A DNA stretch of 64,000 nt from Henckelia pumila (lineage: Eukaryota; Streptophyta; Magnoliopsida; Lamiales; Gesneriaceae). Position numbers and translations under genes: made by a program. Position 1 is the first letter of the stretch; every line of letters begins with the position of its first letter. The DNA lies in assembly GCF_033568475.1 (NCBI RefSeq), contig NW_027331840.1, positions 620,001-684,000 of the forward strand, read 5' to 3'. Below, piece by piece: positions 1 to 64,000 of the stretch. The notes under the pieces were generated by a model, which made no database searches, was not told the DNA's origin, and was given only the letters and a program-made list of their open reading frames with translations.

Positions 1-246
1 TGAGATTCCCACGAAAAGTTATAGGCAATACCGATATTTCCAAAAATAGCAAAAACGCGAATTCGAGGACTCAAACGATCGAATTTGGGCTAAAAGCGTC
101 ACTGTTAATACTTTGTATGAGTTTGACTCAGAGGGTCGTTTCGGGTCAGGATAGACTGGGCTTGGGTCGAAATTTGAAAACGTCAAATTTTTCGATAAGG
201 AATCCCATCCGGATTTATGAACTTGGCGGCTTTGATACCACTTAAA
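1..246 (-). mobile_element. Leader and primer-binding site of a minus-strand LTR retrotransposon (left edge)
   Basis: On the minus strand, positions 240-229 read TGGTATCAAAGC, a typical initiator-methionine tRNA primer-binding site, six bases inside the LTR that begins at 247. The rest of this piece would be the 5' untranslated leader of the same element, whose gag-pol would lie beyond the left edge. A 77-codon minus-strand ORF here has no recognisable domain and I do not treat it as a gene. Confidence 0.7.
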
Positions 247-1750
247 TGTCACGCCCCGAGACCGAGACGTGCCACCGGCGTTGTTTTAAATTCACACAAA
301 TTGTAAAACAACCAGCCTCGTAGTACAGTATATGCAAACCAGTCTTTTCTCATAAATAAAAGCTCCAAAATATTGTCTTTACAACTCGATAATCCAAAAA
401 TAACAAAACAAATGCGGAAGCGACTAAAACTTAAATAACAAAATATTAATGTATTAATCCCAAAATAAAATAACCAAATAAACTCTTAAAATATTCTTCT
501 ATCACCATCCCCAAAACATATCTTGTTCACGCTCTTCTAAATCATCATCTGCATCATCATCTGGGAGGGAAAAGGTAAGGGGTGAGTGTTTTGGGAAACA
601 CTCAGCAAGTGGGGGCCGATCGATCATACCAAAATATATACATATATATTTATTTCAAAAACTCATGAATTAATTTAAATCATAAACATTTCATATCATG
701 TCTCAACATAGCATATCATAAATAACATCATAACATATTTGACATGACATAACATAATCTTTGACAAGACACTGAAATTCCTCTCATTACTCGTGGCTAA
801 CTGATCAGTCCCCTATATGTAATCCCTCTAAGGGGTGAGGTCATAGAACGGTTATTATACCCACCGTATCAGGGCCATAACATAACATGGTTCGGAAATT
901 CCCTTTCCACTCCTAATTCGAGTCATAACAGTGTCAAAACATATTTTCCAGCAAAACATTATCATGAACAATATTAAATAACAAAATTCCAACGATTAAC
1001 ATGAGCGATCGAATTTTGTAAAACATACATATAATTTTAAAGCATAAGCCCACTTACAGAATATACTTGTACGGAATCAAATACTTGACAAGGCTGGACC
1101 GAAACTTCAAAGAGGGATTCTTCGAAAATCCCACTATGCTCACGTGTTGATAGCTTATAGAACAAGCAAGCACTAAATCCTCCAAATTTTCTAGCCCAAA
1201 TTCTCGAAAGTTTGATGGCACAAGATGACAAATTCCTTTGACTTTTATGGTGAAGGATTTAAGAAAACAAAAAGGAAAAACAGGACAAAGTACTTTCCCA
1301 AATGACAGCCTTTAACTTAAATAAATCATCTACTATGGCTCGAGATTTGAGAGTGTGAGGGAAGGGTTTCGGTGTGATAAAAAAAATCAGCAAAAGTTGG
1401 AAGAGAATTATGGCCGAGTGATGCGGCTTCTTGCTCTTAAAAAGGGGAGAAAAATCAGTCTTGATCTCGAGTTTTGAGGAAAGAAAATATGCTTCCATAT
1501 AACTTGATTTGATTGCTGCCAATACAAAGATTTATATCCAAGATTTCCGCCATCACCGTGCACTAATTAGAAGGAAATATTTGCCTTCCATGCTTGGGAG
1601 TTTTATTCCTTACGGATGAAACTTGGGGCCAAAGTCTCGGGTTTCACAGAGACACCACAAAACGTCCAACGCTACGAGGTTGAATCAGGGGAGAATACGT
1701 ATATGTATGATATTGAGACACCACACCATGATGGCCATCGATATTGAAGT
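247..1750 (-). repeat. LTR of a minus-strand Ty3/gypsy-like retrotransposon (5' LTR)
   Basis: The sequence starts with TGTCACGCCCCGAGACC next to a primer-binding site, which fixes the left edge of the LTR. A minus-strand TATA motif (TATAAA at 1536-1531) marks a likely LTR promoter firing leftward into the element. The right edge is not fixed, because I see no second LTR copy in the window to align with it; 1750 is a guess. The short minus-strand ORFs at 1037-1231 and 1259-1522 lie inside the LTR and show no family signature. Confidence 0.6.
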
Positions 1751-3136
1751 TTGATACGTGTTTGATTTAGTGAAAATCTCTAGTTGTATAGAAAGCTCTG
1801 ACATTTTAGTTGTAAGTTTTGTTAGTTCGATGTAACTGAAAAACTGTCCCGTGGTTGCTAAGTTGGTAATGAAGCAAATCAGTCGGGATTCTTTTCCACC
1901 TCTTAATTTGTTGCACTTTTTAAGTCACTTGAATGTTTTGTCTTTTCCCCCGAAAATAAAGTATTTTTGGTTTTAAATAAGTAATTTATATTTGGTGGAA
2001 CAAATTTATGATAGTTGGAAAGATCGATTAATTCTTTTATATACACATTAGCAACAATTAGCAAGTTTTTGATCTGTTAAAAATATAATAAAATATTAGT
2101 AATTCAATACTAGAAATAATTTTTTTAAAGTATTTTGCTTAATTCATAAAAAGTGTTTTCAAAATCGCACCGTCAGGGTCGATCGGGAACTCAACAATTG
2201 GACCGGTCGGAAACATTTCAAAAAACATTTTTAACGGTTAAACCAACCAAAATCGGTCGAAAACCGGTAAAAACGGCCACACGGTCGAATTGGTCGAGAA
2301 CCGGAGAAAAAAACCGGCCACAAGAATCGGTTCAACGGTAATTTCAAAATTTTAATTTTTTCAATATTAATTTTTTTTTTAAAAAAAAATTTAAAACCTT
2401 AATTTAATATTTTATTATATATATACATCATATTTGGAATTTTCATATCATTAAAAATATTATTAGAGTTTTTTTATTAATTAATTATTTTTAAAAAAAA
2501 TTATATATATAATTAATATTTTAAATATATTTATATCATTATTTATTTTTAAAACTATGATAAATATATTTTTATCTATTTATATACATCTTTTATGTTT
2601 TAAAAATTTAAAATATATTATTAATTATATTATATCATATAAACGATTTTTCGATCATAATAAGACTATTTTTTTTCAAGATAAACCGATTCAATTACAA
2701 AACCTAAAGACATTTTTCATAAGAATAGAATGAACCATTAGTGTAAAGGTTAAATATAACAAAAAAAAATTGTCTAAAAGTGTTTGTACATATAGACCGA
2801 ATTTCAATTGACTCTCAAATAATTAATTGTATCATCTTATAACTCACCGATCATTAGTCATTAGTCCTGCAAACTATTATAATATTCCACACGTCGTATT
2901 ACTACCATTTCGAATTCTTAATTTTAGCTTACCACTTTTGATTCTTTTAAAAAATTTACCTAATAGCAAAAATATATGTATAAATAGAATTTATAAATAA
3001 TTAAATATTGTAACAATCATAATTTAGTAATATACTTTTATCAATAACAATTTGACTATGCGTATTGTCAAATTTCATTTTTTTAGTTCCGTATCATCTA
3101 ATTTTGTCATTCCTCCTACAATTTTTTTAGAGGGTG
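1751..3136. other. AT-rich non-coding stretch
   Basis: No gene is visible. From about 2160 to 2340 there is a cluster of short accggtcgg/aaccgg motifs, similar in flavour to the interior of the hAT-like element at 34995-35887. I could not find terminal inverted repeats or a target-site duplication, so it is at most a decayed element. The remainder is poly(A/T) and TA-rich. Confidence 0.5.
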
Positions 3137-3650
3137 CTACCTATGCCTATTAAATAGACTAAAATTGTAAATAACAAATAAGATGTAGTGAAAAAATTTG
3201 AATTGAAAAAAAAAAGATTACAACTGGAAGAAAAAGATACGTATGTAATATTTAGAAAATTATATTTGAGTCTATTATATTTTTCTTTCAGGGTAAATAA
3301 AATTAATGAGGTGTTATTTTTCAGGTAGTGTTTAGCAAAATTTTAAAATTTTGTTAAAAAAATTAAAAATACTTCTTAAAAACTCTAAAAATAAACTACC
3401 TTGAACGTACAATATTATTCAACGCAACCCATAAATCGATATTTCCTCGAAATGATCAAACCTCCGTGGATGAGGATGAAAAATATTATTAAAAAAATGC
3501 ATTTTCGGAAAACCAAAAATAACTACAAAAAGAAAAATAAAATGCTTCTCATCAGAAAAGAAAAATAAGAAAAATGCTCTCCGCGTTGATACTCAGACAA
3601 AAATATTGACTTGTCAATGATTTGCTCTCTTTCTAAAGATTATAATCAGT

Positions 3651-3659
3651 CCACGTGTC
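3651..3659 (+). promoter_or_regulatory. G-box/ABRE-like motif upstream of the short ORF
   Basis: CCACGTGTC is a good match to the plant G-box/ABRE core bound by bZIP and bHLH factors. It lies about 210 bp upstream of the ATG at 3871 and is preserved at the same relative place in copy B. That it drives transcription here is inference. Confidence 0.35.
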
Positions 3660-3870
3660 GATAAGGTTACTTTCTTGTTTGGCTCTTCTTCGAATCTTCA
3701 AACACGCGACTTCATTCAAAAAAGAAAAAAGACGCGCAACTTTCTATAATATTCAAACCATTCAAAGAACTTAGATATCCAATAACCAAATAAAATTAGA
3801 CAAGTAGATATTCCTCCTTTTCAGAAAACTACGCTTTTCTCCGTATTACTTTCTGACCAGCAAAGGAACC

Positions 3871-4056
3871 ATGAAATCCCAGAAATGGTTAAGCATAAAC
3901 ACCATATTCTGGATTCTTTGTAGTTTACTGGTCTCCCAAGTTGCATGCTATGAGGGTGTACTTCGAATTCTGAAAATTTGTACGTCAAAAGAAACAAAGA
4001 TGAACAAAGTCGAGGCGAGAGAATCTCTCTATTTGCAAGACGAAATTGTCCGTTAA
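3871..4056 (+). CDS. Possible small secreted peptide (duplication copy A)
   Basis: This 61-residue ORF begins with a basic N-terminus (MKSQKW) followed by a hydrophobic stretch at about residues 9-25 (IFWILCSLLVSQVA), as in a signal peptide. The ~36-residue remainder is charged (KICTSK, KVEARES). I recognise no known peptide-hormone family. The ATG follows AAAGGAACC, a reasonable plant context, and a G-box lies ~210 bp upstream. Copy B (22331-22516) keeps the frame, but I count five non-synonymous changes against one synonymous change, including loss of the cysteine near the predicted cleavage site. That argues against strong purifying selection. It may be a decayed first exon or a chance ORF. 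Confidence 0.3.
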   Translation: MKSQKWLSINTIFWILCSLLVSQVACYEGVLRILKICTSKETKMNKVEARESLYLQDEIVR

Positions 4057-5191
4057 CAGTGCTCAACGTTGGCGGCAATCGTCTCTAAGATACAACGACT
4101 ATTCAATCGAGATATGGCAGCACAACAAATATCTCGATCTTCGTCGAACTAAAATATGTATCAACTTTTTCTTTTGTGAGAGAGAGGGAAGAATTCACAA
4201 AGAAATCTGATGTAATACGTTATCAGATGTTTGTGTCTCATTTTCTATGTTATAACCACCGTATAATTAAATACAAAATCATTGTTATAAATATCGTTGT
4301 ACACGATATTTATTTTATCTTTAGCAATTTTCAATTTTAATTGTGCAATATCTTTCTCAATAACAAAAAAATCACATCCATTTTGACTATCATTGAAAAA
4401 ATATCATCTTAACTAATATTTTTCTGAAAGATTTTATGAAGTGACTGATTTTTAGAGATTTAAATATATATATCCCTACTAGATGAACACACATTTTTTG
4501 TCATGTATAACATGTTTTGATTCATCAAATTCAAATTTTTTTTTTACTTATGATAAGAAATATTATTTCAATTGCTCAGTTTTATCATCTAATTTCTATT
4601 TAATAGAGTTAGCACATCTTGAGCACCAACATCATACCTTTATTTGATATATGAAGTATCAATCGATTTTTTTTTTATTTCGCATAAATTAGCGAGATTG
4701 TTAAAAATATTGTTTAATAGAAAAAACATCAAATATTTCATTTGATAAATTTACTTTGAAAATTAACATTGTTTTATATCCATTGCAACTGCAATTGTAG
4801 AGAGTGTTTTTAGAATATTGAAAATTATTAAAACATCACTTCGTAATCGGCTAAAATATGATCAAATAATTGTTTAGTACCTTATATGTTTAATACAGTT
4901 GATAAGAAAAATAGTGTTCATTATTTCCAAAACATGAAATTAAGAGAGTTATATTGTAAAAAAACATATAAAGCTAATATATGATATTTTATTATATTAT
5001 TTTTAAATCTAATGAATTGGCACTCTCTGATCGAAAATTCTGGATACGCCCTTGATTGGCGGAAGTAAACAACTATTGTTCTAAAAACTGGAGAAGTAAG
5101 GATCTTTAGTTTCTTCTAAAAACTTGGCGAAGATTGGCCATGGAGCAGTTTCAGCAGCTAGAAGCAGGACCTGCTGGCTCTGTGTCTAAGC

Positions 5192-5560
5192 TAGGGGTGT
5201 AATCGAGTCGAGCCGAGTTGAGTAGCACACTACTTGAGCTCGAGATCGATCTCGAGTGATTAGTAAATTTTGTGCTCGAGCTCGAGCTCGTATATAATTC
5301 GAGTACTCGAGCTCGAAAATTATATATATATATATATGAATAAAAGATATTTTAATAAATAAATAAATATTATATTATATTTATATATATTTATATTATA
5401 TTATATTATATATATTTATGTGTCATCGAGTAGCTCGCGAGCTACTCGAACACAGATATTTAAAGCTCGAGCTACTCGATCTCGGTTAAATCAAGCTCGA
5501 GTCGAGCTTTGACCGAAGCTACTCGCGACTCGCGAGTAGCTTGATTCGTTTGCACCCCTA
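5192..5560. mobile_element. Non-autonomous hAT-like element (copy A)
   Basis: Terminal inverted repeats TAGGGGTGTAA / TGCACCCCTA are flanked by a perfect 8-bp target-site duplication, GTCTAAGC (5184-5191 and 5561-5568). The length (369 bp) and 8-bp duplication fit an hAT-type non-autonomous element. The interior is full of short gagctcgagc/ctcgag palindromes around a TA-rich core and encodes nothing. The element is also in copy B, so it inserted before the segmental duplication. Confidence 0.85.
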
Positions 5561-5640
5561 GTCTAAGCAATAAATGATTTTCATGATACTGTGGTTGTTG
5601 GCTGAAAGAGAAGTTCAAGGAGTCACAAAACGAGTAAGGT

Positions 5641-7836
5641 TGTAATGTTCGAAAATCTACTAACTCGCTCATTATGATTTTAAGATTATTTTTATGATGT
5701 TGTGAGTTTAAATTATTTTTTAGTTATGAATTATGAATATGATTTCATGTCTACATATATTTTATTTTAACAATTTCGAGTAAGTTTACGGTTTCAGGCT
5801 GAGTTTGATTCTGGACTTACGGGACGAGGCTAACCAATGAACGAAGTGATCGACTACATTTCTATGAGATTTTTAAGTATAATATTGATATGCTTATTAT
5901 GTATGATTCGGGAGATAGTATTTTTATCAGACGAGTCGGGATGGGTGACTGACTGCATTTTAGAGAGGACTACACATTACGTATTGCATGATCATTATCC
6001 TATCTATCTACCCGGTTCCCCACCCCATTACTTCCCATGTCCCCTTGTTCCCTTGACTCTCAATTATTCCCTATCCTCTACACAATTCCTTCCCCCTTCT
6101 CTCCATTCTATCATTTTCCCCTTTTTATTTCTTTATTGAACCTTCACGATTCTTCAAGATAGTCACAAGCCAAAGTTCTAAATCGAGTTCTTGGTGTGGT
6201 TAGCTCGTTGCCAAGAATCTGAATCAACTCCGTCTTCATTTCAAGGCAAGTATTTTAAAGGTTTTGAAACCATCATTCAATGTATAATTATTTTGATATG
6301 AAAAGATGTGTTTTGAAGTATTTTGTGCATGAATTTAAGAGTTTGAAGAAGCATGAAGTTATGATTTTTAATTGAGATTGTGAAATGTATATCGTTCTTG
6401 GCGAATTCTTGATAGATGTTTTGTGTAGTGGGAATCTTTTGGAATCTTATGATGTTTTGAAGCTTTTGATGTAAAATAATTTAAGATTTTGGGAAAAAGA
6501 AGTTATTATGAAGTTTGAGGTGTTGAAGTAGTGTTGAAATATTGTTGGTTGAGTTGTTTTGATGCAAAGTTGTTCAAGTTGCAGTATTTCTTTTAATCCA
6601 ACGCTTGGTAAAACTTGATAATTGATGTGTGAATGATTTTTAATGTGTTGAGTGTTGATGTTTCAAGTTTATTTAAGGAATTGAGGTGTTTCTAATGCAA
6701 GAAATTTAAAGGATTAGTTTTGTAATTTTCAAGTTTCTCCATTAAGTCTTGGGCAGAAGTAAACTAGTCACAAGGCGTGCCCACGCCTTGTGCAAAAACC
6801 TCTTCTGATTTTTACTCTTAAATTCTGGTGCGCCCACGCCTTGTGCAAAAACTTCTTTTGATTTCATGAAATTTTATTTTCACAAATGATTTTCTAAATT
6901 TACTTTTAAGGTGTTTTAATTATTTTTAAAACCTTTTTATGTATAGAGTTCAAGTTTTAAAGTCAAGAACAAAAAGAACAATTACGTGGATCGGTTGAAT
7001 CATGTGATGCATTATATGATATGATGTACTCATGAAAACTATGTTCAATATGTAAACATGATTTTAATCATGCATAAAGTTATCACATGAAGTTTATGTT
7101 CATAAAAGAAATTTAAGACGAAAATAACGATGCTTCAATGATGCTTCATAATGAATGATATGTTATGATGATACGATGAAAAGATGATGGAATGATATGA
7201 TGAATGATGTATGATGAAGCATATAGGATTTTGATGTCTTATGTGTCTTTATGGTGGCAAATACGATAATGGTACTTGGGGATGGGCGCCGGAGGGACCT
7301 TTCAAAATTTACGGGACTGGCACTTCGGGATAAGCTCCGGAGAGGCCTTTCCAATTATGAGTTAAGCGATGTAAAGACACGGGACTGGCAATTCATGTAC
7401 TGTTGTAAACAATTTTCATGGATTTATACTTGTTAGAAATGAGGATTTTGAGAATTAAACGGGTTGCATGATTTGCTGTATGTTCTTTTTTTTTTTCAAA
7501 AAAAAAAATCACATGGCACGGACCCTGTGCCTACGTTCGTGTAGGTGTCCATGTACCCTCGCATTTTTTAGTTCTCGGATTTTGTTCACGCACTGACCCC
7601 GGACATGCATCCGTGCATGAGTCTGTTTGTCTTCATTCGAATCAGAAACTTGGAGTTTTTGATAATGTTGGGCACGGACTGTGCACGGAGTCTGTGCATA
7701 TTTCAGAGAGTTGGGTTTTTGTGCATTTTGGTGCACGGACCAGTGCACATATGTGTGAATGGGGTCCATGTATTTTTGTGACCTCCAAAATCTTGGCTAC
7801 AGATTAATGCACGGACCCGGGCACGGAGGATGCATG
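5641..7836 (+). repeat. Truncated long gypsy-type LTR (duplication copy A)
   Basis: The LTR starts with TGTAATGTTCGAAAATC and is related to the LTR that begins at 56075. Both share a block with the motif GGTTAGCTCGTTgCCAAGAAT and the following tttgaaacc region. It carries a perfect 11-bp inverted repeat (6769-6779 / 6782-6792) around CACAAGGCGTG, partly repeated at about 6831-6850, and a set of GCACGGA/TGTGCA repeats at 7510-7830. It is cut at 7836 by a junction to copia sequence. The version in copy B runs on to about 26420. The 100-codon ORF at 5837-6139 lies inside the LTR and has no recognised domain. Confidence 0.7.
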
Positions 7837-9180
7837 CTTAAGGTTTGTGTGCTGGTTCAGAGGTGAAAGAGTGGGTGCTCGGATAGCCAGCTTGTGGCTA
7901 AGGGCTTTGATGACTCTTTATGTAAACAATATTTTGTTTAAATATAATTTACACTTTTGCCAAATTTATGTGGATGATATAATCTTTTGTGCTTCAAATG
8001 ATAAACTTGTTGATGATTTTGTGAAGTGCATGTCCTCTACATTCGAGATGAGCATGGTTGGTGAGTTAAATTACTTTTTGGGATTACAAGTAAAACAAAT
8101 GCATGATGGTATATTCTTGAGTCAAAGCAAGTATGCTAAAAATCTGGTGAAAAAGTTTCTGAATGATAACACTAAACACATGCGCACACCTATGGGGTCT
8201 AATGAAAAGCTATCTAGGGAGGATGTTGCCGAAGGTGCTGACAACACCCTTTACAGAAGCATAATTGGTAGTCTTCTATACTTAAGTGCTACTAGACCTG
8301 ATATCATGTATAGTGTTTGTCTATGTGCTAGATACCAGTCTAACCCAAAAATTACTCACCTAAAGGCTGTGAAACGTATACTGAAATATGTGGCAGGAAC
8401 TGTGAATTTGGGTTTGTGGTACACTAAAGAAACCAATTCGAATTTGGTAGGATTTAGTGATGCTGATTGGGCTGGGGATTTAGATGAGAGAAAGAGCACT
8501 TCGGGAGGATGTTTTTATTTGGGGAATAACTTAGTGTCATGGTACAACAAGAAACAAAATTGTGTCTCATTGTCTACTGTCGAGTCTGAATATGTTGCTG
8601 TAGGAAGCTGTTTCTCTCAACTCCTATGGATGAATTCTAAATGATTATGGTGTTAAGAGTGATACTCCTATTGTGTACTGTGATAATTCTAGTGCCATTG
8701 ATATATCCAAAAATCCAGTACAACACTCTCGAACCAAACACATTGACATTAGACATCATTTCATTCGAGATTTGGTTGAGAAAAGCATGATCTTAATTGA
8801 GTTTGTTGGGACAAATAACCAATTAGCTGATATATTCACAAAAGCTTTGGATTTTGAGAGATTTTCCAGTCTAAGGAAGTCTCTCAGTATGTGTGCATTA
8901 TAGACAGGATCGAGATGTTGTCAGGAGTGTTGCCAACACCATGTGACAACACCTTTTCATGCATGTGCATTTTTAGGATTTTAGGAATTTTTGCATTCAT
9001 GCATTCATTCTGTTTTGTGATGTCTTGGATACTTTGTAACCATTGACTAGTTTTCACTCAGGATTATGTGCAAGATTTTTTACAGCTTATGAATTAATTG
9101 AAGAAAATTTCTGACTAAGTCATGAAGTAGTGGAGGGACGTTCGTGTATTCCATGATCTTGTCCCAAATGAAAAGTGACT
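7837..9180 (+). mobile_element. 3' fragment of a SIRE-like Ty1/copia element
   Basis: Only the end of the pol region remains, joined abruptly to the LTR of duplication copy A at 7836/7837. The 5' LTR, gag, protease and integrase are absent. Sequence after the pol stop (8904 to about 9180) is non-coding and would be the post-pol spacer. No LTR was identified. Its protein resembles the pol of the element at 36239-46339. Confidence 0.75.
7847..8903 (+). pseudogene. Copia reverse transcriptase (C-terminal half) and RNase H remnant
   Basis: The reading frame shows the RT catalytic motif YVDD (in QIYVDDIIF), then [14 protein letters not shown], the ATRPDI region, and the copia RNase H with DADWAG and SLSTVESEYVA. 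A frameshift near 8640 ends the first ORF (stop at 8644). The RNase H tail resumes in another frame at 8673 ([34 protein letters not shown]) and stops at 8903. The first ~35 residues do not match copia RT and are read-through of the junction. The gene is dead: its 5' two-thirds is missing and it is frameshifted. Confidence 0.85.
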
Positions 9181-9319
9181 TTACATAATTCAGAATGCCA
9201 AAAGAATAATTAAGCTTGAATTAAGTCAATCATCAAATTTGATTGACAATCAGAAGCAAATGGAAAAATCTGCCTAGAGGGGTCCATTTGAAGATCGTTC
9301 CTTTAGTGTGCAGGCTACC
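9181..9319. other. Short spacer between copia fragment and split LTR
   Basis: No gene is seen. The segment could be the leader of the split LTR element to the right or the end of the copia fragment. I could not identify a convincing primer-binding site. Confidence 0.4.
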
Positions 9320-9472
9320 TGAAACGACTCTAACTCTATAATAAATAAATATGCGGAATTTTTTTTTTATACTTACTAAATAAAATATGCACATATATGC
9401 CCATACATATATGCACAGAATAAAAAGATAAATAAATAACTTAAATAAAAACTTCATTTCTTTAAATAACAT
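9320..9472 (-). repeat. Left part of an older LTR, split by the Del-type gypsy insertion
   Basis: TGAAACGACTCTAACTC at 9320 looks like a plant gypsy LTR end. The stretch runs into the 5-bp target site AACAT (9468-9472) of the inserted element and resumes after the duplicated AACAT at 16765. The assignment to an LTR rests on the TGAAACGACTC start and on the character of the continuation. Confidence 0.5.
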
Positions 9473-10790
9473 TGTAGTGACCCTTACCCGGATCACCTAC
9501 TAAACAGAGCTTAGGCATGCAATTAACTTAATTAAACAGATATCAGAATTTAAACTGCGGAAACCAAAACAAAATACAATCCCAAGGAAAGGAATCTGTA
9601 ATTATCCAAATATTTTACAACCAGATCGAATAGCTGTATCAATCCAATAATGACATGAATAAAACCTAGACAAAGCTCCAGCTGGCCATCCATTGTCTAG
9701 CCCCTCTTGGACCCACCCGCATCGTCCAAACGCAAACCTGCCCCATGGAATAGGGTGTCCAAACACAGAGTACGAGACGTGAGCATAAAACGCTCAGTAC
9801 GAGAGTATGAGTATACATGCATGCAAAGTGAACTCCCTACAGACTCGAGGTCAAGGATCAGATAACAGAGACAGACCGGGCCCTGGTATGTAGCACGCTG
9901 TGCCGTCGCTTCAGAAGGTGGCTCCCATACCGAGTACATGTGGATACACCGGACCCAAATCGATGGAAGTCCATCCACTAACAGGATAGGGTACAACCCT
10001 ACTAACAGACATCTCGAAGGAGATAACAGCAATATGCAAATGAATGCAGCATAATATCATGACATATAAATCATGCAGTCACGTAATACATGCATACTCA
10101 GTCAGGATATCTCGAACAGTACTTTCGTACCTCGAATACCAGGTAGGCACTACCAGCTCTAAGTCCAAGCCTAAAGTCCGCCTACACAGCGAAATGATAC
10201 TACTATCATTATAGCGCTCTAAAAGCCTTAACTAAGCTAAAGCATACTCCTAAATATTTTTAGGAAGCAAAAGCTATACCTTCGTCCGTCGTTAGCCCTT
10301 TGATGTCGGTGCCTCCAGAACTTGGGCACAACTCCGCTACGACTATCGAACGCCTCGTCGACTCCCGGGTCAAGCCTAGGAAGGCTAGAACAACTCGAAT
10401 ATGACTAGAGAAGAGAGGAAATCCGGAATTGGCAATTGGAAATGAACTCTCGGCCTTCTATTTATAGACAACGATCGGAGCCTCCGATCCTCGATCGGAA
10501 CGTCCGATCCTGCCATCGGAGCTTCCGAAGATCCTTATCTGCCACGTGTCAAAATATCATTTGTTGACTTCGGATAGGGGTGATCGGAACGTCCGATCCT
10601 GATCGGAGCTTCCGATCCAACCACACGTCATGGATGACGTAATATTATCGGTGCCTCCGATCCTCATCGGAGCTTCCGATCCCGATCGGAGCTTCCGATC
10701 GTCCCTTCGGAGCTTCCGATCCGTCTGATCCCCAATTTAGTTAATTAGCATTAATCCTTTAATTACTCAATTAGGGTACGGGCTACTACA
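9473..10790 (-). repeat. 3' LTR of the Del-type gypsy element
   Basis: 1318 bp, starting TGTAGTGACCC and ending CTACTACA. It sits next to the polypurine tract, so it is the 3' LTR of the minus-strand element. A minus-strand ORF at 9697-10032 lies wholly within it and has no domain. It contains the GATCGGA...TCCGATC repeat cluster described separately. Confidence 0.95.
10460..10725. repeat. Array of short palindromes in the 3' LTR
   Basis: At least eight copies of a degenerate inverted repeat of the form ATCGGA-(G/A)C(C/G/T)-TCCGAT occur here, spaced irregularly. Each unit is a 14-17 bp imperfect palindrome. They lie near the U3 start of the LTR on the minus strand. Function is unknown; transcription-factor binding or a hairpin-forming region are possibilities. 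Confidence 0.75.
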
Positions 10791-10803
10791 TTCTCCCCCA
10801 CTT
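10791..10803 (-). promoter_or_regulatory. Polypurine tract of the Del-type element
   Basis: On the minus strand this reads AAGTGGGGGAGAA, directly upstream of the 3' LTR, the standard site for plus-strand DNA priming during reverse transcription. Confidence 0.85.
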
Positions 10804-10911
10804 AAGATATTTCGTCCTCGAAAACAGATCTTAAGTACTGAATGTAAACAACAAGCACACATTCTTTATTTCAATCAATCGTTTACAACTGAATACAACT
10901 CAATAAAGAAA

Positions 10912-13900
10912 TCAAAACAGCTCAGGATGGTATTCACGCATCCTGTCCTCAAGCTCCCAAGTAGCTTCTTCAGTACCTCGGCGCTGCCACTGAACTAGAA
11001 CCAAAGGAATGACTTTGTTTCGCAGAACCTTATCCTTATAATCCAGGATACGAGTAGGTTTCTCAACATAAGTCAAATCCTTATCCACCTGAACATCAGA
11101 CCGCTGTAGGATGTGGGACTCATCTGCCACATACCGTCGCAACAGAGATACGTGAAACACGTCGTGAATACTGGAAAGATATGGTGGCAAAGCCAGACGA
11201 TAAGCCAAATCTCCAATGCTTTCCAGAATCTCAAATGGACCGATAAACCTGGGAGATAACTTGCCCTTAAGGCCAAATCTGAGAATCCTGCGGAAAGGTG
11301 ACACTCTCAGAAACACTTTCTCCCCAACATCGAACTGCAAAGGCCTACGCTTGGTGTTAGCATAGCTGGCCTGACGATCCTGTGCAGTCTTAATCCGTTT
11401 CTTGATCTGATCGACAATGTCGATTGCCTGCTAGATTAATTCTGGTCCCTCAGCCTGTCTCTCCCCCACTTCTTCCCAGAAAAGTGGAGTACGACAATGT
11501 CGCCCGTACAACGCCTCAAAAGGTGCCATACCTATGCTAGTATGGTAACTGTTGTTGTACGCGAACTCAATCAACGGCAAATGATCATGCCAGGCTGAAC
11601 CAAAATCCATAACGCACGCTCGAAGCATATCCTCCAATGTACGGATAGTGCGCTCTGACTGACCATCAGTCTCCGGATGATAGGCAGTACTCAAACTGAG
11701 AGTAGTACCCATCGCACGCTGAACACTTCCCCAGAACCTAGAAGTAAACCTGGGGTCTCGATCGCTGACAATGCTCACAGGCACTCCATGAAGTCGAACG
11801 ATCTCCTGAACATACATACGAGCCATACGATCCACATTGTACTCTCGGCTATAGGCAATGAAATGCGCTGACTTGGTGAGTCGGTCCACCACAACCCAGA
11901 TAGCATCACAATTTCTCGGGGACATGGGCAAATGGGTCACAAAATCCATCGTGATAAACTCCCATTTCCATTCCGAAATAGGCAAACTGTGAAGCAAATC
12001 TCCAGGTCGTCGGTGTTCTGCCTTGACCTGTTGACACACCAAACATCTCGAGACAAACTGATAAACACTGCGTTTCATTCCCTTCCACCAAAACCGAGTA
12101 CGTAGATCCTTGTACATCTTGTTGCTTCCCGGATGAATACTCAACTTAGTGCGGTGCGCCTGAGACAAAATCTCCTCTCGCAAATCTTCATCCTGCGGAA
12201 TCACAAGCCTACCAGACAAACACAGAAAACCATCTGACTGATAGTGGAATCCAGACGAGTTACCCTCGTTGGCCAAACGCGCCAAACGTTGGGTCTTCGA
12301 ATCATTCATCTGAGCCTCTCGAATCCTTGAGTACAAAGCTGGCTCAGATAGAATCGCAAACATCTGAATATTCTTCATATATTTCTTATGCTTGAAGGTA
12401 AAACCTGAAGAACAACAGTCACTAATCGCACTAGACAAAGAACAAGTCTGAAGTGCGGATAGTCGCACCTTGCGACTCAAAGCGTCAGCAGTGAGATTAG
12501 CAGTTCCCGGATGGTACTTAATCTCGCAATAATAGTTCTTAAGCAAATCCATCCAACGTCTCTGCCTCATGTTCAACTCTGCCTGAGTGAATAAATACTT
12601 GAGACTCTTGTGGTCGGTGAAGATCTCAAATTTCTCGCCATACAGATAATGACGCCAGATCTTCAAAGCGAATACAATAGCTGCCAACTCCAAATCATAG
12701 ACTGGGTAATTGTCCTCGTGCAGCTTCAGCTGTCTAGAAGCGTATGCAATAACATGCTCATTCTGAGTCAGAACACAACCTAACCCCTGAAGAGAAGCAT
12801 CCGTGTAAACCGCATACCCTCCAGATCCTGACGGCAATGCCAACACCGGCGCAGAAGTCAACCGTCGTCGAAGCTCACAGAAATTCTCCTCACACTCAGA
12901 GGACCACTCGAAATCGACACCCTTACGGGTAAGTTGCGTCAAAGGTCGAGATAACTGAGAGAAGTTCAGAATAAAGCGACGATAGTACCCTGCTAGACCA
13001 AGAAAACTACGGATCTCAGCAACTGTCGTCGGATGCGACCAATTAAGAACAGCTTCAATCTTGCTCGGATCAACAGAAATTCCATCCCTGGATATAATAT
13101 GGCCAAGAAAGACCACACGATCCATCCAGAACTCACACTTGCTAAGCTTGGCGTACAACTGCTCATTCCGAAGAGTCTGCAGTACTATCCGCAAGTGAGT
13201 AACATGCTCCTCCGTGTTACGTGAATACACCAGAATGTCGTCAATGAAAACCACGACAAACTTATCCAGATACTCCCTGAAGACACGGTTCATCAGATCC
13301 ATAAATATAGCCGGTGCATTCGTCAATCCAAATGGCATCACTAGAAACTCGTAATGCCCATAGCGAGTACGGAATGCAGTCTTGGCTATGTCCTGATCTC
13401 GGACTCTCAACTGATGATAACCCGATCTCAAATCAATCTTGGAGTAAACTGAAGTACCCTGCAACTGGTCAAACAAGTCATCAATTCGAGGCAAAGGATA
13501 CTTGTTCTTCACAGTAACTCGATTCAACTGACGATAGTCAATGCACAGCCGCATCGACCCATCCTTCTTCTTCACGAAGAGAACAGGAGCTCCCCAAGGA
13601 GATACACTAGGACGAATGTACCCCTTGTCCAAAAGATCCTCTAGCTGATTCTTCAACTCGCGCATCTCTGACGGTGCCAGACGATATGGTGCTTGCGAAA
13701 TAGGCGAAGTACCCGGCATCAGATCTATGCCAAACTCGACTTCCCTAACAGGAGGAAAACCCGGAATCTCATCTGGAAAGACATCTGGAAATTTATCCAC
13801 AACAGGAATTTTTTCTAACCCAATGCTCTCAGCGGACAAATCAACTGTATAGATAAGGTAGCCTTCCCCGCCAGTCTCCAGAGCTCGACAGGCTCTCAAA

Positions 13901-15330
13901 GCAGATACTAAAGGCATCGGGGGTCGCGCTCCCTCACCATAAAAAAACCAGCTATCACTCCCCTCCGGATGAAAGCGAACTAATCTCTGATAGCAGTCCA
14001 CTGAAGCTCGATAGGTAGTCAACATATCTATCCCCAGAATGCAATCGAAATCATCCATCGAAAGGACCATGAGATTCGCAATCAGAATGTTACCCTCGAA
14101 CTCTAAAGGGCAACCCATCACTAGACGCTTAGCCAAAGCAGACTGACCCATCGGGGTAGAAACAGAAAGTACTACGTCTAGTGAAATGCATGGCAACTTA
14201 TGTCTCTTAACGAAACGTGCAGAAATGAAGGAATGAGATGCACCAGTGTCAATAAGCACAAGAGCAGGTATACCATAAAGCAGAAAAGTACCTGCGATGA
14301 CCTTCTCATTCTCCTCCACTGCATGATCATGTCTCAGAGCAAACACCTGGCCAGAAGCTCGTGGCCTCAAATGAGAACTCCCAGCAGGCTGTCCCTGCGT
14401 CCTCTGCTGAACGGAAGTCTGAGAAACTGATCCTGAACCAGAACCGCCTCCCCCAGATAATGGACAATCCCTCCGGATGTGACCAGTCTCTCCACAACAA
14501 AAACAAGCTCCAGAAGCTCTGCGGCACTTGTCGGTCGGATGGTTCTTCCCACAGTGATCACACTTGTCCTTCTTCCCGAAACGGACAACACCACCAGAAC
14601 CAGAAGAAGAAGTAGACCCGGACTTCTTGAATGACTGGGCACGGGGGGCCAAAGAACTAGCAGGCCTCGACTGAGAAAAGGGCCTGTTCCGTCGAATGTT
14701 GTCCTCCGCCTGGTGACAACGGCTCACCAAACCCTCGTAGGTCATGTCATCACCAACTGCCACACGGTCGTGGATCTCAGGGTTAAGGCCCTGAAGGAAT
14801 ATGTTGTACTTCATCGCAGCACTGTCAGCAATCTCTGGGCAATAGGCTAACAGATCGAAGAATCTCTGCTGATACTCCTCGATGTTCATATTTCCCTGGC
14901 GTAGACTCAGAAGCTCACCTGCCTTTGTCTGTCGGAGTGCAGGAGGAAAATACAGCTTATGGAAAGCTGTACGGAATTCGGCCCAGGTGGCCACTCCTCT
15001 AGCCGTAACAAAAGGTGCAGAAGTAAACCTCCACCACCTTCGGGCTCGCCCGTCCAGAAGGTATCCCAGTGTTTCCATCTTTTGCTCTTCGGTGCAACGA
15101 AACGAGAGAAAAGTCGTCTCCATACGGTCCAACCAGTTCTCCGCGTCCTCCGGAGACTCACCTCCAACCAAGGGTTTAGGCCCTTGCTGCAAGAATCGAC
15201 GCACACTGAAACGATTCTCATCGCGATGACAATGATGATGAGGTTGACGCTCCCGACGACGCTCACGATCATCATCTCCCCAGCGTCCACCTCCACTACC
15301 ATGAGAACTCTGATCATCGTGTTTTGCCAT
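10912..15330 (-). pseudogene. Gag-Pol polyprotein of the Del-type gypsy element, one in-frame stop
   Basis: The frame opens with an ATG at 15330 and runs 1299 codons to a TAG at 11433-11431. It continues in the same frame without another stop to 10912. Domains by residue: Gag ~40-215; CCHC zinc knuckle 276-289 (C276, C279, H284, C289); protease DTGA at 361; reverse transcriptase ~545-780 with FIDD at 695-698; RNase H ~838-950 (D844, E881, D906, D949); integrase HHCC (H1059, H1066, C1096, C1099) and DDE triad D1129, D1190, E1226. The part after the stop holds the integrase C-terminal domain and a chromodomain-like tail (EEATWELE). The TAG precedes CAG and probably arose from CAG (Gln). Every visible catalytic residue is present. 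Smaller ORFs on either strand across 11.0-15.4 kb are frame shadows. Confidence 0.95.
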
Positions 15331-15391
15331 CTACAAAAGTTCCTCATCGTTAACTCAAGAAGAGACTAAAATCCCAAGAATTCTTTTGCAT

Positions 15392-15403
15392 GCTCTGATA
15401 CCA
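15392..15403 (-). promoter_or_regulatory. Primer-binding site (tRNA-iMet type) of the Del-type element
   Basis: The minus strand reads TGGTATCAGAGC, the usual complement of the plant initiator tRNA-Met 3' end, four bases inside the 5' LTR. Confidence 0.9.
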
Positions 15404-15407
15404 TAAA

Positions 15408-16764
15408 TGTAGTGACCCTTACCCGGATCACCTACTAAACAGAGCTTAGGCATGCAATTAACTTAATTAAACAGATATCAGAATTTAAACTGCGGAAACC
15501 AAAACAAAATACAATCCCAAGGAAAGGAATCTGTAATTATCCAAATATTTTACAACCAGATCAAATAGCTGTATCAATCCAATAATGACATGAATAAAAC
15601 CTAGACAAAGCTCCAGCTGGCCATCCATTGTCTAGCCCCTCTTGGACCCACCCGCATCGTCCAAACGCAAACCTGCCCCATGGAATAGGGTGTCCAAACA
15701 CAGAGTACGAGACGTGAGCATAAAACGCTCAGTACGATAGTATGAGTATACATGCATGCAAAGTGAACTCCCTACAGACTCGAGGTCAAGGATCAGATAA
15801 CAGAGACAGACCGGGCCCTGGTATGTAGCACGCTGTGCCGTCGCTTCAGGAGGTGGCTCTCATACCGAGTACATGTGGATACACCGGACCCAAATCGATG
15901 GAAGTCCATCCACTAACAGGATAGGGTACAACCCTACTAACAGACATCTCGAAGGAGATAACAGCAATATGCAAATGAATGCAGCATAATATCATGACAT
16001 ATAATCATGCAGTCACGTAATACATGCATACTCAGTCAGGATATCTCGAACAGTACTTTCGTACCTCGAATACCAGGTAGGCACTACCAGCTCTAAGTCC
16101 AAGCCTAAAGTCCGCCTACACAGCAAAATGATACTACTATCATTATAGCGCTCTAAAAGCCTTAACTAAGCTAAAGCATACTCCTAAATATTTTTAGGAA
16201 GCAAAAGCTATACCTTCGTCCGTCGTTAGCCCTTTGATGTCGGTGCCTCCAGAACTTGGGCACAACTCCGCTACGACTATCGAACGCCTCGTCGACTCCC
16301 GGGTCAAGCCTAGGAAGGCTAGAACAACTCGAATATGACTAGAGAAGAGAGGAAATCCGGAATTGGCAATTGGAAATAAACTCTCGGCCTTCTATTTATA
16401 GACAACGATCGGAGCCTCCGATCCTCGATCGGAACGTCCGAACCTCGATCGGAACGTCCGAACCTCGATCGGAACGTCCGATCCTGCCATCGGAGCTTCC
16501 GAAGATCCTTATCTGCCACGTGTCAAAATATCATTTGTTGACTTCGGATAGGGGTGATCGGAACGTCCGATCCTGATCGAAGCTTCCGATCCAACCACAC
16601 GTCATGGATGACGTAATATTATCGGTGCCTCCGATCCTCATCGGAGCTTTCGATCCCGATCGGAGCTTTCGATCGTCCCTTCGGAGCTTCCGATCCATCT
16701 GATCCCCAATTTAGTTAATTAGAATTAATCCTTTAATTACTCAATTAGGGTACGGGCTACTACA
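15408..16764 (-). repeat. 5' LTR of the Del-type gypsy element
   Basis: 1357 bp, nearly identical to the 3' LTR. It is ~40 bp longer, almost entirely because the unit CGATCGGAACGTCCGAACCT is present two extra times near 16430-16475. As 5' LTR it carries the promoter for the gag-pol transcript. The palindrome array spans about 16405-16700. Confidence 0.95.
16405..16700. repeat. Array of short palindromes in the 5' LTR (expanded copy)
   Basis: Same degenerate ATCGGA...TCCGAT repeats as in the 3' LTR, with a local tandem expansion of a 20-bp unit. Since LTRs are identical at insertion, the expansion or contraction happened after integration, or by template slippage in reverse transcription. Confidence 0.75.
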
Positions 16765-17567
16765 AACATAAATATCTGAGTCAAACATTTAACTAAAAAT
16801 ACTGCATAATTAAAATGATTAAAGTTTGCATGCACTGACAATATTCAATAAAATATTCAAAACCACAACCACTGAAAAATAATTAAAAAGTGTAACATGT
16901 TGACATAATTAAAACATGCAATGTGACTCAGACATTTATCACGGTCACGGGGTCACTGCATGTCCGCTCATATGTCCTCGCCGCCGGTAGGAGCTACATC
17001 CTCCTCTACGTACTCACCTGCACCATACCAGTGTAGTGAGCCTAGAGGCCCAACATGCTAACATAACAAGGATTTAAAATAATTTAAATCACTTTAATAC
17101 TAATACATAACATATACATGAATGAGCATGCTTAAAATAATATCATGACATAACATAACTTAAATTTACTTAAATAACATAACACATACATATTGTTGAG
17201 CAGATTATTTTCTAACATCGCATGGTTGTATCCGTAGTGTAACCTTAAATCATACATTAAATACTGATCAGCGTGGAAACCAACGTACGTGGCCGGTGAC
17301 GAATCACCTCTTAAATTGGCAGTAAACTGCCCTTCAATCATATGGGGACGAATCCCCCTTAAATTGTCACACTACTTCAACTTCCAACATAAAATATTTT
17401 CTTGCTCAACCTTAAACATTAAATCATGCATAAAATATTATTTCATGAATGCATGTACTTAAATAAAATGTGTGTCCTTCATATATATTTAATTTAATTT
17501 CTTACTAACATATAATTATTAAAATAACTTCAATGCATAAAAATAATTAAATATATAATCAAGACAC
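16765..17567 (-). repeat. Right part of the older split LTR
   Basis: Continuation of the LTR-like sequence that begins at 9320. It is AT-rich with a GC-rich island at 16930-17055 (GTACTCACCTGCACCATACC), then more AT-rich sequence, and no coding potential. It ends where a 5'-truncated copia element begins. The exact junction at about 17567 is inferred from where copia Gag homology starts. Confidence 0.45.
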
Positions 17568-20500
17568 ATGCAAATTTCTCATGGATTGTACTGGACTGCT
17601 GGCCTAATCCTCAAGGAGACATTGAAGATATCACTCACGAACACAGCCCCAGGTGGAGTTGTGAGCATGGACTTCATCAAGAGTGGAATCTTGAATGAAG
17701 AAATGAGGCGGAGATCCCAGGGAGCTTCTACCTCACAGTCAGATGTTCTGGCTGCGGAGTCAAGGGGAAGAAGCAAGTTCAAAGGAAGCACACATCAGAC
17801 GCCAAGGAGGAGTAAATCCTCGGGGAGATACGCCCACATAAAGTGTCATCGCTATGGAGAAAAGGGACATATTAAGAAATATTGCCCACAATCGAAGGAC
17901 AAAAAGAAACATGAATCCAGTGATGAACAAACAAACGCCATTGATGAATTCAATGTCGTTCATGAGGCGGAACAGAAGTCGGTAAATCTGGCAACTCAAG
18001 AAACCACTTGGATAATCGACAGTGGAGCAACCGTCCACGTCACATCCCGAAGACAATGCTTTACATCCTACACACAAGGGGATTATGGTGTGGTCAGGAT
18101 GGGAAACAACGACATATCTAAAGTCATTGGAAAGGGAGATGTGAACTTGACTACCATGGATGGCTCTACACTGATTCTGAAAGACGTCAGACATGTTCCA
18201 TATATGCGCCTGAGTCTGATATCAGTCGAAAGACTCGATGAGGAAGGTTTCTGCACCACCTTCCGAAACGGGGTATGCAAGATTTCAAAAGGATCACTTG
18301 TTGTAGCAAAAGGATCAAAGATGTCGAAGCTCTACGTAGTACAAGAGAAACATTCTGAGAGCATGTACTACACAACAGAAGAAAACTCAACAGAATTGTG
18401 GCACCGACGTCTTGGCCACATAAGTGAAAATAATCTTACACGCCTTGTGAGCAAGCAAGTTCTACCCGGTATAAAGCAGGTTCATATGAAACAATGCACT
18501 AACTGCTTGGCCGGAAAACAGAACAGGATATCATTCAAGAGTTCACCACCTAGCAAAGCCGATAAAATCTTAGATCTGGTGCACTCAGATCTATGTGGCC
18601 CAATGCCATCATCTCTCGGAGGAGCAAGGTACTGGGTAACTTTTATCGACGATCATTCTCGGAAAATTTGGGTATGGACACTCAAAACAAAGGACCAAGT
18701 TGTAGAAACATTCAACAAGTTTCTAAACTTGGTTGAACGGCAAACCGGCACAAAACTCAAATGTATTCGAACAGATAATGGAGGAGAATACATTGGATCT
18801 TTTGATGAGATATTCAAGAAGAATGGAATCCGACACCAAATGACACGACCAAAAACTCCACAACTCAATGGATTAGCTGAAAGAATGAACAGAACCTTAG
18901 CGGAAAGAGTTAGAAGCATGCTCTCACATGCAAAGCTATCTAAGGAGTTTTGGGGTGAGGCCGTGGTTGCAGCCGCATACATATTGAATCGCTCACCCTG
19001 TGTTCCTCTCAATTATGATGTTCCGGAGCAGGTGTGGCAAGACAAGGATGTTTGCTATGATCATTTGCGGGTCTTTGGTTGTGTTGCTTATGTTCATGTA
19101 CCGAAGGATGAAAGACATAAGTTGGATGCCAAAACGAGAAAGTGCATATTTATAGGCTATGGTGAAGATCAACTCGGTTACAAATTTTACAACATAGACC
19201 TCAAAAAGCCTATAAGAAGTCGTGATGCCGTATTTCAGGAGAATGAATTCTTGGAGAAAATTGGAGATCAGAATTCCAAATCTGATACAGATCTTGAATG
19301 GTGGCCTTCAACTGTCAATCCACAACGAGTTGAAGATGAAGTGCAGAATGATCAGGAGGAAATTCAACCTGAGGATGAATAATCAAACAACGATGATGAT
19401 CGTGTTCACATTGAACCATCAGCGGAAAGTTCTCGTGGTGCCATGACCACACGTTCTGGAAGAACCGTGCGACCCTCAACCAGATATTCCCCAAATGAAT
19501 ATATTCTACTAACTGACGGGGGAGAACCAGAGAGCTTCCAAGAAGTTATTACCAGTGAACACAAGGATAAGTGGATGGAAGCCATGCAAGATGAAATGCA
19601 ATCTTTGCATGAAAATGATACGTTTGAGCTGGTGATTTTATCGAAAGGCAAGAAAGCTTTGAAAAATAAGTGGGTGTTCAAGTTGAAGCACGAAGAGCAC
19701 AGTAGTCAACCAAGATTCAAAGCGAGGATTGTCGTCAAAGGTTTCGGGCAGAAACATGGGGTCGACTTTGACGAAATATTTTCACCTGTGGTGAAAATGA
19801 CATCCATCCGGATTGTGCTAGGGTTAGCAGCTGAGCATAATTTGGAGGTGGAACAAATGGATGTCAAGACCGCATTCCTTCATGGGGATTTGGAGGAAGA
19901 GATCAACATGGAGCAACCAGAGGGTTTCGCAGAGAAGGGGAAAGAAGATCTTGTCTGCAGATTTAAAAAGAGTCTATACGGTCTTAAGCAAGCACCAAGA
20001 CAATGGTACAAAAAGTTTGAATCCTTAATCACTCAACAAGGATTCATGAAGACAACTGCAGACCATTGTGTGTTTGTCAAGAAAACCTCTGATGATGATT
20101 TGATGGTGCTTCTTCTCTATGTAGATGACATGTTAATTGTTGGCAAAGATTTTTCTGAAATCAAAGGCCTAAAGAAACAGCTAAGCAAGACCTTTTTGAT
20201 GAAGGACTTGGGGCCAGCAAAAAGGATTATTGGCATGGAAATCCATCAAGATAGGTATGCCAAGAAGACCTGGTTATCGCAGGAGAAGTATATTGAAAAG
20301 GTACTTCAAAGGTTCAACATGGACCAGGCTAAAGCGGTTGGATGTCCTCTTGCCAATCACTTCAAGTTGAACTCAATGCAGAGTCCTACAGAGGATGAGG
20401 AAGAAGAAATGAGAAAAGTTCCATATGCTTCAGCAGTTGGAAGTCTGATGTATGCCATGGTATGTACTCGGCCGGATTTAGCTCACTCTGTCGGTGTAGT

Positions 20501-21086
20501 GAGTAGATTTCTTTCAAAACCAGGGAAAGAACATTGGGCTGCAGTAAAATGGATATTGAGATATCTACGAGGCACCTCTAAACACAGACTAAGGTTTGGA
20601 GGATCTAGACTTGAGCTTGTAGGCTACACAGATGCAGACATGGCAGGAGATATTGACTCTCGAAAGTCAACATCAGGATACCTGATTACATTTGCAGGGG
20701 GAGCTGTGTCGTGGCAGTCAAAATTGCAAAAGTGTGTAGCATTGTCAACCATCGAAGCAGAGTTCATTGCAGCAACTGAAGCATGCAAGGAATTGTTATG
20801 GATGAAAGGGTTCTTGGAGGAGTTAAGTTTTGTGCAGGATCAATACAAGTTGTTCTGTGACAGTTAGAGTGCAATTCATCTTGGAAAGAATCCTTCAATG
20901 CATTCAAAGTCAAAACATATTGACGTTCGTTATCACTGGATACGAGATGTATTGGAGAACAAGTTGTTAAAACTTGAGAAAATTCACACAGATGAAAACG
21001 GTTCTGATATGATGACTAAGACAGTGACGAAGTGGAAACTGGAGTACTGTAAAGTTGTTGCAGGTTTGATCGAATTCACAAAATGA
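17568..21086 (+). pseudogene. Copia Gag-Pol polyprotein, 5'-truncated with two in-frame stops
   Basis: One reading frame runs the whole length, interrupted only by TAA at 19380-19382 and TAG at 20865-20867. The second lies in the CDS-x-SAIHLGKNP motif, where Gln is usual. The Gag remnant (NTAPGGVVSMDF, LNEEMRR) leads to a zinc knuckle at residues 93-106 in which the second Cys of CX2C is Tyr (C93, Y96, H101, C106). Then follow protease DSGA (151-154), integrase (WHRRLGH, CTNCLAGKQ, DDHSRK, DNGGEY, RTLAERVRSML), RT with LLYVDDM, and RNase H (DADMAGDIDSRKS, STIEAEFIA). Clade assignment is tentative. It is non-functional: truncated, with two stops and a damaged zinc knuckle. Confidence 0.92.
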
Positions 21087-21102
21087 GCTTGAGGGGGAGA
21101 AT

Positions 21103-21594
21103 TGCTAGGAATCAAGCTCAATTATACATGACACATGTTTGACAAGTGAGCAACACATGCATGGTTGAGTTGGACATCATTATTGAGTTTATTATGTAAG
21201 CAATGATGTAATTTTTTTTGTTTTCTACCCCAAACTTCACCTATAAATACCCATCCATTCTTCATTTCTCAACACACCAAAACACAAAATCCTCTCTTCT
21301 ATAAACTCAAAGTATAGAAGTGTTTTAGAGGATTTAGTGTGATATTTCTTAAAGAGTGTTTATCCTTGGAAGGAATAGGATTAGTTGTGAGAAAGTGAGT
21401 TTGTAATCTCAATTCTCTTGTCTTCTTTGTCATCAATAAAGAAGTGATCTCTTTGAGTGTTGACTGGACGTAGCCCAATTGGGTGAACCACTATAAATAT
21501 CGGTGTCCATCTTGTTCGAGTTGTTGATTATTTACTTGTAATATTCCGTTGCGATATTACCTCAAGTTTATGTTATTTGTTGATATCCCCAACA
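21103..21594 (+). repeat. 3' LTR of the truncated copia element
   Basis: 492 bp, TGCTAGGAATC...ATCCCCAACA, following the polypurine tract. A TATA-like CTATAAATACC at about 21241-21251 and a run of ...CTCTCTTCTATAAACTC downstream suggest promoter and R regions. Confidence 0.85.
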
Positions 21595-22330
21595 CTACCT
21601 ATGTCTATTAAATAGACTAAAATTGTAAATAACAAATAAGATGTAGTGAAAAAATTTGAATTGAAAAAAAAAAGATTACAACAGGAAGAAAAAGATACGT
21701 ATGTAATATTTAGAAAATTATATTTGAGTCTATTATATTTTTCTTTCAGGGTAAATAAAATTAATGAGGTGTTATTTTTCAGGTATTGTTTAGCAAAATT
21801 TTAAAATTTTTTAAAAAAATTAAAAATACTTCTTAAAAACTCTAAAAATAAACTACCTTGAACGTACAATATTATTCAACGCAACCCATAAATCGATATT
21901 TCCTCGAAATGATCAAACCTCCGTGGATGAGGATGGAAAATATTATTAAAAAAATGCATTTTCGGAAAACCAAAAATAACTACAAAAAGAAAAATAAAAT
22001 GCTTCTCATCAGAAAAGAAAAATAAGAAAAATGCTCTCCGCGTTGATACTCAGACAAAAACATTGACTTGTCAATGATTTGCTCTCTTTCTAAAGATTAT
22101 AATCAGTCCACGTGTCGATAAGGTTACTTTCTTGTTTGGCTCTTCTTCGAATTTTCAAACACGCGACTTCATTCAAAAAAGAAAAAAGACGCGCAACTTT
22201 CTATAATATTCAAACCATTCAAAGAACTTAGATATCCAATAATAACCAAATAAAATTAGATAAGTAGATATTCCTCCTTTTCAGAAAACTACGCTTTTCT
22301 CCGTATTACTTTCTGACCAGCAAAGGAACC

Positions 22331-22516
22331 ATGAAATCCCAGAAATGGTTAAGAATAAACACCATATTCTGGATTCTTTGTAGCTTACTGGTCTCCCAAG
22401 TTGCATACTATGAGGGTGTACTTCGAATTCTGAAAATTTGTACGTCAAAAGCAACAAAGATGAACAAAGTCGAGGCGAGAGAATCTCTCTATCCGCAAGA
22501 CGAAATTGTCCGTTAA
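22331..22516 (+). CDS. Possible small secreted peptide (duplication copy B)
   Basis: Counterpart of the ORF at 3871-4056, also 61 codons. Relative to copy A it has S8R, C25Y, E41A and L54P (the last from two base changes). The signal-peptide-like segment and stop position are retained, as is the upstream CCACGTGTC motif near 22107. The family is not recognised. With mostly replacement changes, coding function is doubtful. Confidence 0.28.
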   Translation: MKSQKWLRINTIFWILCSLLVSQVAYYEGVLRILKICTSKATKMNKVEARESLYPQDEIVR

Positions 22517-23652
22517 CAGTGCTCAACGTTGGCGGCAATCGTCTCTAAGATACAACGACTATTCAATCGAGATATGACAGCACAACAAATATCTCGATCT
22601 TCGTCGAACTAAAATATGTATCAACTTTTTCTTTTGTGAAAGAGAGGGAAGAATTCACAAAGAAATCTGATGTAATACGTTATCAGATGTTTGTGTCTCA
22701 TTTTATGTGTTATAACCACCGTATAATTAAATACAAAATCATTGTTATAAATATCGTTGTACACGATATTTATTTTATCTTTAGCAATTTTCAATTTTAA
22801 TTGTGCAATATCTTTCTCAATAAAAAAAAAGTCACATCCATCTTGACTATCATTGAAAAAATATCATCTTAACTAATATTTTTCTGAAAGATTTTATGAA
22901 GTGACTGATTTTTAGAGATTTAAATATATATATCCCTACTAGATGAACACACATTTTTTGTCATGTATAACATGTTTTGATCCATCAAATTCAAATTTTT
23001 TTTTACTTATGATAAGAAATATTATTTCAATTGCTCAGTTTTATCATCTAATTTCTCTTTAATAGAGTTAGCACATCTTGAGCACCAACATCATACCTTT
23101 ATTTGATATATGAAGTATCAATCGATTTTTTTTTGATTTCGCATAAATTAGCGAGATTGTTAAAATTATTGTTTAATAGAAAAAACATCAAATATTTCAT
23201 TTGATAAATTTACTTTGAAAATTAACATTGTTTTATATCCATTGCAACTGCAATTGTAGAGAGTGTTTTTAGAATATTGAAAATTATTAAAACATCACTT
23301 CGTAATCGGCTAAAATATGATCAAATAATTGTTTAGTACCTTATATGTTTAATACAGTTGATAAGAAAAATAGTGTTCATTATTTCCAAAACATGAAATT
23401 AAGAGAGTTATATTGTAAAAAAAAACATATAAAGCTAATATATAATATTTTATTATATTATTTTTAAATCTAATGAATTAGCACCCTCTGATCGAAAATT
23501 ATGGATACACCCTTGATTGGCGGAAGTAAACAACTATTGTTCTAAAAACTGGAGAAGTAATGATCTTTAGTTTCTTCTAAAAACTTGGCGAAGATTGGCC
23601 ATGGAGCAGTTTCAGCAGCTAGAAGCAGGACCTGCTGGCTCTGTGTCTAAGC

Positions 23653-23775
23653 TAGGGGTGTAATCGAGTCGAGCCGAGCTGAGTAGCACACTACTCGAGC
23701 TCGAGATCGATCTCGACTGATTAGTAAATTTTGTGCTCGAGCTCGAGCTCGTATATAATTCGAGTACTCGAGCTC

Positions 23776-23808
<33 letters not shown>

Positions 23809-24034
23809 GAATAAAAGATATTTTAATAAATAAATAAATATTATATTATATTTATATATATTTATATTATATTATATTATATATATTTATGTGTCATCTA
23901 GTAGCTCGCGAGCTATTCGAACACAGATATTTAAAGCTCGAGCTACTCGATCTCGGTTAAATCAAGCTCGAGTCGAGCTTTGACCGAGCTACTCACGAGT
24001 TACTCGCGAGTAGCTTGATTCGTTTGCACCCCTA
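23653..24034. mobile_element. Non-autonomous hAT-like element (copy B)
   Basis: Same element as 5192-5560, with the same 8-bp target-site duplication GTCTAAGC at 23645-23652 and 24035-24042, and TAGGGGTG / CACCCCTA ends. The 13-bp length difference comes mainly from expansion of the internal TA run. Confidence 0.85.
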
Positions 24035-24114
24035 GTCTAAGCAATAAATGATTTTCATGATACTGTGGTTGTTGGATGAAAGAGAAGTTCAAGGAGTCAC
24101 AAAACGAGTAAGGT

Positions 24115-26420
24115 TGTAATGTTCGAAAATCTACTAACTCGCTCATTATGATTTTAAGATTATTTTTATGATGTTGTGAGTTTAAATTATTTTTTAGTTA
24201 TGAATTATGAATATGATTTCATGTCTACATATATTTTATTTTAACAATTTCGAGTAAGTTTACGGTTTCAGGCTGAGTTTGATTCTGGACTTACGGGACG
24301 AGGCTAACCAATGAACGAAGTGATCGACTACATTTCTATGAGATTTTTAAGTATAATATTGATATGCTTATTATGTATGATTCGGGAGATAGTATTTTTA
24401 TCAGACGAGTCGGGATGGGTGACTGACTGCATTTTAGAGAGGACTACACATTACGTATTGCATGATCATTATCCTATCTATCTACCCGGTTCCCCACCCC
24501 ATTACTTCCCATGTCCCCTTGTTCCCTTGACTCTCAATTATTCCCTATCCTCTACACAATTCCTTCCCCCTTCTCTCCATTCTATCATTTTCCCCTTTTT
24601 ATTTCTTTATTGAACCTTCACGATTCTTCAAGATAGTCACAAGCCAAAGTTCTAAATCGAGTTCTTGGTGTGGTTAGCTCGTTGCCAAGAATCCGAATCA
24701 ACTCCGTCTTCATTTCAAGGCAAGTATTTTAAAGGTTTTGAAACCATCATTCAATGTATAATTATTTTGATATGAAAAGATGTGTTTTGAAGTATTTTGT
24801 GCATGAATTTAAGAGTTTGAAGAAGCATGAAGTTATGATTTTTAATTGAGATTGTGAAATGTATATCGTTCTTGACGAATTCTTGATAGATGTTTTGTGT
24901 AGTGGGAATCTTTTGGAATCTTGTGATGTTTTGAAGCTTTTGATGTAAAATAATTTAAGATTTTGGGAAAAAGAAGTTATTATGAAGTTTGAGGTGTTGA
25001 AGTAGTGTTGAAATATTGTTGGTTGAGTTGTTTTGATGCAAAGTTGTTCAAGTTGCAGTATTTCTTTTAATCCAACGCTTGGTAAAACTTGATAATTGAT
25101 GTGTGAATGATTTTTAATGTGTTGAGTGTTGATGTTTCAAGTTTATTTAAGGAATTGAGGTGTTTCTAATGCAAGAAATTTAAAGGATTAGTTTTGTAAT
25201 TTTCAAGTTTCTCCATTAAGTCTTGGGCAGAAGTAAACTAGTCACAAGGCGTGCCCACGCCTTGTGCAAAAACCTCTTCTGATTTTTACTCTTAAATTCT
25301 GGCGTGCCCACGCCTTGTGCAAAAACTTCTTTTGATTTCATGAAATTTTATTTTCACAAATGATTTTCTAAATTTACTTTTAAGGTGTTTTAATTATTTT
25401 TAAAACCTTTTTATGTATAGAGTTCAAGTTTTAAAGTCAAGAACAAAAAGAACAATTACGTGGATCGGTTGAATCATGTGATGCATTATATGATATGATG
25501 TACTCATGAAAACTATGTTCAATATGTAAACATGATTTTAATCATGCATAAAGTTATCACATGAAGTTTATGTTCAGAAACGAAATTTAAGACGAAAATA
25601 ACGATGCTTCAATGATGCTTCATAATGAATGATATGGTATGATGATACGATGAAAAGATGATGGAATGATATGATGAATGATGTATGATGAAGCATATAT
25701 GATTTTGATGTCTTATGTGTCTTCGTGGTGGCAAATACGATAATGGTACTTGGGGATGGGCGCCGGAGGGACCTTTCAAAATTTACGGGACTGGCACTTC
25801 GGGATAAGCTCCGGAGAGGCCTTTCCAATTATGAGTTAAGCGATGGAAAGACACGGGACTGGCAATTCATGTACTGTTGTAAACAATTTTCATGGATTTA
25901 TACTTGTTAGAAATGAGGATTTTGAGAATTAAACGGGTTGCATGATTTGCTGTATGTTCTTTTTTTTTTTCAAAAAAAAAAAATCACATGGCACGGACCC
26001 TGTGCCTACGTTCGTGTAGGGGTCCATGTACCCTCGCATTTTTTAGTTCTCGGATTTTGTTCACGCACTGACCCCGGACATGCATCCGTGCATGAGTCCG
26101 TTTGTCTTCATTCGAATCAGAAACTTGGAGTTTTTGATAATGTTGGGCACGGACTGTGCACGGAGTCTGTGCATATTTCAGAGAGTTGGGTTTTTGTGCA
26201 TTTTGGTGCACGGACCAGTGCACATATGTGTGCATGGGGTCCATGTATTTTTGTGACCTCCAAAATCTTGGCTACAGATTAATGCACGGACCCGGGCACG
26301 GAGGATGCATGGGGTCCATGCATGCCTTTAAAAAAAATTTCTTGAAATTTTTGGTCCGGACTCTCTGTTGATTATTGAATGATATATTTTGATTAGATGA
26401 TTAGAATACAGGTCCTCACA
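24115..26420 (+). repeat. Long gypsy-type LTR, more complete copy (possible solo LTR)
   Basis: Starts TGTAATGTTCGAAAATC and appears to end ...CAGGTCCTCACA at 26420, about 2.3 kb, immediately before LINE coding sequence. The flanking five bases (AAGGT on the left, TGCAT on the right) do not match, so a simple solo LTR is not proven. Contains the CACAAGGCGTG hairpins and the GCACGGA/TGTGCA repeat region (25990-26330). Confidence 0.6.
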
Positions 26421-27100
26421 TGCATGATTTTTCTGAATTTATTGTGGAAGTTTGGTTGATTGAGGCAGGATATGTGGGCTCTAAATTCACTTGGACTAAT
26501 ATGAGGGTTTGGAAGCGGTTTGGTACAGCTCTGATGTCGTCAGCCTGCGCACGAGTTTTTAATGCTTTCAAGGTGGAACACCTTCATAGAAGCTCCTCAG
26601 ATCGCCGGTTTTAGATATCAGCTTCTTTTCTGCCTAACCCCGTCTCTTCATTCCGTTTTCAAATTATCTGGACTCTTCACCCGGATTTTCTTGAGACTGT
26701 GAGACTGAATTGGCACCTTCCTTGCTCTGATACAGGTATTTCTCGGATGTTCATCAAGATGAAATGCTTGAAACATCATTTGAAGTGGTGGAATAAATAT
26801 GTCTTTGGTAATGTAGTGGACAAAGTTTGGGCGTTAGATACTTTGGTTGTCGAAGCGAAAGAGTTATTTGATAAGACGCCTTCAGAAGTTAACAAAGCTT
26901 CTCTATCTTTAGCTCAGACTAATCTATCCCTTTGTCTATCGATGGAAGAGGCTTTTTGGAAACAAAAAGCAGCTTGCAAATGGACGGAGAAAGGGAACGG
27001 AACACTAAATTATTCCATAATATGTTTAATAGAAGGACATTGGGGAACAAGATTTACCGTATTTGGGAGGATGACATTGCCTTGGACAATCCTGTGGATA
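26421..27100 (+). pseudogene. LINE endonuclease C-terminus and linker
   Basis: The ORF 26420-26614 carries the end of an AP-type endonuclease domain (GSKFTWTN...ACARVFN...VEHL). The frame from 26699 carries the linker with WHLP, LKWWNKYVFGNV and the EEAFWKQKAACKW motif that precedes the RT domain in plant L1 elements. Stop codons separate the two, and the N-terminal catalytic part of the endonuclease is absent. Confidence 0.75.
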
Positions 27101-27675
27101 TTTGAGGGCCGTTTTGATATTTCGCAGGGGGTCACTTTGCAACTTTGAAGAGTTGAGGGACCGAAATGCAAAAATTGGATTTTATATATTATCCTTGCAA
27201 GTTGACCATCACATCACCCTCACTCTCTCCTCCATTCGTACGTACTGAATCCGGAAGCCATGGGAGACGACATTTCAAGCTTTTCTTCCGTCTGATTCGC
27301 ACGATCCGACCGTTAGATTTTATTTCCGAGTTAAGATTCACGATCACCGCAACGAGGGCTTCGTTTTGACGTAAGTTTTGCTATGATCCTCGAACTTTGA
27401 TTTTTGTTGGGTTGCCATAATTTGATAATCTTCGAGTATGTTGTTCTTGAGCTAGCATAGATCGTGTATTCGAAGTCGGTTCGGAAAAAGAACGAAGTTT
27501 GGATTTTATATGAATTTTTAGGCATAATTTCGAAAATGGGTTGTTGGATTTGGATGGATTTTGATTGCTTTGTTGGTTTAGAAGATGATATGGGTTGCTT
27601 GGAATTGTTTGATGATGTTGGAGATTTTTGGTTTGACCATTTATAGCTGTTATGCCGTCGAGATTTTTAGGCGTC
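27101..27675 (+). repeat. LTR-related segment inside the LINE
   Basis: This stretch resembles part of the gypsy LTR at 51182-53251 in order and content: a leader ending with gtaagt, then an ATAATttgataatCTTCGAGTATGTTGTTCTTG-like block (compare 51555-51595), then a GTTATGCCGtCG block (compare 51785-51800). It has no gene; short ORFs here are spurious. Boundaries are approximate. Confidence 0.6.
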
Positions 27676-28600
27676 TTTTTTTTATATATATAAACTCCTC
27701 ACTGGTGATCCCACGGTCCTAAACTTAGCAGATTTGCGGCACATCCTGGCTCTGGTGACTGAGGAAGATAATAATTCCATGTTGGGAGAGATAAATGAGA
27801 AAGAGATTTTTGACTGTGTACAGTCCTTGAATGCAGATAGTGCGACTGGCCCTGACGGTTATTCTGCATGTTTCTTCAAACATTGTTGGACTATTATCAA
27901 ATTCGATTTGTTAGCCACTGTTCGATAATTTATGATGGATGCTTCCTTACCGAGGTCGGTCACTGCCACGACTATCATCCTTATTCCCAAGGTCCTGAAT
28001 GCTCAGGCCTGGTCAGATTTCAGACCTATTATCCTATGTAATGTGTTGAAAAAAAAATCATCACAAAACTTTTGACTACTCGTTTGAGGAACATCTTGCC
28101 AAGGATTATTTCCCAGGACCAAAGTGGTTTTGTAGTTGGAATACTCATTTCAGTAAATATCCTCATGGCTCGGGAACTGGTTAATATATAAGATCAATTA
28201 TAAGGTGAGGGGAGGGAATACTATCCTAAAATTGGACATGGCTAAGGCTTATGACAGAGTTAGATGGAACTTTTTGACTAAGGTGTTACAGGCTTTCGGA
28301 TTTTCTCTTGTTGTAGGTGATATGTTTCTTTGTTGCATTTCTAATTGTTGGTTTATCGTCAGTATTAATGGCTCTCTCTCGGGGTTTTTTCGATCTCAAC
28401 GAGGTTGCATCAAGGAGATCTGTTATCTCATCTTCTATTCATCATTGCAGCGGATTATCTTTGTAAAGGGTTGGACAACCTTTTTAACAGATATCCTCTT
28501 ATGAAATTCCACTTGGGTAGAGCTGGTAATATCTCACATCTTGCTTATGCTGACGACATCATTATTTTCTCTAATAGAGCAACAAGGAATATCAAACGTC
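27676..28600 (+). pseudogene. LINE reverse transcriptase, multiply broken
   Basis: Recognisable in pieces: DSATGPDGYSACFFKHCW at 27830, LIPKV and WSDFRPI near 27990-28030, ILKLDMAKAYDRVRW at 28230, and the YADD catalytic motif (LAYADDIIIFSN) near 28545. These lie in more than one frame with stops between, so no product is possible. The thumb and zinc-finger region that normally follows YADD is missing. Confidence 0.85.
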
Positions 28601-28613
28601 TGAGGATGGAATT

Positions 28614-29054
28614 TTGGCTATCAGAGGCATTATCAAAGATCATCCGGGGTTTCCTATTCGGGCATTCCATGAGAGGATCGATCCGGGTTCCAATACCAGA
28701 GCGGAGATGCTAGCTATTCTTAGAGGTCTCCTCCTTTGTAGAGAGAATAATTTCTTTCCCCTTTGGCTAGAAGTTGATTCTTTGGTTTATCTTAATATTA
28801 TCAATGCAGACTCCTCCTGCTGGAACATCTCAAACACTTTGGATAAGATCCAAAACATCCTATCTAATTTCCATGTGATCAAGTCTCATGTTTACAGGGA
28901 AGCCAACGCTGCAGCGGAAAAGCTTGCTAATATGAGAATCCTTCTGGGTTCCGCTGTTCTATTTCCGGATCAAATTCATGGAAGATTAAGAAGCATTTGC
29001 AGACTAGATAGGACTGGTTTTCCTTACATTAGAACTACTTCGAAGCTTGCTTGA
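28614..29054 (+). pseudogene. LINE C-terminal RNase H-like domain
   Basis: An ORF of 146 codons with the plant-LINE RNase H pattern: a GIIKD start, AEMLAILRGLLLC, LWLEVDSLV, and an HVYREANAAAEKLAN end that matches the usual HV.REAN..AD.LA. A deletion joins it to the RT region just upstream. This family may be a host-type RNase H acquired by LINEs. Confidence 0.75.
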
Positions 29055-29130
29055 TTTGTACTCATTTCTTGAGAAGTCTTAGTCTAGTCTCCCTCTCTTG
29101 TACTCCCTTTTCATTATCTAATAAATGGGT

Positions 29131-30230
29131 AGCGGTCCGTCCATCCCTCCGCCATAACAGACGACTTTTCTTAAAAATTTTTACAGATATTGAGATTTAT
29201 TTTCTCAAATATAATTGATCAATTTGCTTCATGAAGCTAAAAATTTCAAGAGTAGAATAACTAAAGTATCGACCCTAAATAAAATGTTCATTGCTCGACC
29301 TTAATTTCCATCCTATATTTGACAATTATTATCAGATTATTTTGTTTTTAACATAATTTGTTTCTCAATTATTTTGGACAAGAATAAATCAAAAGTGTTT
29401 CATTTTTTTATATTTGCAACTAGTATTAACTCATTGTTTCCGTATTCTTGTATACTCACGAATAAGCTTAATTAAAGAAAATTGAAAGATTGTGATTTGC
29501 AGTTTGTTAATTAAAACAATAGTGTTGTCCGTCGTATTATAACACCAAAGATAACATGCAGCGAAAAATCAATAGCTTAAATAAATAATACACGAAATTA
29601 ATTTAACACGAGTAAAAACTCGTGCAGGTGCCTTAGGGCTAAAAAATCAATAAAAAATGTAGAATAGTGTTACAAAACAATACTATCGATTTTACAAAAA
29701 CGGTAAACTCTAAATTTCTTAACATGTTGAGATATCAAACTTTCATCCTTAACAATCAGAGTATAAAATAAACAAATGCAACTCCTATAAAACTAAGGAC
29801 GACACAACAAAAATTGTTCAACAATACTATGCACTAACTGTTTCATCTAATGTCTTCAACACCATCGATAAAATGAGGAAAGTAGTAACGATGAGTACAA
29901 AATCTAGCTTCAGCAACCTTCAAATTATCCTCTAGAATTCTTTAATGGTGCTCTGTGAATTATTCGTTTGAAGTCTTCTTTTTATAAATCTCTATAATGC
30001 ATATCAAATCATATCTTGAATATATTTTATAAATCATAGAATATTTACCATATTTCTTATTTTGTTTAGAAAGCCAAATTCAATTAATAACAATTTGGAT
30101 AATGCCATGTGTAATTAGATTATTACATAGAGGATTATACACACAATTAAATTAGAAAATTATCCCAATTTTTTTTAAAAATTATTTATCTTCAACGTAA
30201 AATTATTTTTCTTTCTTAAACAAAACTTTT
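29131..30230. other. AT-rich stretch without genes
   Basis: No ORF with recognisable domains and no clear element ends. Long A/T runs dominate. Confidence 0.55.
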
Positions 30231-30864
30231 AATGAAAATATTATGTTTTATTTTATTATTTATTGTGCAGTTCTAGATGTGTCAAAATTTAATACGACCC
30301 AAATTGACAAAAAAAATATTGGATTAGGTTGAGATTTTTGGGTTCAAGTCAGATCTAGTTGGACCCGAAAAATTAATTATGTAATAATTATTTTTTTAAA
30401 TAAAAATTTATTTTTATTTTTTTAATTTTTAATGTATAATTAAATACACATAAAAATATTCAATTTGATTTAAATACATGATAACAAATCTCGCTTAAAT
30501 ATAATTTAAATGTGAAGGAATAATTGTAAAAAATTTAAAATATAAAAACAACACAAACTAAAAATATATTTTTTAAAAAACAAATTTTTTTAAAAATTAA
30601 TTAATATATGATGAAACTTTATGAAAAAATACAAAAAAAAAAAGTTCTTTCAAACATACAATATATAAAAAATATTTCAATATTTCTTAATTCTATAAAT
30701 AATTTAAAAAAAATTGGGTCATCTAGGGTTGAACCAAATCTAACTCAACCCGATTAATTTTTTTGGGTTCAAACTGATATGATCCAAAGACAAAAAAATT
30801 CAACTCAATTTTGACATCATAAAACTACACAATAAATAATAACATAAAAAATAATATTTTCATT
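30231..30864. mobile_element. Fold-back element with ~57-bp imperfect terminal inverted repeats
   Basis: AATGAAAATATTA...TTATTTATTGTGCAGTT at the left is matched in reverse complement at the right end (AACTACACAATAAATAAT...TAATATTTTCATT). Inner parts carry GTGTCAAAATT / AATTTTGACATC and GGGTTCAAGT / GGGTTCAAAC blocks. About 634 bp and non-coding. I could not fix a target-site duplication; only CAAAA occurs near both ends. Confidence 0.6.
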
Positions 30865-30869
30865 CAAAA

Positions 30870-31045
30870 TAGGACTCTTTTGAGACGATTTCACGGATTT
30901 TTATCTATGATACAAGTCAACCCTACCAATATTTACAATAAAAGATAATATTTTTGACATAAAATAAAATATTTTTTCATAGGTGACCCAAATAGGATAC
31001 CGTCTCACAAAATTGACTCTTAAAGACCGTCTTATAGGAGTTTTT
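30870..31045 (+). mobile_element. MITE-like repeat of the 'GAGACggTCTCAC' type
   Basis: Begins with TTTGAGACGATTTCACGG and ends with ACCGTCTCACAAAA followed by GACCGTCTTATAGGAG. The interior has AAGTCAACCCTACCAATATT and a poly-TA core. The same family occurs in opposite orientation at 47743-47897. I recall similar repeats as abundant in asterid genomes. Confidence 0.6.
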
Positions 31046-31401
31046 ATCTTTCATTACAGTTTTTTTTTGCGATATAAAAGCAATTCTGGGTTGAATAGAA
31101 ATAATTTTTTAAAATTTTTTGAGATATTTTCTTAATTTAATATAGCGTGTAACCTTTTATGTAGAACGCATACATAACATTTTCCTAACAATTTAACAAA
31201 GAAGGAAATTCAAAAAACTAAATATTCCTTTCAAAACTGAATTAGAATTAGAAGTAACTAATTATCAAGACGGAAATTCAAGAAATTAAATATTCCTTTA
31301 ATTAGAAGTTAGTAGTAATTGTAATCCTCCTTTTGATTGTCATCATCAGATGTTTGTCCTCCTCTTCTTGCTCATTGTCTCCACCTTTTTAAGGGTCTTT
31401 T

Positions 31402-32352
31402 TCAATCTTCGTGGTCACCATCTGGAGATGGATTTGAATCCTTGCAAAGGACATGCTGAATTTTATGGCTGCAATCCCATGAATCACAAATTTTATGGCT
31501 GCAAACACATTTAAACATATGCCAAAGCAAAAGCAATTTCATAATAGCATACAAGAATAGCTATAAGAGCCTTAAAGCTGATTGAAGATGGCTATGGGCA
31601 ATTACCTTTCGATCATTTTTCTTAAACTTGAAGCTTCAATAACTGGTGGAAATTCGCTCTTGTCATGCGAGAATGGATTAAGATCTATATACCTTCTCAA
31701 ATTACCAATCAAAAACTTACGTTGTGACATTATGTTACTATATTCTGAAAATATCTCTTTCTGCTCCCTGCAAGTGTAGGGACAACAATTCAATTTTTCA
31801 GAAGTAGGAAAAAAAGGTGCTATAGAAAAAATTAAAACTGTCGAGAGGCAATAGATGAGTCACCTCCTCAAAATAATGATTAAATGAAAAATAATGATTA
31901 AATGATTTTCTTCTGATGCACACACCATTAATTCTTTCGCAAAAATCTCAATGGCGTAGATCGACCGAAATATTACTCTAATAACAAAGGATTTGATAAC
32001 TTGTAAATACGGCATACCTGACAAGGTTTTCGAAAAATTTCTGCTTCATAATCTCCGTGAAAATTGTCTTTGATTCATCATTATCATTTACCTTTAAAAA
32101 TCGACTTAGATATCGCTCAACTTCTTCCCATTCACCCGCTTGCACTTGATCTTCAAAGTACTTTATCTTCTGCCGCCAAAGTAAACGAAAATATCTGCTC
32201 ATTATCAGAGCACGCCAACTTTTGCACACGACATTGAATCTCATCAGAGATTTTGAAGGTAAACGTAGTAGAATTTCGGACAGGAGATCGACGTTATTAG
32301 ATAATAAAGAGATATCGGCACGTAGTTTTCCAGAATCTCCCTCGGCCGCCAT
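31402..32352 (-). CDS. F-box protein fused to a TOPLESS-type CTLH/CRA domain (four inferred exons)
   Basis: Inferred minus-strand exons are 32352-32018, 31977-31864, 31767-31606 and 31468-31402 (or from 31498). Together they give 226 codons (236 with the alternative acceptor) in one frame, including the stop. Residues ~17-60 form an F-box (LLSEILLRLPSKSLMRF..VCKSW). Residues ~62-111 match the CTLH region of TOPLESS co-repressors (KYFEDQVQAGEWEEVERYL, FTEIMKQKF). Exon 2 gives YAIEIFAKELMV (compare KAVDILVKDLKV in TOPLESS), exon 3 LRRYIDLNPFSHDKSEFP, and exon 4 QHVLCKDSNPSPD. The LisH motif is replaced by the F-box. Splice sites: CAG|GTATGC, AG|GTGACT and AAG|GTAATT as donors; TTAG, TTGCAG and ATTGCAG as acceptors. 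Introns are 40, 96 and 137 or 107 bp, and the first is unusually short. Role inferred: an SCF substrate adaptor or a TOPLESS-interacting protein. It could be a pseudogene if intron 1 is not spliced. Confidence 0.72.
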
Positions 32353-32369
32353 AGATGTTGTTTCAGGCT

Positions 32370-32415
32370 TCCTTCCTTCCTTCCTTCCATTATATATATA
32401 TATATATATATATTA
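32370..32415. repeat. GGAA/TTCC and (TA)n microsatellites upstream of the F-box/CTLH gene
   Basis: Four to five CCTT units (32370-32388) and about eleven TA units (32391-32413) lie 20-60 bp upstream of the ATG on the minus strand, in the likely leader or core promoter. TA runs could serve as TATA sequence; this is not shown. Confidence 0.7.
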
Positions 32416-32905
32416 TACGTACCAAACAGATTTTATTTGTCAAAACACAAGAGGAGATATATTGTTTGTTTTAAAATTGGAATTTTGAGATTATCTTTTC
32501 TCATATATAACATTATCTTTTGCTAAAATATTGATAAACCATTGCGTGTTTCCTGTATTTTTATTAACCTCACATATCTTATTCAATTTCGGACTATTGA
32601 TTACTATCCTACGACGATCTGTTCTCCTGTTCTACTATTTCCATAATATCCTCTGGCAACATATATTTTGTGTATGTTCAATATATCTATGATCTATTAT
32701 ATCTATCTATCTATCTATTCTATTTATTATTTTATTACTATTTATATATAAATTTCAATTGTGAATTTTTTCGAATGTCCTTGTTAATATATGTTTTAAT
32801 TAATTATTATTATATTATTATTTATTTATTTATTTTCATTTCATCATTAATTGTTTCATACTTTTTTTTCACCATACTTTATTTTTTTCTTTTATATATA
32901 CTAGT
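32416..32905. other. AT-rich spacer with a TATC microsatellite
   Basis: Non-coding. Short (TATC)n run near 32698-32718. The 87-codon ORF here is low-complexity hydrophobic sequence from AT-rich DNA and is not treated as a gene. Confidence 0.6.
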
Positions 32906-33350
32906 TGCGTCTCCACACGCATTGCGTGTGTGATCAAAATATAAATATTATTTATTGTGTGTGTATATATACATATTGTATTTTTGTTTCACATTATTTA
33001 AATTAAAAATAAAATCAAGGCACACAAATAAAGAAAATCATGGACAAATAAAGTTTAAAATATAGATTGAGATTGAGATAGGGATAAAAATTTTGTTCTT
33101 TTTAAAGGTATTTTAGATATTTCGTTGTGTTACGTGTGCGATTAAAATATAAATATTATTTATTGTATACATATTTATATTTATATTTATATATATCGTA
33201 TTTTTGTTTTACATCAATTTAAATTTAAAAATAAAGTGAAAGCACACAAATAAAGAAAATCAAGGACAAATAAAGTTTAAAATATAGATTGAGATTGAAA
33301 TACAGATAGAATTTTTGTTTTTTAAGGGTATTTTAGATATTTTCTTGAGA
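32906..33350. repeat. Two tandem ~208-bp units
   Basis: A block starting near GCGTGTGTGATCAAAATATAAATATT (32926) recurs about 208 bp later (GTGTGCGATTAAAATATAAATATT near 33134). Each runs through CACACAAATAAAGAAAATCA, GGACAAATAAAGTTTAAAAT and GGTATTTTAGATATTT. The copies have diverged moderately. They may be a decayed non-autonomous element; I see no transposase. Confidence 0.7.
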
Positions 33351-33402
33351 TTCACCAAATTAATTTTAATTCGATTAGTAATTATATATATATATATATA
33401 TG

Positions 33403-33598
33403 AGTTTTGATATGGTGATCACCTTTCATGTGCACTTATGTGTGCACCTGCTGATGTGACGTTCACCTATTATGACCACCCATGATGTGCACTTTTGTGT
33501 GCACGGCTAACGTGTCATCCTTTACATTCAACAGGGGAACGTCACATCAGCAGGTGCACACATAAGTGTGCATGATAGGTGATCACCATATCAAAACT
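33403..33598. mobile_element. MITE with ~65-bp terminal inverted repeats
   Basis: AGTTTTGATATGGTGATCACCT...GCACCTGCTGATGTGACGTTC at the left is repeated inverted at the right (GAACGTCACATCAGCAGGTGC...AGGTGATCACCATATCAAAACT) with a handful of mismatches. The element is ~196 bp and lies between (TA)n runs, so a TA target site is likely. The ~65-bp centre repeats the GTGCACTTTTGTGTGCAC theme. Confidence 0.85.
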
Positions 33599-34994
33599 AA
33601 TATATATATATATATATATATTAGATATATTACCATTTTATCATTAATTATTTTGTACGGTTTTTGAACAAGAAGCAATCAAGTTCTGAACAGCACAAAT
33701 TCAATATTTCAAGATCAAAATCAGAAGATAGGGCAAAATCAGAAGATAGGCCAGATATACAATTTTCTACAATCTCAACCCTAAACCCGATTGCATATAT
33801 TTTCTACCTTCTCTACGATAATATCAAGCAAAAACAAAACACTACCAGAAGGATTTATAACAAGAAGAAGAATAGTGCTAAACCTTTTAAACCACTGAAT
33901 CAAAGACTTTACTTATCTTCAAATTCAGAACACGAAATCTTGTATTATGTCTCAGCGCCGCCTTCTCTCTGAATTATACTCAAAGTTTTTCCCAGATTTG
34001 CAGAGTTTCTTGAACTGGTATTTTGGTGGCGGGTTAAACCGTCCGAGTTTTTCCCAGATTTGCAGAGTTTCTTGAATTTTTTTTTTTGGGGCGTCTTGCG
34101 AGGGGATGCGGGGGGTGCTGTGGTGTCGTTTTTATTTGCGGGGATGCTGTGGTGTGGTGTCAAAACGACACCACAGCAACATTTTTCTTTTCTTTTTTTT
34201 CATTTTTAATTTTTTTTATAAAATATTTTGATTTTTCCTTATTTGTCTTTTGTTTTGTTTTCTTTTTTACCTTTTTTTAATACAGTTTAATTTTTTATAT
34301 TGTCAATTTTTTTTGTTATAATTTATCTTTTTACATTATATAATATAAATAATATACCAATTGATTAAATATATCAATATAGAAACAAAAATAAATAATT
34401 ATATGTTTTATTCTAAAAATAAATAACTATATGTTTGGTAACAAAATAATTAGAAAAAAACTGAAATGCAAATGTTAAAAAAAATCGAACGTTTTATATT
34501 TAAATATTTTCATTCCATGTTGTAAATTTTTTAAAAAGGAATAGAACAAAAAAAGGAATAATCAAACAATCGAAAAATGTGTAAAAATGAAACACAAACC
34601 ATGTCTTCCTTCCAAAAGAAAGAGAAACAAAATGCCAAAAAAAAAGTCCAAAAAATTAAATAAAACAAATAAAACATATATAAAAAAATAGGCTAAAAAT
34701 TTTTTAAATGAAAATTTTTAGAGGGAACAAAAGAAAGATGAAAACTAAAAGCCCAAAAAACTAAAATTTAAATAATATATATTTTTTTAAAGAAGAAAAT
34801 TGTGTACTAGTACAAAACCTATCAATATACAAGTATAAATTATAACAAGAAAATTACACAATAAAATTTGGCATGATAAAAAGAAACTAATATATATAAC
34901 TAATATAAGAAAAAGAATTAAAATATATTTTTTAAAAAAGGAAAATGTTGCTGTGATGTACTGTGGCAAGGATACATTCTCTTATTGCTGATAG
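33599..34994. other. AT-rich spacer with a direct repeat and a small hairpin
   Basis: No gene recognised. A ~31-bp direct repeat (TTTTTCCCAGATTTGCAG...) occurs at 33984-34014 and 34046-34076. A 17-bp inverted repeat (TGCTGTGGTGTCGTTTT at 34116-34132; AAAACGACACCACAGCA at 34162-34178) follows. The 102-codon ORF at 33664-33972 has a tandem SEDRAKSEDR but no known domain. From 34200 to 34990 the DNA is low-complexity A/T. Confidence 0.55.
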
Positions 34995-35887
34995 TAGGCA
35001 TGCTTAATGATCCGGTTCGGCCCGGAACCGAACCGGACCAGACCCAATAAACCCGGAACCGGATCCGGTAAGAAAGAACCGGACCCGGAACCGGGACCAA
35101 TCCATTACTTAATGGATTGAACCGGTTCATACTAATATGAACCGGTTAGTCCGGTTCTGGTTCCGGTTCCTGAACCGGATCCGTGTAAAACCGGATCCGA
35201 CCCGGAACCGGATCCGGAACCAGTCAAAATTTAAAAAAAAAGAAAAAAGGGAATTTTCCAACCGGTACAAAAAAAAAAAGAAATTGCCAACGGCTACTGA
35301 TGGTGTAATTGCACTTTGGCCCCCGCCAATTAAAAAAATATATTATTTACACCCTAAAATTAACTATAAATAGTAGATGGTTTTTATCATTTTGACACAA
35401 CAATTTGATCTCAATTCTCTACTTTACTTTATCCATAATTATATCTCAAATATATACTTATTTATATTATAATTTCCTTATAATTATATCTCAAATTATA
35501 TATTTATTGAAAATGAATAAATTTGTGTTTTAAAATTCAAAATGCGTATATAACATTTGAAATTTTTTTTATTAAATAAAATTTTTAATTCAATGTTTTT
35601 TTCAAAAATTAAACAAATATTCTTAAATAAAAATTTAAACTTTGGGATATTTTTTTTATAAAAAAAATTCAAACCTGCCGGAACCGGCCGGAACCGGTCG
35701 GGAACCGCATCGGAACCGGCCCGAAACCCATAGAAAGGGGTTCCGGTTCGAATTGGTTCCAAGCTTTTTGCTTGGAACTGGAACCGGACCGGTTCATCAC
35801 CGGTTCCGACCGGTTCCTTGACCGGAAGGACCGGAATCGGTCGGAACCGGATCGAAACCGGACTGCCGGGACCCTTAAGCATGCCTA
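34995..35887. mobile_element. Non-autonomous hAT-like element (893 bp)
   Basis: Terminal inverted repeat TAGGCATGCTTAA / TTAAGCATGCCTA is flanked by a perfect 8-bp target-site duplication GCTGATAG (34987-34994 and 35888-35895). Sub-terminal regions consist of dozens of GGAACCGG/CCGGTTCC motifs at both ends, forming long imperfect inverted repeats. The centre (35230-35640) is AT-rich. ORFs here are translations of the repeats. Confidence 0.9.
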
Positions 35888-35895
35888 GCTGATAG

Positions 35896-36233
35896 TTTGA
35901 TTGGGACGGAAACCGTTGGAACAACTAATATTCAAGTCGGAAATAAATTAATAAATAAAGCTTTTTTATTATTTTTTCATGGTTTAATCATGAAGAAAGA
36001 TAATTTAATGAAGGTGCTAGCATTTTTTTCATCAAACAACGATGAATTAAAAATAAGTAAATTATCCATTAACTTTCGAGATAAAAGATTACTTACGAAA
36101 CCAAAATGATGCGTAAAATGTTCATTGGGGGATTGGACGTGTTTTGTTAGAAAATTACTAATTTGAGTCGATATTAAACCAAGGAAATCACTTATATAAG
36201 TCCCTGAGTTACCATCTTTTACAAATAATAATA
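35896..36233. other. Spacer, nothing recognised
   Basis: A plus-strand ORF of 70 codons (35897-36109) is visible without family features. Ends in an AAT-repeat run that supplies the target site of the copia element to the right. Confidence 0.5.
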
Positions 36234-36238
36234 ATAAT

Positions 36239-37015
36239 TGTTGACCGGTGGTATTTTGTGTAGTTGAACTTCTATCTTTAAATTAGTTTTGTTAGTATTT
36301 TGGATTGCTTTGGAACTCTATCTTTTGAATATTGTGGTGATATTATCCTTCTGTTTTAGTGCTGTTAATATTTCATCTTGCTAGCCTTATCCTTTGAGTT
36401 GTTTTAAAAATCAAATTTGCCTTGATTGGGCTTAGATGATATTATTTGTGTGATAAGATATCTGCCGGAGATTATCATATAAGTAGGGAGTGGAACGTGA
36501 TTTTTTGTGGGACTTGCAAGTGCAAAAATTCGAATACATGTTCTACTGTGTGTTCTGATAGAAATCAAGACAAGCTCACTGAATATAACTAAAATATATT
36601 CTGTATTGACAGTTTGATTTTTTATAGTGATACAAGATTACAATTGATACCGGATACATTCCTCGGGAGAGGAAGGTGATGTTCTCGGGAGAGGACAATC
36701 TGCAAATTTGAAGGGATTTCAAGCAAAACAGATCAAGACGAGTGGTGCTCGCCAAATGACTTCAACAAACGTGTTCTTCATAAAGGCCTCATGAACAAGA
36801 GGGAGTCTTGTGGTTTTTGATTAATTCCTTATTTAGTTGTAACACATTGAAACGTTTGTGAAATCATTTGAAATATGGGCGTGGCCTCGTAGACGTAGGT
36901 CTTTTGACCGAACTACGTTAAAAATCTCGTGTTCTTATTTTTATTCTTTTGGTACTTATATTTTATTGTGTACTCCATATAAAGTAAACAACTGCAATCA
37001 TAACATATAATTTGA
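36239..37015 (+). repeat. 5' LTR of the SIRE-like element
   Basis: Starts TGTTGACCGGTGG. Its end is set by alignment to the 3' LTR (...AATTTGA here, ...AATTTCA there), which puts the primer-binding site 2 bp inside and reveals the ATAAT duplication. Confidence 0.92.
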
Positions 37016-37017
37016 AT

Positions 37018-37029
37018 TGGTATCAAAGC
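37018..37029 (+). promoter_or_regulatory. Primer-binding site of the SIRE-like element
   Basis: TGGTATCAAAGC, tRNA-iMet type, just inside the 5' LTR. Confidence 0.85.
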
Positions 37030-37103
37030 AGTTCACTTTACCTAGTACTAAGTGAGATCTGAATAATTATTCTGTGTTTTTGTTTTTGGGCAGAGATGGA
37101 TTC

Positions 37104-38880
37104 TGGAAACCTCCTCTCTTGGATGGGACTAATTACCCATTTTGGAAAGAAATAATGAAAGCTTTCATTAAATCTGTTGATGAAAAAGCCTGGAGATCTA
37201 TTGTGACATGATGGACTCCTCCAATGGAAAAAGTAGGTGAAGAAAAAGAGACCATACTGAAGAAAGAAAACAAATGGACTGCAGATGAAGAACGAAAAGC
37301 CGAAACTCAAAATATTGAGGGAAGTGATGTATCTGAAAATGAAAATGATTTGGTTGAGTCACTTGCTTTACTTACCAAAAATTTTACTAAAGTGTTGAAA
37401 AGAATGAAAAATCAAGGAAAAACTTGGAATCCATCTAAAGCTAACAAATATTACAATTCTCGAAATTTCAGGAAAAACAAGGAGGATGCTGGTAGCACTG
37501 AAGAGAAGAACAAATTCAAAGGAATACAATGCAGGGCATGTGGAGGTTTTGGACACATTCAAGTAGAATGTGCAAATACCATCAAAGAGAAGAATAAAGC
37601 CATGAACTCTACTTGGAATGATGATGAGTCAGAAGAAAGCCAAGATGAGACTGACAGACACGTGAGCAACCATGTTGCACTAACTGCTCATACCAATCTA
37701 TCCAGTGCCGGACCTGAGTTTTTTTATGCCCGAGGCGATAAAAAAACATTGATGCCCTTAAAACTTAACATTCATGTATATTTTTTTATCGATGAATATG
37801 ATAGTATAAATAACATTACTTCTACAAATAAAATTAAAAATAGATAAAAATATGTCATAAACAAATACTAATAAAGCCAAGATCATCCAAACAAAATGTG
37901 AAATTCATGTTTTGAACTAGTATATATTCACTTGAAATTTGATCGTCTCTTAGTTTTGGGAGCGAAAATATTGATTAATTCTACATAATAAGTGTTATCA
38001 AACATTTTTTTTCTTGATTGATGCATAGTCAAATCATTTATCTTTCGTATAACATAGTTGATCGGAGATGATTTTCACACAACTTCAACTTGAAAAACCC
38101 TCTTTCGATAAATATAACTTTCGATGGATCACACAAATTATGCAATCAAGTGTTGAAAAACATCCTGAAACGAATCGATAAATAGAGATCAAGTGAAGTG
38201 AGATTTCAAGTCTTTATCACAAGCTACAATCCATTAATTATTTTTTAATAATGGGATGAGATCATGAATTAATTATATAATATACTAGTAATTTTTTTAA
38301 AATTTGGTGCCCCCAAAGTTTTGAGGCCTGAGGCACATGCCTCAAAATTAACACTAAAGGTCCGGGCCTGAATCTATCAGGGAAAGAGTTGCTGAAAACT
38401 CACTGTTCAGAACCCGTCTTACCTAATGTCGCAACAAGCAGTAAAACAAAGGTCGAAATATTTGATTCTGAATCTGAAACTGACTCAAAAAATGATGAAA
38501 GCAGTGGAAATGAAATAGAAGAAACTGAAGTGTTGAAGGCATATTCAAAAATGTATCGTATGTGGAAGATTGTATGTACAAAGAACACATAATTGGTAGA
38601 GAAAACGGAGTTGCTTGATCGTGAGAAAGAAGAATGGAAGAGAGTGGCTCAGGAACATGAACAGGATGTTGCAGGGAGTAAAATAAAATTAACAGATGCT
38701 CTACATGAACTTAATTTTTTGAAGAGCTCATTAAAATGTTTAATGTAGGAACCGCTAATCTTGATCATGTCTTATCTTTGCAGAGAAACGGTGGAGATAA
38801 AACTGGGCTAGGATATCAAGAAAACAGTTTATCTTCAGGAACTAAATTTGTGAAAAAGACAAGAATGAATCATCGTCATG
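37104..38880 (+). pseudogene. SIRE-like Gag remnant, split by an hAT-like element
   Basis: A frame starting near 37104 shows PPLLDGTNYPFWK, the usual SIRE Gag N-terminus. A TGA at 37209-37211 interrupts it in front of WTPP, and it continues in the same frame from 37224 to a CCHC zinc knuckle (CRACGGFGHIQVEC, near 37527-37570). The central Gag domain after KWTADEE is largely deleted. The hAT-like element at 37703-38370 splits the frame. The acidic region (SESETDSKNDES, 38460) and a heptad-rich segment follow to 38720 with further stops. No functional product is possible. Confidence 0.85.
37703..38370. mobile_element. hAT-like non-autonomous element inside gag
   Basis: Termini CAGTGCCGGACCT and AGGTCCGGGCCTG form an imperfect inverted repeat. 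A perfect 8-bp duplication, AATCTATC, flanks it (37695-37702 and 38371-38378). 668 bp, AT-rich, no transposase. The CAG-GCCCGGACC end is typical of a widespread plant hAT family. Confidence 0.9.
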
Positions 38881-41800
38881 GATATAAAAGATAAGCCCTT
38901 TATTCCCATATGTCACTACTGTGGAAAATCTGGTCACATAAGACCAAAATGCTATGATTACATCAGAGATTTTAGAACAAGAAAAACCTTGCCCTCTATA
39001 TATCAAACATATAGACAGCATTTCAGAACCAATATCCCTCAGAACTCGGGTAAGAATATTTGGGTTAGAAAATCCGATTTTAACTGTTATGTAGCATATA
39101 CTTCTATGCAAAATGATTCTAACAACTCCTGGTATTTTGATAGTGGCTCATCTAGGCACATGACAGGCGATATCTCACTTCTTACAAACTACAAGGAATG
39201 CAAAGAAGTGAAAGTAACTTTTGGTGATGGCATGAAAGGAAAAGTATTAGGAAAAGGAACACTTAATGTTCTAGGATGTCCTAAGTTCAAGAATGTGCTG
39301 CATGTTGAAGGGCTCAAAGCAAATCTCCTAAGCATCAGTCAACTTTGTGACCAAGACTTACATGTGAAATTCAATAAAATTGGTTGTGAAGTACTTGATT
39401 CAAATAATGTCTGTGTTTTGCAGGGATCTAGATCTGGGGACAACTGCTATATATTATCCGTCTTACTTTCTAAATCTGCCCCAGTTTTGTGTCATAAGAC
39501 TAGTAATGATGATATTGATATTTGGCATAAAAAATTGGGCCACTTGAATTATGACAATCTGATCAAAATTGTGAATGCAGGAGCAGTTCGAGGAATACCA
39601 AATCTAGGAAAGAAAATCCCTGGAATTTGTGGACCTTGTCAACTCGGGAAACAAACGAGAGCTCCACACAGTGCAATACACAAGTTCACAACAACCAGAT
39701 TACTTGAACTTGTTCACATGGATCTTATGGGACCTATGCAAGTAGAAAGTGTTGGTGGGAAAATATATGTTTTTGTGTGTGTTGATGATTATTCTAGATT
39801 TACTTGCGTGAACTTTATAAAAGAAAAATATGATACTTTTGATTATTTCAAACAGTTGTGTGTCAAGATCATGAATGAAAAACAGTGCATCATTGGTATG
39901 ATTAAAAGTGAGCATGGGAGGGAATTTGAAAATATTATGTTTGCTAACTTTTGCAATGAGCAGGGAATTAGTCATGAATTTTCAGCCCCAAAGACTCCAC
40001 ATCAAAATGGGATTGTTGAACGGAAGAATATGACACTTCAAGAAATGGCTCGAGTCATGCTAAATTCAAAGAAACTTCCAATGAAACTGTGGGCAGAAGC
40101 TGTCAACACATCATGCTATACAAATAGAGTCTACTTGAGTCCATGTATCACAAAAACTCCGTATGAAATTTGGAAAGGTAAGAAGCCAAACCTTAACTAC
40201 TTTCATGTGTTTGGCTGTGTATGCTACATTCTAAATGATCGAGAACATCGGGGTAAGTTCCAAGCTAAAAGTGACCAAGGTGTGTTTATCGGCTATTCCA
40301 CTAATAGTCGTGTCTATCGTATTTACAATCTGAGGTCTCAAACCATAATGGAATCAGCTAACATTGTGTTTGATGACGGGAATGACTTGAGTAAATACTC
40401 CACCGAAGATGAAGTAGGAGCTTTCATGGTAGAATCACTATAAATCAACAAAAAATCTTCTGATCAAGAAGATGTTTCAGAAGCTGTCGGGACATCACAT
40501 GAGACAGAAAGCTTGCAGAATACAAACGAACCTAATGAGCAATCTCAGGATCAACCATTCATTTCTGAAAAGGAGTCTTCATCTAGAATAAAAAAGAACC
40601 ATCCTTCCTCAGCAATAATCGGTGATCCCAACGAAGGTATACGAACTCGAGATGTGCCAAGAAGAAGGTATGATAACATGGTCAGGTATGTCTGCTTTAT
40701 ATCTCAATTTGAACCTAAAAATGTTAAGGAAGCTTTACTAGATGATGCTTGGATAAATGCAATGCATGAAGAATTAGAACAATTCGTTAGAAATGACGTT
40801 TGGATCTTGGTTCCCAGACCGGAAGATTTCAATGTTGTTGGAACCAAATGGATATATAAGAATAAATCTGATGAATTTGGCACATTTATTAGAAACAAGC
40901 CTAGACTCGTTGCTCAAGGTTACTCTCAAATTGAGGGAGTTGACTTTGAAGAAACTTTCGCTCCTGTTGCTAGACTTGAATCTATCAGATTACTTCTTGA
41001 TATTGCTTGCTCTTTGAATTTTAAACTATATCAAATGGACGTCAAAAGTGCATTTTTAAATGTTTTTTGAATTAAGAAGTCTATGTTGAGAATCCAAAAG
41101 GATTTGAGGACCCGTATCATCCTGATCATGTGTTCAAACTCAAGAGAGCTCTGTATGGGTTGAAGCAAGCTCCAAGAGCTTGGTACGAGAGATTGACTCA
41201 GTTTCTTACTAGCAGGGGCTACAAGAGAGGGGGAGTATACAAAACTCTGTTTATCAAACACATTAATTCTGATATTATTATTGCTCAAATATATGTCGAT
41301 GACATTGTTTTTGGATCTACTTTGCAAATTGAAGTAGATGAATTTATGAATCAAATGAAAGCTGAATTTGAAATGAGCATGGTCGGAGAATTAACCTACT
41401 TTTTAGGGTTACATGAAACAATGCGAGGATGGGATCTTCATTTCTGAGACAAAATATGCAAGGAATCTAGTGAAGAAATTTGGACTCGATAATGCAAAAC
41501 ACATGAAAACTTCAATGGGGTCAACTGAAAAATTGACCAAGGATGAGCTTGGAGTCTCAGTAGATACAAAATTATTTAGAAGCATGATTGGTAGCCTGTT
41601 ATATCTCACAGCAAGTCGACCTGACATATGTTTTTCTGTAGGAGTCTGCGCAAGATATCAAGCCAATCCAAAGGAAACTCATCTGAAGGCTGTCAAGAGG
41701 ATTATTCGCTATATTAATGGTACATCTAACTATGGAATTTGGTTCTCTAAGGATACTAACACTTGTCTGGCAGGATTTAGTGATGCAGATTGGGCTGGCA

Positions 41801-42225
41801 ACTCGGATGATAGAAAAAGTACAACTGAAGGATGCTTTTATGTGGGATGTAACCTGGTATCGTGGCATAGTAAGAAACAAATTTCCATCTATTTGTCAAC
41901 TGCTGAGGCTGAATACATTGTTGCTCGAAGTTGTTGCACACAATTACTTTGGATGAAACAAATGCTAGAGGACTACGGTATTGTTCAAGATGCTTTAGTA
42001 GTTTATTGTGACAATATGAGTGCCATAGATATCTCTAAAAATCCAGTTCAGCACTCTAGGACAAAGCACATCGACATTTGTCATCACTTCATATGTGATT
42101 TGGTTGAATGTAAAAAGGTTGTTTTGGAACATGTTCCAACAGAAACAAATTGCAGATATATTCACTAAGGCTCTAGATTCTGTGAAGTTTGAAACACTTA
42201 GAAAAGCTTTGGGTGTGTGTGATAT
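38878..42225 (+). pseudogene. SIRE-like Pol (protease, integrase, RT, RNase H), broken
   Basis: The 521-codon first part has a second zinc knuckle (CHYCGKSGHIRPKC, residues 12-25), protease DSGS (88-91), integrase HHCC (WHKKLGHLN...CGPCQLGKQ) and core (VDDYSR; SEHGREF where DNG.EF is usual, so the second Asp reads Glu-His; PHQNGIVERKN). It stops at TAA 40441-40443 but continues in frame from 40513 into RT up to a frameshift/stop at 41068-41070. RT with YVDD resumes at 41130, shifts again near 41405, and RNase H (DADWAGNSDDRKS, STAEAEYI) runs to a one-base deletion near 42145. The copia end (IFTKALDS) reads in another frame to about 42225. Several independent lesions make it dead. Confidence 0.92.
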
Positions 42226-42365
42226 ATGATATTTTTCTTGTACTCTCAAGTGTAGAAAATCACGTTTTTTTCTAACTAATTTTTTTTTGTGTGTGGTTTG
42301 TTATAGGGAACCTGACTACTAGTCTCGACATTAAATTAAAGAGAATCTCTAGTGACTCTAGAAAC

Positions 42366-42942
42366 TAGGGGTGTTCATTGGTCGGTTCGGTTCGGTTTTC
42401 GGTTTTTTATTTCGGTTTTTTCAGTTTTCGGTTTTAGAAATATATAATCTGATATCCGAACCGTTTTTCTTCGGTTCGGTTCGGTTTTTTACTCAATTCG
42501 GTTATTTCGGTCGGTTATTTCGGTCGGTTATTTCGGTTTTGATATAATTATTTTAATTAATATTTTAAATATATTTTAAAACATAATATGTTATCTTTTA
42601 AATGATTTTTTTTTTGTAAAATATTTAAATTCAAACTTTAAATGACTTAAATAAACAACAATTAACTAAAAATTATTAAAATAATTATTTATTCACTAGA
42701 TATCATCTCATAAAATATATAATGTAAACAATTATATATATAAAATTATTAATTTAATAAAATTTCAATTTTTTCGGTCGGTTCGGTTTTGAGATATATA
42801 ATCCAAAACCGAACCAAATAAATTTCGATTTTAACATTTATATCCGAATTTTAAATTTCGGTTTTCGGTTCAGTTCGGAGTTCGATTTTTTCGGTTTGGA
42901 TTTTTGGTTTTTTCGATTTTATTCGAAGTTTGAACACCCCTA
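42366..42942. mobile_element. hAT-like non-autonomous element after pol
   Basis: TAGGGGTGTTCA / TGAACACCCCTA perfect 12-bp inverted repeats with a perfect 8-bp duplication CTAGAAAC (42358-42365 and 42943-42950). The sub-terminal regions are rows of TTCGGTT/GGTTCGG motifs around an AT-rich core. No coding capacity. Confidence 0.93.
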
Positions 42943-42950
42943 CTAGAAAC

Positions 42951-43611
42951 TGTCTTGGCCAATTTTTTGAAAAAAAAAATTAATAAAATAAAAATTGATG
43001 TGATCTCAAATCTACTTCTTAAGTGGTGGTCGGAAAAAGCTACCTAAAAAACCCAATGGGAGGTTTTCTTAGAGTGTGAGCTACCAACAAGTAGTGAAAA
43101 AAAATGAAAAATTTGAAGTGCATAATTGGGAAAAATATACCTAAACAACCCAGGTGAATGTTGTTTTAGAGTGGGAGCTACCAATGCACTGTAATTTGGC
43201 TATGAGTTTGAACTGAATTCTCTGTTTATTTTTTTTGGGACAAGAATAGTGGTTCTCTTTGACATTTCACTCTCATAAAAATTGACAAAGTTAGGTCTTC
43301 GTGAAATATAAACTTGTTGAGATATATTCTTCTATATTATTTTCTCACACAACTTTGCTTTTTCTCTGTATTTCTCACTCTCGAATTTGTGAGCCCAAAG
43401 TGTTTATTATTATTCTTGTTGGGCCTTTAAGTGTGCTTTGTCTATTATACTGGATCATTAGAGGATTTTTTGTTTGGGTCGTTCTTTCTCTCCTCTACCA
43501 CCTTTAAACCTATCTGCTTCTTGGCTCACATTATTTAATTTTGCGCATCTCTTCCTCTCTCACGCTTGATCTTGGTAGAATCGTAATTTCTCAGTTTCAC
43601 TTGCTCAAATC
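42951..43611 (+). other. Spacer between pol and third ORF of the SIRE-like element
   Basis: Non-coding. A ~60-bp motif (GGGAGGTTTTCTTAGAGTGTGAGCTACCAA...) is imperfectly repeated at about 43058-43095 and 43150-43190. Pyrimidine-rich sequence precedes the ATG at 43612. Confidence 0.5.
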
Positions 43612-45477
43612 ATGGTACACACAAGAGGTCAAAGCTCGCTCAAAGTCTTACAGGGCAATGAATCCGACTCAAGAGGGGCACCGTGGACTCCTACCTCTCA
43701 TCGTCATCGTCGACTGGTCAAGAACGGAGAGCCAGTGTTGTCTCCAACACCGATTTCAGTTATTTCTCCCTATCTTGATATGGTGGTTTATCAGACTAAG
43801 CCAACTCCGGGGCATAAATCGCAAGGGACGCCGCCGCATTCCTCGAGCCCGACAACCGATCATATGAATTCATCTCAAATTCCTAGGGCTTCAGAATTCA
43901 AAGAACCCGATCAAGATATGGACTCGGTCAAATTCCCGAACAAAGACACTGGATTTTCTCACAAGGTAGTCTTCACACCTCCTTTTTCTCCTCATTTCGA
44001 AATTCCAAGTGGTATGGATGATTTTACTTCTGAGGCTGAGTTTTGCGAACTTATGAATCTGAAAATTCCTGAACAAACAACATCTGCATCCAAGTTATGT
44101 AAGGATAAACAATCTGATGTAGATGATATTTCTGTTTCTAATTCTCTTAATGAGAAGTCAGTTGAGACTAAGGGTACTAGATCAAAACAAAGCAAATTCA
44201 TGTTTCCTGTGGATTCAATTTCTTCACGGACGCGGGCTAGTGTCAAATAAAAAATTTCCAAGTCGTCCAAAATTTCCAAGAAAAGGAAAAAAGCATGCTC
44301 TCCTGGTGACAGTAATAAGTTTCTTGTAGCCTCCAAGAAAGCTACTTCAGATGTCAGGACTCGAGACAAGCGTCAGCATCCCACGAGCTCTGGTATTTCT
44401 ACACAAGCTCAGCAGTCTTGCACAACCAGAATGGCTTCACAAAAGGCTGACAATACTTCCTCGAGAACACTTAGGTATGACTCTTCACAGGCCTTCTCAC
44501 ATTTTTTCTTTAGCAAAGCAAATAGAGTCAACTGGAGTAGCATGTCAACACAGCCAATTATTGCAGAAAGGATTTGGTCTAAAAAAGGGGGTGTTCTAGG
44601 AATTATCACTGACTTGTTATTGAAAGAAAACTTGATGCTCACAGTCACTAAACCCAACTCCTATGTCATGGACATTGTCTATGAATTCTATGAAAATCTG
44701 TCCCAACAAAGTTCGGTTGCTGGTTCACCCTTTTATCATATGGTTTATGTTCGGGGTCATGTATTTGATTTTAGTCCAGCTATTATTGATGAGTACTTTG
44801 GTCGTTCACATGCTGAATCTGATGACTTGTGTGAGTATATTCCTGATACATACATTGATCTTGATGAGGTTGCTACTGAACTTATTGGTGTTCCCACAAA
44901 GTGGGAGTCTAGGCCTCGTAGCTCTACTCTTACCTCCAAATATGCTATTTTGAGTAGAATTGGATTGTGTAACTGGTTTCCCACATCACATGCCACGACC
45001 ATTGATGAAGAAATTGGCCGGTTTCTGTTTCGGGTTGGTAAAGGATTGCAACTCAGGTTAGGCGAGTCTATCTTTAAGCAGACAGTGTCTCATGCCGACG
45101 GCCGTTCTTCTCGTACTCATTTAGTGTTTCCATCTTTGATTTGTGACATTCTGAAGTCACAACATGCTATTCAACTGGATCGTGAACTCTGCATTTTTGT
45201 TTCAAAATTTCATATACTCACTGATCGGTTTTTGGAAGGCAAACATCTGGTTGATATTCAGGGGGAGAACCAATCTGTTCAAGATCAAAACTCTAATAAC
45301 ACAACTTCTCCTCAAATTGATAATTCTACAAATAATGGTGCTCAGATTCAATTACTTCGAGATTCAATTGCTTGCTTGGATGTCAAACTTGAAAAAATCT
45401 TGGGCCAACAAGCTGAGATCGTACATCAACAAGGGAAGATTTATGAATTTCTTGCAACTGTCATCACACGCAAATAG
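43612..45477 (+). pseudogene. Third ORF of the SIRE-like element ('plant transposon protein' domain), one in-frame stop
   Basis: A 622-codon frame opens with ATG (MVHTRGQSSLK) and is interrupted only by TAA at 44248-44250. It then reads on through 44431 to 45477. N-terminal ~210 residues are polar, Ser/Pro-rich and acidic. Codons ~285-550 form a globular domain (FSKANRVNW, SPFYHMVYVRGHVFDFSP, YIPDTYIDLD) that I associate with the 'putative plant transposon protein' family found in retroelement third ORFs. The last ~40 residues (LRDSIACLDVKLEKILGQQ) look like a coiled coil. In SIRE elements this slot has been called envelope-like. I see no signal peptide or clear transmembrane helix, so a structural, gag-like role is equally possible. 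Confidence 0.75.
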
Positions 45478-45562
45478 AATGTGCTGCTTTGAATGTTTCG
45501 TCACAATGGGGGAGTAATATTTTTTTTGAAAGCTTGTGTCCAAAACAATCCAAAGGGGAGAT

Positions 45563-46339
45563 TGTTGACCGGTGGTATTTTTTGTAGTTGAACTTCTATC
45601 TTTAAATTAGTTTTGTTAGTATTTTGGATTGCTTTAGAACTCTATCTTTTGAATATTGTGGTGATATTATCCTTCTGTTTTAGTGATGTTAATATTTCAT
45701 CTTGCTAGCCTTATCCTTTGAGTTGTTTTAAAAATCAAATTTGCCTTGATTGGGCTTAGATGATATTATTTGTGTGATAAGATATATGCAGGAGAGTATC
45801 ATATAAGTAGGGAGTGGAACGCGATTTTTTGTTGGACTTGCAAGTGCAAAAATTCGAATACATGTTCTACTGTGTGTTCTGATAGAAAGCAAGACAAGCT
45901 CACTGAATATAACTAAAATATATTATGTGTTGACAGTTTGATTTTTTATGGTGATACAAGATTACAATTGATACTGGATAAATTCCTCAGGAGAGGAAGG
46001 TGATGTTCTCGGGAGAGGACAATCTGCGACTTTGAAGGGATTTCAAGCAAAGCAGATCAAGACGAGTGGTGCTCGCCAAATGACTTCAACAAACGTGTTC
46101 ATCATAAAAGCGTCATGAACAAGAGGGAGTCTTGTGGTTTTTGATTAAGTCCTTATTTAGTTGTAACACCTTGAAACGTTTGTGAAATCATTTGAAATAT
46201 GGGCGTGGCCTCGTAGACGTAGGTCTTTTGACCGAACTACGTTAAAAATCTCGTGTTCTTATTTTTATTCTTCTGCTACTTATATTTTATTGTGTACTCC
46301 ATATAAAGTAAACAACTGCAATCATAACATAGAATTTCA
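45563..46339 (+). repeat. 3' LTR of the SIRE-like element
   Basis: 777 bp, the same length as the 5' LTR, preceded by polypurine tract and ending ...AATTTCA followed by the duplicated ATAAT. Confidence 0.93.
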
Positions 46340-46344
46340 ATAAT

Positions 46345-47742
46345 TAAACATATGCACATTATACGTACAAATAAGTACTTTTTTATCTAAGATATATTTT
46401 TATATTTTTGCATAACATAACGAACCTTTATATAAAATATAATAAGATTCTAGTAATTTATATTTAATATTATGTTTTTATTATTAATGTATTATTGTTT
46501 ATTTTATCTAAAAATTAGTATGATAGTCATGAGATAAGATTATTTTTGACAAAAAAAATTGTATGATATAATATACACAAGTAGTTACTGCATGTATGTC
46601 TCAATAATAATATAATATTATAGTACAGATGCTTAACTAATTTTAAAACAGTGGAATGAAAATTCAACAAATTGTAAGACTGATTTAAACTCAAAATTTA
46701 TCTTCCTTGTTGTGTTTAAGTGAGTGAGATTTCATTGAAAGAATAGTAACTTTTTAGTGATATCTTGTTCTTCAACTCAATCACACTATTATCGAGGGAT
46801 AGCAAGGATCAATATGCTATTGACGTCGTAATGAAATTGTTCTCAGTTGTTAGGCTCTCGATTTTTACGGATTAACGACAGATGAAAGATAGTCCCGAAT
46901 ACTTAATAGTTATTGAGAGGATCTATTGGATTGATAGAGACTTTTAGATTTAAAAAAATATAGTATTATGATATTCACTTATCTTTAGTATGAGACTTTA
47001 TAAACTCTGGACCATTAAACAAGTTTTTTAGAGATATGTAAGTATTGATTAAGATATATGTGATATGATGAATGATTATCATATAATTTATGTATGAATA
47101 TGTGCTAATCACGTTGAACCTGATATATCTTGAGATAGTTAGTCGAGTAGAATCTCTTGGCTCTTGTTTCTTGTAACCGTGTGACATCCACTAGATCCAT
47201 AAAATATCGTGTGCGGTACTTATCTTGGACGGTGTATGTCCAAAATCATGGTCAGTATTTGTGCCATTCAGTGGATTTTTGGCACTTCGAGCTCATATTG
47301 GGGTTCTTATCGTCTAAACATGAGTTCCAATTTTTTTAATCCTAATTAACCAAAGAAGTACTTGCATATAAACATGTGTACTCATATATTTCATACTTGA
47401 AAATTTCACTCATGTACTTGATTCAATTATGGAGACCATATTCAATGGTGCAACTTGTAAGTTGTTCAAACTAGAGAGTGAATCAAGTTTCAATCAATTA
47501 CCAGCACCTAGGAGCAGAGGGTACCGTTGGTTTTAATTTAAGGATATTTCTATTTTTTATTGTAATTCAATTGGGTTATATAATTAATTTTCAAATTTTT
47601 TGTTATTTTCAATTATTTATATGTTAATAATTTAATTAATTTAATTATATGTTTATCGAATGATTAGTAGTGGATATCGGACATGAAGAACATATGTTGG
47701 AGTAATTTGAATATGAAAGAAAATTAATAGAACAACTCATGA
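46345..47742. other. AT-rich stretch without genes
   Basis: Nothing coding is recognised. A motif near 46785-46830 (ATTATCGAGGGATAGCAAGG...) is loosely echoed near 48355-48385, suggesting a decayed dispersed repeat. Confidence 0.5.
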
Positions 47743-47897
47743 AAGACAATCTCACAAGTCAGTTTTATTAGATATATTTCTTATTTAGGTCACACATAAA
47801 TAATTATTTATTTTTATGTCAAGAATATTATTTTTGTTTGAAAATATGAACAGGGTTGACTCTTCTTAAGGATAAAGATCCGTGAGATTGTATCACA
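47743..47897 (-). mobile_element. Second copy of the 'GAGACggTCTCAC' MITE-like repeat
   Basis: Reverse orientation relative to 30870-31045: on the minus strand it reads GATACAATCTCACGGATC, then AGTCAACCCTG, then a TA-rich core and a closing GTGAGATTGTC. Ends are diverged; no target-site duplication is evident. Confidence 0.55.
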
Positions 47898-48369
47898 AAA
47901 TACCTATTGAAAATTAATTAACTTAACGGAAAATAATGAAAATAACATTAAATTTCAAAATTCATGTTAATTACTCATATGTAAAAAATTTGAAAATAAT
48001 TTAAAACATTGGAATACACAATTTTTCTCATATCTGATTTTATCGTATCATTTTTTTTGTTATATTCTTATCGCAATTATCTACCATCATGTTTTATTAA
48101 AATAATTTATAAATATAATCCACAAAAAAGCCTTGGTTGAAAAAGATTCTTATAAATTATAAAATTAGAAACTCTAAAAAATATATCAAAATGATTTTTT
48201 TGTTTTATTTAAGTAATTTATAAATAAAAATTATAAAAAATGTTAGTTGCAAAAACTTTGATTTAAACACATAAGTTCAAATAGACACGAAATTCTCCCT
48301 AAGTGTGACAGAGTTTCCTGAGTCATTCAGTTTATATTTAAGTGTTTCTAACCATATTATCAAGGGCTA
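47898..48369. other. AT-rich stretch, nothing recognised
   Basis: No ORF of note and no element ends. Confidence 0.5.
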
Positions 48370-49710
48370 GCAAAGAGCAGTGTGCTACTGATTTTGACAT
48401 CCAAAGGTTTTTTAGGAGCTATATCTATAATAATAGCTTCCTTTGGAGGAGAATATGATCTAACTGGTGAAACAGATGGTGAATTTGGATCTTTAGACAT
48501 ATTGAGTTCATCTGAAATAGTGAGATCATCTGCATCAGAGAGAGTATCAGATGAAGTATGTTGCTCTTTGGATGGAGCCTCAAGAGGAAAATCTTATCTC
48601 ATCATCTGAGCAGTAGTTGTTATCAGATGAGCATCATTTTCCAGTTGGCTTAGTGCGGACGTTTGATAAAAAAACATCCAAACTTGCTGGATTGAACTTT
48701 GATCTCTGCAATCTCAGATGAGCTCATAGAAGACTTTCATTTAATTTGAGCTCGACAAACTTTTTTCTCTCCAGTGCACGTGAGATGACTTGAGTTTCAG
48801 CCCACTCAAGTATCATATCTTCAATAATTGTAATATTCTCCAGATTGGTTAATGTTCTGATTTTTTTGAAGTGATTTTTCGCTATGTAAAATACCCATCG
48901 GTCAAAAACTTTCATCTTTTCTTCTGCCTTTTTTGATGATATGATGAATAGTGATATTAATTACCCTTTGAGCATTGGAGGATGGATCAGATATATCACC
49001 AGAATTTTTGAAGAATCCAGACTGAAGAGTAGTGATGTTCATCTGGGTTACTAAAGGAACAACACTTTCCACTATTGATGAAGGAATAGCTACAATAGGT
49101 ATAGATTGAATCATTTGAGGGATTCGAGGAGGTCTAATTGATCTCTTTTTCTTTTGTGGATGAGGCTCAATAATTGCAGCCAGAGTTACTTGATCTGATT
49201 CTTAGTTTTCTGATTCAGATGAGTGAAATGTATTTTTATTTTTACTGATTTCTTTCTTTTTTGAGAAGATGGCGTTGGAGACTCGGTGGTTTTAGCATCT
49301 TCAATGGCCATAGACTTGGATTCATCGGTAAGTTCAAGTCTTCGATCTCATATGGATTGGGTGTACCATGCTTGAATACTATCGGTTGCTTTCCCTTGTA
49401 CACCTCAATTGCCCTTTCATTTAATGTCTTGTGCGGATGAAGATTAGAAGAGGGCCCCAGATGAACATTTAAATCATTCAAGATCTCTCTTATCTGAATG
49501 GCAAAGCCTTGAGATTGAACTATTGGTGCTGTGATCATAGCAGATAAAACATTGAACAGAACAGCAGACCAATTCACAATAATACCAGCAGAAATTGAAA
49601 CCATATTTTTTAGATGTGATTGCATCGAAAGAACTTGATTTGGCCAGAAGAGACTTGGCCACAATATCGTGAAATATTCTGAATTTCATCTTCAGTTCCT
49701 TTTTTTGCAA
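48370..49710 (-). pseudogene. Decayed retroelement-type protein on the minus strand
   Basis: Read right to left, fragments occur in order: GFAIQIREILNDLNV...LHPHKTLNERAI (49664-49242 frame), a low-complexity linker (49114-48902), RWVFYIAKNHFKKI...MILEWAETQVISRAL (48915-48724), and an acidic Ser-rich tail (SDADDLTISDELNM, about 48590-48510). The order and the WAET motif resemble anonymous proteins I recall as very common in Gesneriaceae (for example Dorcoceras), probably encoded by retroelements. Frames change at least three times, so it is a pseudogene. Function unknown. A Cassandra element interrupts the sequence just upstream. Confidence 0.45.
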
Positions 49711-49791
49711 GGTATTTTGATTGTATTTTCTGTCAAAGAGTACATACTCTTCATTTGTTTCTTTGTTTCAGCAGAAATCAATAATCCCCTG

Positions 49792-50133
49792 TGTAATGAC
49801 CCACTATATCAAGATGAGCCTTTCTAGCGTGTTTATGTCCTCACTCGCACGCACCCTGAGAAAATTCCCAGGAGGTCACCCATCCTATAATTGTCCCAAG
49901 TCAAGCACGCTTAACTTTTGAGTTCTTAAGTGATGAGCTTCCGAAAAGAAGATGTACCTTCTTGATATGAGTTGTACATATCAAATCTTTTGTACCTCTC
50001 ATTCCGGTGTGGGATCGATTCATTCATGTCATCCTTTGCCCATTCTTTAGTGGGGTTTCCATCTTTTAGGTATTAACCATCCATATTACAGGTCATGTAC
50101 CGCCCGAGGACTTTTTTGGCTTCGGGTGTCACA
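49792..50133 (-). repeat. 3' LTR of Cassandra (5S-like at about 49858-49955)
   Basis: Better-preserved 5S-like region of the two: both internal promoter blocks match the 5S consensus I remember. Confidence 0.9.
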
Positions 50134-50204
50134 TGCCCACCAGCTTCCACCTGGTTTGTACCCGAACTACACCGTACTTGAAGAGGTCAGTCTCTGATAC
50201 CATT

Positions 50205-50546
50205 TGTAATGACCCACTATATCAAGATGAGTCTTTACAACGTACTTATGTCCTCACGCGCACGCACCCTGAGAAACTTTCCAGGGGGTCACCCATCCTA
50301 TAATTGCCCCAAGTCAAGAATGTTTAACTTTTGAGTTCTTATGTAACGAGCTCCCGAAAAGAAGATGCACCTTCTTGATATGAGTTTTACATATCAAATC
50401 TTTTGTACCTCTCATTGTAGTGTGGGATCGGTTCATTCATGTCACCTGTTGCCCATTCTTTGGCGGAGTTTCCATCTTTCAGGTATTAACCACCCATATT
50501 GCGGACCATGTACCGCCCGAGGATTTTTTTGGCTCTGGGTATCACA
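50205..50546 (-). repeat. 5' LTR of Cassandra (5S-like at about 50271-50365)
   Basis: The C-box region is CCAGGGGGTCACCCATCC, one base off the left LTR, and the A-box region is more diverged (CAAGAATGTTTAACT). Pol III promoter function of this copy is therefore doubtful. Confidence 0.9.
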
Positions 50547-50551
50547 CCCTG

Positions 50552-51181
50552 TCTGGGAAGATCAAAAGAGGAGGCGAACAGAGCAGATGAAATTCTCACT
50601 GATTCTCCACCCAGAGTAGCTGATATAATCTAAAAGAATTTTGGGAAGGCTTTCTTGTATCGAATTTCATTCCTTAGAGAAATTTTTGCAGCCTATAAGC
50701 TTCAAAAGTTCTAAACATTTCCACCATCCCTTGATAGAAAGATCAAAAACTGTGTGGAAATCAATAAGAAGAACATTTTGGGTGATTGACGTATTTTGTT
50801 CCTGTAAATTGGACAGAAAATAAATATGAGTAATTTGTTATTTCGAAAAAGTATTTAAGGCTAAAAAATGTTAAGTGTCAAAGAAGAAGAGTATGAGAAT
50901 TTCAAAGATTATGCCCAATTACGTGGCTAAATGACATAAGTAGAGTTTCAAATTCAAAAACAAATGCGGATGATAATTATTAATTCGTAATACGCGGTAA
51001 AAATTAATAATATTTTAATAAGGTCTCGGGAACACAAAGCGACAAATACCCTCTGTAAATAAGACACTTGTAGATAAAATGTCCGATTAACTTTTTCTTT
51101 ACCAAACAGAGTTTCAGATCGAAGAAATATGAGTGCAGATCAATCCTTCGAGGAACTTGAGGAATTTTAAGAGTTCATATT
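50552..51181. other. Spacer, continuation of the sequence split by Cassandra
   Basis: No confident gene. This may be the upstream part of the decayed minus-strand protein at 48.4-49.7 kb, but no clear domain is visible. Confidence 0.4.
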
Positions 51182-53251
51182 TGTAACGCCCCAATTTTAT
51201 CTTAATTGAGCTTAATTTAGATAATCAGAGTTTACAGAGTTCAAGAGCCGACTTGATTTTGATCAGGGTCTATTTTGCAAATTTTGAATTTTTTAGGGAC
51301 TAAAACACAAATAATGAGATTGCTATATTATTGACTTGACTAAGTCATTCTTCAACTATTCCTCCTCTTCCTCCAACGTGTTCTCCTCCATTGTTAAGCC
51401 AAAACGTGAACTCCAAGCTTCCAGATTTCAGTCCGAGCTCGATCCGTCCGTTGGAATTTAGTTCTGATGACATATTAGCGATCACAGCAGCGAAAACTCT
51501 GTTATATCGTAAGTATTTCTCCGATCAGATACATTTCATTTTTTGGATGTTGTTATAATCGAATGAGATTCGAGTATATTGTTCTTGACAGTGTTCTTAT
51601 CGTTTATTCTCAGTCGGTTTTGAATTTGAGCTTCGTTCGGAATTGCTACAATTTTTGGAAGTTTATTCAAAAATCTAGTTTTGATATTTGTTGGGTTTGA
51701 GCATTTGTTGTTGTTTTGACATTGTTATGAGTTGATATCGATGATGTACTGATGTTTGTATTTCCGGTTCGGTCAGTTATAGCCGTTATGTCGCCGGTTT
51801 GAGTTTTAGAGATTTTGAACCGCTTGAATCGTTTTGTGTTGTTGAACTTTGGCTTGTAATTTGATCGTCGTTATTGATCTTATTTTCCTCCGTAAAGATT
51901 CGTCGGAGTTTGTCGAGCACTGAGTTAACGACATTGAATCGTCGAAGAGTTGGACGAAGAATCGGTAAAGAGATTACCTTGAGCCGATGTTGTTGTTAGG
52001 TTGCAAAGTTTCTGATATAACCTTTTTAATAGCTTATCCAAAGTTGGAGATATTGCATTGAAAAGTAAAAGCAGTCATCGTTAACGGGATAGCATACTCG
52101 GGATAGTTGGTCCTTAAGTTTCCCTTAAAATCACATACTAGCATCAATACTTGTTCTAGCATGTGGAACTTGTATTTTGTTGTTGATTTATTGTTGTTAT
52201 ATGGTTCAATGTTTTATGTTCCCATGTGCATTCATATTGAGCCAGCATTATTTTTTCAGCGGGCATAACATCCTTTTGTTTGACGTTTGGGAGCGTTATA
52301 ATCGAGTGGCCTAGGATGTAGCCGTTTCTCCTAGTGCTAGCATACTCATTATAGTTGCTCAAAGTCTAGAGGAGTGAGATATGTGACACCACCTCGATCG
52401 GGAGAGTCGGTGAGTGTTTACATGATCTCATCTTAGGGATCCCAAAATCAGAGCAGTAAATCCTTGATTATCAGAGTTGATATCCCCGTTTTAAAAACAT
52501 GCATTTCATTGTCTTGGTATTGAATATGTGTTGTTATATCATGTTATCGACATGTTCTTGTTATTGCATGATATGTTGATTTTACTGGGAATATCATTCT
52601 CACCAGGTTATCCGGCTGTTTCTTTGTTTTATATGTGTACTTGGCAACAGGTGCGGCAGGATCAAGTCAGAGGATTCTTGGTTAGCTTTAAGGGCAAGGA
52701 GTAGAAGTGAGACTCGGTTTAGAAGTCGAGTCAGCATGCTAATCTAGTTTATGTTTTATAGCATGCTAGAACTCGAACTTGTTATGTATTGTAATTCGAA
52801 TTTGTTCTGTATTCGGATTGCATAACCTAGAATCGATGCATGTTCTATTCGTTGGAGATTTGTGCAACTTAGAATCATCATGTATTGGATTTGAGTATGT
52901 TTTATGTTGTATTTAAATTGAAGAAAGTCTGCCCTGTTTCTGATGTTTTTTTGGGCAGAAGGCGCGCTCGATCGCACAAGTTTGTAGGATTGAGCGCGGC
53001 CCTTAAATTGTTGAGGCAGTAGAACTGCAAAAAAATGGTGCGCTCGATCCCACGAGTTCGTAGGATCGAGCGCAACACTTGAAATCATCCGGCAGTACTT
53101 GAGGCATGGATGTTGTGCTCGATCGCACGAGTACATGCGATCGAGCGCAACCCTTTTAAAAAAAAAAAATTCTTTTGTCTTTTAGCCTTGGAACTTGGAT
53201 GCTTATTTATTGTTTAATCCGAGATAAGATGTTTAGAACCGAGGTCTCACA
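51182..53251 (+). repeat. 5' LTR of the decayed gypsy element
   Basis: TGTAACGCCCC...GGTCTCACA, 2070 bp. A fragment of the same LTR family sits inside the LINE at 27101-27675. Contains three hairpin-like repeats at 52967-53150. The 126-codon ORF on the minus strand (52756-53136) is a repeat artefact. Confidence 0.75.
52967..53150. repeat. Three imperfect hairpin repeats in the LTR
   Basis: Three units of the pattern GCGCTCGATCGCACGAG...CGATCGAGCGCAAC, about 65-75 bp apart (near 52970, 53040 and 53115). Each has complementary arms around a short loop. Confidence 0.75.
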
Positions 53252-53554
53252 TTAAGTGGTAACAGAGCGATAAGTTCTTGGTTTGAACTAGAGTGAGCGG
53301 GGTAGTTCGAGTCTGCATGTTTTGGCTTCTCGCATGTGTTTGAGTTATTTAATTGTTTTATTAAATACCATGCGAGCATGATTTATTATAAAAGGTATTT
53401 GAATTACATGATTATGTGATTTAATTTATAAATCATGAACTACTTGAGATATATTTGTTTTTGTTATCGACTAGTATCCGGTTATTCTGAGAAAGTGTGA
53501 GAGGCACCGTTTGTAGCGATTGAGATATCTTGTGTCCTAACATTTGATTATCAT

Positions 53555-56074
53555 ATGGGTCCTCGTCGAGTGATTAACAGAAACCCACCGCCAGTTACCC
53601 CTCCGAATGAACAGGGAAGCAATGTCACTGTTCAATTGGATGCCGCAACAACCCCTATGGAAACCTTGCTGAGGAGGTTTCAGTCGTTTCAGCCACCATC
53701 CTTGAAGGGTACTGAAAACCCTGTTGACTGTGAGAGCTGGTTGGATAACATTGATCAGTTGTTCGACTCCCTCGATTATTCAGATGATCGCCGAACTAGG
53801 TTAGTTGTTCATCAGTTGCATGGTGTTGCTAAGAACTGGTGGATCTCGACTAAGAAAGCTATTGAAAACCGAGGTACGACCATCACATGGAAACTTTTCA
53901 AATCTGAATTTTATAAGCGGGTTTTCCCCATTTATTATCGTAAGGATAATGGTGCCGAGTTTGCCACTTTGAGGCAAGGGAATTTTAACATCGAAGAATA
54001 TGTTGCCAAATTCAATAGTCTGTTGCATTTTGCACCGCATATCGCCGACAATGAAGAAGCAAAAGCTGACCAGTTCATCAATGGTCTAAACTCCGACATC
54101 TTCACGTTGGTAAACACTGCTAGGCCTGATAATTTTGCGGATGCAATGAATCACGCAAAGGGTGCTGAGGCAGGACTGTTGAGACAGAGAGTGAATCAGT
54201 TTGCACCTCAGCAACAGCAGAGACAGTTTCAGGCACAACCGTCTCAGTTTCAGAACCACTCACAGAGATATGAAGGTGGAAGCAGTGGTGGTAACATAAG
54301 GGATCAGTTGAGAGCAAGAGGGAAACAATTTAAGAAATCTGGGAGTAGTTCTTCGATTTCTGGTGGCTCGAAGCAGTTTGGTTCAGGACAGAGTTTTGAA
54401 TCTTCTACTTTGTATTGTAGCAAGTGTGGAGGTAGACATTACTCGGATCAGTGTGTAGCAGTCTTTGGGAACTGCAATACCTGTCAGCAACCGGGACACT
54501 TTTCTAAGGTGTGCCCTCAGCGTAGTAGATATCGAGCTCAGAGTGGGAGTTCATCTAGTCCTACAGCTCAACCTGAGAGACAATCTTCTGCGGTTCACTC
54601 CTTCCAACCCTAACAACAGAATAGGCAAGGAGGTAACCAAAGTGCAAACCAACCTCCAAGATAGCAAGCACGAGTCTTTGCCTTGACCGAGGATCAAGCT
54701 CAGGCAGCACCTGACGATGTTATATCAGGTAACTATTTGATTTTTGATTATTATGCTGATGTATTGATAGATACAGGTGCTTCTCATTCCTTTATCTCTG
54801 AAAAATTTGTGTTGATGCATGCTTTTTCTACTGAGTTGTTGTCTACTGTAGTAGCTGTTAGTTCACATTTGAGTGGAGGAATTGTTTCTGTCAGATTAGT
54901 CAGGAACTGTGAACTTTGTTTTGAAGAAAATTTGTTAGAGTTCGACTGTATTGTACTTGGGCTGTCAGATTTTGACTGTATTGTTGGTATAGAATCTTTA
55001 ACCAAGTACATGGCAACAGTCGATTGTTTTTTAAAGGCGGTCAGATTCAGACCTGCAATGGCAGACGAGTGAAAATTCTTTGGTAAGGGTTATCGATCTA
55101 GAATTCCTTTGGTTTCAGTGTTATCTATGGCTCGTTTGTTACAGAGAGGTGCAGAGGGATTTTTGGTTTATGCAATAGATGTCTGAAATCTAGCCCTGAA
55201 TTGGTGGATATTCCAGTTGTTAGAGATTTTGCGGATGTGTTTCCGGATGAGATTCCTGGATTGCCGCCTATTCGAGAGATCGATTTCAGCATCGATTTGG
55301 TTTCAGGTACTCAACCTATTTTCAAAGCTCTTTATCATATGTCACCGTTAAAATTGAGAGAGTTGAAGGAGAAGCTTGAGGATTTAATTTCCAAGGGATA
55401 CATCAAACCTAGTGTGTTGCCTTGGGGTGCTCCTGTCCTCTTTATGCGGAAGAAGGATGGTTTATGCGACTCTCTATCGACTACCGTAAACTGAATCAGG
55501 CTACAGTAAAAAACAGGTATCCTTTACCCCGAATAGATGACCTTTTTGATCAGTTTCAGGGTTCTTCTGTCTATTCGAAGATTGATCTGAGGTCAGGTTA
55601 TCATCAGCTGAGAGTGCGAGAGGAAGATGTTCCTAAGACTGCATTCAGGACGAGGTATGGTCATTTTGAGTTTATAGTCATGTCGTTCGGTTTGACTAAT
55701 GCTCCAGCGGTTTTTATGGGTTTGATGAACCGTATCTTTCAGCGCTATTTATATGAGTTTGTTATTATCTTCATCGATGATATTCTTATCTATTCAAAGA
55801 ACCGTACTGACCATACAGAGCATTTGAGGACCGTCTTGCAGATTTTGCGGGTTGACCAGTTGTATGCCAAGTTGTCTAAGTGTGAGTTCTGGTTGGACCG
55901 AGTTGTTTTCCTTGGTCACATCATTTCTGGAGATGGGATTTCTGTCGATCCCAGCAAGATCGAAGCGGTTATAAACTGGCCTAGAACGACATCAATGTCT
56001 GAGATCCGAAGCTTTATGGGTTTATCTGGTTATTATCGCCGTTTTATCTGGACTGCAGATTATGAGGCTAGTTT
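53555..56074 (+). pseudogene. Gag-Pol of the decayed gypsy element
   Basis: Gag opens at ATG 53555 (MGPRRVINRNPP) and is open for 352 codons, with two CCHC-like motifs (CSKCGGRHYSDQC, CNTCQQPGHFSKVC). Stops TAA 54611-54613 and TAG 54662-54664 precede the protease ([12 protein letters not shown] near 54770). A TGA at 55070-55072, a frameshift near 55170 and another near 55460 break the following RT region. RT otherwise runs clearly ([28 protein letters not shown]). After GYYRRFI a ~25-codon deletion joins it to WTADYEASF, and a new LTR starts two codons later. No function is possible. Confidence 0.9.
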
Positions 56075-57193
56075 TGTAATACCCAAAAAATCCAAAAAAC
56101 CTATTATTGATTTATTAAAAGAATTTTAAATGAATTTTAAGTTATTGTATTTTATTATTTAAGATTTAAAGTTTATTCTCAATTAAATAATTTATGTGTT
56201 GTGTAAATGATTTAAAAGTTAATATTTTATGTATTAAAATATATGTTTATTTGTGGTGTTAAATGATTTTATTAGAATTGATTCTAGACCGAGAAAACGA
56301 GTCTAACCTATTAACGATATCATAGGAAATATTCTTATGAGTATTTTGAGTATAATATTGTCATAGTTTTATTTTTAACCCCGAGTAGAGAATATCTCAA
56401 TAATCCAATTTTAGGCGTGTTGAACTGACTACGTTTTAAGTAGTCAACACACGCGTTGTATTAAATTTAGCATTCCCTAATTATCTACTCCCTACCCCAT
56501 CCTTAATACCCCTTGTCCCCTTGACTCTTTCCCCTCCCATCATTCTTCACGTTTCTTTTCTTTACTTCATCATTCTTCTCCTTTTCTCCCTTGTTTCTTC
56601 CCCTGCGGTTATACAAGATTTATAAATTCAAAGCTTCGTATCTCGTTCATCTCGTGGTTAGCTCGTTACCAAGAATTCGGATCAACTCAATCTTTGGTTA
56701 AGGCAAGTTTTTTTTCAACAAATATTTTAAGGTTTTGAAACCCATTCAAGATTATAATTATTTTAATATGAAAATGTATGTTGATGTGCATGTTTTAAAT
56801 GGTTTATGATTTTGAAAAAGCATGAAATTACGAGTATCAAGTTATGAATTGTTGAAATTGTGAAGCGTGGTAGTTCTTGACAAGTTTTGATATATGTGTA
56901 GAAAATAATGAATCTTTGAAGATTATGATGTTATTGAAAGTTTTAAAGGTGAGAAATTGATTTTTAATTGAAAGAAAATGAATTTTTGAGATTTTGAAGA
57001 AGTTGAGCAATTTTGATGGTAGTTACGGTTTAAAAGTTTTGAAGCAAAATCATTTAATATTTTAGTGTTTTGAAGTTAGTTAATCCATTTTCAATTACAA
57101 GAAAATGAGTTTTGATGATTTATGTAGTTAGGATTTTGGGTAAACTAATTTTATGTTTGAATGAAGTGTTGAAGTTGTGTTCAGGGGCCAAGG
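56075..57193 (+). repeat. LTR-like insertion related to the duplication LTRs
   Basis: Starts TGTAATACCC directly inside the gypsy RT frame. Shares blocks with the LTRs at 5641 and 24115 (TCGTGGTTAGCTCGTTACCAAGAAT; the ATTTTAAGGTTTTGAAACCC region). No second LTR, primer-binding site or internal domain was found, so it may be a fragment or solo LTR. Its right end is masked by the hairpin described next. Confidence 0.6.
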
Positions 57194-57343
57194 CTGAACC
57201 TCCTATAAATTGAGAGCTTTGATGTGTTTTGACTGTTGATTTTAAATATTTTAAAATGTTATAAATATGAACCGCGTAACATTTGAAAATATTTAAAATC
57301 AACAGCAAAACACATCAAAGCTCTCAATTTATAGGAGGTTCAG
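57194..57343. repeat. Long near-perfect hairpin (59/58-bp arms)
   Basis: Left arm 57194-57252 (CTGAACCTCCTATAAATTGA...) and right arm 57286-57343 are reverse complements except for one single-base indel. The 33-nt centre contains a further 8-bp stem (AAATGTTA / TAACATTT). A transcript would fold into one ~145-nt stem. A minus-strand ORF in this region is an artefact of the repeat. Confidence 0.92.
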
Positions 57344-58330
57344 ATTTATTTTGTTTGTGCCAGCAGAAAACAAAACTGCTTAGAGGTTTAAAAAAATGAG
57401 CAATCGTCAAACTCAAGTTCTTCACAACAGGCCAACAGAGAAACAGAATATATCACAAAAATTCCACCTTACTGCCTGACGGTGCACTTTTTTTCGGACG
57501 GAATGTTTTTTGGTTCCTGTTGGAGAAAGTAAAAGCAGAGCTCATAAATAACAAGAAGCACTCGACAAAAATTATCGGTAACAAATAAACTTATTAAAGA
57601 TGAGAATGAATGGATAAAGCCTTGAAGGAATTGATATGAAGATAACGGAAACAGCTACAGGCCAGTTTAGCACCATATAGATAATTCGATAAAAGGATTT
57701 CTGAAGCACTAGCTTCACATTCTTCATGTTTAACATGCAAATGATCACAAATTTTCAATATTCAAACATCGCTCAGTTGTTCCTTTAGGGAAACAATTTC
57801 CTATAGACATGTTATTGGTTAATAAATCACAGGGATTCAAATAGCAGAGATGTTCGATTTGACTCACTGGACAAGCATCACACCTCCTGCCGCTCAACTA
57901 AAAAATAAGCCGTGTCTCAATTCATTTATTCACGGTTACCCAATCTATTAGCACATGTTATGACAAATATCCAGGAAAAAAGGTAATTTGTTCCGTACCA
58001 TCAGAACTTAAGGATTCAACTGTCCTCCGAAAAACATTTGGATTCACTGGCAAAATCTCACAAACAAGTTATGTTCCCAATCCCCTTCTTCACAATCTTA
58101 AGCTATTAATGCATTATGTACCCTCAAAACTTGATGGCTTACACCTTTTACCCTTCATTAAACTCCTCCAACATGAAATTTTTCTCTTCGAAAAAGTTCA
58201 ATCTTTGAAGATTAAAAAAAACATTTCTTTCTTGATGAATCATCAAGACAGCAACAAAAGAGAAAATGAAAAGTGATATACCTCAATAAAGTGATCTCCT
58301 TGGATGAGCTGAAAAAACTCCTCCAAATAA
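57344..58330. other. Unassigned stretch, no gene recognised
   Basis: Moderately AT-rich, without long ORFs on either strand. It may belong to the LTR of the element to the right; no boundary could be placed. Confidence 0.4.
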
Positions 58331-58800
58331 AGGATGAACTGCTGCTGACCTGAAACCACTAACAAGAGTGTTAAAGGGAGGCCGAAAGGTGTTCCGGCGT
58401 ATCTCCTCCGACGCTCAAGTCAGATGATAGGATAGCGAAAATATAGAGAGTGGTGTGTGTATACGAGTGAAAAAATTAGGATCCCAATAATTAAAGTGAA
58501 CCTGATATTTATAGGAGAGAACTCCGTGTTTGACGCTTACCTTCCTTATCAAGAATCCGAGAATCCCGGGATCACGATCTCGAGTATCTAGGCGGATATC
58601 TCGCTCAAATCTTGTCTAACAAAGGAAATAATAATACACATAATCTGAGCTGAACTGCCACCCGTAAGACCCTATATATTACTTTCCCTAGAGACACGTA
58701 GGGATAAATGAGCTATTGCTGAATCTCTGAACTTACCTTAGACCACTGATCCTAACATCTTAGCTAGCCTATTTAAGGTTGTTCAACCCCTCTAATCAGC
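58331..58800 (-). repeat. Probable minus-strand LTR portion of a Tat-like gypsy element
   Basis: Carries a minus-strand TATA motif (CCTATAAATAT, complement of 58505-58515) followed, in minus direction, by CACACCACTCTCTATATTTTCG and a CTCCGGAACACC-type leader. I read this as U3/R of an LTR firing leftward. Boundaries are not resolved. If correct, this is the 3' LTR of an element whose antisense ORF is the gene at 59411-61434. Confidence 0.4.
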
Positions 58801-58829
58801 TAACTCCTTACTGATATCGGGGCGGAGAT

Positions 58830-58960
58830 AAACTGCCGAGCTCCCGAGCTCCCGAGTAAAGCTCCCGAGCTGAGCTCCCTAGCTGAGCCCCCGACCCGAG
58901 CTGTAAGTGATGATGGAAGAGCTTGGCCGAGCTCCCGAGCTCCCGAGCTGAGCTCCTGGT
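58830..58960. repeat. GAGCTCCCGAGCT/GAGCTGAGCTC repeat cluster
   Basis: Irregular tandem copies of GAGCTCCCGAGCT and AGCTGAGCTCC. The same words reappear in the array at 61590-62330, tying both flanks of the gene at 59411-61434 to one element. Confidence 0.8.
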
Positions 58961-59262
58961 CCAGTTCTAGTTAATTATGGATGTTCCTTTTACCTTAGGG
59001 TCATCGGTGAGCTGAGGTGGTTTCCTCCTCCGGGTATCACAAGTCCCTCCCACAATAGTCGAATTGAGGTCAAAGACTCGAAATTCATTTTTACTCTGAG
59101 ATGACCCTAAGCAAATGCCGACCTGAGGTGTTTGTTGAGGCTTGCTTTCATTCTGCCAAGATGTACTTTGCTTCGCTCTCCCAACGGTAACTTTTCGAAT
59201 TCTACTTGATCTGAACCGTCCACCTGTCCTAAAATCAACGGCCTGGATTGATACAAGCTTTC

Positions 59263-59270
59263 TATAAATA
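59263..59270 (+). promoter_or_regulatory. TATA box of the ORF at 59411
   Basis: TATAAATA about 140 bp upstream of the ATG, followed by a pyrimidine-rich leader (TTTTCTCTCAAATTCC, CTCTCCTTCTTTTCC). This is a typical plant core promoter and points in the direction of the gene. Confidence 0.7.
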
Positions 59271-59410
59271 GTCCTCACCGTTAAAATTTCATTTTTACTT
59301 CTCTGATTTTTGCTTTCGCAAATTTTCTCTCAAATTCCTTTTTCCCGAGCTCCTTTGCTCTCCTTCTTTTCCTACAACTTTCGAGCCTCCTAAGTAAGTA
59401 AACCTTCCTT

Positions 59411-61434
59411 ATGGCCACTTCCTCCCGAGCTCACTCTGGGAGCTCGGATGAGGTATTCCGCGAGGTGGATCAATTTGATTCCCTCGCCCTTACCTCCACA
59501 GGAGAGCCCTCGGGCCAGGACCCTGCTCCCGCTTCACCCTCTCCTCAGGAAGATGACCTGGGCCACGACCCAGAAGTTCCCTCGGTATCGTGGTTTGAGC
59601 AATACTCATCCGAGCTAGATGCTTTGGATGAGGACAAAATAAGAGCTCTCTCTCACGCCCCAGAGGGTTACGAGTTCATCATTCCTGACCCTGAGGACCG
59701 AGCTGACCATCCTCCCAAGGGGTACTACACCTTCTATTTAGATCAGCTGGAGGCTGGTCTTAGGTTTCCTCTCCCCCTCCTCTTTCAACAGCTCAGCCGA
59801 TATTATGAACTCCACTTAGGACAGTTCACTCCAAATTCCTTCCGAACCCTGTGCAGCTTTGTAGTTCTTTTTAGAACCTTAGGTTTTGAAGTAAATTGTT
59901 TTACTATTTGTAACTTTTTGCTTCCCAAACGTTCTGAGGAAGGCCCATTCTACTTTTCCTGCCGACCTAACTGTAAATTCTTCAAGGGTTCTCCTAGTTC
60001 GAACAAGAACTGGAAGAACTCCTTCTTTTTCGTTCACCCCACTGATGCTTGGGACATATGCTCCACTTGGAGAGAAGTCCTCCCTCTTCTGCCTGTTCCT
60101 GCTCCGGGCTTTCGACAGGGGGAACTATTCACAGGAGCTCAGAGAGTTATAGGGGGTAGGTGCTTTAATGTAGCTGCCCTGATGGCAGAGGATCTGCTCT
60201 GCCACCACGGGCTCAGTTCAGCCGACGTTTCTGTTCGAGGAAACTTAGGTACAGCCCTACCCTTCTCTGGCCTCCCAACTCCCCCTTCTTCCCCCCACTT
60301 TTTTTTTTTCTGACCTCATCTTTGATTATTCAGGAAAAAGAGTTATGGATGCTGCCATGAAGAGGATGGTGGAGAAGCAAAAGGCCTCCGCTCACGCAGG
60401 GGCCAAGGCTGAGAAGAGCTCAGCTAAGCCTAAAGCTCCCTCTCCCCGTGCTGCTGCTACTCCCGAACCCTCCACTGATGCTTCTAAGGGTTCTAAGAGA
60501 CGTGCCCCATACAGCCCTTTCCCCGAGGTAGTGAAATTAGACTCAGGAAAGTCTTCTATTCCTGAGGTAACTCCCCTCCGTCAGTTCAGGGCAGATAGGC
60601 CCCCCACTCCTGTGGTCCGATGCCGAGCCAATTTCTTTGAGATGTATCACGATGCATTGCGCATTGTGGGGGTCGGGCCTACCCCAACTGCCGGGTCAGT
60701 TCTCCGGGACATGATCTCCCAGGCTGATGCTGACTACGTGAAGAACCTTGGATGGGCCGAGCTGATGCAACGTTCCAACACTGCTTCCGCTGAGGTGATT
60801 TTAATTTCACCATTATGTTATACTTTTCATGTATGTTTCCGGTTTGCTTACTCTTTTTTTTTAGGCTGCCGTCCTTAATGCTGAGATGTCCCTCCGATCT
60901 TCCATGGCTCGAAAGCAACTTTCGAAGGACACCCGGGGTTATGAAACCCAACTTGCTGAGATCAACCAATTAGCTGAGGAAGCTAAAGTTACTCATGCAA
61001 AAGAGGTGGCCAATCTCCAAGCCCAGATGGAGGAAATGAGGATGGGCTTCCAAGCTGAACGGCTGAAGCATCAGAGTGACTTCCGAGTCTCCGAGGTGCA
61101 GAAGGAGAATCTTAGGAGTGAACTCAAAGGGTCCCATGATCAACTTGCTCAGGCCCTTCAAGAACTAGAAGAGTCCCGAGCAGAGCTGTCCAAGGGAGCT
61201 GAAGGCTTCAAGGAGGCATTCTTGAAGTCCGATGACTACATGGATGAGGTGGCTGCCCAAGCCTATGGTTACCTAGCCAAAGGGTTCGATGGTTGCACTC
61301 AGCAGTTCAGGGCAGCCGGCTATCCTCCTGAAGGGACCCCGGTGGACTTCCTAGACTTAGACGGGTTTGCCCTCTCCCTTACCTCAGCAGAGGCTACCAA
61401 AGAGAATGAGGACGAGGGAGATAAGGAAAGTTAG
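59411..61434 (+). CDS. Putative gypsy-type transposon protein (Tat-like antisense ORF), three exons, intact
   Basis: Inferred exons 59411-60248, 60334-60794 and 60865-61434 give 622 residues in one frame. Introns of 85 and 70 bp have TTAG|GTACAG, GAG|GTGATT, TATTCAG| and TTTTTAG| borders, all canonical. Residues 84-175 carry the 'putative gypsy type transposon' domain (Transposase_28-like: YEFIIPDPEDRA, GYYTFYLDQLEAGLRFPL, FTPNSFRTL). Residues ~290-360 are Lys/Ala/Pro-rich. Residues ~435-545 form a long heptad-rich coiled coil (ETQLAEINQLAEEAKVTHAK, QALQELEESRAELSK). The end is acidic. A TATA box lies 141 bp upstream. Minisatellites sharing GAGCTGAGCTC flank it. Known family: such ORFs occur antisense to pol in some Tat-lineage gypsy elements; molecular role unknown. 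No stop or frameshift is seen, in contrast to every other retroelement ORF here. Confidence 0.75.
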
Positions 61435-61589
61435 TTAGGTGTTTTCATGGATGTAAACATTTAAATTTCCTGCCTTCTTAGGCCAGTTTATTTGCTTTGC
61501 ATTTTCCTTAGTCTTCATAATTAAAACTGACCTCTTTAACATTCTCGATGAGCTGAGCTATGCTTCCTAAGAGGAGGTAATATAAACTC

Positions 61590-62150
61590 TTCAAAATAAA
61601 CTAACACCCAAAAGAATGGAGCTGATCTGAGCTCCCTAAAGGGAGCAAAATACTTGTTTAAAAATAAACTCACTCGAAGGTGTTGTGCTGAGCTGAGCTC
61701 CCTCAGGGAGGCATAATAAAAGCTTAAAAATAAACTAACACCCGAAGGTGAGCTGAGCTGAGCTCCCTGAAGGAAAGCATAATAAAACTTAAAAATAAAC
61801 TAACACCCGAAGGTGAGCTGAGCTGAGCTCCCTGAAGGGAGACATAATAAAACTTAAAAATAAACTAACACCCGAAGGTGAGCTGAGCTGAGCTCCCTGA
61901 GGGGAGGCATAATAAAAGCTTAAAAATAAACTAACACCCGAAGGTGAGCTGAGCTGAGCTCCCTGAAGGGAGGCATAATAAAAGCTTAAAAATAAACTAA
62001 CACCCGAAGGTGAGCTGAGCTGAGCTCCCTGAAGGAAAGCATAATAAGACTTAAAAATAAACTAACACCCGAAGATGAACTGAACTGAGCTCCCTGAAGG
62101 GAAGCATAATAAGACTTAAAAATAAACTAATACCCGAAGGCATTATATTG
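61590..62150. repeat. Minisatellite, ~65-bp unit, about 8-9 copies
   Basis: Units of the form ACACCCGAAGGTGAGCTGAGC + TGAGCTCCCTGAAGGGAGGC + ATAATAAAAGCTTAAAAATAA. Successive CCCG positions are near 61744, 61809, 61874, 61940, 62006, 62071 and 62136, so the period is 65-66 bp. It decays into GAGCTGAGCTCC words to 62330. Such arrays are common in untranslated regions of Tat/Ogre elements. Confidence 0.92.
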
Positions 62151-62344
62151 AGCTGAGACTACATGGCCGAGCTGAGCTCCTGGATCCGAGCTAAGCATAT
62201 ATGGCCGAGCTGAGCTCCTGGAGCCGAGCTGAGCTTACATGGCCGAGCTGAGCTCCCAAAACCAAACTTCCGACCTGACCTGGACTATGTTCTCAGATCG
62301 CCTGAATGAGCTCCCGAGCTCCCCGGCCAAATTTCCTTGATCGC

Positions 62345-63075
62345 CAGCTCACCAAAGTCAGGGGCCTAAGAGGCGCGACTAAGGTGATGAGCTGAACCAA
62401 AGTTAGGGGCCTAAGAGGCGTGACTAAGGTGATGAGCTGGACCAAAGTCAGGGGCCTAAGAGGCGTGACTAAGGTGATGAGCTGAACCAAAGTCAGGGGC
62501 CTAAGAGGCGTGACTAAGGTGATGAGCTGAACCAAATTCAGGGGCCTAAGAGGCGTGACTAAGGTGATGAGCTGAACCAAAGTCAGGGGCCTAAGAGGCG
62601 TGACTAAGGTGATGAGCTGAACCAAAGTCAGGGGCCTAAGAGGCGTGACTAAGGTGATGAGCTGAACCAAAGTCAGGGGCCTAAGAGGCGTGACTAAGGT
62701 GATGAGCTGGACCAAAGTCAGGGGCCTAAGAGGCGTGACTAAGGTGATGAGCTGAACCAAAGTCAGGGGCCTAAGAGGCGTGACTAAGGTGATGAGCTGG
62801 ACCAAAGTCAGGGGCCTAAGAGGCGTGACTAAGGTGATGAGCTGAACCAAAGTCAGGAGCCTAAGAGGCGTGACTAAGGTGATGAGCTGAACCAAAGTCA
62901 GGGGCCTAAGAGGCGTGACTAAGGTGATGAGCTGAACCAAAGTCAGGGGCCTAAGAGACGTGACTAAGGTGATGAGCTGGACCAAAGTCAGGGGCCTAAG
63001 AGGCCTGACTAAGGTGATGAGCTGAACCAAAGTCAGGGGCCTAAGAGGCCTGACTAAGGTGATGAGCTGAAGCAC
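62345..63075. repeat. Minisatellite, 45-bp unit, about 16 copies
   Basis: The unit is GATGAGCTGAACCAAAGTCA followed by GGGGCCTAAGAGGCGTGACTAAGGT, with very few differences between copies. Because 45 is divisible by three and the unit lacks stops in one frame, it yields a spurious 260-codon minus-strand ORF with a 15-residue repeat (RPLTLVQLITLVTPL). Confidence 0.95.
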
Positions 63076-63208
63076 GCTTACATCAATATTTCTGAAAAAA
63101 TAACTGCTTATAGATAAACGTATTAGGTAGCTTGCATGGATTACAACTTTAAGAAAAATTGAACTTGCAACATTTTAAGAATAATATTTGCGTAAATTGT
63201 AAGCGCTC

Positions 63209-64000
63209 TGTTAGAACCTAATGGGGGGGATTAGGTTCTTTGGCAACTTTAGCAATTTAAAGCGATTATACTAAACGCAAGCGGAAGACTAGTAAAGCAA
63301 TCAAATATAAAGCGGTAAATAAATGCGTAAAGTAAATAAAGCAGTAAAAGAGAGATAGGAATTGTTTATGGAAGTTCGACGATAAATCGTCTACGTCTCC
63401 CCTTTTTGGTTAAGTACGATTAACCAAGGATCCACTAGCACTCGAACACTTGGCCTTGATGGCTCCAAGGATAGCCTTTACAACTCAACACGATCACTGC
63501 GCCGATACAACTCAAACACTTGGCCTTAATGGCTCCAAGGATAGCCTCAACACAAACACTTGGCTTCACACTCAAGTGTTTACAACAATCTCACAATACA
63601 CTTGGCTTCACACTAAGTGTTTACAACAATAGCACAACCAACTCACAAACTATTTTCACAAATAACTCTCAAATATTGATTGAGCACTTTGGTAGAGAGA
63701 ATATTGCTTGCAAATGAGAGAAGAAATGAGTTGGGATTTCTCTAAATGGTCTTGGCAAGCCTCTATTTATAGTTGGAAAATATTTGAATTTGAATTTGTG
63801 TGCTTGGAGCGTTTATTGGGAAGCCAAGGAGTAGAGACAAAGTGTAGGCGCTGCTGCCTTCTTTTTCCAGCACTGAGCGGATTTTGTGGAAAAATCATAT
63901 CTCTCAATCTAACCGTTGGATTGAGCTCAAATTTGGACAGTCGCTTGAAAACATCTCAATCTTCAATCTGAACGGTGAAGATTGAATTTTAAAGAATCAC
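63209..64000 (-). repeat. LTR of another minus-strand retrotransposon (runs off the right edge)
   Basis: Begins TGTTAGAACCTAATGG. A strong minus-strand TATA box (CTATAAATAGAGG, complement of 63760-63772) precedes a leader reading ATTTCTTCTCTCATTTGC, typical of an LTR promoter. Two pairs of direct repeats lie downstream of the start: CACTTGGCCTT(G/A)ATGGCTCC at about 63448 and 63518, and CACTTGGCTTCACAC at about 63557 and 63600. A 9-bp palindrome GAACCTAAT / ATTAGGTTC flanks a G-run at the LTR end. No partner LTR is in the window. Confidence 0.6.
63763..63772 (-). promoter_or_regulatory. TATA box in the right-edge LTR
   Basis: CTATAAATAG on the minus strand, with a pyrimidine-rich leader 30-60 bp downstream. 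Confidence 0.65.

Follow-up and report, generated by a model that had tools for sequence, protein, structure and literature searches.

Henckelia pumila (Gesneriaceae) possesses a gene whose first coding exon encodes an F-box that runs directly into part of the CTLH region of a TOPLESS-type co-repressor. We assign a probability of about one half to the reading that this is a young chimera, made by DNA breakage and joining, which probably encodes a protein of 187 amino acids (aa) and in which any working part would be the F-box. The fusion gene has so far been seen in this species only. Positions given without a contig refer to the window, i.e. the whole stretch of 64,000 nucleotides analysed here (C86:620001–684000 of the 885 Mb H. 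pumila assembly), and the features discussed are collected in Table 1.

Table 1. Features of the F-box/TOPLESS fusion locus, in window positions; exon numbers follow the preliminary description of this DNA.
Feature	Position	Strand	Basis
Dispersed repeat upstream of the gene	34183–34889	−	At least 69 genome matches (40 of 107 candidates scored)
Exon 1 (111 codons plus 2 nt), from the start codon through F-box and junction to the CTLH segment	32018–32352	−	P0002; translation; open in eight genomic copies
F-box domain, residues 22–56	32185–32289	−	PF00646, 29.6 bits (curated cut-off 20.5)
Junction of F-box-derived and TOPLESS-derived DNA	32166–32170	−	Homology to L022 extends to 32170, that to the paralogue from 32166
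CTLH segment (residues 63–111), derived from a TPR2-like gene	32018–32166	−	PF21889 (residues 63–110), 58 bits (curated cut-off 27); 84.5% DNA identity over 155 bases with C86:834.8 kb
Intron 1 of the public model, containing the exon 2 relic	31768–32017	−	Splice sites CAG/GTATGC and CTTGCAG/GG; P0002
Relic of TOPLESS exon 2 (AIEIFAKEL exon), skipped by the public model	31864–31977	−	Sequence, copies and P0002; aligned to P0003
Exon 3, the second coding exon of P0002; covers the latter half of the CRA region	31606–31767	−	P0002
Last coding exon (exon 4) and stop codon	31402–31468	−	P0002
Dispersed repeat downstream of the gene	30077–30868		At least 67 matches for query 30000–31400 (40 of 2550 candidates scored)

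One exon, two domains

Exon 1 is a single open exon in which the F-box is followed, in one frame and with no linker, by the TOPLESS CTLH segment, just as the preliminary description had claimed from the letters alone. Both Pfam matches lie far beyond chance (E = 6e-7 for the F-box, 1.4e-15 for the CTLH segment), the second being partial and covering profile positions 2–49 of 125. NCBIfam gave no match above cut-off for exon 1, and Rfam none in window 28000–36000. The solved structures nearest to the 225-aa, four-exon translation of the preliminary description are the N-termini of TPR1 and TOPLESS.

The public NCBI model of the gene, here P0002, is a 187-aa protein containing PF00646 and PF21889. 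It is named ‘TOPLESS-RELATED PROTEIN 2-like isoform X2’, after its TOPLESS relative and with no mention of the F-box, and the label implies at least two predicted transcripts; to judge from this isoform-labelled model, the locus is probably transcribed. Its three coding exons correspond to exons 1, 3 and 4 of Table 1 and end in a TGA stop codon (31404–31402). An alternative in-frame acceptor lies 30 nt upstream of the last coding exon, which would then start at 31498, and these two frame-keeping acceptors may be the source of another isoform.

The preliminary description had three further exons following exon 1, all in one frame. This did not hold for the AIEIFAKEL exon, which P0002 skips, splicing exon 1 to exon 3 in frame; judged by the public model, no transcript joins the four exons. 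The skipped exon would come after an intron of just 40 nt (32017–31978), while plant introns are normally longer, and an insertion makes the stretch 21 nt longer than in the other genomic copies described below. We have therefore rejected the four-exon translation, given the public model and the implausible 40-nt intron. Reading the array copies by eye, we found neither an in-frame acceptor nor a clear donor for this stretch. Exon 2 is also missing from P0004, a paralogue in which the gap between the CTLH exon and exon 3 is only ~80 bases, and is retained in another paralogue, P0003. Exon 2 therefore seems to be dead in the branch that comprises the fusion copies and P0004, unlike in P0003.

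The F-box half and its relatives

The closest relative of the F-box DNA (window 32170–32280) is at C1:68338252 (L022), with 91% DNA identity over 112 bases. Further relatives occur on C4 (L061, L062, L063 and one more), and the homology with L062 extends into the 5' UTR and the start-codon region (75% over query 27–226), so that the start codon and 5' UTR of the fusion probably arrived with the F-box and derive from the same family. The open frames of these relatives are short (88 aa in L022, 63 aa in L061, 74 aa in L062), and L063 has no frame over 60 aa that passes our motif filter; with short frames only, the direct donor of the F-box was not found among them. The same genome also has an F-box gene that is intact, L028 (PF00646), though its relationship is more distant. 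Downstream of its F-box P0002 has a decayed TOPLESS segment only, and SKP1 binding, if it occurs, would be through a standard F-box.

The TOPLESS half: source and losses

The TOPLESS half resembles a gene at C86:834.8 kb, 180 kb from the fusion, both in the CTLH segment (Table 1) and in exon 3 (79% DNA identity over 177 bases). This is P0004, a WD40-less TPR2-like paralogue with a LisH, a CTLH region and an acidic tail; no WD40 was found in the 30 kb examined there. The same gene (L044, C86:833589–835477) has a second LisH-like stretch ahead of its LisH-CTLH, and its aspartate-rich tail takes the place of the WD40 half. In a tree of CTLH segments the fusion copies group with the P0004 gene and P0003 (support 0.93), beside the full TPR2-like gene L018/L050 (weak support); the tree has ~50 columns, its rows L027 and P0049 were misread and P0012 and P0057 are absent owing to the motif filter, so that it is a hint only. 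The introns downstream of exon 1 are positioned as in L050, in agreement with the earlier suggestion that the fusion arose by genomic rearrangement and not by retrocopying.

That the LisH helix and the WD40 half are missing was confirmed: Pfam gave no LisH match, TOPLESS residues 1–37 are unmatched in the window, three TOPLESS-type queries at E up to 1 returned neither LisH nor WD40 in the window, and P0002 has no WD40 propellers. In TPL numbering P0002 lacks residues 1–37 (LisH) and approximately 88–125, the latter because exon 2 is skipped. The CRA dimer contacts K102, T116, Q117 and E122 are thus missing from the 187-aa model; mutating all four together abolishes the contact that TPL subunits make through the CRA, according to the accessible part of the source (PMC8203292). 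The LisH, the other dimer contact of TPL, is absent as well. Changes are also seen where EAR motifs are bound: R67, Y68 and K71, which we take to line the EAR groove too, read D, E and T in P0002, and the groove residue F74, which is F in 24 of 29 aligned rows, is T. Mutation of F74 led to loss of TPL interaction in a co-purification assay, as stated in the available portion of PMC6797205. The residues at positions 145, 146, 148 and 149, described in the same accessible part of PMC8203292 as contacting MED21, read G and N at two positions and a conservative R at the other two. Both P0003 and P0004 have D at 67 and T at 71, and P0003 retains F74; part of the loss therefore preceded the fusion. 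TPL N-terminal constructs repress without forming tetramers (PMC8203292, same portion), and missing tetramers alone are thus compatible with a repressor role.

Junction, copies and age

The junction lies inside the exon, and three bases between the ends of the two homologies match neither side. All 111 residues of exon 1 are matched, in an open frame, at eight genomic places (8 of 149 matches listed): the window, six places at C86:503.8–576.3 kb (the array) and one on contig C131. The six array copies differ from one another at 0–2 of ~1780 aligned sites and are spaced by ~6.3 kb among four of the six, and likewise between the other two, while comparison of the window copy with each of the six gives 83–85 differences in ~1699 sites (5%). 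The window copy and one array copy have ~4 kb of downstream flank in common, with less common to the others, and the copies are therefore best described as segmental and tandem duplications. By these sequence comparisons the fusion is older than the divergence of the window copy from the array (5%) and, provided that L022 is representative, younger than the split from its F-box relatives (9%). Neutral rates in plants would then put it at a few million years.

Signs of selection

The comparison of exon 1 between the window copy and an array copy gave 15 substitutions and no indels in 335 bases, as against 21 indel events in 1073 aligned bases of introns, UTR, exon 2 relic and 3' flank. The indel deficit of exon 1 relative to this non-coding and relic sequence has P = 0.0014 (Poisson) or 0.007 (Fisher). 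Its dN/dS in the same comparison is 0.38 (9 to 6 changes, P = 0.07), and substitutions accumulate in it at the same rate as in the 3' flank (P = 0.55). Exon 3 looks neutral, with five non-synonymous and no synonymous changes between the same two copies and a dN/dS of 0.82 against the paralogue (P = 0.36). The CTLH segment yields dN/dS values against the paralogue of 0.34 for the window copy (P = 0.056) and 0.29 for the array copy (P = 0.0097), values that include time before the fusion, and the F-box 1.19 against L022 (10 changes) and 0.39 against L062. In the array copies a 12-base deletion creates a stop in exon 3, and the C131 copy carries a further deletion. Overall the evidence for selection is mixed, and constraint, if there is any, would be on exon 1. 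We do not accept these tests as proof of function, since the changes are few and only two independent lineages are compared, the window copy being one and the array and C131 copies together the other.

Repeats and neighbouring sequences

The gene lies between two dispersed repeats (Table 1). The upstream repeat is also found upstream of the array copies and of the C86 paralogue, where it stands just before the gene (C86:832709–833409) in the same orientation to it; at other loci it has inverted partner arms, and at each C86 and C131 copy it has a single arm. About 1.5 kb upstream of the window copy (32713–34180) is missing from the array copies, where the flanks are ~44 bases apart, and this segment contains an inverted repeat (33383–33471 and 33530–33618, 93% complementary). 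Elsewhere in the window are an open Ty3-like polyprotein of 1299 aa (11434–15330, minus strand), two copia-like integrase frames (17559–19379 and 38869–40440, plus strand) and a gypsy-type Transposase_28 frame (59402–60310, plus strand).

Other TOPLESS-type CTLH sequences were encountered in the genome. Eight 82-aa frames with near-identical scores, on four chromosomes (C1:107893634, C1:20940643, C2:172471013, C3:131853071, C3:103706991, C3:74319600, C4:74761151, C4:199459795), match positions 52–95 of the TOPLESS CTLH/CRA profile and may represent a repeat with a TOPLESS piece inside it. Three divergent CTLH copies (148035872, 148200647, 148208547) lie within 175 kb at C4:148033832–148208702, a second local cluster of this family.

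Comparison with known proteins

The preliminary description knew of no F-box/CTLH protein of this type, and the domain search that it proposed bears this out: P0002 was the sole carrier of an F-box together with PF21889 among the protein matches listed (one of six, one of three, and among the best 120 of 717), candidates being of 0.55 to 1.75 times the query length. The genome searches were of H. pumila's own genome. A description of an F-box/TOPLESS-CTLH fusion was not found among the listed titles and abstract beginnings of open-licence papers.

P0002 has the CTLH segment, part of the CRA region and the intron positions in common with TOPLESS/TPR co-repressors of the TPR2-like branch, and differs from them in lacking LisH, residues 88–125 and WD40 and in having T for F74. 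The closest relatives of its TOPLESS half are the WD40-less LisH-CTLH paralogues P0003 and P0004, which retain the LisH and have no F-box, P0003 with and P0004 without exon 2. Its F-box is of the same general type as that of propeller F-box proteins such as L028 (54% identity over residues 15–55), but where those have a C-terminal substrate-binding propeller P0002 has a TOPLESS fragment. In function the nearest parallels are TBL1/TBLR1 and HOS15; these co-repressor proteins contain an F-box-like motif and are tied to ubiquitination in the accessible parts of PMC5129953 and PMC9853073. These are of a different build: the family combines LisH, an F-box-like motif within a conserved protein and WD40, whereas P0002 has neither LisH nor WD40, and its origin was presumably independent.

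Origin and possible function

We suggest that an F-box gene contributed its 5' end, comprising 5' UTR, start codon and F-box, and that this piece became linked in frame, within an exon, to a WD40-less and already decaying TPR2-like gene, whose LisH exons and initial CTLH-exon residues it replaced. The chimera would probably be spliced as three coding exons into the 187-aa protein, and its exon 1 is now present in eight copies. The protein could bind SKP1, and hence cullin 1, through the F-box, with a TOPLESS-derived helical tail that would no longer tetramerise and probably not bind EAR motifs; its role might then be to compete as an F-box-only protein or to serve as adaptor for other substrates. 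A more specific version, in which the gene is a newborn SCF adaptor whose CTLH tail recognises a non-EAR target and which was amplified because of this function, we regard as doubtful.

A real fusion, perhaps transcribed, whose copies drift with no selected function is a serious possibility, if short of an even chance. It would account for the neutral exon 3, the dead exon 2, the stop in exon 3 of the array copies and the extra deletion on C131, as it would for an exon 1 substitution rate no different from the flank and for F-box relatives (L022, L061, L062) with short frames only. Less expected under such drift are an exon 1 without indels whose frame stays open in each of the eight copies, dN/dS values weakly below 1, and a public model with isoforms. 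The function first proposed for this gene, a bridge from SCF ligases to TOPLESS or a dominant interfering TOPLESS subunit, draws on the presence of both domains within one protein. We consider it very unlikely: with the LisH, the CRA contacts of residues 88–125 and F74 lost we see no evident way for the protein to join TOPLESS tetramers and interfere there, of the four residues that contact MED21 two have changed (one reads G, the other N), and a link to the tetramers is made unlikely by these same absences and that of WD40.

Capture and shuffling of a gene fragment by a transposon (Pack-MULE or Helitron) could be imagined in this retrotransposon-rich region, with dispersed repeats on both sides of the gene, some having inverted arms elsewhere in the genome. 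The ~4 kb of common downstream flank, the 6.3-kb tandem layout, the single-armed upstream repeat and the absence of scatter among the seven copies on C86 and the one on C131 all speak for segmental and tandem duplication instead, and on this layout we judge such capture highly improbable; no terminal repeats or target-site duplications bracketing the fusion were found. Scarcely any weight falls on an error of assembly or annotation. C86 (883 kb) and C131 (467 kb) are indeed small contigs beside four of 183–234 Mb, but the junction is intra-exonic and common to eight copies on two contigs, and the window copy is ~5% diverged from the array copies.

Significance

On present evidence, then, the fusion provides no link between cullin ligases and TOPLESS tetramers. 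As a chimeric plant gene it is a clear case and a recent one, for which the relatives of both halves, the junction, an unfused paralogue and the subsequent amplification are visible in one genome, and the locus can be used to study the ways in which new F-box genes originate and the speed of their decay. If translated and able to bind SKP1, its product would, to our knowledge, be the first F-box/TOPLESS-CTLH protein; and should the newborn SCF adaptor prove true, it would be a recent, natural E3 adaptor made from a co-repressor, with the relatives of both halves still present in the same genome.
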